The notes under the pieces are model-generated. The model saw only the letters and a program-made list of their open reading frames with translations. It did not search any database and was not told the DNA's origin. A stretch of DNA of 64,000 nt from Gemmatimonadota bacterium (GTDB lineage: Bacteria > Gemmatimonadota > Gemmatimonadetes > Longimicrobiales > Gaopeijiaceae): positions 1 to 64,000 of the forward strand of contig JAPPGZ010000071.1 in NCBI GenBank assembly GCA_028874905.1. The letters are read 5' to 3'. Below, piece by piece: positions 1 to 64,000 of the stretch; positions within the stretch are counted from its first letter, which is position 1; each line of letters begins with the position of its first letter. The position numbers and the translations under genes were made by a program.

Positions 1-25
1 CCCCGCACATGAAAGGTAGCACTCT

Positions 26-226
26 ATGGAGCTTGAATCAAGTGCTCAATCCCCGCTTGCACGGCTTCGGCGCCAGAGCGGCGAGGAACTCGTGCTCGCG
101 ACGGTCGCCAGCCAAGCGGCGCGACCAGCGGCGGATATCCTCAGGCACCTTTTCGAGATGTCGGCCCAGGCGATCCCGAGCATGCCGGCCGACGACCGCA
201 CCGCGGTCATTCTTCGCACCCGCTAG
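26..226 (+). CDS. small hypothetical protein upstream of rsmA
   Basis: A 66-residue reading frame that begins with ATG and ends 3 nt before the rsmA start, so it would be translated just ahead of rsmA. It has an AAAGG-like ribosome-binding site about 10 nt upstream and codon use typical of the region. The protein is soluble and mostly helical, with no membrane segment, cysteine motif or family I recognise. It may be a genuine short first gene of the operon or simply an open leader frame. Confidence 0.4.
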   Translation: MELESSAQSPLARLRRQSGEELVLATVASQAARPAADILRHLFEMSAQAIPSMPADDRTAVILRTR

Positions 227-229
227 CCG

Positions 230-1033
230 ATGGGCTCCCGACGTCCGAAGCGCTCGCTCAGCCAGAACTTTCTCGTCGACCCCAATCTCCAACGCAAGAT
301 TGTTGGTGCTGTCGGTGCGGGCGAGGACGAGGCGGTCCTGGAAATCGGTCCGGGCAGGGGCGCCCTCACGGAGCACCTCGCGCAGCTAGGGGTCCGGCTG
401 ACGGCGGTCGAGCTTGACGACGAACTCGCAGCGGGGTTGGCCCGGCGCTACGAAGACAACCCCCGCGTGGACGTGGTGCACGGCGACATACTTTCGCTGG
501 ACCTTCCTGCGCTCAGCCCGGAGTGGGGGCGCACCGTGGTCGTGGGCAACATACCGTACAACATCACCACGCCGATCGTGTTCAGGCTGCTCCGCCTGCC
601 CTATCCGGCGGATATCGTATTGACGGTGCAGGCGGAGGTTGCCGCCAGGATGCTGGCCGGTCCGGGCAGCCGAACCTACGGGGCGCTCTCAGTGGGCGTG
701 GGCATTCATGCGAACCCGTCCCGGGTCTGCAAGGTGCCGCGGACCGCCTTCCGGCCGGTGCCGGGGGTCGACAGCGCCGTGGTGCGCCTGACGCCCCGTT
801 CGCCACCGCGTCTCACCGCCCTCGAGGCGGATCGGGTCCGCGTGCTCACTCGCGCGGCCTTCTCCTGGCGCCGCAAGCAGCTCGGGACGATTCTGTCCCG
901 GCACCCGGACCTCCGCCTTCCGCGCCCGTACGTTCATGAGCTGTTGGGAGAGCGGGGACTGTCTCCGGCTGTGCGCCCGGAACAACTGTCGCCAGAAGAA
1001 TTCGTGGAGTTGGGCATGGCCCTGTCCGCTTGA
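230..1033 (+). CDS. rsmA: 16S rRNA dimethyladenosine transferase RsmA (KsgA)
   Basis: Uses S-adenosylmethionine to dimethylate two adjacent adenines in the 3'-terminal helix-45 loop of 16S rRNA during late 30S assembly. The 267-residue protein has the family length. SQNFLVDPN (residues 11-19) is the conserved N-terminal motif, EIGPGRG (38-44) is the SAM-binding loop, and NIPYNI (107-112) is the catalytic NxPY motif that positions the target adenine. The C-terminal part contains the helical domain with FRPVPGVDSAV. Its stop codon lies 30 nt before rex. The ATG start directly precedes the conserved N-terminus and no better start exists. Confidence 0.96.
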   Translation: MGSRRPKRSLSQNFLVDPNLQRKIVGAVGAGEDEAVLEIGPGRGALTEHLAQLGVRLTAVELDDELAAGLARRYEDNPRVDVVHGDILSLDLPALSPEWGRTVVVGNIPYNITTPIVFRLLRLPYPADIVLTVQAEVAARMLAGPGSRTYGALSVGVGIHANPSRVCKVPRTAFRPVPGVDSAVVRLTPRSPPRLTALEADRVRVLTRAAFSWRRKQLGTILSRHPDLRLPRPYVHELLGERGLSPAVRPEQLSPEEFVELGMALSA

Positions 1034-1061
1034 CAGGCCGCGCATCCTTGTCAGGTTCAGC

Positions 1062-1079
1062 TTGTGAACGATTTCACAA
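1062..1079 (+). promoter_or_regulatory. Rex operator overlapping the rex start codon
   Basis: TTGTGAACGATTTCACAA is a perfect inverted repeat with 7-bp arms and a 4-nt spacer. It matches exactly the established Rex-box consensus TTGTGAA-N4-TTCACAA. The GTG initiation codon of rex (1064-1066) lies inside the left arm, so Rex binding would sit on the transcription/translation start region and implies autorepression. A consensus TTGACA hexamer overlaps the rsmA stop codon at 1030-1035 and could be the -35 element of the controlled promoter, but no convincing -10 box is visible. Confidence 0.85.
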
Positions 1080-1702
1080 AGAGGATTCCGGACGCGACGG
1101 TTCGACGCCTGTCCCTCTACCTCCGCTTTCTGGAGGACTTTGGGCGCTCGGGAGTCACAAGCGTCGCAAGCGGGGCGTTGGCGGAACGCGGCGGGGCTAC
1201 CGCTGCGCAGGTGCGCAAGGACCTCTCCTACCTCGGGTCCTTCGGGAAACGCGGGCTCGGCTACTCCGTCGCGGAGCTCACCGGCGTGCTTCGCACGGTT
1301 CTGGGTCTCGACTCGGTCTGGCGTGTCGCCCTGCTCGGTGCCGGACGGATCGGGACCGCCCTGTTCGAATACGAACCGTTTCGTGCGCGGGGCTTCAACA
1401 TCACGACCGTGATCGACAACGATCCCTGCAAGGTTGGGTCGTGCCTTGGCGACATCCGGATCCGGGGCGAAGACGAACTCGAATGCGCGTTGCGTGACGA
1501 CGCGATCGACCTGGTGATCGTGGCGGTTCCGGCCCTCGTCGCGCAGGGTCTCGTGGACCGTGTCGTCGCGGCGGGGATCAAGGCCATCCTCAACTACGCG
1601 CCGACCCAGTTGCGCCTCCCGGACGACGTGGCGCTCCGCAACGTGAGCATGCTCGTCGAACTGGAGAGCCTGTCGCACGCGCTGGCCCGCAGGACGGGAT
1701 GA
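1064..1702 (+). CDS. rex: redox-sensing transcriptional repressor Rex
   Basis: Rex senses the NADH/NAD+ ratio and represses fermentative, respiratory and acyl-CoA genes when NADH is low. The 212-residue protein has the standard two-domain layout. A winged-helix DNA-binding domain covers residues 1-80, with IPDATVRRLSLYLRFLE and the recognition segment QVRKDLSYLGSFGKRGLGY. A Rossmann domain begins at LLGAGRIGTAL, with the glycine motif at 92-97. A C-terminal helix ends the protein. GTG is chosen because the family N-terminus (short leader then IPxAT) follows immediately and no ATG lies upstream. A perfect Rex box covers the start codon, so the gene is probably self-regulated. The stop overlaps the next gene's ATG. 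Confidence 0.95.
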   Translation: MNDFTKRIPDATVRRLSLYLRFLEDFGRSGVTSVASGALAERGGATAAQVRKDLSYLGSFGKRGLGYSVAELTGVLRTVLGLDSVWRVALLGAGRIGTALFEYEPFRARGFNITTVIDNDPCKVGSCLGDIRIRGEDELECALRDDAIDLVIVAVPALVAQGLVDRVVAAGIKAILNYAPTQLRLPDDVALRNVSMLVELESLSHALARRTG

Positions 1703-2586
1703 CCGGCGCGCCAAGGTCCCGCACACTGCTGCAGAGTGCCTGGGCGGAGTTGCAGCGCGGCCCCCTGCCGACCGCCGCACTGGCGCAGAGAGTTCTGGGC
1801 CTGAACGGCCATCCCGGGGCCGCATCGGCCGCGGTGTTTGCGCTACTGGGTGGCGACGAGCGGTTCGTGGTCGACGGCGAGGGCGTCTGGAGCCTTCGCA
1901 GCGGCGCGCGCCGGCCGGGTTCGCCCCTGTCGAGACTGTGCTACGCGGTCGTGGACGTGGAGACGACGGGTGGCCGCTACGAGGCCGGTCACCGCATCAC
2001 GGAGGTGGCCATCGTCGAGGTGAGGGGCGGGGCGATCGTCGACGAGTTCCAGACTCTGGTGAATCCGGGGCGCTCCATGCCGCGCAACACGGTCGCTCTC
2101 ACCGGGATCGACGACAGCATGCTTGCCTCGGCGCCGGCGTTCGACGAGATCGCGGGGGAGGTCTTCCGACGCGTTTCGGGGCGCGTTTTCGTGGCCCACA
2201 ACGCCGGGTTCGACTGGGGGTGGCTGCGCGCGCAGCTGGGCGACGCGCTCGGCGATGTTCCCGAGGTCGACCGCCTTTGCACGATCAGCCTGGCTCGCCG
2301 CCTTGTACCGGAACTGCGCCGCCGCAACCTCGACGCCCTGACCGACTTCTTCGACATTCCCATACACCAACGCCACCGCGCGCACGGCGATGCACTTGCG
2401 ACAGCGCGCATTCTGCTGCGACTCCTGGACCGCGCGGAGCAGCTGGGCGTGGGCGACCTCCGATCACTCAGGCGCTACCGTCCGCCGCGAGGGGCGCGCA
2501 CGCAGCGCGATCTGTTCGCGCCCCCGCCCCGACAGCGACGAAAACCGACGCGAACGGGTGCTTCGGGGAGCCGGGTCCTGCTATAA
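1699..2586 (+). CDS. DnaQ-like 3'-5' exonuclease (DEDDh) with N-terminal winged helix
   Basis: Exonuclease of the DNA polymerase III epsilon superfamily. The DEDDh catalytic residues are visible: D86 and E88 in VVDVETTG, D172 in AHNAGFDWGWL, and H226 with D231 in HRAHGDAL. Residues 1-70 form a separate small helical domain (LPTAALAQRVLGLNG then FVVDGEGVWSL) that resembles the HARE-HTH/winged-helix extensions found on such exonucleases. The C-terminal 50 residues are basic and proline-rich. It overlaps rex by 4 nt (ATGA), so the two are co-translated. Whether it is a proofreading subunit or a repair/RNA exonuclease cannot be decided here. Confidence 0.85.
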   Translation: MTGAPRSRTLLQSAWAELQRGPLPTAALAQRVLGLNGHPGAASAAVFALLGGDERFVVDGEGVWSLRSGARRPGSPLSRLCYAVVDVETTGGRYEAGHRITEVAIVEVRGGAIVDEFQTLVNPGRSMPRNTVALTGIDDSMLASAPAFDEIAGEVFRRVSGRVFVAHNAGFDWGWLRAQLGDALGDVPEVDRLCTISLARRLVPELRRRNLDALTDFFDIPIHQRHRAHGDALATARILLRLLDRAEQLGVGDLRSLRRYRPPRGARTQRDLFAPPPRQRRKPTRTGASGSRVLL

Positions 2587-2587
2587 T
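2579..2587 (+). promoter_or_regulatory. extended -10 promoter for the thiolase operon
   Basis: TGCTATAAT is a perfect extended -10 element (TGn-TATAAT). It overlaps the TAA stop codon of the preceding exonuclease gene and lies 125 nt before the thiolase start. The -35 region (TGCTTC at 2559-2564) is weak, as expected when an extended -10 is present. It would make the thiolase-bioY-CPBP-hbd-acd genes independent of rex transcription. The 2588-2711 leader shows no other recognisable element. Confidence 0.55.
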
Positions 2588-2711
2588 TCAAGGCCCGGAA
2601 GCCGCCTCCGAGCTTGCGATGGCGGATTTTCCGCGGCGATGTGTGCAACGACTTCGCGGGCCGTTCACCGGCCCGAACCGCTCACCCCGAACGACCGGGA
2701 GGCAGTTCGAT

Positions 2712-3923
2712 TTGGCCCACGCTGCCCATACACCCGTCATTCTTGATGGCGTCCGCACGCCCATAGGGCGGTTTCTCGGAGGGCTGAGTCCGCTCTCCGG
2801 GCCTGAACTCGGCGCGGTTGCCGTGCGTGAAGCTGTCGTGCGTGCGGGTATCGACAAGTCGGAGGTCGACGAGGTGATCCTGGGCAACGTCGTAGGCGCC
2901 GGCTCGGGGCAGGCGCCGGCGCGGCAGGCGGCCGTGCACGGCGGCATTCCCGCGACCGTCCCGGCAGTGACCGTGAACAAGGTGTGCGGATCTGGACTCA
3001 AGGCCGTGATGCTGGCCGCGCAGGCCATCAAGGCCGGCGACGCGCGTCTGGTCGTGGCCGGAGGTTTCGAGTCGATGTCGAACGTGCCGTACTACCTCCG
3101 TGGAATGCGCGGCGGGGTGAAGTTCGGCGACCGCACCGTACAGGACGGGCTCGTGTACGACGGCCTGTGGTGCGCCTTCGAAAAATGCCACATGGGGGGT
3201 CACGCCGAGTACACGGCCGCGAAGGCGGGGATCAGCCGGGGCGAAGCGGACGCTTTTTCGGTTGCTTCGCACAGGAAGGCGGTGACCGCGATCGACGATG
3301 GGGGGTTCCGGTCCGAGATCGTTCCTGTGCCGGTGGAGACGCGCCGGGGAACGACGCTGGTGGACACCGACGAAAGTCCACGCCGCGACACCTCCCTGGA
3401 GGCCCTTGGCCGCCTCCGCCCCGCCTTCGGTTCCGACGCTCCCGACGGCCTGGAAGAGCTGGTCGTCACGGCGGGCAACGCACCGGGGCTGAACGACGGC
3501 GCCTCGGCCCTGGTGGTGGCCAGCCGGGAGTATGCGGACGCCAACGGACTGCGTTACCGGGCGGTCATCACGGGCTATGCGGCGGGCGGAACGGAACCGC
3601 GGGACCTCTTCTTCGCCCCGGTCACGGCGGTGCGGAGACTCATGAAGCTGGACCGCGCCGAAATTGGAGACTACGGCCTCGTCGAGATGAACGAAGCCTT
3701 CGCGGTGCAGGCCATTGCGGACATGCGCGAGCTTGCGATCGATCCCGAACGGTTGAACGTTCGCGGCGGAGCCGTGGCGCTGGGTCATCCGATCGGCGCA
3801 TCGGGCGCACGCATCCTGGTCACGCTGTTGGCGAACATGGCCGACCGCGATATTGACACCGGCATTGCCACGCTTTGCCTGGGTGGCGGCAATGCGGTCG
3901 CAATGTCGATACGAGCGAACTAG
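2712..3923 (+). CDS. acetyl-CoA C-acyltransferase (thiolase)
   Basis: Condenses two acetyl-CoA to acetoacetyl-CoA, or runs thiolytically in beta-oxidation. The 403-residue protein has the nucleophilic cysteine C92 in [13 protein letters not shown]. Further along are [10 protein letters not shown] and the active-site histidine in [12 protein letters not shown]. The second cysteine is in CLGGGNAVA, where the usual final glycine of GGGxG is replaced by alanine. I chose the TTG at 2712 because GGGAGG lies 9 nt upstream and the family N-terminus ([13 protein letters not shown]) follows within 10 residues. The frame is open further upstream, but that part lies over the exonuclease gene. Together with the dehydrogenases downstream it makes up most of a C4 acyl-CoA route. 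Confidence 0.92.
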
Positions 3924-3941
3924 CCTGAAGAGGAACACCGC

Positions 3942-4556
3942 ATGATGCAATCCGAAGCGACAAGCAGCCCTGTGATCGCGGAAGCCAATCCGCCCGGTTC
4001 GGCGGTGCTCGCCGCCGTTCGCTCATGGCCTCGTCCTATCGCAGTGCCGTTGGCCGTTCTCTTCTTTGCGTTGCTCACGGCGCTCAGCGCGCGCCTGTCG
4101 GTGCCGCTGGGCGTCACACCGGTGCCGATGACGTTGCAGACGCTGATCGTGCTCCTTGCCGGAGCCCTCCTCGGTCCCGTGGCGGGGGCCGCTTCACAGC
4201 TCACCTATCTTGCCCTGGGAATCGCCGGAGTCCCCGTGTTCGCGTTCGGCGGGGCCGGACTCCCCTGGATCTTTGGAGCAACCGGAGGCTACCTGATGGC
4301 CTTTCCGGTGGCCGCGACCCTGACGGGATGGATCGCTGGCAGAGAGCGCGGGACGGTGCGGACGGTGAGCGCGCTTGTGGTGGGCACGGTGATCATCTTC
4401 GCGATGGGCGCCGCATGGCTCGCGGTCGTCACGAACATGGACCTCCGGGCGGTCTTCATGGCCGGCGTCCAGCCGTTCCTTCCCGGAGCCCTGATCAAGA
4501 TCGCCATTGCGTTCGTCGTCGTGCGGCAGGCGATGACCCGGGGTCTGCTGCGCTGA
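3942..4556 (+). CDS. bioY: biotin transporter substrate-binding component BioY
   Basis: The S-component of biotin ECF transporters, which can also act alone for biotin uptake. The 204-residue protein has about six transmembrane helices. Diagnostic segments are ARLSVPLGVTPVPMTLQTL and the glycine-rich GALLGPVAGAASQLTYLALG, followed by GAGLPWIFGATGGYLMAFP. No ATPase or transmembrane ECF partner gene (BioM/BioN) is adjacent, so it is a solitary BioY or shares a remote module. It sits 18 nt after thiolase and 5 nt before the CPBP gene, in the same transcript. Confidence 0.93.
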   Translation: MMQSEATSSPVIAEANPPGSAVLAAVRSWPRPIAVPLAVLFFALLTALSARLSVPLGVTPVPMTLQTLIVLLAGALLGPVAGAASQLTYLALGIAGVPVFAFGGAGLPWIFGATGGYLMAFPVAATLTGWIAGRERGTVRTVSALVVGTVIIFAMGAAWLAVVTNMDLRAVFMAGVQPFLPGALIKIAIAFVVVRQAMTRGLLR

Positions 4557-4561
4557 AGCCG

Positions 4562-5485
4562 ATGCCTCGTCTCCTTCCGGCAGGGAGTGAGGTCCTACCC
4601 GTCCTGGCCCGGCTGGCCGGCTTCGCGGGCTTGTTCTTCGGGCTGCTGGTCGTCTTCGCGGCGTTTGTCGGGGACAGGACCGCGAGTCTCGCGGTGGAGG
4701 GGACCGCGATGTTCGTCGTCGCCCTGGCGGCTACGGTGATCGTGTTGCGCCTCGACGGACGCCAGAGGCTCGACGTCATCGGGTTGCCGTGGTCCGGCTT
4801 TGCGCGCGAGCTCGGACGGGGACTCGTTCTGGGAATCGCGTTTGTGGTTCCCGCGGTCGTGATCGCAGTGGGTGTCGGCGGGTTGCGCTATGGTCCGGAC
4901 GCCGGCACGTGGATCGAGTACGGTGGCACCGGACTCTGGGCCGCGCTGATCCTCCTCGTTGCGGCTACGGGAGAGGAGATCCTGGTCCGCGGCTATCCAC
5001 TTCGCGTGCTGGTCGACCGATGGGGCCGCGGCGCGGCGCTGGTGCTGACCTCGCTGGTGTTTGCCGCTCTCCACGGAGCGAATCCCAACGTCGGTGTGCT
5101 CGCACTGGCGAACATCCTGTTGTCCGGGTTCCTGCTGGGACTGATCTGCCTCAAGACCGGGAGCCTGTGGTTGGCGAGCGGCGTGCACATGGGCTGGAAC
5201 CTCGCAACCGGGTTTCTGGCCGACCTGCCCGTCAGTGGGCTGGAGATCGTGGACGCGCCGCTGATCGAGGTGACCCGGGCCGGCAGTCCCCTTGTCACGG
5301 GCGGGGAATTCGGTGTGGAGGCGGGCCTGGCCGGGACCGCCGCGATGGTGATCGCCATCCTGGTTGTGGTGCGCACGGAAACCCCCCGTTCGCACTGGTC
5401 CCGCTACCTCGCCATCTCGACCGGTGCGGCGGCGGCCGCGGCGGCCGCGCCCGAGGGGTCCGACCGCTCCGCGCAACCAATATGA
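4562..5485 (+). CDS. CPBP family intramembrane glutamic endopeptidase
   Basis: Integral-membrane protease of the CAAX-processing/bacteriocin-processing (ABI) family. All three motifs are present: EEILVRG (E138, E139, R143), FAALHG (H171) and HMGWN (H209, N213). About eight hydrophobic segments are visible across 307 residues. The C-terminus ends in an alanine-rich run before a polar tail. The ATG at 4562 is the first start that leaves BioY untouched, and the stop overlaps the next gene's ATG (ATGA). Its substrate is unknown; its place between bioY and hbd gives no clear clue. Confidence 0.85.
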   Translation: MPRLLPAGSEVLPVLARLAGFAGLFFGLLVVFAAFVGDRTASLAVEGTAMFVVALAATVIVLRLDGRQRLDVIGLPWSGFARELGRGLVLGIAFVVPAVVIAVGVGGLRYGPDAGTWIEYGGTGLWAALILLVAATGEEILVRGYPLRVLVDRWGRGAALVLTSLVFAALHGANPNVGVLALANILLSGFLLGLICLKTGSLWLASGVHMGWNLATGFLADLPVSGLEIVDAPLIEVTRAGSPLVTGGEFGVEAGLAGTAAMVIAILVVVRTETPRSHWSRYLAISTGAAAAAAAAPEGSDRSAQPI

Positions 5486-6345
5486 GCATGCATCGGGTGG
5501 CCGTTATCGGCGCGGGCACGATGGGTAACGGCATCGCCCATGTCTGCGCGCTCGGAGGGCTCGAAGTCACACTCGTCGACGCCGATGCGGGGGCCATCGA
5601 TCGCGCGGTAGCCACGATCGGCGGCAACCTCGCGCGACAGGTCGCAAAGGGAAGAATCACGGCGCCCCAGCGTGCCGAAGCCCTCGCTCGCGTCGTCCCC
5701 GGACAACTCGAAGACGTGGCGCGGGCCGACCTGGTGATCGAGGCGGTTCCGGAAATCGCCCAGCTCAAATACGAGATCTTCGCCCAAGTGGACAGGCTGG
5801 CGCCCGAGCGCACGATCCTGGCGTCGAACACCTCGTCGATCTCGATCACGGCCATCGCTGCCTGCACGGATCGCCCCGGGAAGGTCATCGGGATGCACTT
5901 CATGAACCCGGTTCCGATCATGCAGCTGGTCGAGGTCATCCGTGGTCTCAGGACCGCCGACGCGACCACGAAATCGGTGATGGATCTGTCGCGTGCGCTG
6001 GGGAAGACGCCCGTCGAGGTCAGGGACTTTCCGGGGTTCGTCTCCAACCGCATCCTCGCCCCGATGATCAACGAGGCGGTCTTCGCGCTCATGGAAGGGG
6101 TCGCCGAGGCCGAGGCGATCGACGCAGTGATGAAGCTGGGCATGAACCATCCGATGGGCCCCCTGGCGCTCGCCGACCTGATCGGTCTGGACACCTGTCT
6201 GAACATCCTGGAGGTTCTGCACCGCGAACTGGGCGACGATCGTTACCGCCCTTGTCCGTTGCTGCGCCAATACGTCGCCGCGGGATGGCTCGGCCGAAAG
6301 ACCGGCCGGGGCTTCCATCGCTACGAGGAGACTCCTGAGTGCTGA
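5482..6345 (+). CDS. 3-hydroxyacyl-CoA (3-hydroxybutyryl-CoA) dehydrogenase
   Basis: Interconverts acetoacetyl-CoA or longer 3-ketoacyl-CoA and the 3-hydroxyacyl-CoA with NAD(P)H. At 287 residues it is a monofunctional enzyme of Hbd/PaaH type rather than a FadB fusion. VIGAGTMGNGIAHVCA (residues 8-23) is the Rossmann dinucleotide loop. SNTSSIS and GMHFMNPVPIMQLVEVI carry the catalytic serine, histidine and glutamate. DFPGFVSNRILAPMINEA is the C-terminal domain signature. It overlaps the CPBP stop and the acyl-CoA dehydrogenase start, which indicates tight coupling. With thiolase and acyl-CoA dehydrogenase it forms a C4 or fatty-acid module; no crotonase is in this window. Confidence 0.93.
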   Translation: MSMHRVAVIGAGTMGNGIAHVCALGGLEVTLVDADAGAIDRAVATIGGNLARQVAKGRITAPQRAEALARVVPGQLEDVARADLVIEAVPEIAQLKYEIFAQVDRLAPERTILASNTSSISITAIAACTDRPGKVIGMHFMNPVPIMQLVEVIRGLRTADATTKSVMDLSRALGKTPVEVRDFPGFVSNRILAPMINEAVFALMEGVAEAEAIDAVMKLGMNHPMGPLALADLIGLDTCLNILEVLHRELGDDRYRPCPLLRQYVAAGWLGRKTGRGFHRYEETPEC

Positions 6346-7499
6346 CTGCCGAGCAGCGGGAAATCCGTCAACTCGCGCGCGACTTCGCCGAGGGCGAGAT
6401 CATTCCGCACGCAGCCGGGTGGGACCGCGAGGGCGCCTTCGACAGGGAGGTCCTCGACAGGCTTGCCGACCTGGGGTTTCTGGGGATGCTCGTGCCGCCC
6501 GATTACGGCGGGTTGGGACTGGATGTGCCCACCTACCTGGTCGCCCTCGAGGAGATTGCGCGGGGCGATGCGGCGCTGGCGCTCACGGTAGCCATTCAGA
6601 ACGCCCCCGTGCCCCACATCCTCCTGACGCACGGCACCGAGGAGCAGAAATCCCGCTGGCTCCCCGCGCTGGCCGCGGGCGAGAAGATTGCCGGCTTCGC
6701 GCTGTCGGAGGCGGGCGCGGGGAGCGATCCTGCCGCGATGGCGACCCGTGCCAGGCAGGACCATGGCGGCTGGACCCTGACGGGCACCAAGAGATGGGTG
6801 ACGAACGGTTCCCGCGCGGACCTGGTCGTGGCCTTCGCCCGTACGGGCCGGGAGGCCGGCTCGAAGACGCCCATCGGTGCGTTTCTACTCGATACCGCCG
6901 CGGAGGGCTACAGGGTCGGGGAGCGCGAAACCACCATGGGGCTGCGTGCATCCGAGACGGTCTGGGTTGAACTGGACGGCGTCCGGGTGACGGATTGCCG
7001 ACTCGTTGGCGACCCGGGCAGCGGGCTCAACTACGCGCTCGGCGCGCTCGATCTGGGCCGGTTGGGGATCGCCGCGCAAGCGGTGGGAATCGCCCAGGCA
7101 TCCCTTGAGCACGCCGTGCGGTACGCCGCGGAGCGACGGCAGTTCGGCCGTCCCATCGCAAGCTTCGGTGCCGTTCGCAGCAAACTGGCGGTGATGGCGA
7201 CCAGGATCGCCGCATCCCGCGCCCTGTTCATGGAGGGCGCGGCCGCATGGGAGGAACGCGACCGCCTGACCGACGGCGGGCTCCCCATTACCGCCCGTTC
7301 GGCGATGGCCAAGCTGTTCGCCAGCGAAACCGCGGGGTGGGTCACGGAGGAAGCAGTTCGTATCTTCGGCGGTTACGGCTTCATGAGGGAGTTTCCGGTC
7401 GAAAGACTCATGAGAGACGCGAAGGGCACCGAGATCTACGAGGGCACGAGCGAGATCCTCCGCTTCGTGATCGGCCGCTCTCTGACGGACGGGAGATAG
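6339..7499 (+). CDS. acyl-CoA dehydrogenase
   Basis: FAD enzyme that introduces the alpha-beta double bond into acyl-CoA and passes electrons to ETF. The 386-residue protein shows the family layout. The helical N-domain is followed by a middle beta domain with [16 protein letters not shown] and [16 protein letters not shown]. The C-terminal helical domain has RRQFGRPI and [19 protein letters not shown]. The catalytic glutamate lies in [11 protein letters not shown] near residue 370, as in short/medium-chain enzymes. The GTG start overlaps the end of hbd by 7 nt. Chain-length preference cannot be read from sequence alone. Confidence 0.93.
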
Positions 7500-7537
7500 C
7501 TCGCCGGATGCCGAAGGGAGCCGAAGGGCGCGAGCGG

Positions 7538-8791
7538 ATGGAACGCCTGGACCTGGCGGATCCCGCCGTCCACCGCGCGGTGCTGGCGGAAGAGGCGCGG
7601 CAGAAAGCCCAACTCGAAATGATTGCGAGCGAGAACTTCGTTTCGCCCGCCGTCCGGGAAGCGCTCGGCACCGTCTTTACCCACAAGTACGCGGAGGGCC
7701 TGCCGGGCAGGCGGTACTACGGCGGGTGCGAGTTCGCCGATCAGGTCGAGGATCTGGCCCGCTCCCGCGCGAAGCAGTTGTTCCAGGCCGACCACGCGAA
7801 CGTCCAGCCTCACTCGGGCGCTCAGGCCAACATGGCCGCCTACTTCGCATTCCTGAAGCCGGGCGACCGCATTCTGGGCATGAACCTCAGTCATGGCGGG
7901 CACCTCACACACGGCTCCCCGGTCAATTTCAGCGGGCGACTGTTTGAGGTATCCGCCTATGGCGTACGCCGGTCGGACGGGCGCATCGACTACGATCAGG
8001 TTCGCGACACGGCGCTCAGGGTGCGTCCGAGACTGATCGTGACCGGCGCGTCGGCGTACCCGCGCACCATCGACTTCGAGAAGTTCGGGGCGATCGCCCG
8101 GGAGGCCGGCGCTTTTCACGTCGCGGATCTCGCCCACATCGCGGGTCTCGTGGCGGGGGGCCACCACCCGAGTCCCATCCGGCACGCGGACGTCGTTTCC
8201 ACAACGACCCACAAGACCCTGCGCGGCCCGCGCGGTGGACTCCTGCTGTGCCGCGAGGAACACAGGGCCGTCATCGACCGGATGGTCTTCCCGTTCATTC
8301 AGGGCGGTCCCCTCATGCATGTGATCGCGTCGAAGGCGGTCGCGCTCGGCGAGGCGCTTTCTCCGAGGTTCCGGGACTACGGGCGGCGGGTCGTGGAAAA
8401 CGCGCGCACACTGGCGGAGCAGGTCATGGCGCGGGGCGTGCAACTCGTCTCCGGCGGCACGGACAACCACCTCATCCTGGTTGATCTGCGGGACCGGGAA
8501 CTCACGGGGAAGGACGCCGAACAGGCGTTGGAGAGCGCGGGCATCACGGTCAACAAGAACACGGTGCCGGGCGAACAGCGGTCGCCGTTCGTCACCTCGG
8601 GCCTGCGTATCGGCACACCGGCGCTGACGACCCGAGGCATGGGACCGGCGGAGATGAAGACGATTGGCGACTGGATCGCGGACATCCTCGAGCGTCCCGC
8701 TGACGAATCGCTTATCGGTCGAATACGGCACGACGCGGGCGACCTGTGTGCTGCCTTTCCGCTCTACAGGCATCTGGCGGGACCCGCATGA
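7538..8791 (+). CDS. glyA: serine hydroxymethyltransferase
   Basis: PLP enzyme converting serine plus tetrahydrofolate to glycine plus 5,10-methylene-THF, the main one-carbon supply. Conserved blocks are [12 protein letters not shown] near the N-terminus, [29 protein letters not shown], and [16 protein letters not shown], whose lysine carries PLP. The ATG at 7538 (417 residues) places the family N-terminus correctly and has AAGGG about 9 nt upstream. An in-frame ATG at 7508 would add 10 residues and is the alternative. It follows the acyl-CoA dehydrogenase by 38 nt. Confidence 0.94.
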
Positions 8792-8796
8792 GGGTG

Positions 8797-8802
8797 TAAA
8801 AT
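8797..8802 (+). promoter_or_regulatory. -10-like box 10 nt before the Minf_1886-type gene
   Basis: TAAAAT stands out in an otherwise GC-rich stretch and ends only 10 nt before the ATG at 8813. Transcription from it would start within a few bases of the ATG and give a leaderless or near-leaderless mRNA. No Shine-Dalgarno sequence is visible in this interval. The -35 position (CTGGCG) is poor, so the call is tentative. Confidence 0.3.
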
Positions 8803-8812
8803 TGCAGTTGTC

Positions 8813-9190
8813 ATGAACGCTTGCGACTTTGTCATGGTTCTGGACCGGCTCCAGGAGCGCCATCCGCGCTACCACCGGCTCGCATATGATTTCCTGCTCG
8901 ATGCGCTCCGAACGGTGATCGCGGGGCTTGGCGAGCGGCGCCACATCTCCGGCCAGGAACTGGCGGACGGGGCCCGACGCCTCGCGATCGAGCGCTTTGG
9001 TCCCCTCGCGCGAACGGTTCTGGAGTATTGGGGGATCCATTCAACCGATGATCTCGGCGAGATGGTGTTTGCCCTCGTCGAAGTGGGGGTTCTTACCAAG
9101 CAGGAGGAAGACCGGCCGGAGGACTTCGAGGATCTCTTCGACTTCGAGGAAGTCTTCGACCACAACTACCCGTGGACGGTAGCGCCATAG
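8813..9190 (+). CDS. Minf_1886 family (TIGR04138-type) conserved protein
   Basis: A 125-residue acidic soluble protein that I recognise as the small family named after Methylacidiphilum Minf_1886, first noted in Verrucomicrobia and Planctomycetes. Typical features are RYHRLAYDFLLDALRTV, HISGQELADGARRLAIERFGPLARTVLEYWGI, and a very acidic C-terminus (EDRPEDFEDLFDFEEVFD). The function is unknown. It probably belongs to the unit with the small zinc-ribbon gene downstream, although a hairpin separates them. Confidence 0.75.
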   Translation: MNACDFVMVLDRLQERHPRYHRLAYDFLLDALRTVIAGLGERRHISGQELADGARRLAIERFGPLARTVLEYWGIHSTDDLGEMVFALVEVGVLTKQEEDRPEDFEDLFDFEEVFDHNYPWTVAP

Positions 9191-9256
9191 ATTAGCAGAC
9201 AACCGTGCGGTGCCGGACCGGTCCCGGACAGGACGGCGGTGCCGCACATCACCCGA

Positions 9257-9294
9257 GAAGAGGCGCAAGTGTTTTTGCCTCTTCCCACTTTTCC
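9257..9294 (+). terminator. hairpin terminator after the glyA/Minf_1886 unit
   Basis: GAAGAGGC (9257-9264) and GCCTCTTC (9277-9284) form a perfect 8-bp stem with a 12-nt loop. CCACTTTT follows, giving a short U-tract. It lies 67 nt after the Minf_1886 stop and 12 nt before the zinc-ribbon gene, so it could end the upstream transcript or attenuate into the next gene. The 9191-9256 stretch before it is GC-rich and shows nothing else clear. Confidence 0.5.
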
Positions 9295-9305
9295 CCGAGG
9301 GACTG

Positions 9306-9509
9306 ATGAACACGGTGGATGATGGCGGGTTTCCAGCCTGCAAGAAGTGTGGCGACGGGGTGTTGCTGCCCATGTCGGACTACGGACGTGACGGAGCGCC
9401 GATCCGCTACAAGGCCTGGGTGTGTTCGAACCCGGATTGCGGCTTCAATATCCGGATAGACAACGGCGAGATCACCTTCGGCCGGTCGATCGGACAGAGC
9501 TACAAGTAG
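9306..9509 (+). CDS. small zinc-ribbon protein
   Basis: A 67-residue protein with four cysteines spaced as a zinc ribbon: C12-x2-C15 (CKKC) and C40-x4-C45 (CSNPDC). The rest is polar, with no membrane segment. ATG at 9306 is chosen because CCCCGAGGGACTG supplies a ribosome-binding site and the cysteine pair follows closely. The frame is open upstream to 9210 but that part crosses the hairpin. Such ribbons usually bind nucleic acid or a protein partner. I do not recognise a named family. It ends 2 nt before nnr. Confidence 0.7.
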   Translation: MNTVDDGGFPACKKCGDGVLLPMSDYGRDGAPIRYKAWVCSNPDCGFNIRIDNGEITFGRSIGQSYK

Positions 9510-9511
9510 CC

Positions 9512-11110
9512 GTGAACCCGGACAGCCTGCGCAGGCAGTTCGGGAAGGCGGTCGTGTGTGCACCGACCGCGGCCGAAGCCGCTCGCTACGACCGGATCTC
9601 CATTGACGAGCGCGGGGTTCCCGAGGCCGCACTCATGGAGAACGCGGGCCGACAGGCTGCACTCATCATCGATCGGTTGTTCCCGGAGGGTTCTGTCGTC
9701 GCACTGGTCGGCTCCGGGAACAATGGCGGAGACGCGCTCGTGTGTCTGCGCGCCCTGGCGGCGTGGGGCCGGCGCGTCTCGGCCGTGCTGGTCGGGAATC
9801 GTCCCAAGGCGGATCCGGTATTGCATGGATGGGATCTGTCCGCGTCCGTGTTCGATCCGCAAAGTCCCGGTGCCGGAGAGCAACTGGGCCGGCGGCTGGA
9901 ACGGGCCGCGATTCTCGTCGATGGGCTGCTGGGCACCGGGATCCGCGGGGCGCCCCGACCTCGGCACGCCCTTGCAATAGACGCGGCCAACCGGGCGCCC
10001 GGAGCCGTGGTTGCCCTGGACGCGCCGTCGGGCGTCGACGGGACCAGCGGCGATATTCCCGGCGCCGCGATCCGGGCCGATCTCACAATCGTGTTCGGAT
10101 GGCCGAAGCTGGGCACGCTCCTGCACCCGGGGCGTCAGCGTTGCGGCCGGATCGTGGCGGTCGAGATCGGCTTCCCACCGATGGCTGCCGAAAGGTGGGC
10201 GCAGCTGATCACCGCCGGCTGGGCAGGCGGCGTCCTCCCGCGCCGCGCGGCCGTAACGCACAAGAACGCGGTGGGCGCAATCGCGATCGTGGCGGGATCG
10301 GCCATGCCGGGCGCCGCCGTGCTGGCGGCGCGGTCGGCATTTCGGTGCGGGGCCGGACTGGTGCGCGTCTGCGCCTCGCGTCCGGCGCGCGAGATCATCA
10401 CGGAGGTTCCCGAAGCCATTTTCGTGGACGCGCTCGACCCAGGTGCGCTCTTCGCGGCCATCGAGCAGTCCGACGCAGTTGCGCTGGGTCCCGGCATTGG
10501 CACGGACGGGGAGGCGGCGGCGCAGTTGGAGGCGGTCGTGGCGGCTCGGGCACACCGCCCCGCGGTCATCGACGCGGATGCGCTCACGCTGCTGGCGCGG
10601 GGGGTGGGCGGCGGTCCCGGGGCGCTTGGCGGTCCTGGCACGACAGGCGTGGTCGGGATCGTGGTCACGCCTCATCCCGGTGAGATGGCCCGTCTGGCTG
10701 CGGTATCGACAACGGAAGTGCAGGGGGAACGCGTCGGCACGGCAAGGGGCTTCGCCGCCTCGCACGGGGTGGTGACGCTGCTGAAGGGCGCGCCTTCGCT
10801 CGTGGCGGAGCCGGGCGGTGGCCTCCTCGTGAGCACGCACGAGACCCCGTCCGCGCTGGCGGTCGCCGGCATGGGCGACGTGCTGACCGGAGCGATCGGC
10901 GCCTACCTCGCCCAGGGGGTCGATCCCTTCGCCGCCGCCGGTCTGGCGCTCCACGTGACCGGGGCGGCGGCCTCACGGGACGGCGGCGGCGCGTCGCTGA
11001 TGCCCTCGGACGTGGTCGAGGCGATTCCCGCTGCCCTGGCGCACACGGACCCACAGGACACCGACCTGCCGTTCCCGTTCGTGACCTTCGACCAGCGCCA
11101 GCCGGCGTAG
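9512..11110 (+). CDS. nnr: bifunctional NAD(P)HX epimerase / ADP-dependent NAD(P)HX dehydratase
   Basis: Repairs hydrated NADH and NADPH. The N-terminal YjeF_N domain (about residues 20-215) epimerises R- and S-NAD(P)HX; GSGNNGGDALVCLRAL is its binding loop. The C-terminal carbohydrate-kinase-like domain (about 235-520) dehydrates S-NAD(P)HX with ADP. Its signatures are GSAMPGAAVLAARSAFRCGAG, ALGPGIGTDGEA, VTPHPGEMARL and TPSALAVAGMGDVLTGAIGA. The total of 532 residues matches the fused bacterial form. GTG at 9512 is the start that clears the previous gene and directly precedes the family N-terminus. It is followed 6 nt later by thiL. Confidence 0.94.
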   Translation: MNPDSLRRQFGKAVVCAPTAAEAARYDRISIDERGVPEAALMENAGRQAALIIDRLFPEGSVVALVGSGNNGGDALVCLRALAAWGRRVSAVLVGNRPKADPVLHGWDLSASVFDPQSPGAGEQLGRRLERAAILVDGLLGTGIRGAPRPRHALAIDAANRAPGAVVALDAPSGVDGTSGDIPGAAIRADLTIVFGWPKLGTLLHPGRQRCGRIVAVEIGFPPMAAERWAQLITAGWAGGVLPRRAAVTHKNAVGAIAIVAGSAMPGAAVLAARSAFRCGAGLVRVCASRPAREIITEVPEAIFVDALDPGALFAAIEQSDAVALGPGIGTDGEAAAQLEAVVAARAHRPAVIDADALTLLARGVGGGPGALGGPGTTGVVGIVVTPHPGEMARLAAVSTTEVQGERVGTARGFAASHGVVTLLKGAPSLVAEPGGGLLVSTHETPSALAVAGMGDVLTGAIGAYLAQGVDPFAAAGLALHVTGAAASRDGGGASLMPSDVVEAIPAALAHTDPQDTDLPFPFVTFDQRQPA

Positions 11111-11116
11111 CAGCCC

Positions 11117-12072
11117 ATGATGACGGAGCGCGAGCTCGTCGAACGGCTGGCTGCCATCGGGTGGAAGGGCAGCCGGGCGGTGCTCCTCGGCCCGGGCGAC
11201 GACGCGGCCGTACTCCGCGGCGGCTTCACCATATCGACCGACATTGCCGTGGAGGGTGTTCATTTCCGGTTCGACTGGGTCTCCGCCGAAGAGGCCGGCT
11301 TCCGGGCCGGCGCGGCGGCGCTCAGCGATCTGGCGGCAATGGGCGCAGTGCCGCTGGCGCTGCTGGTGTCGATGGCCGTTCCTGGTGGCGGGGACCACGC
11401 CGTGGCGCTTGATCTGCAGAGGGGCGTGCGGCGCGCTGGGGACAGGGTGGGGGTCGCGATCATAGGCGGCGACGTCAGCCGGTCGCGGCAGAGCGTTGTG
11501 CTGGACGTTGTCGTGGTTGGCAAGACTGCCGGCTACGTGTCGAGAGGAGGAGCCGAGCCGGCTCAGCAACTGTGGGTTTCCGGGTCGCTGGGCGGAGCCC
11601 GTGCGGCAGTCGACGCGTGGTTCGCGGGGAAGCCGCCCGATCCCGCGGCGAGGATCCGGTTCGCCGCCCCTCCCAACCGGATTCCGCTTGGCAGCGCGCT
11701 GGCTGGACGCGGAATCGCCCGTTCCATGATCGACCTTTCCGACGGTCTCATCCTCGATGCCGGGCGCATTGCGGCTATGTCCGGTGCCAGAATCTGCATA
11801 CGTTCGCACCGGGTGCCGGTGGACCCGGGCGCAGGTGGGGACTTGAACCTCGCCCTCGTGGGAGGCGAAGATTATGAACTTATGTTTACGGCCAACCCAG
11901 GCACGGAACCCCGCATTCTGGCGCTAGGACAGGAGTTGTCGGTGCCTCTGACCCGGATTGGTATGGTCGAAGCAGGGACCGGCGTGGTCCTGGAGGACGA
12001 GCGGGGACGGCGCACGGATGCCGGAGACGCCGGCTTCGATCACTTCGCAACGCCGTTGCCGGATGGTTTGCG

Positions 12073-12076
<4 letters not shown>
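11117..12076 (+). CDS. thiL: thiamine-monophosphate kinase ThiL
   Basis: ATP-dependent phosphorylation of thiamine monophosphate to thiamine pyrophosphate, the last step of the pathway. The 319-residue protein has the AIRS/PurM-like fold signatures: LLGPGDDAAVL, FTISTDIAVEGVHF, ALSDLAAMGAVPLALLVSMAVP, IIGGDVSRS, DLSDGLILDAGRIA and GGEDYELMFT. These contain the Mg-binding aspartates. It overlaps plsC by 4 nt. No TPP riboswitch or other thi gene is adjacent. Confidence 0.94.
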
Positions 12077-14452
<2,376 letters not shown>

Positions 14453-14456
14453 CGCG

Positions 14457-15452
14457 CTACTCCTCTGCCGCCTCCGCAGGCACCAGGGCTCCGGCGGTTT
14501 CCACGGAATCTTCCCCCGGCGAATCGGCCCCCATCCCGAGCGCCAGCCTGGCGCCCTCCAGGAACCGCTCCGCGTCCCCGGCCTCGAGCGCCGCCAGTGC
14601 CGCTTCCGGGTCGGCCCCCAGACCCTTGACCGCGGCGGCGGCCAGCGCCTTCGCGTCGTCGCTTGTCAGTTGAGTCGGCAGGCTGGCGGCGGGGACGCCC
14701 GTGGCCTTCGCCATAAAGGGCGCGAAGAGGTCCACGGGAATCGGGAACAGCGTGGTCGAGTTGTTCTCGGCGGCCACCTCGACGACCGTCTGCAGGAAAC
14801 GCAGCTGCAGCGCCACCGGATACTGGGAAATGACCTTGGCGGCCGCTGACAGCTTCCGGGACGCCTGGAACTCGCCTTCGGCCGCGATCACCTTCCCGCG
14901 CCGTTCGCGCTCGGCCTCGGCCTGCTTCGCCATCGCGCGCTTCATTTCCTTGGGGAGATCGATGTCCTTGATCTCGACCGCGGTCACCTCTATCCCCCAC
15001 GGATCCGTTTCCAGGTCGATGATGCGGCGAACGATCTCGTTGATCCTTTCCCGCTGGGCAAGCAGGTCGTCCAGTTCGGACTGTCCCACGACGCTGCGCA
15101 GTGTGGTCTGTGCGATCTGGCTGGTGGCGAAGTAGTAGTCCTCGACCTCGACCACGGCCTTGGACGGATCCACAACCCGGAAGTACACGACGGCGTTGAC
15201 CGTGCAGCTCACGTTGTCCTTGGTGATCGTATCCTGCGGCGCGATGTCCAGCGCGATGATGCGCAGGTCCATCTTGCGCATGCGTTCGATGCCGTACGGC
15301 ACCAGAAACACGATTCCGGGACCCTTGGCCCGTGTGAGCTTCCCGAGCCGGAACACGACGCCCCGCTCGTATTCCCACAGGATGCGGAGCGAACTCAGCA
15401 GACCTACGAGGCCCAGCGTTGCGAGTGGTATGAGCAGGAAACCGAAGTCCAT
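14457..15452 (-). CDS. SPFH/Band 7 membrane protease-associated protein (stomatin/QmcA-like)
   Basis: A 331-residue protein with an N-terminal membrane segment (residues 4-22) and a band-7 domain (about 27-190: [34 protein letters not shown] and [19 protein letters not shown]). A charged coiled-coil tail follows. Such proteins form large membrane-bound cages and assist FtsH-type proteases or organise membrane microdomains. The C-terminus adds an alanine/glutamate-rich extension (about 260-331). No NfeD partner gene is adjacent. The start has GGAGG 7 nt upstream. Confidence 0.9.
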
Positions 15453-15583
15453 CGTACGCTCCTCCGGATGGTTGCGGCTGTTTTGCAGCCGGATGCGAAC
15501 GGGCGTCCGCGCGCCGTGGGAGCCCGTTCGAGGCCGGCGTGCGACGTGGGGCGGGGACTAAATAGGGGTCTCGACAACCCCGC

Positions 15584-15589
15584 TTGACA
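15584..15589 (+). promoter_or_regulatory. -35 hexamer of the tRNA promoter
   Basis: TTGACA, a perfect -35 consensus, lies 33 nt before the first base of the tRNA. That is the distance expected if transcription starts just before the mature tRNA. The matching -10 region (around 15606-15612, TGAGCTT) is a poor match, so the assignment rests mainly on the -35 and position. Confidence 0.35.
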
Positions 15590-15622
15590 AGCCCTCGCGG
15601 CTCGCTGAGCTTTCTTGCCGTC

Positions 15623-15696
15623 GCCGGAGTAGCTCAGTTGGTCAGAGCAGCGGAATCATAATCCGCGTGTCGGGGGTTCAAGTCCCTCCTCCGGCA
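15623..15696 (+). tRNA. tRNA-Met (anticodon CAT)
   Basis: A 74-nt cloverleaf. The 7-bp acceptor stem is GCCGGAG/CTCCGGC with discriminator A. The D arm contains AGCTCAGTTGGTCAGAGC. The anticodon stem GCGGA/TCCGC holds loop ATCATAA (anticodon CAT), and the T arm contains GGTTCAAGTCC. The first base pair is G-C, which argues against the initiator tRNA with its unpaired 1-72. The CAT anticodon could also be a lysidine-modified tRNA-Ile2, which sequence alone cannot exclude. The 3' CCA is not encoded. Confidence 0.93.
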
Positions 15697-15701
15697 TTTC
15701 G

Positions 15702-17513
15702 ATGAACAACCCTTCCTCCCGGTCGTCCCTCCACCGCCGGATCGCGGTCGATACGCCGGAGCACGTTCGACTGGACTACGTGCTGGCCGACCTGGGATCC
15801 CGCGCGGCGGCCCTGGCCATCGATCTGGCCATCCTCGTGGTCACCCTCGCGCTGCTCCGTGTGGTGCTCGGTGAAGCCGGCGTGCTGGGCGAATGGGTGC
15901 GCGCCGTCAGCGGAACGATCCTTGTCTTCGCCCTCTTCTTCGCGCAGTGGGGGTACTTCCTCCTCTTCGAGGGGCTCGGCGGCGGACGCACTCCGGGGAA
16001 GCGCGTGGTGGGGTTGCGGGTCATCCATGTCGGAGGCGAACCGCTGTCCTTTCAGGGATCCGTGCTCCGCAACCTGATCCGGATTGTGGATCTGCAGCCG
16101 GCCGTGTCCGGGATGGCGGGCGCGGTGTGCATCCTCGTCAACCGGCGGGCCCAGCGGCTGGGAGACCTGGTGGCGGGAACCATCGTGGTGCGGGATGCGG
16201 GTGGCAGCGAACTGCTTGGTGCCGATGCGCTTCCGCCGGGGCGCGTGGGACGGCCCGTGCTGTCCGTCGAGCAGTTCGAACTCCTTGCCGGGTACATGGC
16301 ACGGCGAGAGGGGCTGGACGCCGACGTGCGCCGGCGCCTCGCCGCCTCGGTCGTCAAGCCGCTCGGCTTCGCGTTCCGGGACAGTGCCGATCAGGCGGAA
16401 CTCACCCTCGACGAAAGGCTTTCCGCACTCTACGAGGATGAAGCGCCCCGGCACGCCGCCCGGCGGGGGGGCGCCAGCCTGCAGGCTGCCGCGATGGCCC
16501 GGGAGCGGCGGGAGGAGTGGGCCGCCTATGTGGAACTGGTCGAGAAAGGACGCAAACAGGGCCTGCCCAGCCTCTCGGAGGACGAGGTCAGGGCCTTTGG
16601 GCAGCTCTACCGGGGCGTCACCGCTGATCTGGCGAGGGCGCGAACCTACGGTGCATCCCCGGGCCTGCTGGGGACCGTCCAGCGCTGGGCGGGCGCCGGA
16701 CACAACCTGCTCTACCGCGCGCGGGGCCGGGTGGCGGTGTCGCTGGGGCACTGGATGGCGGTGGAGTTCCCGCGCGCTGTGCGCCGCTTTCACCGGCCTG
16801 TCCTACTCGCCATGGTCCTGTTCTACGGACCGCTGCTGGCTACGTACGCCGCCGTCCGCGACGACGCGCTCCTGGGCCGCAGACTGGTTGCTCCGGGAAT
16901 GCTGACGCGTGCGGAAAACACCGTGCAAGGCGACATCGATGCAAGTTACCTTCCCGATGACGTGGAACCGGCAGACATGCCGCTGTTCTCCTCCTCGGTC
17001 ATGACCAACAACGTCGGCGTGACTTTCCTGGCCTTCGCGGGCGGCTTCCTGGCCGGTGCCGGGACTCTGTTCATACTGCTCATCAACGCGGTCTCGATCG
17101 GTGCGGTGCTCGGCGTCTATGGGAACGAAGGGGTCCTGGGGGTGATCCTCGCCTTCGTGTTCCCGCACGGGTTCCTGGAACTCACGGCGATCTGCATCTC
17201 GGGGGGTGCCGGGTTCGGATTGGGGTCGGCGTTGTTGATGCCGGGCCGGCTCACCCGCGCCGAAGCGCTGCGGGAGCGTGGCCGGGCCTTTCTCTCGCTG
17301 CTGGCCGGGGCCGGGCTGATGCTCGTGCTTGCAGGCGTCGTGGAAGGCTTCTATTCGCCGTCGTCGTTGCCGGCGGCGGCGAAATTCGCGTTCGGCGGGG
17401 CGACAGCAGTCCTGTTGGTGCTCTACTTCGGCCTGGCCGGGCGTCGGTCCGACACGGGTCCGCCTCGCCCAACCTCTTCGGCAAGGGCGGTCGGAGCGGC
17501 CCAGGCGTCCTGA
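15702..17513 (+). CDS. RDD domain-SpoIIM domain fusion membrane protein
   Basis: A 603-residue membrane protein joining two families that are more often separate neighbours. Residues about 18-180 are an RDD domain, with two hydrophobic helices and GGGRTPGKRVVGLRVIHVGG. Residues about 265-590 match the SpoIIM/DUF95 domain, with several transmembrane helices around 364-385, 440-515, 530-553 and 570-580. The ATG lies only 5 nt after the tRNA end and no Shine-Dalgarno sequence can fit, so translation is probably from a processed, near-leaderless mRNA. It converges on the DUF58/MoxR/DUF4350/DUF4129 operon, the usual partner set of SpoIIM and RDD proteins. The exact role is unknown. Confidence 0.85.
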   Translation: MNNPSSRSSLHRRIAVDTPEHVRLDYVLADLGSRAAALAIDLAILVVTLALLRVVLGEAGVLGEWVRAVSGTILVFALFFAQWGYFLLFEGLGGGRTPGKRVVGLRVIHVGGEPLSFQGSVLRNLIRIVDLQPAVSGMAGAVCILVNRRAQRLGDLVAGTIVVRDAGGSELLGADALPPGRVGRPVLSVEQFELLAGYMARREGLDADVRRRLAASVVKPLGFAFRDSADQAELTLDERLSALYEDEAPRHAARRGGASLQAAAMARERREEWAAYVELVEKGRKQGLPSLSEDEVRAFGQLYRGVTADLARARTYGASPGLLGTVQRWAGAGHNLLYRARGRVAVSLGHWMAVEFPRAVRRFHRPVLLAMVLFYGPLLATYAAVRDDALLGRRLVAPGMLTRAENTVQGDIDASYLPDDVEPADMPLFSSSVMTNNVGVTFLAFAGGFLAGAGTLFILLINAVSIGAVLGVYGNEGVLGVILAFVFPHGFLELTAICISGGAGFGLGSALLMPGRLTRAEALRERGRAFLSLLAGAGLMLVLAGVVEGFYSPSSLPAAAKFAFGGATAVLLVLYFGLAGRRSDTGPPRPTSSARAVGAAQAS

Positions 17514-17516
17514 CGA

Positions 17517-18890
17517 TCAGAGCAGCCCGCGCTCCTTGATCTCGACATATTTGTCCAGGGTGCGGACCAGCGTGTCCCCCGGGGGCGTGTCCACGACCAG
17601 GATGCCGGACTGGCGCATGACCTGAAGCGTCGTCGCCCGCGCCTGAACGAGTTCCTCGGCGGCAGCGCGGTAGTAGGCTTCATCCGATTCCTCCACGGCG
17701 TGCATGGCTGCCGCTTCCAGGGCCGGATTGCGGATGGCGATCGCGAGGGGCAGGTGGGCGTGTCCGATTCTGATGAGTGAGGAGACGAGGGCCTTCGATA
17801 CCGAGCCGTCGATCACGTCGCAGAAGAGGATCACGAGCGAACGCTTGCGGAACGTCCGTCCCAGCGTGGCCAGCGCCAGCGGATAGTTGGGTTCGGTCAG
17901 CCGGGTCTCGATCCCGGCGAGAACCTTGGCGAGGCCGGCGGGATCGGCGCGGCGCGGCGGTGATACATGGCGGATACGGTCGTCGAAAACGAGGACGCCG
18001 ATGCGGTCCCCGAAGTTCTGGGCGCGGCTGGCGAGCATCATGCAGGCGCCCAGGGCGTAGTCCATCCGCTCGCGCAGCGGCGACAATCTTTCCCGCATGT
18101 GCCGCCCGGCATCGATGGCGAGCACGATGTTCTGACTGCGCTCGGCCTCGTAGTTCCGCACCACGAACTTGCGCCGCTTCGCGGACGCCTTCCAGTCGAT
18201 GGTGCGGGGATCGTCTCCCTGCGCGTAGTCCCGGAGGCTCTCGAACTCCCGCCCATCACCCCATTGGCGGTTCCGGCGCGACCCGGGTGCGCGTAGCCGG
18301 CGGCGGATCGCGTAGCCGCTGCGGTCGCGGAGCAGGTCCCGCACGCCCGGCTGCACCTGCAGCGTGTGGCGGGCGTCCAGGCTTGAACGGCGCCAGGCCA
18401 GTCCCCACGGCGAACGCGTGCGCAGGTGAATGGCCCCCAGGGTCAGAAACCCCCGCGACCGGGGCATGACCCCGTAAGAGCAGCGGACCGACGCCCCGGC
18501 GCCTATCCCGACCCGCTTGCCATGCTCCCAGTCGTCCGTTCCCTCCGGTCCGGTCAGGCGGCGCAGGCATGGGTCGAGATCGTCCGTGACGCGGACGGTC
18601 ACATCGCGCGGACCGGGGTTGCTCACCGTAATGAGGACGTCCGTCACCTCCGCCATCGCGGATATGCGGGGGACTTCGCGGATGGCCGATGGGGCGCGGG
18701 TGCGTCTGCCGTCGATGAACACCAGAAGGAGGATCAGCGCGTCGGCACCAAGCGCGAGCGGTGTGCTGATGAGGAAGAGAAGCGACGCCAGGCCGAGGAG
18801 CGTCAGCGCGCGGGCGTCGGGGATCACCGACGGCAACGGCACCCCCCCGCCGAACGGGCCTCGCTGGGTCTCATCCGGCAGGCGGAGCAC
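17517..18890 (-). CDS. DUF58 domain protein (vWA-like, MoxR partner)
   Basis: A 457-residue protein with two N-terminal transmembrane helices (about 27-60), an Ig-like stretch, and the DUF58 core. The core signature is EFESLRDYAQGDDPRTIDW followed by KASAKRRKFVVRNYEAE. A von Willebrand A-type fold follows (IVLAIDAGRHMRERL), with a degenerate MIDAS (DAGRH instead of DxSxS). DUF58 proteins are typically activated by MoxR ATPases. The start is GTG; it lies one base after the MoxR stop as the last gene of the operon. Confidence 0.88.
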   Translation of the reverse strand: MLRLPDETQRGPFGGGVPLPSVIPDARALTLLGLASLLFLISTPLALGADALILLLVFIDGRRTRAPSAIREVPRISAMAEVTDVLITVSNPGPRDVTVRVTDDLDPCLRRLTGPEGTDDWEHGKRVGIGAGASVRCSYGVMPRSRGFLTLGAIHLRTRSPWGLAWRRSSLDARHTLQVQPGVRDLLRDRSGYAIRRRLRAPGSRRNRQWGDGREFESLRDYAQGDDPRTIDWKASAKRRKFVVRNYEAERSQNIVLAIDAGRHMRERLSPLRERMDYALGACMMLASRAQNFGDRIGVLVFDDRIRHVSPPRRADPAGLAKVLAGIETRLTEPNYPLALATLGRTFRKRSLVILFCDVIDGSVSKALVSSLIRIGHAHLPLAIAIRNPALEAAAMHAVEESDEAYYRAAAEELVQARATTLQVMRQSGILVVDTPPGDTLVRTLDKYVEIKERGLL

Positions 18891-18891
18891 A

Positions 18892-19833
18892 CTAGCGGGG
18901 GGCCTCCAGCGTCTCGAGCAGCGACCTGAGTTCCTCGTCCGAGGAGCGTCCTTCCACCTCGGCTTCCGCAGTGAGCACCACCCGGTGCCGAAGGACCGGG
19001 AAGGAGAGCGACTTGACGTCGTCAGGGGTCACGAAGTCGCGGCCTTGCAGATAGGCTTCGGCGCGAGCGGCCTGGAACAGCGCAACTCCCGCACGAGGGC
19101 TCGCCCCCAGCACGAAGGCTGCGTCGTCCCTGGTGGCCCGCACGATGTCGGTGACGTAGCGCCGGACGCGTTCGTCCATGTGCACGCCGTCGACCGCCGC
19201 GCGCCGCCTGACCAGCTCCTCGCGGGTCATGGGCTCGCCCATGGGATAGGTCGTTTCGTCGTCGGCCCTGAACCCGGCCTCATGGCGGTCGAGGATCGCC
19301 TGTTCCGCTTCGGCCGGCGGATACTCCACGACGATCTTCATCAGGAACCGGTCCACCTGCGCCTCGGGGAGCGGGTACGTGCCCTCGTACTCTACCGGGT
19401 TCTGTGTTGCGAACACCGTGAAGGGGGCGGGCAGCGCACGGGTCTTTCCGTCGACGGTCACCTGCCGCTCCTCCATCGCCTCGAGCAGGGCCGCTTGCGT
19501 TTTGGGCGGCGCCCGGTTGATCTCGTCGGCAAGCAGCAGATCCACGAAAACGGGTCCGGGCCGGTAGGTGAAGCCCGTATCGTCCAGGATGTTCACGCCG
19601 ACCAGGTCAGTGGGCATTAGGTCGGGAGTGAACTGCACCCTTCCGAAGCCGAGACCAAGCCCTTGGGCCAGTGCTCTTACCGCCAGGGTCTTGGCGGTTC
19701 CGGGGACGCCCTCGACGAGCGCGTGTCCGCGGGCGAGCAGCGTGATCATGAGCTGTCTGAGCACGGCCTGCTGGCCGAGTACGACCTGCTCGAGATCGCC
19801 AAGCAGGCGCAACGCCGCGTCCGGCGATGTCAT
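18892..19833 (-). CDS. MoxR family AAA+ ATPase
   Basis: A 313-residue chaperone-like AAA+ ATPase. Walker A is GVPGTAKT (42-49). Walker B is [21 protein letters not shown], with the family-typical DEINR. The sensor motif [21 protein letters not shown] and the C-terminal lid ([21 protein letters not shown]) are all present. MoxR proteins remodel vWA-domain partners, here DUF58. ATG overlaps the DUF4350 stop by 4 nt. Nothing suggests loss of activity. Confidence 0.95.
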
Positions 19834-21080
19834 GGGCTGGACCTCCTTGCGAGGTGTTCGTCGATGCCGGCTACGATGGCCGGCAGATCCGGGGGCTCGT
19901 TTCTCAGGCCTTGCCGCACCTTGTTCAGCGGGCTGTTGCGGCCCTCCGAGGCCGCAAGTCTTTGCAACATCGCGTCGGCTTCGGCCCTGTCACGGGGCGG
20001 TGGGTGGCGTGTGGCCCGCGCGAGCCGGGACAGCAGCCGCAAGGCGGCGGTTTGGGTGGCGCCCGCCTTGCGATAGAGGTCACCCAGCGCCGAGACGTGC
20101 TCCAGTGGCGACCTGCGTTCGCGGTCGGGCGGGGCCACGCGCGGCATCGGCGCTCCGAAGCGAAGCCCCACGCAGGCGAGGATCAGAAAGCCCAGCACGA
20201 TGAAGTGCAGGAGCGCCCGGCCGCCGGGGCTGTCAAGGAAGAAGTTCCTGACCACCTGGGCGCGCGTGAGCGACCCACGGATTCCCTGGTGGTATTCGGC
20301 GAAAAAGACGGTGTCGTCCGGCGCGGTATGGGCGAGGGCCGCCCTGACAGCGAGGACCGCGAGGGGGTCATCGCCCGCCCGCTCATTGGAGAGCGGTGCC
20401 GCGCTTGTCAGCATCACCACCCGCCCCTCGCCCAGCACGAGCTCCGCAGCAGCGGTCCACGTCTCCTCGTCGGAGTCCTTCGCCGTCAGCAGGCGCTGGA
20501 CATCTTCGACCCGGGCCGCGACCGAATCATCGTCCACCCCCAGTACGCGGAAGCCGTGATCGACGCGGCCGGGCGGTCCAAGCCCCTCTGTCAGGGCATG
20601 GTCTGTCCACGCGGCGTGCGGCAGGCTATCACCACGGAACTCCTCCAGCGGCGACCGCTCGCGAAAGTACACGCCGAGCGAGTCGACCAGAGGAGTTTGC
20701 AGCGGGTGCGGCGCCGACGGGGCAAGAAAAGGAGAGTAGAGCAGCGTGCCGCCGCCCCTCACGTGGTCCAATAGAGCGTGGACCTCGCGTGGCGTCGCGA
20801 ACAGTCGCGGACGCAGCAGAACAATGGTGCCGCGGACCGGGTCGGCGTCCGCCAGCGGCGTATTGCGTGGACGGGTGTGCCGACCCAGGTGCTCGATCCC
20901 GCGAGCGAAGGCGGCCACACCGTCCGGGGTCGTCCGCAGTGAACTGCGCTGCAGGCTCGTCGCGCGCTGGCCCTGAGGCCGGGCCAGGAATCCGACCCCC
21001 AGCGCGAAGACCAGGACCACAATCACCCACAGGGTGGGTCGCCGCCACCGCGCCCCGGGTCCGCCGGGGGGATCACTCAT
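19830..21080 (-). CDS. DUF4350 domain membrane protein
   Basis: A 416-residue protein with a transmembrane helix at residues 16-33, an extracytoplasmic or periplasmic DUF4350 region, and a second helix near residue 300 ([17 protein letters not shown]). The domain contains the typical [15 protein letters not shown] segment, resembling ThuA/GATase-like folds, and ends in a cytoplasmic tail. I chose ATG at 21080 because it overlaps the DUF4129 stop (21073) by 8 nt. An in-frame start 24 codons upstream would run deep into DUF4129. The family has no assigned activity but belongs with MoxR/DUF58. Confidence 0.82.
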
Positions 21081-21735
21081 CGGACCTCGACTCGCCCGCT
21101 GGCTGGCTGGCGGGGCACCCCGCTTCCCTGGCCAGACTCTCAAGGCCTGCATACTCCGAGACCGTAGGCCGGTCCCGTCCGAAGGCGAGATTCTGGAAGG
21201 CGATCAGGAACCTGGCGCCCGGATTCATCGATTCCCGGACACTGGTCCGGTCCCGGGCCAGTTCAAGCGCGTAGTCGCCGGGGGTCTTGGAGTTGTGGAA
21301 GGAAAGGGTCCCCTGCTGTTCAAGAGTCAGCAGGAATCCCTGGTAGAGCGCGGTTGCGGCCGGGCGTAACTCGCCCTGGATCGCCCGTTCACTCGCCAGC
21401 CTCAGCCAGTCACCGGCCTTCCGCGGTGGCTTTTCGGAAGTCAGCCCCGGCTCGTCGCCTTCGCGTCCGGGAAGCAACCCCCGGCCATGTCTGGACACGA
21501 CGATGGCCGCGGCCACGAGTACCGCAAGCGGGACGACGATCACAAGGATCTCCGCGAACCCCTCGATACCGTCGCCCGTCAGGCGTTGCAGCCAGCTCCA
21601 TAGTTGGCCGAGTCTCTGCCAGACCCACGTCAAGACCTGCCACCTTCCCGGTTCCTCGAAAGTCGCGAACTCGGGGCTGGCCAGGATCTCCCGGAGTGTC
21701 CGCGAGACTTCGTGCGGGTCAGGGAGCTGATTCAC
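21073..21735 (-). CDS. DUF4129 domain membrane protein
   Basis: A 220-residue protein with one transmembrane helix at 60-81 and a C-terminal cytoplasmic DUF4129 domain. That domain carries the transglutaminase-associated helical signature: AGDWLRLASERAIQGELRPAATALYQGFLLTLEQQG then TPGDYALEL. No transglutaminase domain is present. The N-terminal 60 residues contain the amphipathic segment typical of the family (FATFEEPGRWQ). It lies between the membrane protein and DUF4350 genes with overlaps on both sides, so all five are translated from one mRNA. Confidence 0.82.
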   Translation of the reverse strand: MNQLPDPHEVSRTLREILASPEFATFEEPGRWQVLTWVWQRLGQLWSWLQRLTGDGIEGFAEILVIVVPLAVLVAAAIVVSRHGRGLLPGREGDEPGLTSEKPPRKAGDWLRLASERAIQGELRPAATALYQGFLLTLEQQGTLSFHNSKTPGDYALELARDRTSVRESMNPGARFLIAFQNLAFGRDRPTVSEYAGLESLAREAGCPASQPAGESRSDE

Positions 21736-22643
21736 GGGGTGCCGGAATCCATGATCCCCGCCGCCGTCTCCAGATCAAACGCTTCCTTGCGAACACGGCG
21801 ATCATGAAAGAGCATCAGGATGCTCCCCACCATGAAGGGGGTCGTCAGCGGCGAAATGACGAAACTGGCCGTGTTGAGCAGCCATTGTTTGCCTGAGTCG
21901 ATGGTGCCGAGTTCCTCCGGTGAGAGGAAGAGGTTGTCGATGCCGAACATGGCCTGGACCGCGAAGCCGGGCGCGAGGTTGATGATCTGGGCGACGCACA
22001 TGATGCCGATGACCCGCAGCCATCCTCCGTTGCAGAGACTCAGGGAGCGGCGCAGTGCGTCAAAGGCGGGCCGGTCCTCGATAATCACCGCCGGCAGGAT
22101 CCCGAAGGTCGCGGCAAGCCAGGCGAGCCCCACCGCCATGATCGGCAGCAGAAATCCGAGGAACGCCACGATCGCCAGCAGGGCGTTGCCGGTTCCGATT
22201 AGGGGTCCGGTGACGATGGCGCTGACCATCAGGACCACGACGCCGACGACGATGAAACCGAAGAGGGCGACCAGCGCCGCCCCCGCGGCGCGAGGCAGGT
22301 ACCGTATTGCGTCCAGGTAGGCCCGGCCCACCGATGCCGGCCTTTCCCCGATCCGCTCGACCATCGCCGCGGCGACTGCCAGCACGCCCACCCAGGCGAT
22401 CGCCCCCGATACGATCCCTACCGCGAGCACAATGGGCAGCTCCGCGAAGAACGCGTCGAAACCGGAGGCGCCGTCCTCCAGCAGACTGGACAGCTCCGGC
22501 TCGAAGAGCAGGGTGAGGATGTAACCCGGCAGCGCCCCTGCCAGTGCGATCAGATAGTAGAGGCCGAAATCGCGGCGGTAGAGCTGTACCGCGCCGTCGA
22601 GGATCTCGCCGAATCCAAGGGGCCGAAGTGGTATTGTAGACAT
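21732..22643 (-). CDS. multi-pass membrane protein, first gene of the MoxR operon
   Basis: A 303-residue protein with about six transmembrane helices. It resembles the glycerophosphoryl-diester-phosphodiesterase membrane domain/DUF975-like proteins that commonly lead MoxR-DUF4129 operons (LRPLGFGEILDGAVQLYRRDF at the N-terminus is the recognisable motif). No catalytic residues are seen. It overlaps DUF4129 by 4 nt. The divergent promoter region towards the DUF1028 gene contains a short MITE-like repeat. Confidence 0.72.
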   Translation of the reverse strand: MSTIPLRPLGFGEILDGAVQLYRRDFGLYYLIALAGALPGYILTLLFEPELSSLLEDGASGFDAFFAELPIVLAVGIVSGAIAWVGVLAVAAAMVERIGERPASVGRAYLDAIRYLPRAAGAALVALFGFIVVGVVVLMVSAIVTGPLIGTGNALLAIVAFLGFLLPIMAVGLAWLAATFGILPAVIIEDRPAFDALRRSLSLCNGGWLRVIGIMCVAQIINLAPGFAVQAMFGIDNLFLSPEELGTIDSGKQWLLNTASFVISPLTTPFMVGSILMLFHDRRVRKEAFDLETAAGIMDSGTP

Positions 22644-22689
22644 CGCGGGAACCTATCCGATGGGCTGGTGGTGACGCCAGATTCCCTGG

Positions 22690-22744
22690 CAGTCCGTGGA
22701 CACAATCCCCCCGGCATTCGGGCGGCCATATCCACAGACTGCTG
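22690..22744 (+). repeat. MITE-like repeat, short copy
   Basis: CAGTCCGTGGA (22690-22700) and TCCACAGACTG (22731-22741) form an 11-bp inverted repeat with one mismatch. The first 36 nt (to the GGGCGG at 22720-22725) are almost identical to the start of the 245-bp element at 26939. The last 15 nt match that element's end, including TATCCAC and ACTGCTG. It looks like a version whose centre is deleted. It lies 29 nt before the DUF1028 start codon and would form a hairpin in that mRNA leader. Confidence 0.7.
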
Positions 22745-22772
22745 TAGAGCCAAACCGATGAGGAGGGTCGTC

Positions 22773-23564
22773 ATGAGAATGATCGCGAGGATTGCAGCAC
22801 TACTGGTGGTGTGCAGCGTGCGGGAAGCTCCACCCGTCGCGGCGCAGTCGGATGCCCAGGAGCCCGCGGGAGCGCGGGGTGCCGCGGCCGATCCGTACGT
22901 GGGGACGTTTTCCATCGTCGGATTCGACCCGGGGACTGGCGAGGTGGGCGTGGCGGTGCAGTCGCGCGTCTTCTCGGTAGGCAACGGCGTCATCTGGGGA
23001 GAGGCGGGGGTCGGGGTTGTCGCCACGCAGGCGATTGTCGACGTGAGCTACGGTCCCCAGGGGCTTCAGCTTCTGAAGGAGGGGTACTCGCCCGCGGAGG
23101 CGGTCCGTGAGATCCTCACGCGCGACCCGGACCCGGACCCGGAGCGGTGGACCCGCGAGGGCAGGCAGTTCTCCATTATGAATGCGCGCGGCGAGGTGGC
23201 GACCCACACGGGTTCCCGCGCCAGTGAATGGGCGGGACACCGCATCGGTGAGCACTGCTCGGCCCAGGGCAACATCCTGGCGGGTCCGCAGGTGGTCGAC
23301 GACATGGTAGAGGCATTCGAGTCGACGGGGGGCCACCTGTCGCTCCGCCTGCAGGCCGCCCTGGAGGCCGGTCAGGCGGCGGGCGGCGACACGCGCGGCA
23401 TGCAGTCGGCCGCGATGCTGGTTGTCAGGGAGGGTGGGGGAGTGTGGCTCAACAACGATGTCGTGCTCCGGTTGCAGGTGGACGATCATCCGGAACCCAT
23501 CGCCGAGCTGCGCCGCCTCGTGGAAATGGCCGCCGCCCAGCGGGAACGGCGCCGCCGCCGCTGA
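22773..23564 (+). CDS. secreted DUF1028 (Ntn-hydrolase-like) protein
   Basis: A 263-residue protein with a signal peptide (MRMIARIAALLVVCSV, cleavage near AAQ) and a DUF1028 domain. Recognisable blocks are DPYVGTFSIVGFDPGTGEVGVAVQSR, GVIWGEAGVGVVATQA and HCSAQGNILAG. DUF1028 proteins share the Ntn-hydrolase fold, and some are proposed to act on peptides or amides. I chose ATG at 22773 because AGGAGG lies 6 nt upstream at 22761-22766 and a signal peptide follows at once. Earlier in-frame starts run into the repeat at 22690-22744. Confidence 0.85.
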   Translation: MRMIARIAALLVVCSVREAPPVAAQSDAQEPAGARGAAADPYVGTFSIVGFDPGTGEVGVAVQSRVFSVGNGVIWGEAGVGVVATQAIVDVSYGPQGLQLLKEGYSPAEAVREILTRDPDPDPERWTREGRQFSIMNARGEVATHTGSRASEWAGHRIGEHCSAQGNILAGPQVVDDMVEAFESTGGHLSLRLQAALEAGQAAGGDTRGMQSAAMLVVREGGGVWLNNDVVLRLQVDDHPEPIAELRRLVEMAAAQRERRRRR

Positions 23565-23640
23565 GGCGCGTGATCCGGCGCGGAAAGCCGCGGATGCTCA
23601 GCGCCGGCAGCGTCCATGGCGGATCGCGTCACCTCGACCG

Positions 23641-24501
23641 TCAACGCCGGCGCAGTCCCCTCAGGACGGCGAGGTTGCGTCGATCCGCCGTGACACCGTC
23701 GTTGCCCTTGGGTGTCTCCAGGACTTTGGGCACTCGGCGAAAGCGGTTCGCGTTCATCAGGCGGCGGAAGGGCTCCAGCCCGATCGTGCCTTCGCCGATG
23801 TTCTCGTGACGGTCGAGGCGCGACCCGAAGGCCGCCTTCGCGTCGTTGAGATGGAAGAGATCGATCCGGTGGGCTCCGAAGGTGTCATCCGCGCGCATCC
23901 ACACGCCGTCGAAGTCGTCGGCGAGATCCAGTCCCCCCACCCAGGCATGGCAGGTGTCGAAGCAGACGCCGACACGCCCCGCCGCCGGTCCGGGAAGTCT
24001 GCGAATGATGCCGTGCAGCTCCTCGAAGGTGCCGCCGACCGAGGTGCCGGCACCGGCGGTCAGCTCCAGCAGCACCTGCGGCCCGTCCGGAACCGCTTCC
24101 AGGGCCTGGGCGATTGCCACCGCGTTGCGTTCGATGCCGCTGTCCGCGTCGCCGTCGGTAGCATTGCCGGGATGCGTGACGACGGCGTCCAGACCGAGGC
24201 GGGCGCCTCGCTCGAGTTCGCTCCGGAAGCAGTCGGCCGAGCGGCGCCAGAGCGTCGGATCCGGGCTCGCGAGATTGATCAGGTACGAGTCGTGCGAGGC
24301 GGTGAACCAGGCTCCGCCGCGCTTGACTGCAGCCCGAAAGCCGGTCACGACGTCCGTGTCCAGTATCGGGTCGGCCCACCGGCTGGGCTGCTTGGTGAAG
24401 ACCTGGAAGACGCCGGCGCCGATCTCGCCGGCCCGCCCCGGCGCGCGGTGGATGCCTCCGGCTGTGGAGACGTGCGCACCGAGTTCGTCGTAGGTGGACA
24501 T
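23641..24501 (-). CDS. nfo: endonuclease IV (deoxyribonuclease IV)
   Basis: AP endonuclease of base-excision repair that cuts 5' of abasic sites. The 286-residue TIM-barrel protein shows ELGAHVSTAGGIHRAP, VTHPGNATD, ELTAGAGTSVGGTFEEL, VCFDTCHAWVGGLDLADDF and HLNDAKAAFGSRLDRHENIGEG, which carry the zinc ligands. The usual ENTAGQG is ELTAGAG here, a mild variation. I chose ATG at 24501 to match the family N-terminus. It is transcribed towards the DUF1028 gene and away from the S46 peptidase gene. Confidence 0.93.
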   Translation of the reverse strand: MSTYDELGAHVSTAGGIHRAPGRAGEIGAGVFQVFTKQPSRWADPILDTDVVTGFRAAVKRGGAWFTASHDSYLINLASPDPTLWRRSADCFRSELERGARLGLDAVVTHPGNATDGDADSGIERNAVAIAQALEAVPDGPQVLLELTAGAGTSVGGTFEELHGIIRRLPGPAAGRVGVCFDTCHAWVGGLDLADDFDGVWMRADDTFGAHRIDLFHLNDAKAAFGSRLDRHENIGEGTIGLEPFRRLMNANRFRRVPKVLETPKGNDGVTADRRNLAVLRGLRRR

Positions 24502-24640
24502 GTTCCCTAACGTCCGTGGCGCCGGAAAGGCGGGCAAGATCACTTGCACATGGGTGCGCGGCGGCTTGACCTTTCCAGAACCTGACGTTGCCCGGGCACA
24601 GCGGCCCTGGCACCGCGCCCATGCCAACAGGACAGGTTCA

Positions 24641-26938
24641 ATGCTCACCGGCTCGATTCACCGCACCCCATCGGCCCGAGGCAGAAGTCCGGGCTTGCTC
24701 TTGATCGGGGTTCTCGCTCTGTCGCTGGCGGGCTGCGCCGGCGGCACCCCGGTCGGGCCCGCCGTGCCCCGGCCCCCGACCGACATGGATGCGCCGCCGG
24801 CGGGCGCGGAGGCCCCCACGCTTGCCGGCGACCCATTGTCCACGGAAGAGGCCGCACCGCCCCCGACCGCCGCTTCCCCCACTGCCTCCCGCTTCGACAC
24901 GGTCCGCGCGGGCGCTTTCGACAACGGCAAGATGTGGACCTTCGACGCGCCGCCGACCGCCTACCTGGAGGCGACCTACGGTTTTTCGCCGGACGAAGAC
25001 TGGTACGAGCGCGCCCGTCTCGGCGCGCTCAGGATTCCCAACTGCTCGGCCTCGCTGGTTTCCCCCAACGGCCTCGTCATGACGAACCACCACTGCGCCC
25101 GCGACTTCGTCACGCAGGTGTCGAAAGAGGGCGAGAACCTCCTGGATGACGGCTTTTTTGCGGCCTCGCCGGAAGAGGAGCGCGCGGTCACCGACTTCGA
25201 AGCCGACCAGCTCATCGAAATCGTGGACGTTTCCGCCGAGATCCGGGCGGCGGTGGACGCCGTCGAGGATGCCGAGGCCCGGAGCGAGGTCCGGGACAGC
25301 CTGAGCGAGGCGGTAGCCGATCGGATCGCCGGTGAACGCGGGGGTGAGGAGGCCGGAATCGCCGTCGAGGTCGTGTCGCTCTACAACGGCGCCCTCTACT
25401 CCGCGTACGTCTTCAGGCGATACAGCCAGGCCAGGCTCGTGATGGCGCCCGAACTGCAGCTCGGCTACTTCGGCGGCGATCCGGACAACTTCACGTATCC
25501 GCGCTATTCGCTCGACTTCGCGTTCTTCCGACTCTACGGCGACGATGGTCAGCCGATCGACACCGACGACCACTTCCGCTGGAGTGCGTCCGGGGCCGCT
25601 GCCGACGACCTCGTCTTCATCATCGGCAACCCGGGCAGTACATCGCGTCTGCAGACCGTCGCCGAGCTGGAATATCGGCGCGACGTGGAAACGCCCGCGC
25701 TCCTGGCTTTTCTCGACTCGCGGATCGAGGCGATCCGGGGGTACCTCGAGGGACGCGAGGACGAAGCGGGGATCGACGTGATTCGCAACAGCGTCTTTGG
25801 TCTGCTCAATTCGCAGAAGGCTTTCCGGGGGATGCTGGAGGGACTCCAGGACCCGTATGTCATGGCGCGCCGGGCCGCCGCCGAGCGCAGCTTCCGGCGG
25901 TCCATCGAGGGCGATCCGGCGCTCGCAGAAGCGTACTTGCCGCTCTTCGCCGAAATGGCCGACCTGCAGGCGCAGAAGGCGACCATGGCGGCCGAGATCA
26001 ACGCCTTCGCCGTCTTCGGCAGCCCCGACTACGAGGCATCGACGATTCTGCGGGCCTTTGCGGCATTCCAGTACCTGGTGGGGCAGCAGAGCGGGGCGAC
26101 AGCGGAAGAACTCGACGGCTATGTCGAGCAGCTTCGCGAAGTGCCGAACCGGCCGGCCGAGCTCGACGAGGCCCTGCTGCGCGCCCGTTACGACGATGTG
26201 GTCGAGGCCTTTGGCGAGGACGACTCCGGCGTGAGGATGATTCTCCAGGGACGCAGTCCCGCGGAAGCGGCGGCGGCGTTGCTGTTCACATCGGCATTGG
26301 CCGACTCGGCGGCAGCGGAGGAGGCGTTGCTGGCCGGAGCTCTCAACCCGGCAACGGAGCCGGCGTTCACGGCGTTGCAGGGGTTCTTCGCACGGTTCGG
26401 CCCCTTCCAGGGGCTCATGGCCTCGGTGGCGCCGGAAGAAGAAGAGCTCGCGGCCCGTCTCGGGCGCGCCCGGTTCGAAGTGGACGGCACACAGGTGCCG
26501 CCGGACGCGACGTTCTCGCTCCGGCTGGCCGACGGCGTAGTTTCCGGGTACCCCTACAACGGCACGCTGGCGCCCGCCCACACCACCTTCCACGGGTTGT
26601 ACGACCGGCACTACTCGAATCCGGGCGCCGACGAATGGGCGCTTCCCGAACGGTGGAAAAGCCCGTCCGCCGATTTCGACCTGTCCACGCCGCTGAACTT
26701 TGTGAGCACCGCGGACATCATCGGCGGGAACTCGGGCTCGCCGGTGGTGAATCGCGATCTGGAGATCGTGGGTCTGGTCTTCGACGGGAACATCCAGAGC
26801 CTGCCGGGAGACTACATCTACATGCCGGAGCTGAACCGGTCGGTTGCGGTGGACGCGCGGGGCATACTGGAGGCCTTGCGTGACATCTACGGTGCCGGAT
26901 GGATTGCCGAGGAACTCACCACCGGCCGTCTGCCCTGA
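24641..26938 (+). CDS. S46 family dipeptidyl peptidase, lipoprotein
   Basis: Serine peptidase of the DPP7/DPP11 family that removes dipeptides in the periplasm. Here it is predicted to be membrane-attached: LALSLAGC is a lipobox with Cys32. The catalytic histidine region is MTNHHCARDF (residues 150-152 are HHC) and the nucleophile is S700 in IGGNSGSPVVNRDLEIVG. The 765-residue length fits the family. A long low-complexity proline/alanine linker (about 33-80) separates the anchor from the enzyme. The stop codon forms part of the CTGA flanking the 245-bp repeat. Confidence 0.92.
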   Translation: MLTGSIHRTPSARGRSPGLLLIGVLALSLAGCAGGTPVGPAVPRPPTDMDAPPAGAEAPTLAGDPLSTEEAAPPPTAASPTASRFDTVRAGAFDNGKMWTFDAPPTAYLEATYGFSPDEDWYERARLGALRIPNCSASLVSPNGLVMTNHHCARDFVTQVSKEGENLLDDGFFAASPEEERAVTDFEADQLIEIVDVSAEIRAAVDAVEDAEARSEVRDSLSEAVADRIAGERGGEEAGIAVEVVSLYNGALYSAYVFRRYSQARLVMAPELQLGYFGGDPDNFTYPRYSLDFAFFRLYGDDGQPIDTDDHFRWSASGAAADDLVFIIGNPGSTSRLQTVAELEYRRDVETPALLAFLDSRIEAIRGYLEGREDEAGIDVIRNSVFGLLNSQKAFRGMLEGLQDPYVMARRAAAERSFRRSIEGDPALAEAYLPLFAEMADLQAQKATMAAEINAFAVFGSPDYEASTILRAFAAFQYLVGQQSGATAEELDGYVEQLREVPNRPAELDEALLRARYDDVVEAFGEDDSGVRMILQGRSPAEAAAALLFTSALADSAAAEEALLAGALNPATEPAFTALQGFFARFGPFQGLMASVAPEEEELAARLGRARFEVDGTQVPPDATFSLRLADGVVSGYPYNGTLAPAHTTFHGLYDRHYSNPGADEWALPERWKSPSADFDLSTPLNFVSTADIIGGNSGSPVVNRDLEIVGLVFDGNIQSLPGDYIYMPELNRSVAVDARGILEALRDIYGAGWIAEELTTGRLP

Positions 26939-27183
26939 CAGTCCGTGGACAAAATCCCCCCGGCATTCGAACGGCGATGCATCCGGGCCGGACGCTCGGC
27001 CTCACCTCTTCAACCTGTAAATCAGAGTTTACATAATGTCATGTTTACTTTACGTCTTAGTTTGTCGGGGCCGCGCTCGGCGTTGCTCCTCGGGCCCGTA
27101 GCGCCGCTAATGGCCCTTCGTTGCGCCTTGCCGACCCGGCGTCTCGCCGCTCTCGGTGCGCGGGCGGCTTTATCCACGGACTG
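26939..27183 (+). mobile_element. MITE-like element, long copy (245 bp)
   Basis: Bounded by CAGTCCGTGGA (26939-26949) and its perfect reverse complement TCCACGGACTG (27173-27183). Beyond the 11 perfect bases the ends remain similar for about 22 bp (left ACAAAATCCCCCC, right reverse complement ATAAAGCCGCCCG). CTGA occurs directly on both sides (26935-26938 and 27184-27187), as expected for a 4-bp target duplication. The element has no plausible gene: an 80-codon frame inside has no ribosome-binding site and no recognisable content. It contains an AT-rich island at 27009-27060. A 55-bp derivative lies at 22690. Confidence 0.7.
27009..27037 (+). promoter_or_regulatory. candidate promoter with palindromic operator inside the repeat
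   Basis: TTCAAC (27009-27014) and CATAAT (27032-27037) are separated by 17 nt and could be -35/-10 elements directed at the SDR gene. The spacer carries TGTAAA-TCAGAG-TTTACA (27016-27033), a perfect palindrome with 6-bp arms. A further GTTTAC occurs at 27043-27048. The stretch is strikingly AT-rich against the surrounding GC-rich DNA. Confidence 0.4.
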
Positions 27184-27196
27184 CTGAGCCGCGGCG

Positions 27197-27958
27197 ATGG
27201 CAGGTGAACGACGGGTGGCTCTCGTGACAGGTGCCTCGTCCGGAATCGGGCGAGGTCTGGCCATTCGCCTGGCACAGGACGGATACGCCGTAGGCCTTTT
27301 GGCCCGCCGAGCGCGTCACCTGCGCGAGGTGGCCGCCGAAATCGAGGGGTGCGGCGGGAGCGCGTCCGTTCACCGCTGCGACGTCGCCGAACGCGAGAAG
27401 GTGCTCGACGCCGTCCAGGACTGCGAGGCCGAGCTGGGCCCGGTGGACCTCCTCGTTGCCAACGCCGGGATGGGATCGCACATGCCCGTCGAGGAGCTGA
27501 ACGGTGACGAGATCGAGCTCGTGATGCGGGTCAATTTCCTGGGCGCCGTGCACACGGTCGACGCTCTGCTTCCGACGATGCTGTCCCGGGGGTCGGGGCA
27601 CCTGGTGGCGGTGGCCAGTCTCGCGGGTTACTGCGGATTGCCGCGGCGGTCGGCCTACTGCGCGTCGAAGGCCGCCATGATCGGCTTTTTTGAGAGCCTG
27701 CGCCTGGATCTTCGTCCCAGTGGCATTGCCGTGACCATAGTCAGCCCGGGATTCATCCGCACCGAGATGACCGGGGGCGAGGGCTCGGTTCGGCCATTCA
27801 TGGTGGAGCTGGAGCCCGCCGTGGACCGTATCGCCGGCGCGATCCGGGCTCGTCGCCGGTCGCTCGCTTTCCCGTGGCAGATGGCGTTGCCGGCCACCCT
27901 GGCAAGATCGCTGCCGCCCGCACTGTTCGATTTCGTGGCGCGCCGGATTCGTCACTAG
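27197..27958 (+). CDS. short-chain dehydrogenase/reductase
   Basis: A 253-residue NAD(P)-dependent oxidoreductase of the classical SDR type. The cofactor loop is LVTGASSGIGRGLA (10-23), followed by NAGMG and the active-site YCASKAA (YxxxK) with a serine in VAVASLAG. A hydrophobic C-terminal segment (WQMALPATLARSLPPALFDFVARR) suggests weak membrane association, as in lipid-active SDRs. The substrate is not evident. The ATG lies 13 nt after the repeat element, which probably supplies its 5' leader. It ends 31 nt before the GDPD start. Confidence 0.88.
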   Translation: MAGERRVALVTGASSGIGRGLAIRLAQDGYAVGLLARRARHLREVAAEIEGCGGSASVHRCDVAEREKVLDAVQDCEAELGPVDLLVANAGMGSHMPVEELNGDEIELVMRVNFLGAVHTVDALLPTMLSRGSGHLVAVASLAGYCGLPRRSAYCASKAAMIGFFESLRLDLRPSGIAVTIVSPGFIRTEMTGGEGSVRPFMVELEPAVDRIAGAIRARRRSLAFPWQMALPATLARSLPPALFDFVARRIRH

Positions 27959-27989
27959 TATCGTGTTCCGGAGGTTTGGAGGATCACCC

Positions 27990-28838
27990 GTGAGTCCGTT
28001 CCGCCCACGTCCGGGTCACGCGTTCTTTGGCGGCGCCCCATTGCTCATGGCACACCGCGGCGGCGCGCGGCTGCGCCCGGAGAACACCCTGGCCGCGTTT
28101 TGCTGCGCGGTGGATGACTGGGACGCCGATGTCCTCGAGATGGACGTGCGTCTCACCGCCGACGGACGGGTCGTGGTCATGCATGACGAGACCGTCGACC
28201 GCACGACCGACGGCACAGGGGCCGTGCACGAGATGAGTTGGAGCGAGATCCGGAAACTGGACGCGGGCTACCGCTTTCTCGACCTCGCCGGACAACCCTC
28301 CCACCGCGGGCGCGGCGTTCACATTCCCCTGTTTGACGAAGTCCTCGAGACCTTCCCACGGACGCGCATCATTGTCGAGCCCAAAGCCGCGGGAACCGCC
28401 GGTCCCCTGGTGCGGGCGATCCGGTCGGCCAACGCGGCGCACCGCGTCCTCATCGGAGCCGAATACGAGGCCACGCGGGTCGCGGCACGGGGCTATCCCG
28501 GGCCCTGGGGTGCATCGCGCAGACAGATCGTGCCGTTTTGGGTCCTGCACCGGGTCCCGGTCGTTGGACGGTGGTATGTCCCCGCCGCGGACGCCTTTCA
28601 GGTCCCCGAACGGTCCGGACGGCTGCGCGTGCTCACGCCGGCATTCGTCCGCGCCGCCCACGCCGCCAACATGCCCGTGCATGTCTGGACGGTCGACGAT
28701 CCGAGCGACATGCGGAGGCTGCTGGATTGGGGCGTCGACGGCATTCAGACCGATCGCCCCGACGTTCTGGCCGAGGTGCTGTCAGAAGTCGTCGGGCGTC
28801 CGCCGGCTCCGGCGGTCGCCGCGAGGCGAGATCCGTGA
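27990..28838 (+). CDS. glycerophosphodiester phosphodiesterase
   Basis: Hydrolyses glycerophosphodiesters to glycerol-3-phosphate and an alcohol. The 282-residue GDPD barrel has LLMAHRGGARLRPENTLAAF with the catalytic HR and EN. LEMDVRLTADGRVVVMHDETVDRTTDGTG follows, giving the metal-binding E/D and second His. The C-terminal part has VHVWTVDDPSDMRRLLDWGVDGIQTDRPD. There is no signal peptide, so it is cytoplasmic. I chose GTG at 27990 because GGAGG sits 7 nt upstream; another GTG lies 27 nt earlier. It overlaps tilS by 4 nt. Confidence 0.9.
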   Translation: MSPFRPRPGHAFFGGAPLLMAHRGGARLRPENTLAAFCCAVDDWDADVLEMDVRLTADGRVVVMHDETVDRTTDGTGAVHEMSWSEIRKLDAGYRFLDLAGQPSHRGRGVHIPLFDEVLETFPRTRIIVEPKAAGTAGPLVRAIRSANAAHRVLIGAEYEATRVAARGYPGPWGASRRQIVPFWVLHRVPVVGRWYVPAADAFQVPERSGRLRVLTPAFVRAAHAANMPVHVWTVDDPSDMRRLLDWGVDGIQTDRPDVLAEVLSEVVGRPPAPAVAARRDP

Positions 28839-30343
28839 CCCGGACCCGACGCGGCGAACGCCGGCCCGCGCTCGAAGCCCGCTTCGGCGACCACCTGGCG
28901 GCTTCGCGATGGCTTGAGGGGACTGCGTCCATCGTCGCGGGCGTGTCAGGCGGGATCGATTCGATGGTGCTCCTCCACCTGCTGCGTTTCGGCGCCATTC
29001 CCGATTCCGTCGCCCTCCACGTCGCGCACGTGGACCACCGCATGCGCCCGGACAGCGGCAAGGACGCCGAGTGGCTGGCCAACGTCTGCGAGGACTGGGA
29101 TGTCGGCTTCCACCTGTGCATCGCGCCGCGGCCGGTCGCCAGCGAAGCAGAGGGCAGGAAGCTGCGCTACGAGTTCTTCGAGAAGGTGAGGGGCGGTCTG
29201 GATCGCGGTGCGGTGACGATGACCGCCCATACGGCCGACGATCAGGCGGAAACCGTTCTTTTCCGCCTCGCGCGGGGGAGCGGTCCCCGCGGGCTGCGGG
29301 CAATCCACCCGGCGCGCTCACCGTGCGTGGTCCGTCCACTGCTACCGTTCTGGCGCCGCGAGTTGATCGCGTTTGCCGCGGAGCGCGGCGTGCCGTATCG
29401 CGACGATCCCTCCAACCTGGACACGCGCTGGGCCCGCAATCGCCTCCGCCACGACGTCCTCCCCGCGCTGGAAGAGGCGGTTCCGGGAGCCGCGGCGGCC
29501 CTGGCCGCGCTGGCCGAAACCAGCCGGCTCCAGTCCGCCGCGCTGGACGAACTCCTTGACGAGTGCATCGCGGCGTTGTCTACGGCGCCGTCCGTGCACC
29601 TGCCAGAGACGACCGGCCCCCCTGCCTCTCCCGGCGGCGATTCCCCCGAACCACGCCGCCCCGGCGCCTTCGCGTTCGACCGCGTGGCCCTCCGTGCGCT
29701 ATCGGACCCCGTCCTCGCCCTTGTGCTCCGCCGTGCCGTGGCTCGCCTTGGCGGCGAGCCGTCGCGCGCGGCCACCGCCGAACTGCTCCGTTTCGTGCGC
29801 GAATCCACCAGCGGCCGCCGTGTGCGCCCAACCGGCGGAATCACGGTCGAGCACCGCCTCGACGAACTGCGCGTTCGCCGAACCGCCCGGCCTTCGGGAA
29901 CCGGGGAGAGCAGCCCTTCCGCCGCGCCGACCCTCCAAATCGGATCGGAGCCCGGACAGGGGCGGTACGCGCGAAACGGCTGGCTGGTCGAGGCTGCATG
30001 GGGCCCGGCCCCGCGCCTCGGCTATCCCCACGTGGCACACTTCGCGCCCCAGAGCGTTAGCTTCCCTCTCTCCCTGCGTCCATGGGCGCCGGGAGACCGC
30101 ATCAGGATGTCATACGGGATCAAGAAGGTGAAGAAGGTTCTCCTGGAAGCGCGTATCCCCACCGACCGTCGCGACGGCGTTCCGGTCGTGGCGGACGCCG
30201 CCGGCACCGTACGGTGGATTCCGGGCATAGCGGAGCCGCACGCCGCGTCTCCCGAAATCGCCCCGAAACCACCGGCGTGCTGGGTGGAGGTACGCATCGT
30301 CCGGCACACCCCCAACCACGCCGACCGAGGAGGTCCGGTTTGA
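28835..30343 (+). CDS. tilS: tRNA(Ile)-lysidine synthase TilS
   Basis: ATP-dependent enzyme that converts C34 of the CAT-anticodon tRNA-Ile2 to lysidine so that it reads AUA. The PP-loop is VSGGIDSMVLLHLL, followed by HVDHRMRPDSGKDAEWL and TAHTADDQAETVLFRLARGSG. The C-terminal TilS_C domain ends with PWAPGDRIRMSYGIKKVKKVLLEARIP. At 502 residues it is slightly long because of a proline-rich insert near 250-280. GTG overlaps the GDPD stop, and its own stop overlaps the hpt TTG. Confidence 0.93.
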   Translation: MTRTRRGERRPALEARFGDHLAASRWLEGTASIVAGVSGGIDSMVLLHLLRFGAIPDSVALHVAHVDHRMRPDSGKDAEWLANVCEDWDVGFHLCIAPRPVASEAEGRKLRYEFFEKVRGGLDRGAVTMTAHTADDQAETVLFRLARGSGPRGLRAIHPARSPCVVRPLLPFWRRELIAFAAERGVPYRDDPSNLDTRWARNRLRHDVLPALEEAVPGAAAALAALAETSRLQSAALDELLDECIAALSTAPSVHLPETTGPPASPGGDSPEPRRPGAFAFDRVALRALSDPVLALVLRRAVARLGGEPSRAATAELLRFVRESTSGRRVRPTGGITVEHRLDELRVRRTARPSGTGESSPSAAPTLQIGSEPGQGRYARNGWLVEAAWGPAPRLGYPHVAHFAPQSVSFPLSLRPWAPGDRIRMSYGIKKVKKVLLEARIPTDRRDGVPVVADAAGTVRWIPGIAEPHAASPEIAPKPPACWVEVRIVRHTPNHADRGGPV

Positions 30344-30885
30344 ACGCCACGGCCCGTGCCCAGCTGGGTGCTCAGGAACTCAAACGCGTCGTATTCACGG
30401 AGGTGATGATCCGAAGACGTGTCCGCGAGATGGGCCGGGACATCGGCGCCTGGTACGGCCCCGACGATGACGTTCTCGTACTCGGGCTGCTGAAGGGGTC
30501 CTTCGTGTTCGTCGCGGATCTGGTCCGCGAAATCCCGCGGCCGATTCAGGTGGACTTCATCCTGGCATCCAGCTACGGCGAGGAACGCGTGAGCAGCGGC
30601 GAGGTACGACTGGTGTACAACCCGCGCGCCGAAATGGCGGGGCGGCATGTCATCCTGGTGGAGGACATCGTGGACAGCGGCAACACGATCAACCGGCTGG
30701 TCCCGCTGCTGCTGGACCGCAAGCCCGCCAGCCTCGAGCTCTGCACGCTCCTCCACAAGCGCCTGTCCCACCCGAAGAAGGAGCCCCGCTGGGTCGGGTT
30801 CGATGCGCCCGAGGAGTTTCTGGTCGGCTACGGGTTGGATTTTGCAGAGAGTTTTAGGCACCTTCCCTATATCGGCTCGATCTGA
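30340..30885 (+). CDS. hpt: hypoxanthine phosphoribosyltransferase
   Basis: Salvages hypoxanthine (and guanine) with PRPP to IMP/GMP. The 181-residue protein carries the PRPP-binding motif VILVEDIVDSGNTINRL, the flexible-loop region DFILASSYGEERVSSGEVRLV, and VGYGLDFAESFRHLPYIG at the C-terminus. The start is TTG with GAGGAGG 8 nt upstream, and it overlaps the tilS stop. The tilS-hpt-ftsH order is a widely conserved bacterial arrangement and supports all three calls. Confidence 0.95.
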   Translation: MNATARAQLGAQELKRVVFTEVMIRRRVREMGRDIGAWYGPDDDVLVLGLLKGSFVFVADLVREIPRPIQVDFILASSYGEERVSSGEVRLVYNPRAEMAGRHVILVEDIVDSGNTINRLVPLLLDRKPASLELCTLLHKRLSHPKKEPRWVGFDAPEEFLVGYGLDFAESFRHLPYIGSI

Positions 30886-30900
30886 CCAGCCCGACGACTG

Positions 30901-32892
30901 ATGTCCGAAAAAAGTCCTCCACCGAACGAACCGCCCCGGAAGCTGAAGCGGGTTTCGCGGACCGCCTCGTTCTGGGTGCTCCTGGTGCTGATGTCGGTCC
31001 TCGCGTTCCAGTTCATGCGCGGAGGCGAGGAGACGGCGGGCGAAATCAGCCAATCGGAGTTTCAGCGCCAACTCGCGAACAACAACGTCCTCGAGGTGAC
31101 GTTCTTCGGCGAATCGGAGGTTCGCGGAGAGTTCAAGAGCACGATTGTCCTCGATGAGGCTGATGTGGACGAGTTCGTCGTACGGATCGTGCCGGGCGTC
31201 GCCGCGACGATGATGGAAGAGCTTGCGGCACAGGAAGTCGAGGTGCGTGCCCGCTCCCAGTCCCCGGGGTGGCTGCCTCTGATCGGCACCTTCCTTCCGT
31301 GGATGCTCATCATCGTTTTCTGGATCTGGATCCTCAGAGCAATGCAGAGCGGCGGCAACCGCGCGTTCCAGTTCGGACGCTCGCGCGCCCGCCTCATCAG
31401 TCCCGACACGCCGCAGGTCACCTTCCAGGATGTGGCCGGAGCCGACGAGGCCAAGGAAGAGCTCGAGGAGATCATCGAGTTCCTGAAGGACCCGCCAAGG
31501 TTCTCGCGCCTGGGTGGCCGCCTGCCCAAGGGCGTGCTGCTGGTCGGTCCCCCCGGCACGGGCAAGACGCTGCTGGCGCGTGCGGTCGCCGGCGAAGCGG
31601 GCCGTCCCTTCTTCCAGATGTCGGGCTCCGACTTCGTCGAGATGTTCGTGGGCGTCGGTGCGTCCCGCGTGCGCGACCTCTTCGAACAGGGAAAGGCTCA
31701 CGCGCCGTGCATCATCTTCGTCGACGAGATCGATGCCGTGGGCCGGCACCGCGGAGCCGGGCTGGGCGGTGGCCACGACGAACGCGAGCAGACGCTGAAC
31801 GCCCTGCTGGTGGAGATGGACGGCTTCGAGGCGAACGAAGGCGTGATCCTCCTGGCCGCGACAAACCGTCCGGACGTTCTCGATCCGGCGCTGCTGCGCC
31901 CCGGACGGTTCGATCGGCAGGTCGTGGTGGACCTGCCGGACGTGAAGGGAAGGGAGGGCATCCTCCGGGTCCACGCGAAGAAGCTGCCCCTTGAAGAGGA
32001 CGTGGAGCTGTCCCTGATCGCGCGGGGGACACCCGGCCTCAGCGGCGCGGACCTGTCGAACATTTGCAACGAGGCCGCGCTTTTCGCGGCTCGCCGAGGC
32101 GTCGAACAGGTGGCCATGGAGGACTTCGAGCAGGCCAAGGACAAGGTCATGCTCGGCACCGAGAGGCGCAGCATGGTTCTCACCGACGCCGAGAGGCGCC
32201 TGACCGCCTATCACGAAGCGGGACACGTCGTGATCGGGGTGAAGATTCCCGGCCTCGATCCGGTCCACAAGGTCACGATCGTGCCGAGGGGGCGGGCGCT
32301 GGGGCTGACCGCCTCCCTGCCCGAAGAGGACCGGCATTCCCACACCCGGGATTGGATGAACGGCCAGCTGGCGATGCTGTTCGGGGGCCGGGTGGCCGAA
32401 GAGTTGGCCTTCGGCCCCGAAAAGGTGACCACCGGCGCAGGCAACGACATCGAGCGGGCCACGAGCATGGCCCGTCGCATGGTAACACGCTTCGGGATGT
32501 CTGACCGGATCGGACTGATGGCGGTGGGAGACTCGGACCAGGAGGTGTTCCTGGGCCGGGAACTCGTACAGCGCCGCGAGGTCTCGGACCACACCGCCCA
32601 GCAGGTGGACCAGGAGGTGAAGCGGCTTCTTGACGCGGCCCATGCCAGGGCCCGCGAGGTCATCGAGGCCAACCGCGGGCTCCTCGACGATCTGGCAGAG
32701 GCGTTGCTGGAGCGGGAGACTTTGGACGGCGACGAGATCCAGCTCCTCGTGGACGGCAAGGAGCTCGCCCCGCTGACCGGTGAATTCGACGCCGAACCGG
32801 CCCAGCCCGGGTTGCCAGGCGCGGAAACGAAATCGGTAGCGAAACCGAAGACGGGACTGGTAGGGCCGGAACCGCTGCCCTCGCCGGGCTAG
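30901..32892 (+). CDS. ftsH: ATP-dependent zinc metalloprotease FtsH
   Basis: Membrane-bound AAA+ protease for quality control of membrane proteins and regulators. Two transmembrane helices (about 23-38 and 127-147) flank a periplasmic domain. Walker A is GPPGTGKT (216-223), Walker B is [11 protein letters not shown], the second region of homology lies in [23 protein letters not shown], and the zinc site is HEAGH (438-442). The length of 663 residues is normal. The 55 nt between it and convergent cdaA are GC-rich, with a small CCGGCC/GGCCGG hairpin that could serve both genes as terminator. Confidence 0.97.
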
Positions 32893-32948
32893 TCCGGATT
32901 CACCGTCCTCGCCCGGCCAGGCCGGACCGGCGCGGGCCCGGCCGCTGG

Positions 32949-33761
32949 TCAGACGGGGTCCAGGACGGTCGATGGACCGAGTGGGGCCGTCGCCGACCTG
33001 GGAAGCGAGAGTTCCAGGATGTCGCGGAGCCGATCGCTGTCGACGCCCACATCGAGACGGCCCCGCAAGGCGACGGAGATACGGGAGGTCTCCTCGCTGA
33101 TGACGATCACGATGGCGTCCGTTTCCTCGCTGAGCCCGATGGCGGCCCGGTGACGCGTGCCCATCGACTTGTCGGCGACCGGATTCTGCGTCAGGGGCAG
33201 GATGGCGGCGGCGGCCTGAATGGTGTCGCCGACGATGATCACCGCGCCGTCGTGCAGCGGTGAACTCGGCGCGAAGATGGTGCCGAGGAGCTCCGGCGAG
33301 ACGACGGCACCGACGCGCTTGCCCGTTCGCGCGTACTCGCGCAGGCCCGTCTCGCGCTGCACGGCCAGAATCGCGCCCACGCCCGAGCGCGCGAGCTGTT
33401 CGGCGCTTTCCACCAGGCGGTCCACGATGCGCTCCTTGCGGCTGGCGCCCAGCACGTGGACCAGGCGGCTCTGGCCGAGCCGGGCCAGCGCGGCGCGCAT
33501 CTCCGGCTGGAAGACCACGAGCGCCGCGATCGCACCATACTGCAGGAGGGCCTCGATCAGGCGGCGAATCAGCGAGAAATCCAGGATGACCGCCAGCAGG
33601 TAGAGCCCCGCCAGCAACAGAACACCCAGGAGCATCTGCATCGCGCGGGTCTGCCGCAGGAGCAGGAGCAACCGGTAGACGAGCAGAAAAACGATGAGGA
33701 TTTCGACCAGGTCGTTCAACCCCGGCCGGAGAAACTGCAGCTGCTGGAAGAAGCCGTTCAT
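32949..33761 (-). CDS. cdaA: diadenylate cyclase CdaA
   Basis: Makes the second messenger c-di-AMP from two ATP. Three N-terminal transmembrane helices (about 17-62) precede the DAC domain. The active-site motifs DGA (171-173, in SPLHDGAVII) and RHR (203-205, in GTRHRAAIGLSEETDAIVIV) are intact. The 270-residue length matches CdaA/DacA. The usual downstream partners cdaR and glmM are absent from the window. The ATG is the only start consistent with the membrane domain. Confidence 0.94.
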   Translation of the reverse strand: MNGFFQQLQFLRPGLNDLVEILIVFLLVYRLLLLLRQTRAMQMLLGVLLLAGLYLLAVILDFSLIRRLIEALLQYGAIAALVVFQPEMRAALARLGQSRLVHVLGASRKERIVDRLVESAEQLARSGVGAILAVQRETGLREYARTGKRVGAVVSPELLGTIFAPSSPLHDGAVIIVGDTIQAAAAILPLTQNPVADKSMGTRHRAAIGLSEETDAIVIVISEETSRISVALRGRLDVGVDSDRLRDILELSLPRSATAPLGPSTVLDPV

Positions 33762-33870
33762 GACCCGTCAACGATAACGAATACGGGAAGCGGCCGTGGC
33801 CGGGTCCACGCCCTGCGGACACGGTCCGCCACGCGCCGACTTCCGCATACCTCCGGCCATCGGGATTTCG

Positions 33871-33899
33871 TTGACGTCGTGGGTCCGGCATCCTACATT
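33871..33899 (+). promoter_or_regulatory. promoter of the exbB-exbD-exbD-tonB operon
   Basis: TTGACG (33871-33876) and TACATT (33894-33899) are separated by exactly 17 nt, a good housekeeping-type promoter. Transcription would start near 33906, leaving a leader of about 45 nt to the exbB start. The region lies between the divergent cdaA and exbB genes and shows no other structure. Confidence 0.6.
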
Positions 33900-33951
33900 C
33901 CCGCCGGTACCTCCATCTACCTGCGAACACTGCTCACCAGGGAGTCCAGCA

Positions 33952-34611
33952 TTGGGCGACAGCTACGGTCTACTCACACTTTTCGCGGACGGCGGCCTGA
34001 TGATGTACCCGCTCGTCCTTTGCTCACTCATCGGCCTCGGGGTCATCATCGCGAAGTTCTGGACCTTGATGGTGGCCCACCGGAAGACGGTTGCTGTGAT
34101 CGAACAGGTTGAAGAGGCCGCCATGTCCGGCCGGCTGGACGAGGCGGCCGAGGTCGCTGCGACGACTCCGGGTCCCGCGGCGGCCATTCTGTTGGCGGGG
34201 CTCCGCAGGATCCGCAACCTCACGCTCAACAAGGGGGAACTCGAACAGGTGATTTCCACGACGGGGGCGATCGAGTTGAGCTTCCTCGAGCGGGGCTTGG
34301 TGATTCTGGCCACGATCGCCAACGTCGCGCCGCTGATGGGCTTTCTCGGCACGGTGGCCGGGATGATCGTGGCCTTTGAATCGATCGCTTCCGCCGGTGA
34401 CGTCAACCCGGCGCTGGTCGCCGGAGGCATCAAGGTCGCGCTGCTGACCACTGCGGCCGGGCTCACTATCGCGATCCCCGTCAATATCGGCTACAATTAC
34501 TTCGTAGCGCGGATCGACACCCTGATCGTGGACATGGAACAGAGCACGCAGAAGATCCTCAACATCGCGTGGGATCTGGAAAAGGAAGGGAAGCTTCAGG
34601 TTCTTTCCTAA
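33952..34611 (+). CDS. exbB: ExbB/TolQ/MotA proton-channel protein
   Basis: Stator subunit that uses the proton gradient to energise TonB. The 219-residue protein has three transmembrane helices (about 14-32, 122-143 and 157-180). The family signature is LATIANVAPLMGFLGTVAGMI followed by ALLTTAAGLTIAIPVNIGYNYF. I chose TTG at 33952 because AGGGAG lies 7 nt upstream and upstream codons give a non-conserved, proline-rich stretch. The genes that follow are two exbD genes and tonB, so this is the energising complex for outer-membrane transport rather than MotA. Confidence 0.92.
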   Translation: MGDSYGLLTLFADGGLMMYPLVLCSLIGLGVIIAKFWTLMVAHRKTVAVIEQVEEAAMSGRLDEAAEVAATTPGPAAAILLAGLRRIRNLTLNKGELEQVISTTGAIELSFLERGLVILATIANVAPLMGFLGTVAGMIVAFESIASAGDVNPALVAGGIKVALLTTAAGLTIAIPVNIGYNYFVARIDTLIVDMEQSTQKILNIAWDLEKEGKLQVLS

Positions 34612-34719
34612 AGCGTTTCGGCAGGCGCGGACGGCGTCGCATGCGGGCGCGGAACTCCGCGACCTTTTGGCGGTAGAACACAAACAGGGAACTTGGACAA
34701 CCACTCGGGAGAAGACCCC

Positions 34720-35142
34720 ATGGCGGTTCTCGGCAACAAGAAATCCAAGGTCTCCGACGAGATCCCATCCTCGTCGATGGCCGACATCGCGTTTCTCCTG
34801 CTCATCTTCTTCCTGGTCACGACCACCTTTCCGAAGGACAAGGGGCTCGCAATCCTGCTTCCCGAGAGCGAGTCCGAGGTCGAGGTCAGCCAGAAGAACA
34901 TCCTTCACATCATCGTCACGCCTACCGGGGCGGTGAACATTCGCCGGGGCGAGAGCCAGCAGGAACAGACGGTTCGTCCCGACGACGTGGAGTCCATCTG
35001 GCGGCAGGACGTGGCGCAGAACGAGAATCTGATCGCTGCGGTAAAGACGGATCCCAACGCTCCGTACCGTTTCATGATCGATGTTCTCGACGCCTTGCAG
35101 AGCGCGGGCGCCGAACGCATCTCCCTCCAACTCCTGGAGTAG
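34720..35142 (+). CDS. exbD: ExbD/TolR biopolymer transport protein (first copy)
   Basis: A 140-residue bitopic protein. Its N-terminus leads into EIPSSSMADIAFLLLIFFLVTTTF, the transmembrane helix with the proton-carrying aspartate of the family (MADIAFLLLIFF). The periplasmic domain follows, with NILHIIVTPTGAVNIRRG and a C-terminal SAGAERISLQLLE. I chose ATG at 34720 because GGGAGAAG lies just upstream. Another in-frame ATG 27 nt earlier has no ribosome-binding site. It lies between exbB and the second exbD. Confidence 0.92.
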   Translation: MAVLGNKKSKVSDEIPSSSMADIAFLLLIFFLVTTTFPKDKGLAILLPESESEVEVSQKNILHIIVTPTGAVNIRRGESQQEQTVRPDDVESIWRQDVAQNENLIAAVKTDPNAPYRFMIDVLDALQSAGAERISLQLLE

Positions 35143-35148
35143 AGCGCA

Positions 35149-35595
35149 ATGGGCCTGAAAGGCGGTGGACTGGAGCGTAAGCAGAAGGCGTCGCAGGAGA
35201 TCCCGTCGTCCTCAATGGCCGACATCGCGTTCCTGCTGCTGATCTTCTTCATGGTGTCGACGGTCTTCCAGAAGGACCGCAACCGGCAGATCGACTGGGC
35301 TGCCGCGGAAGCCACGGAAAAGATCGACCAGAAGCAGAAGAACATTCTCAATATCTGGGTGGAATCCAACGGGGACATCTACATCAACGATGTGTTCCGC
35401 CCCATGGAAGAGGTCCGCGTCCTGGTGGCGCCGATGTACCGGGACAACCGTGAACTGGTGATTTCGGTTCGGTCGGATCGCGGAGTTCCGTACCGATTCA
35501 TCGACCAGTTGCAGCAGGAGCTGGTCGCAGCGGGCATAGTCCGGGTCGTATTCGCGACCGAGCTTGAACAGAGCATGACGAGGGAGAGACGATGA
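35149..35595 (+). CDS. exbD: ExbD/TolR biopolymer transport protein (second copy)
   Basis: A 148-residue paralogue of the preceding gene with the same helix motif, EIPSSSMADIAFLLLIFFMV, including the functional aspartate. The periplasmic part ends with YRFIDQLQQELVAAGIVRVVFATELEQ. Two non-identical ExbD proteins per ExbB are common in Bacteroidota/Gemmatimonadota-type TonB operons and probably form a heterodimer. It overlaps the tonB ATG by 4 nt. Confidence 0.92.
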   Translation: MGLKGGGLERKQKASQEIPSSSMADIAFLLLIFFMVSTVFQKDRNRQIDWAAAEATEKIDQKQKNILNIWVESNGDIYINDVFRPMEEVRVLVAPMYRDNRELVISVRSDRGVPYRFIDQLQQELVAAGIVRVVFATELEQSMTRERR

Positions 35596-36269
35596 GCGAG
35601 CAAGCAGTCATGGAATCGACGGTTCGGGACAGCGCCAACGACGTGTTCAAGAAGTCGTTTTCGTCCTGGTTCTGGGGCTCGATGACCACGGCGACGGTAC
35701 TGCATTTTGCCGTGTTCGCCCTCTGGCCGGAGATGACGCCCGAGGACGTCAGCCTGTCGATGGACGAAATCGAAGCCATCGAACTCCCGCCCGAGATCGA
35801 GATTCCGCCGCCACCCGAAGCCATTGCGAGGCCGGCGACACCGGTGATCGCGACCGCGGAGATCGAGACCGATATCACCATCGCGCCGACGACGTTCGAA
35901 TCCGTCTCGGTCGAGGATCTGCCGCCGCCGCCCGACGATGTGGAGACCGATATCTCGGCAGCGCCCGTCTTCACCCCGTATACGGTGAAGCCGGACTACA
36001 CGAACGCCGCCGAGGTCATGCGCGCCCTGGAGCGCGAGTACCCGCCGCTGCTGCGTGACGCGGGAATCGGAGGTACCACCATCGTCTGGTTCTTCATCGA
36101 CGAGCAGGGGATCGTGCGCAATCAGCAGGTCAACGAGACTTCGGGGCACACCGCGCTGGACGAGGCGGCGTTGCGTGTGGCGCCGGTTTTCAAGTTTACC
36201 CCGGCCCTCAACCGCGACAAAGCGGTGCCGGTCTGGGTGTCGCTGCCGATTACCTTCACTACCAGGTAG
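35592..36269 (+). CDS. tonB: TonB energy-transducing protein
   Basis: Couples ExbB/ExbD to TonB-dependent outer-membrane receptors. The 225-residue protein has an anchor helix at residues 28-45 and a proline- and glutamate-rich periplasmic spacer (about 60-115, with PPEIEIPPPPEA and DLPPPPDD). The C-terminal TonB domain shows EYPPLLRDAGIGGTTIVWFFIDEQG and DEAALRVAPVFKFTPALN. The SxxxH-type anchor is only partly conserved (TATVLH). It is the last gene of the operon; a perfect hairpin follows. Confidence 0.93.
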   Translation: MSEQAVMESTVRDSANDVFKKSFSSWFWGSMTTATVLHFAVFALWPEMTPEDVSLSMDEIEAIELPPEIEIPPPPEAIARPATPVIATAEIETDITIAPTTFESVSVEDLPPPPDDVETDISAAPVFTPYTVKPDYTNAAEVMRALEREYPPLLRDAGIGGTTIVWFFIDEQGIVRNQQVNETSGHTALDEAALRVAPVFKFTPALNRDKAVPVWVSLPITFTTR

Positions 36270-36291
36270 CGCTACCGGCTGAACGGGAAGC

Positions 36292-36331
36292 GGGAACGCC
36301 CCGCCGGCCGAGCGGCCGGCGGGGCGTTCCC
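36292..36331 (+). terminator. terminator of the tonB operon (18-bp perfect stem)
   Basis: GGGAACGCCCCGCCGGCC (36292-36309) and its exact reverse complement (36314-36331) flank a GAGC tetraloop, 23 nt after the tonB stop. The stem is very stable. The tract behind it (TTGTAGG) has few Ts, so it may work with the second hairpin at 36342. Confidence 0.75.
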
Positions 36332-36341
36332 TTGTAGGTGA

Positions 36342-36372
36342 CGCCCGGGCCGGCAGGAACCCGGCCCGGGCG
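36342..36372 (+). terminator. second perfect hairpin before yggS (12-bp stem)
   Basis: CGCCCGGGCCGG (36342-36353) and CCGGCCCGGGCG (36361-36372) form a perfect 12-bp stem with a 7-nt loop. It lies 10 nt after the first hairpin and 33 nt before the yggS start. It could be a second terminator or an mRNA-stabilising leader structure for yggS. Confidence 0.5.
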
Positions 36373-36404
36373 CCCCCGCGAACACACCTGGAGACGGGAG
36401 GGAA

Positions 36405-37115
36405 ATGGTAGACAAGGATGTTTACTGTCGCGGCATCCGTGAGCGGCTGCCGCGCGTACTCGACCGGATCGCGGCCGCCGCGGAGCGAAGCGGACGCGAT
36501 CCTTCCGGGGTGCGGATCGTCGCCGTCACCAAGGGGCACGCCGCCTGTGCGGTGGAGGCGGCCGTCGAGGCCGGGTTGCGGGACATCGGCGAAAACCGCG
36601 TGGACGAGCTCCAGCGCAAGCGCGCCGCGCTGGACGACCTCGCGGTCAACTGGCACATGATCGGGCACGTGCAGCGTCGCAAGGCGGGCCCCGCGGCCCG
36701 CCTGGCAGGGCTCGTTCACAGCGTGGACTCGCTGCGCCTCGCCGAGAAGCTGTCGCGTCTCGGCAAGGCCGAAGGACGGCGCATCCCCGTGCTCGTCCAG
36801 CTCAACGTGTCCGGCGAAGCCACCAAGGGGGGCTTCCCGGAGGCGGAAGCGCTGGACGGGGTCGCGACGGTGGCCGCGCTGGGTGGGCTGCGCGTCCTGG
36901 GCCTCATGACGATGGCGCCATTTGTAGCCGACGAAGCCGTGCTGAGGTCTACATTTCGAAAGACGCGCGAGGTGATGGAGGCCGCCGCCGGCACCGCGGG
37001 GGTGGAGGGGTGCGAACTTTCCATGGGCATGTCCAACGACTACGAAATCGCGGTCGAGGAGGGCAGCACCATGGTGCGCCTCGGCACGACGCTGCTGGGA
37101 GAAAGACCGGGATGA
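36405..37115 (+). CDS. yggS: pyridoxal phosphate homeostasis protein (YggS/PLPBP)
   Basis: PLP-binding alanine-racemase-fold protein without known catalysis, needed for vitamin B6 and amino-acid homeostasis. In the 236-residue protein, K43 in IVAVTKGH is the PLP lysine. IGENRVDELQRK, NWHMIGHVQRRKAG and GLMTMAPF follow, then LSMGMSNDYEIAVEEGSTMVRLGT, all diagnostic. GGGAGGG lies just upstream of the ATG. It overlaps the nucleoside phosphorylase gene by 4 nt and starts the long run to rluD. Confidence 0.94.
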   Translation: MVDKDVYCRGIRERLPRVLDRIAAAAERSGRDPSGVRIVAVTKGHAACAVEAAVEAGLRDIGENRVDELQRKRAALDDLAVNWHMIGHVQRRKAGPAARLAGLVHSVDSLRLAEKLSRLGKAEGRRIPVLVQLNVSGEATKGGFPEAEALDGVATVAALGGLRVLGLMTMAPFVADEAVLRSTFRKTREVMEAAAGTAGVEGCELSMGMSNDYEIAVEEGSTMVRLGTTLLGERPG

Positions 37116-37954
37116 AGGACGGCGAGATGGAGCGGCTGCAGGAGGCGGTGGGGGCAATAAGTGCCCTCGGAGGACGGGCACCCCGGGTGGGGATCGTGCT
37201 CGGCACCGGCCTGGGCGGTCTGGCCGACGCCATCGATGTGCAGGTGTCGGTCGCGTACCGGGACCTGCCGCACTTCCCCGTCTCCACGGTTGAGAGCCAC
37301 CAGAGTCGGCTGTTGCTCGGCACGCTCGAGGGCGTCCCGGTCGTGGCTATGCAGGGACGCTTTCATCGCTACGAAGGGTATTCGCTTCAGCAGATCGTCT
37401 TCCCGATCCGCGTCATGAGGTTGCTCGGGGCGGACACGCTGATCGTCTCGGCGGCGTGCGGGGGCATGAACCCGCTGTGGGGGCCGGGTGACCTGATGGT
37501 GCTGGACGACTTCATCAACCTCATGGGGTCCAGCCCGCTTGTCGGACCCAACCTGGATGAACTCGGGCCGCGCTTTCCCGACATGTCGGCGCCCTTCGAC
37601 GCAGGCCTGCAGGAGGTGGCCCTCAAGGTGGCCATGGCCGCCGGTATGCCGCTGCGCCGAGGGGTGTACGTCGCAGTGGTGGGCCCGCAGCTCGAGACGC
37701 GGGCGGAATATCGCATGCTCCGGGCCATGGGCGCGGACGTTGTGGGCATGTCCACTGTGCCGGAGGTGATCGCTGCGCGCCACATGGGCATGCGCGTGCT
37801 CGCCTTCTCGATCATCACGGACCAGTGCCTTCCCGACGCGCTGGAGGAGGCGGACGTGCCGACGATCATCGCCACCGCGCAGGCGGCCGAACCGAAGCTG
37901 ACTACCCTGGTGACCGGCGTGCTGCAAGAGATCGGCGCCGGGAACAGCCCGTGA
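37112..37954 (+). CDS. punA: purine-nucleoside phosphorylase (class I, trimeric type)
   Basis: Phosphorolysis of inosine and guanosine to base and ribose-1-phosphate. The 280-residue protein has VGIVLGTGLGGLADAI (phosphate loop), FPVSTVESHQSRLLLG, MQGRFHRYEGY, the conserved SAACGGMNP, and GVYVAVVGPQLETRAEYRMLRAMGADVVGMSTVPEVI. The last region contains the purine-binding glutamate and the base-specificity region. The ATG overlaps the yggS stop, and its own stop overlaps the ileS GTG. Confidence 0.94.
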   Translation: MKDGEMERLQEAVGAISALGGRAPRVGIVLGTGLGGLADAIDVQVSVAYRDLPHFPVSTVESHQSRLLLGTLEGVPVVAMQGRFHRYEGYSLQQIVFPIRVMRLLGADTLIVSAACGGMNPLWGPGDLMVLDDFINLMGSSPLVGPNLDELGPRFPDMSAPFDAGLQEVALKVAMAAGMPLRRGVYVAVVGPQLETRAEYRMLRAMGADVVGMSTVPEVIAARHMGMRVLAFSIITDQCLPDALEEADVPTIIATAQAAEPKLTTLVTGVLQEIGAGNSP

Positions 37955-40900
37955 CCGCTCCGATGCGCTACCCCGCGGTGCCCCGTTCGCGCGTCGCGCT
38001 CGAGGAAATCGTCCTCGACAACTGGCGCGAGGAGGACACCTTTCAGCGCACCCTCGACGCCACCCGCGACGGGGAGCCGTTCGTGTTCTTCGAGGGTCCG
38101 CCCACGGCCAACGGTCGCCCCGGTCTGCACCACATTATCAGCCGCGCCATCAAGGACCTGGTCTGCCGCTATCAGACCATGCTGGGCAGACACGTCACGC
38201 GCATCGCCGGGTGGGATACGCACGGATTGCCGGTAGAGATCGAGGCGCAGAAGCAGCTCGGCATCGAGGACAAGCGCGAGATCGAGGAGCGGGGGATCGC
38301 CTGGTTCAACGAGCGCTGCCGCGAGTCGGTCTTCACCTACAAGGACGAATGGGAGCGCTTCTCGGAGCGCATCGGGTACTGGCTGGACTACTCGCGGCCG
38401 TACGTGACGTTTCACGCGGAATACGTGGAAACCGGGTGGTGGCTGCTCAAGCAGATGGCGGACCGGGGGCTCCTGTACCGGGGCCACAAGGTGGTGCCAT
38501 GGTGTCCCTCCGACCAGACCGTGCTTTCCTCGCACGAACTATCGCTCGGGTACCGCAACGTGAAGGATCCGTCGCTCTGGGTCACCCTGGAACTCCTCGA
38601 CGGGTCCGGACGCCACCTGCTCGTGTGGACCACGACGCCGTGGACGCTCGTGTCCAACGTGGCCCTGGCCGTGAACCCCGCGCTCGCGTACGTCGAGGTC
38701 GTGCACGAAGGCCGGTGCCTCGTTCTGGCGAGGAGCCGGGCGGAGGCGCTGTTCGGCGCGGAGCATGTCGGTGGCGTTGTGGACACGGCCGAGCTGATCG
38801 GCGCGCGCTATCGGCGGCCGTTCGAAATCATCCCGGCCGACACGGTCAGGGGAAAGGCCTGGGAAATCGTTCCGGGCGGCTTCGTGTCCGACGAGGAGGG
38901 GTCCGGGATCGTGCACATGGCGCCCGCGTACGGGGCCGACGACTACCAGGCGGGGAAGGACTTCGGCCTGGCCGTCCTCGAGCCCGTGCAGCCCGACGGG
39001 ACCTTCGCCGCCGACCTTCCGCTCGTCGGGGGCGTGTTCTTCAAGGACGCGGACGAGCTGCTCCTGGCAGACCTGAAGGCGCGCGGGCTGGTCTTCCGGT
39101 CGACGCGCGAGACCCACTCCTACCCGCATTGCTGGCGCTGCGACACGCCTCTGGTGTACATGGCCCGACACAGCTGGTTTGCCCGGACCTCCTCCCTCAG
39201 GGACGACCTGCTGGCGAACAACGCTCGCGTGTCGTGGCACCCGCCCGAGGTCGGAGAGGGGCGTTTCGGCGAGTGGCTCAAGGGCAACGTCGACTGGGCG
39301 CTGTCCCGGGATCGCTACTGGGGGACGCCGCTGCCCGTGTGGGTGTCGGAGGACGACCCGGAGCGGATCGAGTGGATCGGGAGCTTCGCGGAGCTGGCCG
39401 AGAAGGCTGGCGAGCTGCCGGAGGACTTCGACCCGCACCGGCCCTTCATCGACGAGATCACTTGGAGCTGCCCCGAGACCGGGGCCATCATGCGCCGCGT
39501 GCCCGAGGTCGTGGACGTGTGGTTCGACTCGGGCGCCATGCCCTGGGCCCAGTGGCACTATCCCTTCGAGAATCGGGAGCTGTACGAACGGCACTTCCCG
39601 GCGGACTTCATCTGCGAGGCGGTGGACCAGACGCGCGGCTGGTTCTATTCGCTGCACGCGATTTCGACGATGCTGGGCCTGGGCCCCGCCTTTCGCAACG
39701 TGATCGTCAACGACCTCATCCTGGACGCCGAAGGGCGGAAGATGTCGAAATCCAGGGGCAACGTCGTCGATCCGTGGGAAGCCGTGGCCGATCATGGGGC
39801 CGACGGGGTGCGCTGGTACATGGTGACCGTGAGCAATCCGTGGCTGCCTACACGCTTCGACCCGGAGGGGGTGAAGGAGTCGGCGGCGCGGTTCTTCGAC
39901 ACGCTGCTCAACACGTACCGCTTCTTCGCGCTCTATGCGAACGTCGAGGACTGGGCGCCGCGGGCGGACGCTCGCGGTGCGGGCTCGAAGGCGGCAGCGC
40001 CGGACGCGGCGCCGGATGTGGCGGGCCGCCCGCCCCTCGACCGCTGGCTGCTGTCGCGCCTGCATGGTCTGGTGGCGGTCGCGCGGTCCGAGATCGACGG
40101 CTACAACCCGACGCGCGCCTATCGCGCGGTTACGGCGTTCGTGGACGGGGAGCTGTCGAACTGGTACGTGCGCCGGGCCCGCCCCCGATTCTGGGGGAAC
40201 ACCGACGCGGCGGACTCGGCGGCGGCTTTTGCTACGCTGCACGAGGCGCTTCGCACGGTGGCGCTCCTGATCGCGCCGATCACGCCGTTCGTCTCCGACT
40301 GGCTCCACCGGGCGCTGACCGGACGATCGAGCCACACCGAGCGGTTTCCGGAGGCGGATCCGGCGATGATCGACGAGGGGTTGGAGGCGCAAATGGCGGA
40401 CGTCCGCAGCCTCAGCACGCTCGCCCGGTCGGCGCGCGAACAGGTGAGGATCCGGGTGCGGCAACCGTTGGGCCGCCTGCTGGCGGTTGTGCCGGGGGAG
40501 CCGCCCGCGGACGAGGTGCTCGCGCTTCTGGTCGACGAGATCAACGTCAGAAAGGTCGAATTCACGGCGTCGTCGGACGCGCTGGTGACGCTGGTCGCGC
40601 GGCCGACATTCCGCACGCTCGGCCGACGCTTCGGCAAGCTCACCCAGGAAGCCGCGCGGAAGATCCGGGAGCTCGGCGCTGAAGAGCTGGGCGTGGTGCG
40701 CGCGGGCGGGACGGTGCGCCTCGAGGTGGACGGGGAGGCGCACCGGGTCGGCGGCGACGAGATCGAGGTCCTGGAAGAGGCGCGCGGGGGGTGGATCGTG
40801 CGGTCGGAAGGACGCTACACGGTGGCGCTCGACCCCGTCCTGACCGACGGACTCCGCCGCGAAGGCCTCGCGCGCGAGTTGGTGAACCGCGCGCAGCGCC

Positions 40901-41124
40901 TGAGGCGGGAGTCGGGGCTCGACATCACCGACCGGATTCGACTGGCGGTGGAGGGCACCAGCGCGGTATGCGAGGCCGCGCGGGAGCATGAGGCGGTGAT
41001 CGCGCGGGAAACTCTGGCGGTGGCTGTGCGCGTCGGGCAGGGCATGGACGGCGATTTCGAATATCGGAGCGAGGCGGTGCTGGACGGGGAGGCGGCCGAA
41101 CTCGGGCTTTCACGTCACTCGTGA
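37951..41124 (+). CDS. ileS: isoleucyl-tRNA synthetase, type 2
   Basis: Charges tRNA-Ile. The 1057-residue class I enzyme has the HIGH-region variant GPPTANGRPGLHHI (ending near residue 62), the editing (CP1) domain, and KMSKS at 597-601 (AEGRKMSKSRGNVVDPW). The C-terminus has no CxxC zinc finger, and the overall length and HIGH-region sequence match the type 2 (eukaryote-like) subgroup. Type 2 enzymes are known to be poorly inhibited by mupirocin. GTG at 37951 overlaps the preceding stop; an ATG at 37963 is the alternative start. Confidence 0.95.
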   Translation: MTAPMRYPAVPRSRVALEEIVLDNWREEDTFQRTLDATRDGEPFVFFEGPPTANGRPGLHHIISRAIKDLVCRYQTMLGRHVTRIAGWDTHGLPVEIEAQKQLGIEDKREIEERGIAWFNERCRESVFTYKDEWERFSERIGYWLDYSRPYVTFHAEYVETGWWLLKQMADRGLLYRGHKVVPWCPSDQTVLSSHELSLGYRNVKDPSLWVTLELLDGSGRHLLVWTTTPWTLVSNVALAVNPALAYVEVVHEGRCLVLARSRAEALFGAEHVGGVVDTAELIGARYRRPFEIIPADTVRGKAWEIVPGGFVSDEEGSGIVHMAPAYGADDYQAGKDFGLAVLEPVQPDGTFAADLPLVGGVFFKDADELLLADLKARGLVFRSTRETHSYPHCWRCDTPLVYMARHSWFARTSSLRDDLLANNARVSWHPPEVGEGRFGEWLKGNVDWALSRDRYWGTPLPVWVSEDDPERIEWIGSFAELAEKAGELPEDFDPHRPFIDEITWSCPETGAIMRRVPEVVDVWFDSGAMPWAQWHYPFENRELYERHFPADFICEAVDQTRGWFYSLHAISTMLGLGPAFRNVIVNDLILDAEGRKMSKSRGNVVDPWEAVADHGADGVRWYMVTVSNPWLPTRFDPEGVKESAARFFDTLLNTYRFFALYANVEDWAPRADARGAGSKAAAPDAAPDVAGRPPLDRWLLSRLHGLVAVARSEIDGYNPTRAYRAVTAFVDGELSNWYVRRARPRFWGNTDAADSAAAFATLHEALRTVALLIAPITPFVSDWLHRALTGRSSHTERFPEADPAMIDEGLEAQMADVRSLSTLARSAREQVRIRVRQPLGRLLAVVPGEPPADEVLALLVDEINVRKVEFTASSDALVTLVARPTFRTLGRRFGKLTQEAARKIRELGAEELGVVRAGGTVRLEVDGEAHRVGGDEIEVLEEARGGWIVRSEGRYTVALDPVLTDGLRREGLARELVNRAQRLRRESGLDITDRIRLAVEGTSAVCEAAREHEAVIARETLAVAVRVGQGMDGDFEYRSEAVLDGEAAELGLSRHS

Positions 41125-42125
41125 GTCCGGAGTCGGGCGCGGGTCCTGCGGCCGGAGGGGCCGGGACCCGCATGTGGCGGACAGGTACCGGGGCGAGCGG
41201 GCGCCTGGACCTCTATCTGGCCCGAAGGCTCGATTTGTCCCGCAGTCGAATCCAGGCGCTGTTGGAAGAGGGACACGTGCGGGTGGACGGTGCCCGCCCG
41301 AAGAAATCGGACCGGATCGGCCCGGGCCAGCTGGTGGAGGTCGAGGTGCCTCCCCCGGTGCCCCTGGTGGCCGCGGCCCAGGACATTCCGCTCGAGATCA
41401 TCTTCCAGGACGAAGACGTGGTGGTCGTGGACAAACAGCCGGGGCTCGTTGTGCATCCCGCGCCCGGACACCCGGACGGCACCCTGGTCAACGCGCTCCT
41501 CTACCACATCGGGGACCTGTCCGGCATCGGGGGCAAGCTGCGGCCGGGAATCGTGCACCGCCTCGACATGGATACGTCGGGATTGATGGTGGTGGCCAAG
41601 ACCGACCGTGCGCACCAGCGGCTCGCGGGCGCGCTCAAGGCGCGGGAGGTGAAACGCACCTACCTGGCAACCATCTGGGGCACGCTGAAGACCTCTCCTA
41701 CGATCGTCGATCGGCCGATCGGGCGACATCCGAGGCACCGTTTGCGCATGGCGGTGGTGCCGGAGGGCCGGCCGGCGCGGACACGATTCCGGCACCTTGA
41801 GGCGTGGACCGCCGCGAGCATGTACGAAGTCGCGCTCGAGACCGGGCGCACGCACCAGATCCGCGTACACGCGGCGTCGATCGGACACCCGGTCGTAGGC
41901 GACGCCCTCTACGGCGCCGGCCGGGAGCGCGGGGTTGCGGGGCCGCAGCGCCCATGGGCGGCGGCGTTGGCGAAGCGCACGCCCCGCCAGTTCCTGCACG
42001 CGCACCGACTGCAGTTCGATCACCCGGTGTCAGGCAAAACCCTGGTCTTCGAGTCGGGCCTGCCGGGCGATCTGGCCGCGGTGAGGGAATGGGCCGTGTC
42101 CCACGGGAAGGGGCCGGTGCCGTGA
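41121..42125 (+). CDS. rluD: RluD-type 23S rRNA pseudouridine synthase
   Basis: Converts uridines of the 23S rRNA helix-69 loop to pseudouridine. The 334-residue protein has an S4 RNA-binding domain (about 27-75: LDLYLARRLDLSRSRIQALLEEG). The catalytic domain carries the aspartate in GIVHRLDMDTSGLMVVAKT, then ETGRTHQIRVHAASIGHPVVGD and RQFLHAHRLQFDHP. GTG at 41121 overlaps the ileS stop. The first 17 residues are low-complexity, so the ATG at 41172 is possible. Members of RluA/RluC subgroups cannot be fully excluded. Confidence 0.9.
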   Translation: MSPESGAGPAAGGAGTRMWRTGTGASGRLDLYLARRLDLSRSRIQALLEEGHVRVDGARPKKSDRIGPGQLVEVEVPPPVPLVAAAQDIPLEIIFQDEDVVVVDKQPGLVVHPAPGHPDGTLVNALLYHIGDLSGIGGKLRPGIVHRLDMDTSGLMVVAKTDRAHQRLAGALKAREVKRTYLATIWGTLKTSPTIVDRPIGRHPRHRLRMAVVPEGRPARTRFRHLEAWTAASMYEVALETGRTHQIRVHAASIGHPVVGDALYGAGRERGVAGPQRPWAAALAKRTPRQFLHAHRLQFDHPVSGKTLVFESGLPGDLAAVREWAVSHGKGPVP

Positions 42126-43093
42126 CGGCCGGGATCGCGCTGGCGCTCATGATCGCGCTGGGCGGAGCGGGTCAGCAAGACGACGAGTGGCGGACTCTCG
42201 CCGGTTCTTCCCTGACGGCGCGCTACCAGGGGGTGGACTCGCTGAGGGCTTCCAGGGCACTGGTGACGCTCGACGCGCTGGGACAGCTGCCGGGTCTGCG
42301 GGAGACGGGCATGCGCGTCGTGCTGACGGTCGCGCCAACCCGCGAGGTGATGGACTCGCTGGTGGGAGGGAGGGTCCCGGAGTGGGCAGGCGCGGTGGCG
42401 ATCCCCGAGCGCATGGAGATGATCATTCCGGGCGGGCGGTTCTGGCCGCCTTCTCCCCTGGATGAAGCGCGGATCCTGCGCCACGAGTGGGCGCATCTGG
42501 CCCTCGCGCACGAGATGGGTGACTTGAGAATACCGCGCTGGTTCAACGAGGGATACGCGGAGTGGACGGCGGGCGCGTGGCTCGACGGCGGCGCGAGGAA
42601 GCTGGGCATGGCGCTCGTCTTCGGCGATGGTCCGCCGCTGGACTCGCTCACACTCGGATGGCCGCGCGAGCGCGTCCCCGCGGAACTGGCCTACCTACTC
42701 TCGGCTTCCGTAATCCAGTACCTGGTGGAATCCAGCGGCAGGCGCGGTCTCGAGACCTTCCTTGCCGAATGGAAGCGTCGCCGCTCGTACGACGCGGCGC
42801 TCAGGGGCGTGTACGGCGCGACGCCCGCCCAACTCGAATCCGACTGGCGGAGATGGGTGAAGAGACGGTACGGCTGGCTGATTGTGCTGTCTGATTCCGC
42901 GTTGTTCTGGGCGGTCCTTGCCGCAGCTCTCACGGCGATGTTCCTCGTCCGCAGGCGGTATCGGCGCGAGCAAATGGCCCGGCTGAGGGCAGGCGAGCCG
43001 CCGGATGCACCCCCGTTCTGGGTCGTGGCGGACGAGGGGCCCGGAAGGACTCGCGCGGAACCGCCGGTTGACCGGCGCGGACCGTCTCGGTAG
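42122..43093 (+). CDS. membrane-anchored gluzincin-like metallopeptidase (peptidase MA-like)
   Basis: A 323-residue protein with a signal-like N-terminus (residues 1-17). A zinc-peptidase core has HEWAHLALAH (HExxH, H121/E122/H125), and NEGYAEW (about 142-148) supplies the third ligand. A C-terminal transmembrane helix (about 263-283) precedes a basic, cytoplasm-type tail. The pattern matches peptidase_MA/DUF2268-like gluzincins. The catalytic part should face the periplasm. GTG overlaps the rluD stop. The natural substrate is unknown. Confidence 0.72.
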   Translation: MTAGIALALMIALGGAGQQDDEWRTLAGSSLTARYQGVDSLRASRALVTLDALGQLPGLRETGMRVVLTVAPTREVMDSLVGGRVPEWAGAVAIPERMEMIIPGGRFWPPSPLDEARILRHEWAHLALAHEMGDLRIPRWFNEGYAEWTAGAWLDGGARKLGMALVFGDGPPLDSLTLGWPRERVPAELAYLLSASVIQYLVESSGRRGLETFLAEWKRRRSYDAALRGVYGATPAQLESDWRRWVKRRYGWLIVLSDSALFWAVLAAALTAMFLVRRRYRREQMARLRAGEPPDAPPFWVVADEGPGRTRAEPPVDRRGPSR

Positions 43094-43102
43094 CGTCCGA
43101 AC

Positions 43103-43297
43103 ATGGCTCGAAGAAGAAAAACGGCCGCGGCCGAAGCATCCCTTCGGTTCTCAAGGGCCAACCTGTGGTTTGCGTTGGCGGGACTCGCCACGGTCGCCGC
43201 GGGCTACTACGTGCTGAGCCTGGGATCCATCACTCTGGCCCCCGTCCTCCTTGTGGTCGGCTACGTCGTACTCCTGCCCCTGGCGATTATTCGCTGA
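43103..43297 (+). CDS. small two-helix membrane protein (DUF3098-like)
   Basis: A 64-residue protein with a basic N-terminus (MARRRKTAAAEASLRFSRAN) and two hydrophobic helices (about 21-38 and 44-62). The second resembles the end of DUF3098 proteins (VLLVVGYVVLLPLAIIR). It follows the metallopeptidase by 9 nt and lies 55 nt before the M28 peptidase. It is short but has the codon pattern of its neighbours and a conserved-looking topology. Confidence 0.7.
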   Translation: MARRRKTAAAEASLRFSRANLWFALAGLATVAAGYYVLSLGSITLAPVLLVVGYVVLLPLAIIR

Positions 43298-43352
43298 ACT
43301 CCGAGGTGGGAGCATCGCGGCCGCCACCGGTCAAGCCCGAAGGAGCATCGTG

Positions 43353-45116
43353 ATGTTGCGCCGTCTGATCGCTGGAGCGGTGCTGCTGGTCCTGGCAGCG
43401 TCCGCCGCCCCGCCCCGCCTCGTTGCCCGGCAGTCCGCGTGGCGCTGCCCCGACCCCGCTTCTCTGATCGGTGACCTTCAGGGTCCACTCGCGCACGTGC
43501 GATACCTCGCGGACGACCTGCTGGAGGGCCGCGCCGTGGGCACGCGCGGCGAACGGTGCGCGGGCGAGTACATCGCCACGCAGTTTCGTGCACTCGGTCT
43601 TCGGCCCGCCGGAGACGGAGGCACATGGTTCCAGGCCTGGATGGTCCGCACGGGAAGCGTGGCGGGGGCCGGGAACGCCTTCATGCTGGCCGGCGCCGAA
43701 GGTACCCCCTTCGCGCTGGGAGAAGACTGGATCCCCTACGGCTTTTCCGCGTCCACCCGCGTCCGGGCCGAGCTGATGGACGCTCCCGGGGAAACCGGCG
43801 ACCCGGGTGCCGGCCCGGCGCACGGCCAGCTCGAGGGGCGCGCCCTGGTGATCGAGGGCGCGGCGCCGCACCCCCACGCGGCCGCCCCCGACGCCCACAG
43901 GGTGGGTTCGAGTGCGGCGTCCATGGGGGCGGCCGCGCTGATCGTGCTGCTGGACGGCTCCGCGCCGCTCCCTTCCCTGGAAGCCGAACGGCGCGCACCC
44001 CTCGCCATCCCCGTCATCGCGGTGCGGGGAGCCGCCGCCGACCGGGTCCGCGCGGCCGCCGCCTCGGGCTCGTCGGCAAGCATCGTCACGGTGATCGAGC
44101 CGGTCAGGCGTGAGGCGCGCAACGTCGCGGCCCTCCTCCCCGGCTCGGATCCGCACGGCGGCCAGACCCTCGTCATCGGCGCCCACTACGACCATCTGGG
44201 GTTCGGCGGCGCGGGCTCGCTCTCACCCGATGCCGTCGGCGAAGTGCACAACGGCGCCGACGACAACGCATCCGGGACCGCCGTGCTCATCGAAGCCGCG
44301 CGGGAACTTGCCACGGGGCCCCAGTTGGCGCAGAACGTCCTGTTCATCGCCTTCACGGGCGAGGAGCGCGGCCTGTGGGGGTCGGCGCACTACGTGGAAG
44401 CGCCGCTGCTCCCGCTGGACGGCACGATCGCAATGCTCAACCTCGACATGGTGGGCCGGGTCGCGGACGACGCGCTCACCGTCTTCGGCACGGGGACGGC
44501 GGAGGAGTGGACGGGTGTCCTCGACCGTGCTAGCGCGGCGACCCCATCCCCCCTCGACCTGCGTTACAACAGCGACGGCTTCGGCGGATCCGATCACAGC
44601 TCCTTCTACGCGCGGGGGATTCCTGTCCTCCACTTCTTTTCCAACACCCACCCCGAGTACCACCGCGTCGAGGACGATTGGGAGCTGGTCAACGCCGAGG
44701 GGATGAGCCGGGTGACCGATCTCCTGGTTTCCGTAGTCCGGGAAGTGCTCCCGACAGTGGGCCTGGCGTCGCTGACGCCCGTGGAGGGCGCTGGCAACCC
44801 GCAGGGCGTGGCGGGGCCCACGGACGGCAGCCCGGCACGGAGCGGGTTCCGGGTCCGCCTGGGGACGATACCCGATTATTCCCGCGAATCGGGCGGAATG
44901 GGCGTCACTGGCGTGCGAGAGGGCAGCCCGGCCGCGAAGGCGGGCATCAAAGGCGGCGACATCATCGTGAAGTTCGGCGACCATGACATCGAGGACGTGT
45001 ACGGCTACATGTACGCGCTGAGCGAGCATGAGCCGGGCGACGAGGTGGAAATCACGGTTCTGCGCGACGGCGAGCGAATGGTCTTCACGGCGGTGCTCGC
45101 GGTGGGCGGGGGTTAG
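43353..45116 (+). CDS. secreted M28 family zinc aminopeptidase with C-terminal PDZ domain
   Basis: A 587-residue exported peptidase with a signal peptide (1-26), an N-terminal part with a PA-domain insert, and an M28 catalytic core. The core has GAHYDHLGFGG (His ligand), VHNGADDNASGTAVL (bridging Asp), FTGEERGLWGS (catalytic Glu-Glu), LNLDMVGR (Asp) and FSNTHPEYHRVEDDW (His). A PDZ domain at about 505-580 (REGSPAAKAGIKGGDIIVKFG) may bind substrate or partner. ATG at 43353 has GAAGGAG upstream; a GTG three bases earlier is also possible. Confidence 0.92.
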   Translation: MLRRLIAGAVLLVLAASAAPPRLVARQSAWRCPDPASLIGDLQGPLAHVRYLADDLLEGRAVGTRGERCAGEYIATQFRALGLRPAGDGGTWFQAWMVRTGSVAGAGNAFMLAGAEGTPFALGEDWIPYGFSASTRVRAELMDAPGETGDPGAGPAHGQLEGRALVIEGAAPHPHAAAPDAHRVGSSAASMGAAALIVLLDGSAPLPSLEAERRAPLAIPVIAVRGAAADRVRAAAASGSSASIVTVIEPVRREARNVAALLPGSDPHGGQTLVIGAHYDHLGFGGAGSLSPDAVGEVHNGADDNASGTAVLIEAARELATGPQLAQNVLFIAFTGEERGLWGSAHYVEAPLLPLDGTIAMLNLDMVGRVADDALTVFGTGTAEEWTGVLDRASAATPSPLDLRYNSDGFGGSDHSSFYARGIPVLHFFSNTHPEYHRVEDDWELVNAEGMSRVTDLLVSVVREVLPTVGLASLTPVEGAGNPQGVAGPTDGSPARSGFRVRLGTIPDYSRESGGMGVTGVREGSPAAKAGIKGGDIIVKFGDHDIEDVYGYMYALSEHEPGDEVEITVLRDGERMVFTAVLAVGGG

Positions 45117-45172
45117 CAGCGGAACCGGTCCGACGCTGCCGCCGGTGATCTTGCGAAACCGGTCCCCGTGCG

Positions 45173-45196
45173 GCAGTATCCAAATACAGATACTGC
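45173..45196 (+). promoter_or_regulatory. palindrome upstream of cassette copy A
   Basis: GCAGTATC (45173-45180) and GATACTGC (45189-45196) form a perfect 8-bp inverted repeat around the AT-rich 8-nt spacer CAAATACA. AGGAGG, the ribosome-binding site of the cassette, begins 5 nt later at 45201. It could be an operator or a leader hairpin controlling access to that site. The rest of the 45117-45220 gap shows nothing else convincing. Confidence 0.5.
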
Positions 45197-45337
45197 GACC
45201 AGGAGGTTGTTCTCACCGGTCTGACGAGACCCGTCCCTGTCCTGGTACTGGCGGTCTTACTGGGACTTAGCCTCCCCTCAGGGACCGACTCTGCGCGGAA
45301 AGCGTCGGAGTCGTTCCGGCCGGGGCCGGTCGCCGTA

Positions 45338-47680
45338 TTGTCTGCCTCCGCCGCATCTGCCTTTCCCGCCGCGGATATCGTCCAGCAGTACTGCGTTCGC
45401 TGCCACAACGAACGGCGCCTGCTCGGCAACATGTCGCTCGAAGACTTCGACGCGGCGAATCCGGTCGCCAATGCGCCGCTCGCCGAGAAGATGATCCGCA
45501 AGCTGCGCGCGGGCATGATGCCGCCACCTGGGGTCAGCCGGCCGCCGGACGACGAGGTTCTGGCGTTCGTGACCGGGATGGAAGAGACGATCGACGCGGC
45601 GGCTGCGCGGAACCCCAACCCGGGTACGCGCACCTTCCAGCGTCTCAATCGGGCCGAGTATGAGCGCGCCGTGCAGGACCTGCTGGGTCTGGAGATCGAT
45701 GCGTCGGCGTACCTGCCCGGCGAGACGGTGAGCGCGGGCTTCGACAACATAGCCGACGTGCAGAACCTGTCCGCAACGCTGCTCGAGGCCTATCTCACGG
45801 CAGCGAGCGAGGTGAGCCGACTCGCTCTGGGCGACGCCAACGCGACACCCGCCGAAGCGACGTACGAAGTGTCGCGCTACGCCGAACAGCGCCACCACGT
45901 TCCGGGCGCTCCGTTCGGCACCCGCGGCGGAATCTCCGTCGTCCACAACTTCGTCGCCGACGGCGAGTACTATTTCCGGCTGGCGTTCCAGCACGAGTCG
46001 ACCGGGAACTTCTTCGGGCAAACGGCACCCTTCGACGAGGAAGTCGAGGTATCGATCGATGGCGCCCGGGTTGCGCTGATTCCGCTGGACCGCTGGATGC
46101 ACCGGCAGGATCCGCGCGGGGTCGAGGTCGTGACCGATCCGATCAGGGTTACGGCGGGGCCGCACCGCGTGTCGGCCGCGTTCATCAAGGTTACGGAGGG
46201 GCCGGTCGAGGATCTGACTTCACCCCACGAGTGGTCCCTGGCCGACAAGAAGATCGGATACTCGTACGGGATCACGGGCGTTCCCCACCTTCGCGACCTG
46301 ACCATCGGCGGCCCATACAACGTCACGGGGGTCTCGCCGACGGCGGCCTGGCAGCGCGTCATGAGTTGCCTGCCCTCCACTCCCGCCGAGGAGCCGGCCT
46401 GTGCGCGCGAGATCATTGACAGACTGGGCACACGGGCTTTCCGGCGCCCGGTGACGGAGGCCGAGGCCGACGGCCTTATGGGCCTCTTCGCCGAAGGCAC
46501 GGCCGAGGGCGGGTTCGACATCGGGGTGCGGACGGCGCTCCAGGGCATTCTGGCGAGCCCGGACTTCGTGTTCCGCTTCGAGGAGCCGGCTCCGGGCAGC
46601 GTCGATGCCAACGGGATGTATCGTCTTGGCGACGGCGCCCTCGCGTCACGCCTGTCCTTCTTCCTGTGGGGACGTCTGCCCGACGAGGAGTTGGTAGCTG
46701 CCGCGGCCGCGGGCGACCTGTCGCGTCCGGAGGTTTTTGAGCATCAGGTCGAGCGCATGCTCCGCGATCCGCGTGCCGAGGCGCTCGGGACCCGGTTCGC
46801 GTCGCAGTGGCTGCGCCTCCAGGACCTGGATAAGGTCCACCCCGACGCATTGCGCTTCCCGGACTTCTACGAGCAGCTCGCCGAGGACATGCAGCGCGAG
46901 ACCGAGACGTTCTTCAACGCGCTCGTGCAGGAGGACGGGACCCTCGCGGATCTGCTTACGGCGGACTACTCATACATGAACGAGCGGTTGGCTCGGCATT
47001 ACGGGATTCCCGGCGTCGCTGGCGAACACTTCCGCCGCGTCGAGTACCTGAATCCACAGCGGCGCGGCGTTCTCGGGCACGGCAGCATCCTGACGCTTAC
47101 CTCGCACGCCAACCGGACTTCGCCCGTGCTCCGTGGGAAATGGGTAATGGAGGTGTTGCTCGGTACGCCGCCGCCGCCCCCCCCACCGGACGTCCCGGAA
47201 CTGGACGCTACCGCCGATGCGAGCGAGGGACGTTTCCTTACGGTGCGCGAGCGCCTCGAGGCCCACCGGGCCAACCCGACGTGCAATTCCTGCCACCGCT
47301 TCATCGACCCGATCGGGCTTGCGCTCGAGAACTTCGATGTCACCGGTGCCTGGCGGGTGCGTGACACCGGCTCGCCGGTCGAGACGCTCGGGGAGCTCTA
47401 CGACGGTACGCCGATCCATGGGCCCGACGATCTGCGCGCGGCGTTGCTGCGGCGCCCGGAGTCCCTGGTCCGCACCTTTGCCGAGAACCTGATGGCCTAC
47501 GCGCTTGGGCGCAGGATCGAGTACTACGACATGCCCGCGGTGCGGCAGGTGGCGCGTGCGGTGGCTGCGCAGGACTACCGCCTGTCGGCCTTCATCAGGG
47601 AAGTGGCGCGGAGCGACCCCTTCCGCATGGCGAAGTCCGCCGCCGTTGTCGAGGAGGCGATGGGCGGCGACCGCAACTGA
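45338..47680 (+). CDS. DUF1587/DUF1592/DUF1588/DUF1585 dihaem-type secreted protein, cassette copy A
   Basis: A member of the Planctomycete-type cytochrome-linked families, 780 residues from the TTG given. It has a CxxCH haem-type site near the N-terminus (YCVRCHNERR, C19/C22/H23) and NPNPGTRTFQRLNRAEYERAVQDLLGL (DUF1587). RLSFFLWGRLPDEEL and the long DUF1592 region follow. A second CxxCH lies in NPTCNSCHRFIDPIGLALENFD (DUF1588), and DUF1585 at the end has FAENLMAYALGRRIEYYD. The given start lacks a signal peptide. The same frame is open back past 45221, where an apparent signal peptide begins at a CTG codon, so the true protein is probably about 39 residues longer. It is followed 14 nt later by the DUF1552 gene. 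The biochemical role is unknown. Confidence 0.85.
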   Translation: MSASAASAFPAADIVQQYCVRCHNERRLLGNMSLEDFDAANPVANAPLAEKMIRKLRAGMMPPPGVSRPPDDEVLAFVTGMEETIDAAAARNPNPGTRTFQRLNRAEYERAVQDLLGLEIDASAYLPGETVSAGFDNIADVQNLSATLLEAYLTAASEVSRLALGDANATPAEATYEVSRYAEQRHHVPGAPFGTRGGISVVHNFVADGEYYFRLAFQHESTGNFFGQTAPFDEEVEVSIDGARVALIPLDRWMHRQDPRGVEVVTDPIRVTAGPHRVSAAFIKVTEGPVEDLTSPHEWSLADKKIGYSYGITGVPHLRDLTIGGPYNVTGVSPTAAWQRVMSCLPSTPAEEPACAREIIDRLGTRAFRRPVTEAEADGLMGLFAEGTAEGGFDIGVRTALQGILASPDFVFRFEEPAPGSVDANGMYRLGDGALASRLSFFLWGRLPDEELVAAAAAGDLSRPEVFEHQVERMLRDPRAEALGTRFASQWLRLQDLDKVHPDALRFPDFYEQLAEDMQRETETFFNALVQEDGTLADLLTADYSYMNERLARHYGIPGVAGEHFRRVEYLNPQRRGVLGHGSILTLTSHANRTSPVLRGKWVMEVLLGTPPPPPPPDVPELDATADASEGRFLTVRERLEAHRANPTCNSCHRFIDPIGLALENFDVTGAWRVRDTGSPVETLGELYDGTPIHGPDDLRAALLRRPESLVRTFAENLMAYALGRRIEYYDMPAVRQVARAVAAQDYRLSAFIREVARSDPFRMAKSAAVVEEAMGGDRN

Positions 47681-47694
47681 GGAGAGCGAACAAC

Positions 47695-49077
47695 ATGGAA
47701 TACATCACGGGAGCAGCGATCCCCCGCCGGACCTTTCTGAGGGGTGTGGGAGCCACGATCTCGTTGCCGTTCCTCGATGCCATGATACCCGCCGGCCGTG
47801 CGCTGGGGACCGCCGCTGACGGCCCGACGCGGCTGGTAGCGATCGAGATGGTGCACGGGGCGGCGGGGAGCAACGAGTGGGGCCGCGTACAGAACTACTG
47901 GTCTCCCGCCGAGACGGGCAGAGACTTCGACCTCACGCCGAGCGCCCTGAGTCCTCTCGAACCTTATCGGAAATACCTCACGATCGTCAGCGACACCGAC
48001 ATCGAGCCCGCCGAGGCCAAGAAGCCGAAGGAAATCGGCGGCGACCACTTCCGCTCCAGCGCCACCTTCCTCACACAGTCGCACCCACGCCAGACCGAGG
48101 GTTCCGACATCTTTGTCGGCACGTCCCTCGACCAGATGTTCGCGCAGCGCTTCGGCCAGGACACCCCGATCCCGTCCATGCAGCTCTGTATCGAGAACGT
48201 GGACCAGTCGGGCGGGTGCGCCTACGGCTATGCCTGCGTCTATACCGATACCATCAGCTGGGCATCTCCCACTGATCCGCTTCCGATGGTCAGGGATCCA
48301 CGGGTTGCCTTCGACCAGCTCTTCGGTGCCGGCGGCAGTCCCGAGGAGCGGGCGGCGCGCCGCCGGACCAACAAGAGCATCCTCGACTTCATTACCGGCA
48401 GGGTGTCGCACCTCAAGCGCACGCTGGGTCCGGCGGATCTCGTTCGCCTCGACCGCTATCTGGAGCATGTCCGGGAGTTGGAACGCCGAATCCAGCGCGT
48501 GGAAGTGCAGAACACGAGCGGCGAGAGCCGGGAGTTGCCCGAGGCCCCGGCGGGCGTGCCGGACGACTTCGAAGAGCACGTCAAGTTGATGTTCGACCTG
48601 CAGGCGCTGGCCTTCGCGTCCGACGTGACACGGGTGTTTTCCTTCAAGATGGGACGCGATTCGTCCGCGCGGGTCTTCCCGGACAGCGGCGTCGACAGAC
48701 CTTTCCATCCGGCATCGCACCACGGGGGTAACGAGGACAACATCACCGCTTTCTCCAGGATCAACCGGTACCACGTCGGCATGCTCCCGTACTTCCTGGG
48801 GCGGCTGGAAGACACGATGGAGGGGGATGCGCACCTCCTCGACAGGACGATGATCATCTACGGATCCCCGATGGGAGATCCCAACATCCACAACCACAAG
48901 CGCTGCCCGCTCTTCGTAGCCGGCGGGGCGAACGGACAACTTGACGGCAACCTCCACCTGCGCGCGGCCCCCGGGACCCCGATGGCCAACGTCATGCTGA
49001 GCCTGGCGCACAAGCTGGGGCTGGACGACATGAAGCGCTTCGGCAACAGCACAGGCGACTTTTCGCTGACGGTGTAG
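47695..49077 (+). CDS. DUF1552 protein with twin-arginine signal, cassette copy A
   Basis: A 460-residue DUF1552 protein. Its N-terminus (IPRRTFLRGVGATISLPFLDAM) is a twin-arginine signal, so it is probably exported folded. Typical internal blocks are LVAIEMVHGAAGSNEWG, EIGGDHFRSSATFLTQSHPR, CIENVDQSGGCAYGYACVYTDTISW and YGSPMGDPNIHNHKRCPLFVAGG. DUF1552 is distantly related to the DUF1501/alkaline-phosphatase superfamily; no activity is assigned. It always follows a DUF1592-type partner in such loci, as here. The second copy at 53459 is closely similar over its whole length. Confidence 0.88.
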   Translation: MEYITGAAIPRRTFLRGVGATISLPFLDAMIPAGRALGTAADGPTRLVAIEMVHGAAGSNEWGRVQNYWSPAETGRDFDLTPSALSPLEPYRKYLTIVSDTDIEPAEAKKPKEIGGDHFRSSATFLTQSHPRQTEGSDIFVGTSLDQMFAQRFGQDTPIPSMQLCIENVDQSGGCAYGYACVYTDTISWASPTDPLPMVRDPRVAFDQLFGAGGSPEERAARRRTNKSILDFITGRVSHLKRTLGPADLVRLDRYLEHVRELERRIQRVEVQNTSGESRELPEAPAGVPDDFEEHVKLMFDLQALAFASDVTRVFSFKMGRDSSARVFPDSGVDRPFHPASHHGGNEDNITAFSRINRYHVGMLPYFLGRLEDTMEGDAHLLDRTMIIYGSPMGDPNIHNHKRCPLFVAGGANGQLDGNLHLRAAPGTPMANVMLSLAHKLGLDDMKRFGNSTGDFSLTV

Positions 49078-49081
49078 GCGC

Positions 49082-50902
49082 ATGGTCATCCGCGTGAACG
49101 CCTGGCTGCCGCTGCTCCTTCTCACGGCCCTGGCGCCGTGGGTGACGGACGACGGTCGCGCGGTCGCCGGGTACTTGACGCCGCCGCCGGTGTTGGACCC
49201 GTTGACCGAGTCGCCGGTTGCCGACGCGGCCATGCGCGGCGATGCGCATGCTGTCAGGAGCCTGCTCGCCGACGGAGCGGATGTCAACGCTGCCCAGGGC
49301 GACGGGATGACCGCGCTGCATTGGTCGGCGCGCAACCGCGATCCGTCGCTCGCGGACATCCTGCTCGATGCGGGGGCCGACGTGCATGCAGGGACGCGCA
49401 TCGGCCACTACACCGCGCTCCACATGGCGGGGGAAGTCGGCGCGGGCGAGGTGGTCGAGTTGCTGCTGGACGCAGGCGCCGATCCCATGGCGCGGGTCGA
49501 CGGGGCGGGGCATCCGACCGCGCTCCACTTTGCGGCCGCGTCGGGTAGTGCCCGCGCAGTGGAGGCGCTGCTGGTTGCGGGTGCCGATGTGAACGCCACG
49601 GAGGAGTCCTGGGGGCAGACGCCCCTGATCTTCGCCGCATCGAAGGGGAGGACGGAGGTAGTCGCCGCACTGCTGGATGTCGGTGCCGACCCCGCGATCC
49701 ACACCCGGGTGATGGATGTAATGTCGCGTGCCGTGTACGACCGCATCGAGCGCGCCGAGCGCAACAGGCGAATCCGGGAGGGGCAGCCCTGGGGACCCGA
49801 GGTCGCGGCCGAGGTGCGCCGCCAGCACGAGGAGGAAAGCCGCCGCCGCGAACTGGCCGAGGCCGCATCGGCGGCCGAGGCCGAGACGCGCATGATCGAA
49901 GAGCCCGAGCCGCTGTCCTACGGCGAACTCGTGGGCGGCCACGGGGGTCTCACCGCGTTGTTGCACGCCGCTCGCGAGGGGCATGCCGAGACGGCGCTGG
50001 CGCTGATCGACGGTGGCGCGGATGTCAACCGCGTGAGCGCGGGCGACGGCACCAGCCCGGTGCTGATGGCTACCATCAACGGGCACTACGACCTGGCCAT
50101 TCGGTTCCTGGAGCGCGGCGCCGATCCCGTGATCGCCAGCCATGCGGGTGCGACCCCCCTCTTTGCCGCGATCAACACGCACTGGGCACCCAAGTCGCGC
50201 TATCCGCAGCAGCACATCTACATGCAGCAGGATCACACCTATCTGGAGGTCATGGAGAAGCTGCTGGCAGCGGGTGCCGACCCCAACATGCGCCTCACCA
50301 GGCACCTCTGGTTCATGTCCTACAACTTCGACCTGCTCCAGATCGACGCGAAGGGTGCGACACCGTTCTGGCGTGCAGCCTACGCCCTTGACGTGGAAGC
50401 CATGAAGCTGCTGGTGGCTTACGGCGCCGATCCCGCGATTCCAACGGAAAAGGTTCCATCGAGGCGTTACGGTCGCGGGGGAGACGACACGACCGATGCA
50501 TCCGGGCTGCCGCCCGTGCCCGTGGGCGGTCCCGCGGTGTACCCCATTCACGCGGCCGCGGGAGTCGGATACGGCCAGGGATTCGCGGGCAACGCACACC
50601 GTCATGTGCCCGACGCATGGGTGCCGGCCGTCCGCTACCTGGTCGAGGAACTCGGGGCCGACGTCAACGCGCGCGACCACGATGGATTCAGCCCCCTTCA
50701 TCACGCCGCCGCCCGTGGCGACAACGAACTGATCCTGTACCTGGTGGAGCAGGGGGCCGACGTCACCGTGGTCAGCAGGCGGGGACAGACGACGGTGGAT
50801 ATGGCCAACGGCCCGGTGCAACGGATCCAGCCGTTCCCGGAAACCATCGCTCTTCTGGAGAGCCTCGGTGCGGTGAACAACCTCAACTGCGTTTCCTGTT
50901 GA
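49082..50902 (+). CDS. secreted ankyrin-repeat protein ending in CVSC, cassette copy A
   Basis: A 606-residue protein with a signal peptide (about 1-30) and two blocks of ankyrin repeats, about 43-210 and 280-600. Repeat examples are GMTALHWSARNRDPSLADILLDAGADV and GFSPLHHAAARGDNELILYLVEQGADV. A charged helical linker (about 215-275) separates the blocks. A conserved non-repeat stretch, GGPAVYPIHAAAGVGYGQGFAGN, lies in the second block. The protein ends exactly in CVSC, a C-x-x-C at the C-terminus also seen in copy B. Ankyrin arrays bind proteins; here the likely partners are the exported DUF1592 and DUF1552 proteins. The ATG has no strong ribosome-binding site. Confidence 0.87.
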   Translation: MVIRVNAWLPLLLLTALAPWVTDDGRAVAGYLTPPPVLDPLTESPVADAAMRGDAHAVRSLLADGADVNAAQGDGMTALHWSARNRDPSLADILLDAGADVHAGTRIGHYTALHMAGEVGAGEVVELLLDAGADPMARVDGAGHPTALHFAAASGSARAVEALLVAGADVNATEESWGQTPLIFAASKGRTEVVAALLDVGADPAIHTRVMDVMSRAVYDRIERAERNRRIREGQPWGPEVAAEVRRQHEEESRRRELAEAASAAEAETRMIEEPEPLSYGELVGGHGGLTALLHAAREGHAETALALIDGGADVNRVSAGDGTSPVLMATINGHYDLAIRFLERGADPVIASHAGATPLFAAINTHWAPKSRYPQQHIYMQQDHTYLEVMEKLLAAGADPNMRLTRHLWFMSYNFDLLQIDAKGATPFWRAAYALDVEAMKLLVAYGADPAIPTEKVPSRRYGRGGDDTTDASGLPPVPVGGPAVYPIHAAAGVGYGQGFAGNAHRHVPDAWVPAVRYLVEELGADVNARDHDGFSPLHHAAARGDNELILYLVEQGADVTVVSRRGQTTVDMANGPVQRIQPFPETIALLESLGAVNNLNCVSC

Positions 50903-50909
50903 GGCGTCA

Positions 50910-53453
50910 ATGCTGAAGCACGCGGCCCCGGTGGCGGCGGCCGGCGTTTTTCTCGTCGGCCTCGGGGTCTCGCTTGCGTCCGCGCCCGACCGCGGCAATA
51001 CGGACTTCCCGGTGGCGTGGCAGCCGCTCCAGGCCGTCTCCGAGATCGCCGGGGCGACCGACGGCGGTGCCGTCAGCGACAACGAGGTAATCCGGCAGTA
51101 TTGCGTCCGCTGTCACAACGAACGGCGGCTGCTCGGGAACATGTCCCTGGAGGCCTTCGACGCGACCGACGCGCCCGCCAACGGTGAACTCGCGGAAAAG
51201 ATGATCCGCAAGCTGCGGGCGGGGCTGATGCCGCCTCCGGGGAATCGGCGTCCCGAGGAACCCGTCCTGACGGGGCTGGTCGAATCGCTGGAATCCCAGA
51301 TGGACCTTGCGGCAGCGGAGAACCCGAATCCCGGCCGGCGCACGTTCCAGCGTCTGAACCGCGCGGAGTACCAGGCCTCGATCCGAGATCTTCTCGACCT
51401 GCAGATCGACGCGGGTGCCTACCTCCCGCTCGATACCAAGAGCGCCAATTTCGACAACATCGCGGACGCACAGATTCTGTCGGCCACGCTCACCGATGGC
51501 TACCTGCGGGCGGCCGCGGAAATCAGCCGGCTGGCGATCGGCGACCCTCATATCACGCCGAGCGAGTCGACGTACCGGGTTTCTCGCTGGGACTCCCAGA
51601 GCGAGCGCGTAGCCGGCGCACCGTACGGCACCCGCGGTGGAGTGTCTGTCCTGCACAACTTCCCGGCGGACGGCCACTACGCCTTCCGCGTGTCATTCCA
51701 TCACGAGACGACCGGGGCGCTCGTCGGCAACGGCCGCAACGCCCTTCACACCGAGGACGGCGATCCGGAGCTGCTTGAGATCTCCGTCGACGGTGAACCG
51801 GTGGCGGTGCTGGAAGTCAACCGCTGGATGCACACCTCGGATCCGGACGGCGTGAACATCCGCTCCGAACGCGTTTTCGTGCGCGCGGGTCCGCGCCAGG
51901 TGTCGGCGGCTTTCATACGGCGCTCCGAAGGGCCGCTTCAGGATCTGATCTCGCCGCACGACTGGTCGCTGGCCAGTACCAGTATCGCCGGAAGCTACGG
52001 TTTCACCGTGCTACCGCACCTGCGCGACCTTGCGATCGGCGGGCCCTACGATCCACAGGGCGTATCCGACACGCCGAGCCGCCGGGCGGTGTTTGCGTGC
52101 CGACCCGGAGCTGGTGCCAACCCGGGGGCGGCCGACGCCTCGGCGCGAGGCTGTGCGCACGACATCGTCGCCCGCCTGGGCACCCGCGCGTACCGGCGTC
52201 CGTTGACGGAGGCGAATATGGCCGCGCTGATGGGGCTCTACGACCTCGGCGCGGAGGTCGAGGGCTTCGAGGGCGGTGTGCGCATAGCGCTGGAGGGGAT
52301 CCTCGCCAGCCCGCACTTCATCTTCCGGATCGAAGAGCCGACGGTGGCCGGAGCGGAGGGCTCCGGAACGGGTGGGCGCTCGGCGGGCGCCTATCGCATC
52401 GGCGACCACGATCTGGCCGCGCGGCTGTCCTTTTTCCTGTGGGGATCCGGGCCCGACGAGCAGTTGATGGCGGTGGCGCGCGAAGGCAGGCTGTCGGAGC
52501 GGACCGTGCTGGAAGGCCAGGTTCACCGGATGCTGCGCGACCCCCGTTCCGCAGCGCTCTCGACGCGCTTCGCCGGGCAGTGGCTGCGCCTCCAGGACCT
52601 GGAGAAGATCCAGCCCGACCCGCGCGTAAACCCGGACTTCGACGAGCCGCTCAAGCGCGCGATGCTGGAGGAGACCGAGACCTTCTTCGACAACCTGGTT
52701 CGCGAAGACGCGTCGGTCACGGACCTGTACGACGCCGATTACACCTTCGTGAACGAACGACTGGCCCGCCACTACGGCATCCCCGACGTGGCCGGCAACG
52801 GGTTCCAGCGCGTCCGCTACCTGAACGAGGAGCGCCGGGGCCTGCTGGGCCACGGCAGCATCCTCACGCTCACCTCGCACGCCGGCCGGACATCGCCGGT
52901 GCTCAGGGGCAAGTGGGTGATGGAAGTGTTCCTGGGCACGCCCCCTCCACCACCACCGCCCGACGTGCCCGAACTGGAAGAGGAGGCGGTTGGAGACGGC
53001 CGCTTCCTCACGGTGCGCGAGCGGCTGGAGATGCACGCCGCCAACCCGACGTGCAACTCCTGCCACCGCATGATCGACCCCATCGGCCTGGCCCTCGAGA
53101 ACTTCGACGTGACCGGCGCGTGGCGGATCAGGGACCAGGGCGTTCCGATCGACGCGGCCAGCGACTTCTACGATGGCACGCCCATTTCGACGCCCTCGGA
53201 GTTGCGTGCGGCGCTGCTGAAGCGGCCGGAACCGCTGCTGCGCACGTTCACCGAAAACCTCATGGCATATGCGCTCGGACGCCGTCTGGAGTATTATGAC
53301 ATGCCGGCCGTGCGCCGGATCACCCGGGCCGCGGCCGAAGAGGACTACCGGGTATCCGCGTTCATCGTTGGGGTGGCGACCAGCGACGCCTTCCTGTTGA
53401 AGGCCGCGCCCGTTGTGGTCGACGGCGAAGCGCCGAACGGAAACGGAGGCTGA
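50910..53453 (+). CDS. DUF1587/DUF1592/DUF1588/DUF1585 dihaem-type secreted protein, cassette copy B
   Basis: An 847-residue paralogue of the protein at 45338 with the same domain order. It has an intact signal peptide (about 1-25: MLKHAAPVAAAGVFLVGLGV) followed by CxxCH at C65/C68/H69 (YCVRCHNERR). The DUF1587 region reads NPNPGRRTFQRLNRAEYQASIRDLLDL, and the second CxxCH is in NPTCNSCHRMIDPIGLALENFD. FTENLMAYALGRRLEYYD lies near the end. Compared with copy A it has extra glycine- and serine-rich linkers around 480. It starts 7 nt after the ankyrin gene and ends 5 nt before the second DUF1552 gene, consistent with one continuous transcript. Confidence 0.9.
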   Translation: MLKHAAPVAAAGVFLVGLGVSLASAPDRGNTDFPVAWQPLQAVSEIAGATDGGAVSDNEVIRQYCVRCHNERRLLGNMSLEAFDATDAPANGELAEKMIRKLRAGLMPPPGNRRPEEPVLTGLVESLESQMDLAAAENPNPGRRTFQRLNRAEYQASIRDLLDLQIDAGAYLPLDTKSANFDNIADAQILSATLTDGYLRAAAEISRLAIGDPHITPSESTYRVSRWDSQSERVAGAPYGTRGGVSVLHNFPADGHYAFRVSFHHETTGALVGNGRNALHTEDGDPELLEISVDGEPVAVLEVNRWMHTSDPDGVNIRSERVFVRAGPRQVSAAFIRRSEGPLQDLISPHDWSLASTSIAGSYGFTVLPHLRDLAIGGPYDPQGVSDTPSRRAVFACRPGAGANPGAADASARGCAHDIVARLGTRAYRRPLTEANMAALMGLYDLGAEVEGFEGGVRIALEGILASPHFIFRIEEPTVAGAEGSGTGGRSAGAYRIGDHDLAARLSFFLWGSGPDEQLMAVAREGRLSERTVLEGQVHRMLRDPRSAALSTRFAGQWLRLQDLEKIQPDPRVNPDFDEPLKRAMLEETETFFDNLVREDASVTDLYDADYTFVNERLARHYGIPDVAGNGFQRVRYLNEERRGLLGHGSILTLTSHAGRTSPVLRGKWVMEVFLGTPPPPPPPDVPELEEEAVGDGRFLTVRERLEMHAANPTCNSCHRMIDPIGLALENFDVTGAWRIRDQGVPIDAASDFYDGTPISTPSELRAALLKRPEPLLRTFTENLMAYALGRRLEYYDMPAVRRITRAAAEEDYRVSAFIVGVATSDAFLLKAAPVVVDGEAPNGNGG

Positions 53454-53458
53454 CCAGG

Positions 53459-54853
53459 ATGCATCTGATCACCGGGCGGCACCTGCCACGCCGGACCTTC
53501 CTACGCGGTCTCGGCGCAAGTGTCGCGCTCCCGTTCCTGGACGCCATGGTCCCGGCCCGGGAGCGGTGGGCGGTCACGCGTGCGCGCACCGCGCTCGACC
53601 GCACCCGTCTCGTCGCGATCGAGATGGTGCACGGCTCGGCGGGCAGCAATGCGTGGGGCGCGACGCAGCACCTCTGGTCCCCCCCGGAGACGGGCCGCGG
53701 CTTCGACTTCGGGCCCAGCGTGCTGAGTTCGCTGGAACCCTACCGGGACTACCTCACGATCGTCAGCGACACCGACGTGGAGGGCGCGGAGGCCACGAAG
53801 CCCAAGGAGATTGGCGGCGACCACTTCCGGTCCAGCGCGACCTTCCTCACCCAGTCGCACCCCAAGCAGACCGAGAGCTCGGACGTCTGGGTCGGCACCT
53901 CGCTCGACCAGCTGTACGCCCAGCGCTTCGGCCAGGACACCCCCATCCCGTCCTTGCAGCTCTGCATCGAGAACGTGGATCAGGCTGGTGGGTGCGCGTA
54001 CGGATACGCCTGCGTCTACACCGACACCATCTCATGGGCGGCGCCCGACCAGCCGCTTCCCATGGTCAGGGACCCGCGGGTCGCCTTCGACCAGCTCTTC
54101 GGAGCCGGCGGCAGCCCCGAGGCCCGTGCGGCCCGGCGCAGGTCCAGCGCCAGCATTCTCGACTTCATCGTCGGCGAAGTGAACGCGCTGAAACGGGAGC
54201 TGGATCCGGTCGACGGACGCCGGGTGGACCGCTATCTACACGACATCCGTGAACTCGAACGGCGGATCGCCCGCGTGGTGGCCCGCAACGAGAGCGGCGA
54301 ACAGCGCGAACTGCCGGGCGCGCCCGCGGGAGTGCCCGATTCCTTCGACGAGCACGTCAAGCTGATGTTCGATCTGCAGGCGCTCGCTTTCCAGGCGGAC
54401 GTGACGGGCGTCTTCTCCTTCAAGATGGGGCGGGACGCATCCAGCCGAGTCTACCCGGAGAGCGGCGTGGAGAAGGGGTTCCACCCGTCGTCGCATCACG
54501 GCGGACGCCCCGACAACGTGCTGGAGTTCGCCGAGATCAACCGATACCATGTGGGACTGGTCCCGTACTTCCTCGACCGGCTCGCGAGCATCCAGGAGGG
54601 GGACGCCAGCCTGCTGGACAAGACGATGGTGCTCTACGGTTCGCCGATGGGCGACTCCAACGTGCACAACCACAAGCGCTGTCCGCTCTTCGTCGTCGGC
54701 GGGGCCAACGGCCGCATGGACGGGGACCTTCACCTGCGCGCGGCCCCCGGAACCCCGATGGCCAACGTCATGCTCAGCCTGATGCACAAGCTGGGCATGG
54801 ACGACGTGCAGAGCTTCGGCAACAGTACCGGCGCCTTCCCGCTGTCGGTGTGA
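53459..54853 (+). CDS. DUF1552 protein with twin-arginine signal, cassette copy B
   Basis: A 464-residue paralogue of the 47695 protein. The N-terminus LPRRTFLRGLGASVALPFLDAM is again twin-arginine type. Internal blocks EIGGDHFRSSATFLTQSHPK, CIENVDQAGGCAYGYACVYTDTISW and YGSPMGDSNVHNHKRCPLFVVGG are nearly identical to copy A. Divergence is concentrated after the signal (about 35-55) and in the region around 230-270. The stop is 11 nt before the ATG chosen for the next ankyrin gene. Confidence 0.88.
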   Translation: MHLITGRHLPRRTFLRGLGASVALPFLDAMVPARERWAVTRARTALDRTRLVAIEMVHGSAGSNAWGATQHLWSPPETGRGFDFGPSVLSSLEPYRDYLTIVSDTDVEGAEATKPKEIGGDHFRSSATFLTQSHPKQTESSDVWVGTSLDQLYAQRFGQDTPIPSLQLCIENVDQAGGCAYGYACVYTDTISWAAPDQPLPMVRDPRVAFDQLFGAGGSPEARAARRRSSASILDFIVGEVNALKRELDPVDGRRVDRYLHDIRELERRIARVVARNESGEQRELPGAPAGVPDSFDEHVKLMFDLQALAFQADVTGVFSFKMGRDASSRVYPESGVEKGFHPSSHHGGRPDNVLEFAEINRYHVGLVPYFLDRLASIQEGDASLLDKTMVLYGSPMGDSNVHNHKRCPLFVVGGANGRMDGDLHLRAAPGTPMANVMLSLMHKLGMDDVQSFGNSTGAFPLSV

Positions 54854-54864
54854 GGGAGGACGGC

Positions 54865-56718
54865 ATGAGGACCGTTGCGGGAAGGCTCGCGCCGCTCCTG
54901 CAGGGAGTTCTGCTTGCGTGGCTCCCCGCCTCGCCCGGCGGCATCCTGACGCCCGCCGCTTCGGCGCAAATGCCCGCCGAAGCCGCCTCGCGCATGGCGC
55001 TCGAATCCCCGGTGGCCGACGCGGCCATGCGGGACGACCTGGAGGCCGTGCGGGCCCTGCTTGCCGGGGGTGCGGACGTCGATGTCCCGCGTGGGGACGG
55101 CATGACCGGCCTCCACTGGGCGGCGCTGAACGGGAACGCGCAGATCGCGCAACTGCTCATCGGCGCGGGCGCGAGTCTCGATGCGGTCACCCGCCTGGGT
55201 GCCCACACGCCGCTGCACGTTGCCGGCAAGGAGGGTCACGGCGAGATCGTCGCGATCCTGGCGGACGCGGGTGCCGACGTGGCAGCGGTGACCGAAACGG
55301 GGGCTGCATCGCTGCACTTCGCCGCAGCTGCCGGGGACGTTCGCTCCGTCACGGCACTGCTCGATCACGGCGCGGCCGTCGACGCCACAGAGCCCGAGTG
55401 GGGACAGACCCCCCTCATGTTCGCCTCTGCGTTGGGCCGTACGAGGGCCGTGACGACGCTGCTCGAAGCTGGGGCCGACGCGACGATCACCGCGCGCGTG
55501 ATGGACCTCGTCGAGCGCGACATCATGGATCGCGCCTCGGAGCGGCGGCGGCGGACGGAGATCGCCGCGATGCGCGGGGGCACCGACGCGCAGAGCTACC
55601 CGGTCGAGTCGGGTGTGGCGGGCCGCACGACGCCGCAGGCCTCGGCTGCGCCGGTGACGTCACGCGAAGCCCAGGCCCGGGAGGCCGCGCAGGAGGCGCT
55701 CGAGGCGCGCCGCCAGACCGGCGAGCCCATTCCACTGAACTATGCGGACCTGGTCGGCAAGCACGGCGGCCTTTCCGCGATCCACCTGGCGGCGCGCGAA
55801 GGCCACACGGCCACGGTCACGGCGCTGCTGGACGGAGGCGTCGACATCGACCTTCCCAGCGCGGCCGACGGCACCACGCCGATGCTCATGGCGGCGATCA
55901 ACGGCTACTTCGACCTCGTCGCCGAGTTGCTGGCGCGGGGTGCCGACCCCGATCTGGCCAGCGACGCCGGGGCGACACCTCTCTACGCCGTGCTCAACAT
56001 GCACTGGGCTCCCAAGGCGCGGCACCCCCAGCCGCTTGAGCACGAGCAACAGGAGACGGGCTACCTGGAGTTGATGCGCGCCCTTCTGGCAGCCGGCGCG
56101 GACGTCAACGCCCGCCTCGAGCGCACGCTGTGGTTCACCACCTACAACCGGGATCTGCTCGGCGTGGACCGCACCGGCGCGACGGCGTTCTGGCGCGCCA
56201 CGCACGCGACCGACGTACCCGCGATGAAACTGCTCCTGGAGTACGGCGCGGACCCCGGCCTGCCCACCATCAAGGTCCCGCAGCGCAGCTTCGGTCCCCG
56301 CGACGATACCGATCACTCCGGGCTGCCTCCCGTTCCTATCGGAGGTCCCGCGGTCTACCCCATCCACGCGGCAGCGGGAGTCGGCTACGGCCAGGGCTTC
56401 GCCGGCAATTCCCACCGCCACGCCCCGGACGGCTGGATGCCCACCATGCGGTTTCTGGTCGAGGAACTGGGCGCCGACGTGAACGCCCGCGACCTCAACG
56501 GGTACACGCCAGTGCACCACGCGGCCGCCCGCGGCGACAACGAGATGATCCTGTACCTCGTCGGGAAGGGGGCAGACGTCACCGCCGTGGCCCGCAACGG
56601 ACGGACCACGGTCGACATGGCCAACGGTCCGGTGCAGCGGATCCAGCCGTTCGTCGAGACCGTGGCGCTGCTGGAACGCCTTGGGGCAAAGAACAACCAT
56701 CGCTGCGTGAGCTGTTAG
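54865..56718 (+). CDS. secreted ankyrin-repeat protein ending in CVSC, cassette copy B
   Basis: A 617-residue paralogue of the 49082 protein with a signal peptide (about 1-36, cleaved near ASAQ), two ankyrin blocks, a charged central linker, and the conserved GGPAVYPIHAAAGVGYGQGFAGN stretch. It also ends in CVSC. I chose ATG at 54865 because GAGGGAGGA lies directly upstream. The in-frame GTG at 54850 overlaps the DUF1552 stop and is less likely. It is the last gene of the duplicated cassette; a convergent gene follows. Confidence 0.87.
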   Translation: MRTVAGRLAPLLQGVLLAWLPASPGGILTPAASAQMPAEAASRMALESPVADAAMRDDLEAVRALLAGGADVDVPRGDGMTGLHWAALNGNAQIAQLLIGAGASLDAVTRLGAHTPLHVAGKEGHGEIVAILADAGADVAAVTETGAASLHFAAAAGDVRSVTALLDHGAAVDATEPEWGQTPLMFASALGRTRAVTTLLEAGADATITARVMDLVERDIMDRASERRRRTEIAAMRGGTDAQSYPVESGVAGRTTPQASAAPVTSREAQAREAAQEALEARRQTGEPIPLNYADLVGKHGGLSAIHLAAREGHTATVTALLDGGVDIDLPSAADGTTPMLMAAINGYFDLVAELLARGADPDLASDAGATPLYAVLNMHWAPKARHPQPLEHEQQETGYLELMRALLAAGADVNARLERTLWFTTYNRDLLGVDRTGATAFWRATHATDVPAMKLLLEYGADPGLPTIKVPQRSFGPRDDTDHSGLPPVPIGGPAVYPIHAAAGVGYGQGFAGNSHRHAPDGWMPTMRFLVEELGADVNARDLNGYTPVHHAAARGDNEMILYLVGKGADVTAVARNGRTTVDMANGPVQRIQPFVETVALLERLGAKNNHRCVSC

Positions 56719-56796
56719 CACGCCCGCGGGCACCACCTCCGCGTACCGGACCTCGGTCGGATGTGCCGTCTCGCGGCTCTCGCACACAGTGCCCTG

Positions 56797-57957
56797 CTAG
56801 CGCCGCTGATGATGCTCCTCGTAGTGCTTGCCCAGCCAGTCCTCGCCGTAGTCGTTGCCGGGGTCCCGCATGATGCTGTGCACGTGGTTGGCTGCGTCCC
56901 CGCCGACGCCCTCCTCGACGATGTACTCGATGAGCACGGAAGGGCCGTGCACCCGGTAGTAGTAGCGCGCTGACAGATCATCCACCGGTCCGATCCAGGC
57001 GAAATGCAGGGCGTCCAGCCCGTCCGCGCGGATTTTGTCCAGCTGCGCGTCGGCCGCACCATGGTCGGCATTGGCCGCGTACTCCTCGACCAGCTGCCAT
57101 AACAGCGCCCGCTGCGCCTCGTCGAGCGCGGAAGCGGCGATTCCGGAGAACTCGCTCAGGCTTCCCTTGCGCCCTGGGCCGGTGAGTACGTCACCCGGGA
57201 TCTCACCGCCGAGGACCGCAACCGACCGCTGCCCGTCGTCCAGCGTCTGCAGCAGCTGCCAGCCGCGCTCCCCCTCGTTGGCGAGCACTCGCCAGCCCGC
57301 TTCCAGCCCACTCTCGATCTCGTGTGGTTCGGCTCCCAGGAACAGGGGTGTGAAAGCCACCCGGTCGCCCGCGACGGTGAAGGTGGCCGCCAGGTGGTGA
57401 CCGTTGACGAGCCATCCCCAGGCCGGATCCCCGGGCTGGCCAAAGAACGAGATCCAGTAGTTGGCGGATGTCCAGCTTTCCAGCAGGCGCTCCGGGAGGC
57501 GTCGCTCACCACGCGCGACAGCCGCGGACGCGTCCTCGTGTAATACCTCATCCAAACGAATCACGCCCGCGATCTTCTGATACCCCTGGCTGCTGGTCGA
57601 CGCCCGCAGCAGGTTGTGGAACCGGCGCCTCTGCGGGTCGGCGAGATCACCGAACCTGACCCCCGCGCGCTCCACCATGCTCGCCGGCAGGTTGCTCCAG
57701 CGCGTGCGCTCCGAGTCGGCGTCGAAGGGGAATTCGGCGTCGGTCCGCTGTTGGGGTGAAAGGGCGTCGAGGAACTCGCGGGCGGCCTGGGCCATGCGCT
57801 CCGGCGAGGCTTCGGCCCCGGCGGCGGACAAGCTGTGAGGAGTCGTCTCGGCACTGTCCGGCTGCGCCCGGGTGGCGTCTCCGCGACAGCCGGCAAGCAC
57901 CGTGGCGGAGATGAGGGCGAGTATCGGCAGATGGTTGTCACGGGAATTGGCTTGCAT
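56797..57957 (-). CDS. DUF3500 domain lipoprotein
   Basis: A 386-residue DUF3500 protein. The N-terminus ILALISATVLAGCRGD is a lipoprotein signal with Cys24, so it is anchored in the periplasm. DUF3500 hallmarks are ANYWISFFGQPGDPAWGWLVNGHHLAATFTV, EGERGWQLLQTLDDGQRSVAVLGGE, and a C-terminal VHSIMRDPGNDYGEDWLGKHYEEHH. The function of the family is unknown. I chose ATG at 57957 because AAGGAGG lies about 11 nt upstream. The 58020 palindrome lies 63 bp upstream of the start. It is convergent to the cassette. Confidence 0.87.
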   Translation of the reverse strand: MQANSRDNHLPILALISATVLAGCRGDATRAQPDSAETTPHSLSAAGAEASPERMAQAAREFLDALSPQQRTDAEFPFDADSERTRWSNLPASMVERAGVRFGDLADPQRRRFHNLLRASTSSQGYQKIAGVIRLDEVLHEDASAAVARGERRLPERLLESWTSANYWISFFGQPGDPAWGWLVNGHHLAATFTVAGDRVAFTPLFLGAEPHEIESGLEAGWRVLANEGERGWQLLQTLDDGQRSVAVLGGEIPGDVLTGPGRKGSLSEFSGIAASALDEAQRALLWQLVEEYAANADHGAADAQLDKIRADGLDALHFAWIGPVDDLSARYYYRVHGPSVLIEYIVEEGVGGDAANHVHSIMRDPGNDYGEDWLGKHYEEHHQRR

Positions 57958-58019
57958 TGCGCCGTCGGCCTCCTTCGGGTCCGGTCTCCTGGGTTGCATT
58001 GTCCATTCGGGCGCGCCAA

Positions 58020-58043
58020 ATGCTAAACATTCTCGTTTAGTAT
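58020..58043 (+). promoter_or_regulatory. palindromic operator, copy 1 (DUF3500/dimethylformamidase-like promoter region)
   Basis: ATGCTAAAC (58020-58028) and GTTTAGTAT (58035-58043) are 9-nt arms that pair with one mismatch around a 6-nt spacer. It sits in the 169-bp gap between divergent genes, so one protein could control both. Over 26 nt it agrees at 22 positions with the second copy at 63215. TTGACG begins at its 3' end (58043-58048) and might be a -35 box towards the plus-strand gene. It is AT-rich in a GC-rich setting. Confidence 0.6.
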
Positions 58044-58126
58044 TGACGACTCGGGCTCCGGTCGGCAATCTCCCTGCGACCGGCCGACGATCCCGGTGCC
58101 AAATGTAGCGACGAGGAGGCCTCCCG

Positions 58127-60265
58127 TTGATCCGGCAGCGCTTGCGCACCTGTTTTTTGCCAGCCATCAGCACCGCCGTGCTGCCGCTTGCCGGGAGCTG
58201 TGGATTGCCGGATCTGGCGGTCGCGGACCCCTGTGCCAGGCCGGTCAATGAGATTGTCGCCGAGAACTGTCTTGGCGGGCACCCGGCGACCGAATGGGAC
58301 ATCAACGGATACGGCGATCCGAGCATTCAGGGTTTCGGTACCGAGATCGCGATCGCACAGGGCGAGTCGATCGACTTCAAGGTCGACACGGACTCGGAAG
58401 ACTACCGGATCGACATCTACCGCATGGGCTACTACGGCGGGATGGGGGCGCGGAGAGTGGACTCGATCGAGCCATCGACCGCCCTTCCGCAAATCCAGCC
58501 CGAGTGCCTGCGCGGGGCGATCCCGGTGCTGGCCGAGGGGGGCGGCCTCGACACTTGGCCGGCGCCACTCGTGGACTGCGGCAACTGGGCGGTCTCGGCA
58601 TCCTGGCGGGCGCCGGAGGGCGCGACCTCGGGGATCTACTTTGCGCGCCTGGTGCGCGAGGACCCGGTCGAGGGGTGGGTCAAGAACGACCAGTTCGGAC
58701 CCTCGCCGCTGCCGCCGACGGGGCGGGATTCCCTGTGGGAGGCCGACGGCTTCCGTGCGGTCATGCGAAACGCGCTGCGTGAGCCTCGGGCGAGTCACAT
58801 CTACTTCGTCGTGCGGGACGACGACGGCGCGTCGGATCTGCTGTTTCAGACGTCGGATCTGACCTGGCAGGCGTACAACCGGTATGGCGGCCACAGCGTA
58901 TACGGTCGGCTCAACCCGGAGCGGCTGCGTCTGCACGGCGGCGAACCGCGCGCACCCAAGGTCAGCTACAACCGGCCCTTCGAGACCCGGCACTACCGCG
59001 CGGTCAACATGCCCTTCAACTCCGAGTACCCGATGGTGCGCTGGCTGGAGCGGAACGGCTACGACGTCAGCTATTCGTCCGGGGTGGATACCGACCGGCG
59101 CGGGGAGGAGTTGCTGGAACACAGGGTCTTCCTGTCGGTCGGGCATGACGAGTACTGGACGGGCCGGCAGCGCCGCAATGTGGAGGCCGCACGCGCGGCC
59201 GGGGTGCACCTCGCCTTCTTCAGCTCCAACGAGGTGTACTGGAAGGTGCGCTGGGAGACGAGCATCGACGGCTCGGGCCAGCCGTACCGTACGCTGGTGA
59301 CGTACAAGGACTCGCAGGATCATCGGAGGCTGGACCCTGTGGAGTGGACGGGCGAGTTCCGCGACCACCGGTCGATCAACGCCGAGGGTCCATGGCCCGA
59401 GAACGCGCTCACCGGGACGCTCTTCACGGTGAACGCTTGGCGAAACGACCCGATCATCGTGGACGCGGAATTTGCGGGGCTGCGCTTCTGGAGGAACACG
59501 CAGGTGGCGCGACTGCGGCCCGGCGAGCGCTACGTGTCGATCAAGGGGATCCTGGGGCACGAATGGGACTCGGACATCGACAACGGGTTCCGGCCCCCCG
59601 GGCTGTTCCGTGTGGCGGCGAGCACCTTCGACAACGTGCTGTACTGCGTGCATCCGGGGCGGGGGTGCGAGACGGCCAGTGCCACGCACCACGCTGTCAT
59701 GTACCGTCACGAGAGCGGGGCGCTGGTGTTCGGCGCGGGGACGCTGCAGTGGTCGTGGGGGCTCGATGCGCACCACGACACCGAGACCGGCGTGCCGCCC
59801 GAGAGGCAGAACGGCAGCGACACGCGGGTGGGCGTGGACCCCCACGGGCCGGACCGGGTGCTGCAGCAGGCGACGGTGAACCTGTTTGCGGACATGGGGG
59901 TGCAGCCCGCCACGCTGGAGGAGGGGCTGGTGGCCGCGGAGGCTTCCGGGGACGACGAGGCGCCGATGTCGTCAGTCGACACGGTTTCGCTCGTGAGAGG
60001 CGAGGGCACCGTGACCACCTTCGTGACCGGATCTGCGTCGGACGGTGGCGGTGGCGTGGTCGCGGCCGTCGAGGTCTCGGTGGACGGCGGAGCAACGTGG
60101 CACCCGGCACGCGGTCGGGAGAAGTGGCGCTATTCCTGGCAGCCCGATGTGGCGACTACGGAGGTCTCGATCAGGGTCCGGGCGGTGGACGACAGTGGAA
60201 ATCTGGAGGTGCCGGCGGAGGGCCTGATGGTTCGAGTCGGTGCAAGTGCACCAGATTCGCCGTAG
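58127..60265 (+). CDS. secreted N,N-dimethylformamidase beta-subunit-like protein
   Basis: A 712-residue protein with a signal-type N-terminus (about 1-33). Its main domain (about 50-580) resembles the large (beta) subunit of N,N-dimethylformamidase. Supporting segments are YRIDIYRMGYYGGMGARRV, SGIYFARLV, DLTWQAYNRYGG, VSYNRPFE, FLSVGHDEYWTG and AGVHLAFFSSNEVYWKVRWE. The C-terminus (about 615-712) looks like an Ig-like/SoxC-dimerisation module (VEVSVDGGATWHPARG). Family members vary in substrate, so formamide hydrolysis is only a suggestion. I chose TTG at 58127 because GAGGAGG lies 7 nt upstream. It is divergent from DUF3500 across the palindrome. Confidence 0.82.
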   Translation: MIRQRLRTCFLPAISTAVLPLAGSCGLPDLAVADPCARPVNEIVAENCLGGHPATEWDINGYGDPSIQGFGTEIAIAQGESIDFKVDTDSEDYRIDIYRMGYYGGMGARRVDSIEPSTALPQIQPECLRGAIPVLAEGGGLDTWPAPLVDCGNWAVSASWRAPEGATSGIYFARLVREDPVEGWVKNDQFGPSPLPPTGRDSLWEADGFRAVMRNALREPRASHIYFVVRDDDGASDLLFQTSDLTWQAYNRYGGHSVYGRLNPERLRLHGGEPRAPKVSYNRPFETRHYRAVNMPFNSEYPMVRWLERNGYDVSYSSGVDTDRRGEELLEHRVFLSVGHDEYWTGRQRRNVEAARAAGVHLAFFSSNEVYWKVRWETSIDGSGQPYRTLVTYKDSQDHRRLDPVEWTGEFRDHRSINAEGPWPENALTGTLFTVNAWRNDPIIVDAEFAGLRFWRNTQVARLRPGERYVSIKGILGHEWDSDIDNGFRPPGLFRVAASTFDNVLYCVHPGRGCETASATHHAVMYRHESGALVFGAGTLQWSWGLDAHHDTETGVPPERQNGSDTRVGVDPHGPDRVLQQATVNLFADMGVQPATLEEGLVAAEASGDDEAPMSSVDTVSLVRGEGTVTTFVTGSASDGGGGVVAAVEVSVDGGATWHPARGREKWRYSWQPDVATTEVSIRVRAVDDSGNLEVPAEGLMVRVGASAPDSP

Positions 60266-60320
60266 TCGACAAGGTTTGCCATCGTGTAGACACCTCAGCC
60301 CAAATCTTCTGGGAGGCAAC

Positions 60321-62399
60321 ATGACCGCACGCCCGATTCTAGTCCACTTCGTCGCTGTTGCCGTCGCGCAGGTCGCCGGTCCCCCCACCCTGGACGCGCA
60401 GGTCGTCCGTGTCGAGATCGACGAGCGAGCCTCCTTCGCGCGTGGACACTCGTTCGGCGACACCGGACCGTACGAGAAGATCGTCGGAAAACTCCACATC
60501 GAGGTGGACCCGAACGACCCCGCCAACGCCCGTGTGAGCGACCTGGGTCTGGCGTCGACGAACGAGCGCGGACGCGTGGAGGTCTGGACGGACTTCTTCC
60601 TCCTCAAGCCCGTCGACACCGGCCGCGGCAACGGGCGGCTGCTCTACGACGTGGCCAACCGCGGCAACAAGGTCGCGCTGGGGACCTTCAACGCAGGCCG
60701 CGGCAACGACCCGGCCACGCTGGAGGACGCTGGCGATGGGTTCCTCATGGAAGAGGGCTACTCGATCCTGTGGAGCGGGTGGAGCGGGGACGTAGCGGCC
60801 GGCAACGACCGGGTCCAGATCGGCGTGCCGATCGCACGCAACGAAGACGGGAGCGCGATTGTCGGGCGCATCTACGCGGAGCTGGAGTCGACCGTCTACG
60901 GGCTGTACATCGCGAATGTGCTGGAGCCGGGCAGCGACGCCGCGATGCGCAGGTACTACAGTCTGCCATTCGATTGGGGGAGTTCGCTGCCCTATCCATC
61001 CGTGGCGACGGATAACGGCCGGGCGACCCTGATCAAGCGGCCGCACCGCGGCGCGAAGGGGCTGGAGATTCCACGGGACGAGTGGAGCTTCGGGCGTGTG
61101 GAGAACGGCTTGGTCGTGCCCGATCCCACGTGGGTCCACCTGGAGGAAGGGTTTGAACCGGGCTGGCTATACGACCTCGTGTACGAAGGCAAGGACCCCA
61201 GGGTCACGGGGCTGGGGCTCGCGGCCACGCGAGACGTGATCTCCTTCTTCCGCTATGCATCGGACGAGGAGGGGCCACTCGCCAACCCCCTCGCCGGGTC
61301 GGTGGAGTTCGCCTACGGCTACGGCGGATCGCAGTCCGGGCGCTTCCTGCACCACTTCGTCTACGAGGGATTCAACGCGGACCTGCAGGGGCGGTTCGTC
61401 TTCGACGCCATCATGCCTCATGTCGCGGGCGCGGGGAAGGGGATCTTCAACCATCGCTTTGGCCAGACCACACGCCACGGGAGCCATCATGAGGAAGGGC
61501 TCTATCCGTCGGACTTCTTCCCCTTCAACTCCGTCGCGCAGCGGGATCCGGTGACAGGTGCCAGCGGATCGATGCTCAACCGGGCACGTGCCAGCGGCCA
61601 CGTGCCGAGGATCTTCTTCACGCAGACGTCCACCGAGTACTGGTCGCGGGCGGGTTCGCTCCTGCACACCGATGTCGAGGGCAAGGTCGATGCCGAACTC
61701 GATCCGTCGGTGCGCATCTACATGATCGCAGGCACGGCGCACAATTCGATGACCGGCGGCGTCTATCAGAGTCCGGTGAACCGGGCCACCACGCGGCCCG
61801 TGATGAGGGCGTTGCTCGTGGCGCTCGACCGATGGGTCTCCCTGGGGATCGAGCCGCCCCGGAGCCGCTATCCCCGGATCGACGACGGCACGCTGGTCGA
61901 TCTGGCGGAGTTCCGGGCCGGGTGGCCCGCGATCCCCGGAGCCCTGGCGCCCGAAGACTTCTATCGGCCGTTGCGTCTCGATCCCGGTCCCCGTTGGTAC
62001 ACCGAGGGGATTGCCGACCACGTGCCGCCGAGGGCCGGGTCCGCATTCGGGGCGCTGGTCCCCATGGTTGACGCCGACGGCAACGAGGTAGCGGGGATCC
62101 GGTTGCCGCACGTGGCGGTGCCGCTTGCCACCTACACAGGATGGAACCTGCGGGACGCCTCCTGGGGTGCGGGTGGCATGCTCACCCGGTGGATGGGGTC
62201 GTATCTGGCGTTCCCGCAAACCGAGGAGGAGCGGTCGAGCCTGGGGGACCCACGCAGGTCGGTGCAGGGCCGATACCCCACCCACGACGCCTACGTTGCC
62301 GAGGTCGAGCGCGTGTGCCGGGAGCTGGTGGCTGGCGGGTACCTGCTGGAGCGGGATGCCGCGGCGCTGGTACGTGAGGCGGCGGCGTGGGAATGGTGA
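60321..62399 (+). CDS. secreted alpha/beta-hydrolase domain protein (Abhydrolase_10)
   Basis: A 692-residue protein with a signal peptide (about 1-27) and an alpha/beta-hydrolase-domain region of the Abhydrolase_10 family. The nucleophile elbow is YGGSQSGRFLHHFVYEGFN (serines 337 and 339). NHRFGQTTRHGS and GTAHNSMTGG, with a probable catalytic histidine, lie downstream. The N-terminal FARGHSFGDTGPYEKIVGKLHIEVDP is typical of the family. GGGAGG lies just upstream of the ATG. The substrate is unknown, probably an ester or amide outside the cytoplasm. It is 55 nt behind the dimethylformamidase-like gene and likely co-transcribed. Confidence 0.85.
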   Translation: MTARPILVHFVAVAVAQVAGPPTLDAQVVRVEIDERASFARGHSFGDTGPYEKIVGKLHIEVDPNDPANARVSDLGLASTNERGRVEVWTDFFLLKPVDTGRGNGRLLYDVANRGNKVALGTFNAGRGNDPATLEDAGDGFLMEEGYSILWSGWSGDVAAGNDRVQIGVPIARNEDGSAIVGRIYAELESTVYGLYIANVLEPGSDAAMRRYYSLPFDWGSSLPYPSVATDNGRATLIKRPHRGAKGLEIPRDEWSFGRVENGLVVPDPTWVHLEEGFEPGWLYDLVYEGKDPRVTGLGLAATRDVISFFRYASDEEGPLANPLAGSVEFAYGYGGSQSGRFLHHFVYEGFNADLQGRFVFDAIMPHVAGAGKGIFNHRFGQTTRHGSHHEEGLYPSDFFPFNSVAQRDPVTGASGSMLNRARASGHVPRIFFTQTSTEYWSRAGSLLHTDVEGKVDAELDPSVRIYMIAGTAHNSMTGGVYQSPVNRATTRPVMRALLVALDRWVSLGIEPPRSRYPRIDDGTLVDLAEFRAGWPAIPGALAPEDFYRPLRLDPGPRWYTEGIADHVPPRAGSAFGALVPMVDADGNEVAGIRLPHVAVPLATYTGWNLRDASWGAGGMLTRWMGSYLAFPQTEEERSSLGDPRRSVQGRYPTHDAYVAEVERVCRELVAGGYLLERDAAALVREAAAWEW

Positions 62400-62442
62400 T
62401 TGTTGGTACACGGCGGGTTGGGCGGGCGCCTCAGTGCACCGA

Positions 62443-63225
62443 TCATCGGCCAAGACGGCGAACGAGGACCAGGCGGAGGAGAGCGAACCGCTGGTCGAAG
62501 CCGTAGCGGCAAGGGCTTGGGAGCCCGCTCGGTCCGCAGACGCCGGCGTTGACGTCAAGCCGGTTCTCCGCCTGGTGGACGGTCTCACCGAAATCCTTGT
62601 GAAGGCCTTCGAATCGTAGGGCCCAGGCACTGGCCACCGGCATCTCGACACCGACCCCGGCAACCCACCCGACCAGTGTCGGCTGCTCGTCGAAGGAATC
62701 GTCGGGGTCCAGTTGCATGCTACCGTCCATTCCCGGATCGAGATCGGTGAACGAGTTGGAGACTCCGGCCATCGACACGCCGCCGGCGACGAACACGCCC
62801 ACGCGACCGAGGGACCTCCGAACGCCGATGCGCGCCGTCCCGACCCAAAGCAGCTCCGCCGCCGCCGTTTCGTCCAATCCGACCGGATCCACTTGTCGCG
62901 CAGCCGCCGGAAGGCCGACGAGGGTCCCATCCGCCTCGACCAGGAGGTGCACGCGCCGGAGGTGGAAGTATCGTCCCGCCACCACACCGGCCGCCATTCC
63001 GGTGTCATCGTATTCGAACGCCTGGCCCGGGACGCCGTTCGACCCCGTAAAGCCGTCGATGTCGGTCATGCGAACGTCCAGTGAGCCCAGTCCTGCGAAT
63101 GCGCCGATGTAGCTTCCCGCCTGACCGGGACCGACCGTGTCGTACTGGGCCTGCGCGGTGCCTACGAGCGCCAGCAGGCTCACGAGCACCGGGACAAGCG
63201 CGTGCCGACTCAAGATACTTAACAT
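62443..63225 (-). CDS. outer-membrane beta-barrel protein
   Basis: A 260-residue protein with a signal peptide (1-26, ALVGTAQA then Q) and alternating hydrophobic/polar strands: GSYIGAFAGLGSLDV, AAGVVAGRYFHLRRVHLLVEADG, LLWVGTARIGVRRSLGRVGVFVAGG, WVAGVGVEMPVASAWALRFEGLH. It ends in an arginine-rich strand. The pattern is that of small OmpA/OmpW-type barrels. Its ATG (63225-63223) shares a base with the TAA stop of the methyltransferase (TAATG). No ribosome-binding site is visible, so translation may be coupled. The second palindrome covers this junction. Confidence 0.75.
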   Translation of the reverse strand: MLSILSRHALVPVLVSLLALVGTAQAQYDTVGPGQAGSYIGAFAGLGSLDVRMTDIDGFTGSNGVPGQAFEYDDTGMAAGVVAGRYFHLRRVHLLVEADGTLVGLPAAARQVDPVGLDETAAAELLWVGTARIGVRRSLGRVGVFVAGGVSMAGVSNSFTDLDPGMDGSMQLDPDDSFDEQPTLVGWVAGVGVEMPVASAWALRFEGLHKDFGETVHQAENRLDVNAGVCGPSGLPSPCRYGFDQRFALLRLVLVRRLGR

Positions 63226-63238
63226 TATTGTTTAGTAT
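63215..63238 (-). promoter_or_regulatory. palindromic operator, copy 2 (methyltransferase/outer-membrane protein junction)
   Basis: ATACTTAAC (63215-63223) and GTTTAGTAT (63230-63238) form a 9-nt inverted repeat with one mismatch and a 6-nt spacer. It is nearly identical to copy 1 at 58020. It overlaps the last codons of the methyltransferase and the first codons of the outer-membrane protein, so it could regulate an internal promoter for the latter. Confidence 0.55.
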
Positions 63239-64000
63239 TGTGCGCGCAGGTGGGGTGGACAAGTTGTAGACACTGCCGCACCGCAATCCGGACCTGGCTC
63301 ATGGAGATATCCGGCTGGTCTGCCCGCTCGGCCACCCGGCGGGCGATGTCGTCCAGCGTGCGGCGACCGTCGATCGACGAGACCACCATACGGATCATGG
63401 AGGCTTCGGACCAGAACAGCGCCTGGCCCTCGAACGTCGGAATCGGCAGGTGTCGAAAGACCAGCCAGGGCGGCGGACCGGCGTCGGGTCGTGAGCCCTT
63501 CGCTGGCGGTTCGAGCCGGGTGGCCGAGAACGCCAGCACCCACTCCACCTTCCCGCGGCCGTTCAGCCTGGAGACCAGATAGGGCACGGTCGCACTCTCC
63601 CACGTTCCCACATGGAACCCCGCCCGCTCGGCCAGGTCGAACAACTCCTCGCGGGCGAAGCGGCGCGAGACGGGAACGTCCAGATCGTACTTGAGGGGAC
63701 CCAGGTTCACCCAGCGCCCGCCGGGCTTCAGCAGCCGATGGAGGGTGCTGATCAGGTCGCGGACGTCCTCGGGGCCCTGATCGATGAACCACGGCGTCAG
63801 CACAGTGTCGAAGGCCCTGGAGTCGAGCGGCGGGTTGACGGCATCCGCAATCACGAAGTGGAATCGCGCGTCGTCAACCGGACCCTTCGGTGCCACCAAC
63901 GACCACTCTTTCACCGCCTGGTTCATGTCCCCCATCTCGAGATTGGCCTCGCGGACGGTCAGGGACCCTCCATGGGTCACGGCGTGCGCCGCTGCAAAGA
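63225..64000 (-). CDS. class I SAM-dependent methyltransferase-like protein, 5' end outside the window
   Basis: The visible C-terminal part of a methyltransferase-domain protein; the reading frame is open to the window edge at 64000 with no stop. ARFHFVIADAVNPPLDSRAFDTVLTPWFID and STLHRLLKPGGRWVNLGPL match motifs II-V of class I methyltransferases. The GxGxG SAM loop must lie further upstream and is not seen. A GTG near 63980 could be read as a start but would lack that loop. The C-terminal part (about 185-250) looks like a winged-helix or coiled region (SSIDGRRTLDDIARRVAERA). The target is unknown. The stop overlaps the outer-membrane protein start. Confidence 0.72.
   Translation of the reverse strand, partial: FAAAHAVTHGGSLTVREANLEMGDMNQAVKEWSLVAPKGPVDDARFHFVIADAVNPPLDSRAFDTVLTPWFIDQGPEDVRDLISTLHRLLKPGGRWVNLGPLKYDLDVPVSRRFAREELFDLAERAGFHVGTWESATVPYLVSRLNGRGKVEWVLAFSATRLEPPAKGSRPDAGPPPWLVFRHLPIPTFEGQALFWSEASMIRMVVSSIDGRRTLDDIARRVAERADQPDISMSQVRIAVRQCLQLVHPTCAHNTKQ

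Follow-up and report, generated by a model that had tools for sequence, protein, structure and literature searches.

A three-gene module for apparently exported proteins, which we regard with high confidence as real and conserved, is present as two head-to-tail sets in a 64,000-nucleotide stretch of DNA from a Gemmatimonadota bacterium (positions 1 to 64,000 of contig JAPPGZ010000071.1; hereafter, the window). Each set encodes, in this order, a PSCyt3/PSD (DUF1592-type) protein with two CxxCH haem motifs (A), a DUF1552 protein with a twin-arginine N-terminus (B), and an ankyrin-repeat protein (C). The A–B pair is already known, with no function assigned to it in the papers we found; no paper on the ankyrin partner, and none bringing DUF1592, DUF1552, and ankyrin proteins together, emerged from a search that left subscription journals and preprints mostly outside. 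According to section 13 of PMC5615132, PSCyt3 genes usually adjoin one family of unknown genes whose function is likewise unknown; the section does not name the family, and DUF1552 occurs in that paper. The A–B domain set here is that of the PSCyt3/PSD and DUF1552 pair of Planctomycetes and Verrucomicrobia, whereas the triads add a third gene, for an exported ankyrin protein, that is fixed to A–B.

Layout and age of the tandem triads

The two triads occupy positions 45221 to 56718 of the plus strand as six intact, tightly packed ORFs in the order A1-B1-C1-A2-B2-C2, and these ORFs with their Pfam domains bear out the sequence-only reading of two direct copies of the same three genes in the same order. 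A1 (45221–47680) is separated by 14 nt from B1 (47695–49077), which is followed after 4 nt by C1 (49082–50902), after a further 7 nt by A2 (50910–53453), and after 5 nt by B2 (53459–54853). C2 (54850–56718) overlaps B2 by 4 nt if it starts at GTG 54850 or follows it after 11 nt if it starts at ATG 54865. All six frames had been read as intact, which holds for the ORFs, with a reservation on the start codon of A1. No ATG, GTG, or TTG lies upstream of the A1 signal peptide, position 45221 being a CTG preceded at 14 nt by a possible ribosome-binding site (AGGAGG, 45201–45206); the start first called in the ORF listing, TTG 45338, would cut off the signal peptide. Judged by eye, this site is ATG in three relative loci (L018, L033, and L034), CTG in the window and in L017, and CCG in L020. 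Translation of copy 1 either begins at a non-canonical codon or is impaired. Directly 3′ of the cassette lie a DUF3500 protein (56797–58323, minus strand) and an N,N-dimethylformamidase beta-like protein (58127–60262, plus strand), whose ORFs overlap, so that one of the two starts is probably placed too far upstream.

The two copies share 62% (A), 75% (B), and 59% (C) amino acid identity. With the relative locus L017 as reference, dN/dS ratios (NG86) are 0.08, 0.04, and 0.15 for A, B, and C of copy 1 and 0.15, 0.05, and 0.13 for those of copy 2, which indicates that both copies are kept by purifying selection. A second triad, or its start at a contig end, is found in all 13 loci in which C is 79 to 87% identical to C1 (L017–L026, L033, L034, and L050), and the tandem pair is, as judged from sequence, old. 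A recent or decaying duplication is ruled out by the dN/dS range of 0.04 to 0.15 and by the presence of the same tandem among close relatives; the copies are divergent versions rather than decay products, as had been supposed, the doubtful A1 start aside. Tandem sets also recur, since an A-B-C-A string is present in 26 of the 75 best-match loci described below (with the second A ~8.5 kb off in L066); none of the five other loci of the same genome has such a string.

Conservation of the three-gene module

The genome to which the window belongs (4.05 Mb in 111 contigs, 94.8% complete) harbors six genes for C and seven each for A and B, arranged as six full triads and a divergent A–B pair. The tandem duplication recognized earlier is thus a true head-to-tail pair, though not a lone one, as it supplies two of the six full triads. 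In multiple alignments, the six copies are 52 to 60% (A), 57 to 75% (B), and 46 to 58% (C) identical. The seventh, divergent A–B pair (C59:65225–68978) is followed by an NHL-repeat protein and other ankyrins (L012, to 71893), an arrangement of A, B, and ankyrins also seen in L108. A TonB receptor adjoins the C17 triad (L014, 11504–16603); the protein after it resembles SusD on inspection by eye and has no Pfam match.

When the C alignment was used to scan 84,980 species genomes, it matched at least 590 stretches, with 582 true relatives among the matches listed, and the best 80 of these 582 gave a set of 75 loci, most of which are labeled Gemmatimonadota, Longimicrobiales, or Acidobacteriota/Vicinamibacterales. 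Five triad-bearing loci (L028, L043, L057, L078, and L079) are labeled Gammaproteobacteria or Euryarchaeota; these MAGs are probably misassigned bins. The ankyrin gene, which the sequence-only reading had placed in one system with its neighbors, is conserved beside DUF1592 and DUF1552: A and B both lie upstream of 94 of the 101 C genes that reach the model end (window, own genome, and loci), the other seven having B only (four, near a contig start), A only (L064), or neither (L048, which is cut by the contig, and L087). Natural exceptions to the full set are A–C without B in L064 (9158–13743) and A–B without C in L076 (2098–5977).

Because these loci were chosen by similarity to C, whole genomes were examined too. 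Among 61 genomes of the phylum, C (E ≤ 1e-60) is found in 22 and DUF1552 (E ≤ 1e-20) in the same 22 (Fisher p 4.5e-17, kinship ignored), with C next downstream of 84 of 90 DUF1552 genes and B upstream of 84 of 87 C genes. Triad-bearing genomes harbor from 1 to 12 C genes, counts to be read as "at least," with at most 20 candidates per genome scored in a first look. The six B genes without C comprise four apparently of the seventh type, the two inspected (L012 and L108) both having other ankyrins downstream; one in G051, with a different ankyrin directly adjacent (L107); and one fragment (G045:C70). In 14 well-known genomes used as controls, DUF1552 was not found.

Trees of A, B, and C, built from 77 non-redundant complete triads (of 83), largely agree. 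At support ≥0.9, the A and C trees (52 and 48 such splits) have 39 splits in common and one conflict, the B and C trees (42 and 48) 31 in common and three conflicts, and the A and B trees (52 and 42) 30 in common and nine conflicts; Mantel r among the three is 0.86 to 0.88, against a permutation maximum of 0.17. For the most part, the triad moves and duplicates as one unit. The flanks yielded 272 proteins once close look-alikes had been dropped; 125 of them were listed, and 26 of the listed proteins were set aside by eye. No conserved fourth gene is present among the resulting 99, and given the removal of close look-alikes, a partner common only to close relatives would be missed.

Protein features and candidate functions

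Export of A, B, and C is predicted from N-termini judged by eye, which carry a hydrophobic segment and, in B, an RRTFLRG sequence. A1 and A2 contain PSD3/DUF1587, PSD5/DUF1595, PSD4/DUF1592, PSCyt3/DUF1588, and PSD2/DUF1585 in this order, all above curated Pfam cut-offs, together with CVRCH (45392–45406 in A1 and 51102–51116 in A2) and CNSCH (47282–47296 and 53052–53066); all 65 A representatives retain both CxxCH motifs. These motifs are what speaks for the haem content proposed in the sequence-only reading, and A is predicted to be a c-type cytochrome with two attached haems. An AF2 model of A2 (pLDDT 82.3, pTM 0.84) features an apparent β-sandwich at residues 213 to 383 (51546–52058) that is possibly CBM6/35/36-like and carbohydrate-binding. 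By sequence, no credible solved relative of A was found, the best match (E 0.0053) being to a designed filament.

B1 and B2 are both assigned to DUF1552 (HXXSHH, PF07586) above cut-off (E 3.9e-85 and 2.6e-79, respectively) and harbor the HxxSHH motif at 48706–48723 (H338–H343 in B1) and 54482–54499. In B1 numbering, H338, S341, and H342 are found in 58 of 58 B representatives and H343 in 98%; the twin arginine R11–R12 (47725–47730) is likewise invariant in all 58. For the Pfam TAT_signal family, B2 scores below the threshold (E 0.088) and B1 has no listed match. The AF2 model of B1 adopts an alkaline phosphatase superfamily fold in a VIA-align comparison, with sulfatases and NPPs as the closest structural matches. 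In this superfamily the usual metal motif contains Asp, whereas B has HxxSHH, and no sequence-level relation to sulfatases was found alongside the common fold in the model: hhalign against one such protein, the sulfatase L117, gave E 0.05 over 39 columns, and no credible solved relative of B was found by sequence.

Pfam identifies C1 and C2 as ankyrin arrays (best E ~1e-54 and ~3e-53), each ending in CVSC at the extreme C-terminus (50888–50899 and 56704–56715). A CxxC lies at the C-terminus or within three residues of it in 99 of 101 C proteins of the locus set, with Cys as the very last residue in 85 of these, and in 52 of 54 C representatives, where it is invariably accompanied by Gly at −7 and Asn at −4; both sets are biased to close relatives. 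Thirty-four representatives have no further cysteine within the aligned portion, from which the signal region is partly left out. By hand count, 16 of 87 C genes in genomes of the phylum have matches that stop before the model end, and just one of seven further regions, fetched for a short C match or a missing B, has the tail; a recurring group of the C38:30680 type ends instead in a longer stretch containing SCPGAG. An NCBIfam search gave only sub-cut-off ankyrin matches, to unrelated proteins, and no C relatives were found on plasmids at E 1e-40.

Our preferred reading, held tentatively and at somewhat less than even confidence, is that the ABC proteins form a redox enzyme exported to act on glycans, in which the ankyrin subunit serves as scaffold or haem loader. 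Each set would form one self-contained exported module, in which A would hold the substrate through its possible carbohydrate-binding domain and carry electrons, and B, exported in folded form by Tat, would supply a catalytic site around the invariant HxxSHH on its alkaline phosphatase/sulfatase fold. C would bind A and B together, in keeping with the periplasmic complex and ankyrin scaffold first put forward, or help load haem or metal, with the terminal CxxC as its reactive part. Copies within a genome may be adapted to different substrates, which would account for both the two tandem sets side by side and the spread in the number of C genes from genome to genome.

We consider it unlikely that C is instead a maturation factor, absent from the finished enzyme, whose dithiol and ankyrin groove deliver haem to the CxxCH of A or keep that motif reduced. 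C nearly always adjoins a gene for a two-CxxCH protein, and its terminal CxxC is often its sole cysteine pair; on the other hand, almost all B genes are paired with a C of their own (84 of 90), where a general factor could be shared, C trees match A trees, the tail is missing in some C, and other A–B pairs may work without an ankyrin. A precedent is offered by AnkB-KatB of Pseudomonas aeruginosa and Cj1386-KatA, in which an ankyrin protein encoded beside a catalase is proposed, in the excerpts of PMC10294975, to promote activity or to aid haem binding or proper conformation. C is similarly linked to a putative haem protein but differs in its DUF1592/DUF1552 neighbors, its length of ~600 residues, and its mostly CxxC end, and no catalase was seen beside it among the 25 of 80 families listed for the 99 flanking proteins.

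The fold of B and the CBM-like domain of A could also describe a hydrolytic module, with B as a sulfatase- or phosphodiesterase-like esterase, A as a carbohydrate-binding anchor, and the haems serving in sensing or structure; this we judge quite improbable. HxxSHH stands in place of the Asp-containing metal motif, and cytochrome genes lie downstream of A–B in Sphingobium (see below), both of which count against hydrolysis, although the best matches of the B model are sulfatases and NPPs and the excerpts of PMC5615132 place PSCyt genes near sulfatase genes and describe them as carrying CBMs. With its clear chemical signature, the fixed third partner gives biochemical work on the PSCyt/PSD–DUF1552 families a point of entry.

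Ankyrin genes near DUF1552 and in sponge-associated lineages

Families of the PSCyt/PSD and DUF1552 types can be abundant. G061, the Vicinamibacterales (Acidobacteriota) genome of locus L085, harbors 39 DUF1552 genes and at least 38 ankyrin genes, the latter represented by 105 matches from the 150 candidates, of 201, that were scored. An ankyrin gene lies within 6 kb of 31 of the 39 DUF1552 genes and within 3 kb of 19, and 30 of the 38 ankyrin genes detected have a DUF1552 gene no more than 6 kb away, whereas random shifts gave a mean of 3 (maximum 32, presumably from shifts close to zero). In 18 G061 regions, the C family is found in three (L099–L101) and shorter ankyrins, lying upstream, downstream, or divergent, in ten; none was seen in the other five (L098, L102, L103, L104, and L109). 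None of the shorter ankyrins has a CxxC end, although L105 has one CxxC ~28 residues before its end. A B tree of 58 representatives splits the triad type from 15 others with support 1.0, and in the A tree the second A of L090 alone groups with the other type.

Some of the closest triad-bearing MAGs are probably sponge-derived, to judge from bin names, and Luteitaleia is an older name of the class holding Vicinamibacterales. The excerpts of PMC8163846 list Gemmatimonadota and Luteitaleia as ankyrin-rich, with ankyrin genes at 0.25% in MAGs from sponges as against 0.09% for seawater in Gemmatimonadota and at 0.55% in Luteitaleia, and read these repeats as eukaryote-like host-association factors while noting that few lineages encode secretion systems. 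C could accordingly be a set of eukaryote-like effectors of sponge symbionts whose place beside A–B is incidental, a reading that we regard as very improbable in view of the strict pairing of C with DUF1552 and the proximity counts in G061. By hand count, 20 of 29 ankyrin genes in five triad genomes are C and four more lie within 6 kb of a seventh A–B locus (three of the remaining five being in one genome, G018), and three genomes without triads have zero, zero, and two ankyrin genes. The same triads also occur in bacterium HR33, which is presumably not host-associated, and in MAGs whose titles place them in groundwater (L073, L086, L088, and L089), so that they are not confined to host-associated bacteria. 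C has ankyrin repeats and overlapping lineages in common with the eukaryote-like proteins of sponge symbionts in the excerpts of PMC8163846, but belongs to a cassette for exported, putatively haem-carrying proteins and is also present in bacteria from other habitats. Given these counts and habitats, the cassette is a competing explanation for ankyrin richness, and may account for it in some sponge-symbiont lineages in a manner unrelated to the host; it offers a concrete alternative where the ankyrin counts of Gemmatimonadota and Luteitaleia from sponges are read as signs of host manipulation (excerpts of PMC8163846). A broader claim, which we hold to be doubtful, is that these genes define an undescribed class of exported multi-subunit glycan redox enzymes, in which a sulfatase-fold B is catalytic, a CBM-bearing A carries two haems, and the ankyrin dithiol directly handles haem, metal, or electrons; exported ankyrins would then be a general third component in Gemmatimonadota, Acidobacteriota, and some Alphaproteobacteria, and the ankyrin wealth of several sponge-symbiont lineages would reflect carbohydrate metabolism rather than host manipulation.

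DUF1552 is found in 15 plasmid records, 12 from Sphingobium, two from Novosphingobium, and one from Planctomyces. In Planctomyces SH-PL62, DUF1592 and DUF1552 genes are adjacent, with no ankyrin or cytochrome gene annotated there. Novosphingobium KACC 22771 has, directly after A–B, an ORF for an ankyrin protein (Ank_2 E 7e-49) that overlaps the end of B; this A–B–ankyrin order on the megaplasmid (L112, 6407–11605) is absent from the gene table of the record. The Sphingobium plasmid cluster resembles the triad in its homologous A (shorter, with upstream genes lacking a Pfam match) and B, but has cytochrome genes in the place of the ankyrin, and its B is ~25% identical. Neither cytochromes nor DUF proteins come up in the excerpts of PMC10653915, on Sphingobium and tomatine. 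On two Sphingobium plasmids, a cytochrome c or c′ gene and then a cytochrome b gene lie downstream of A–B (L113, 10370–14516; L114, 10307–14497), with a TonB receptor as well as catabolic genes close by.
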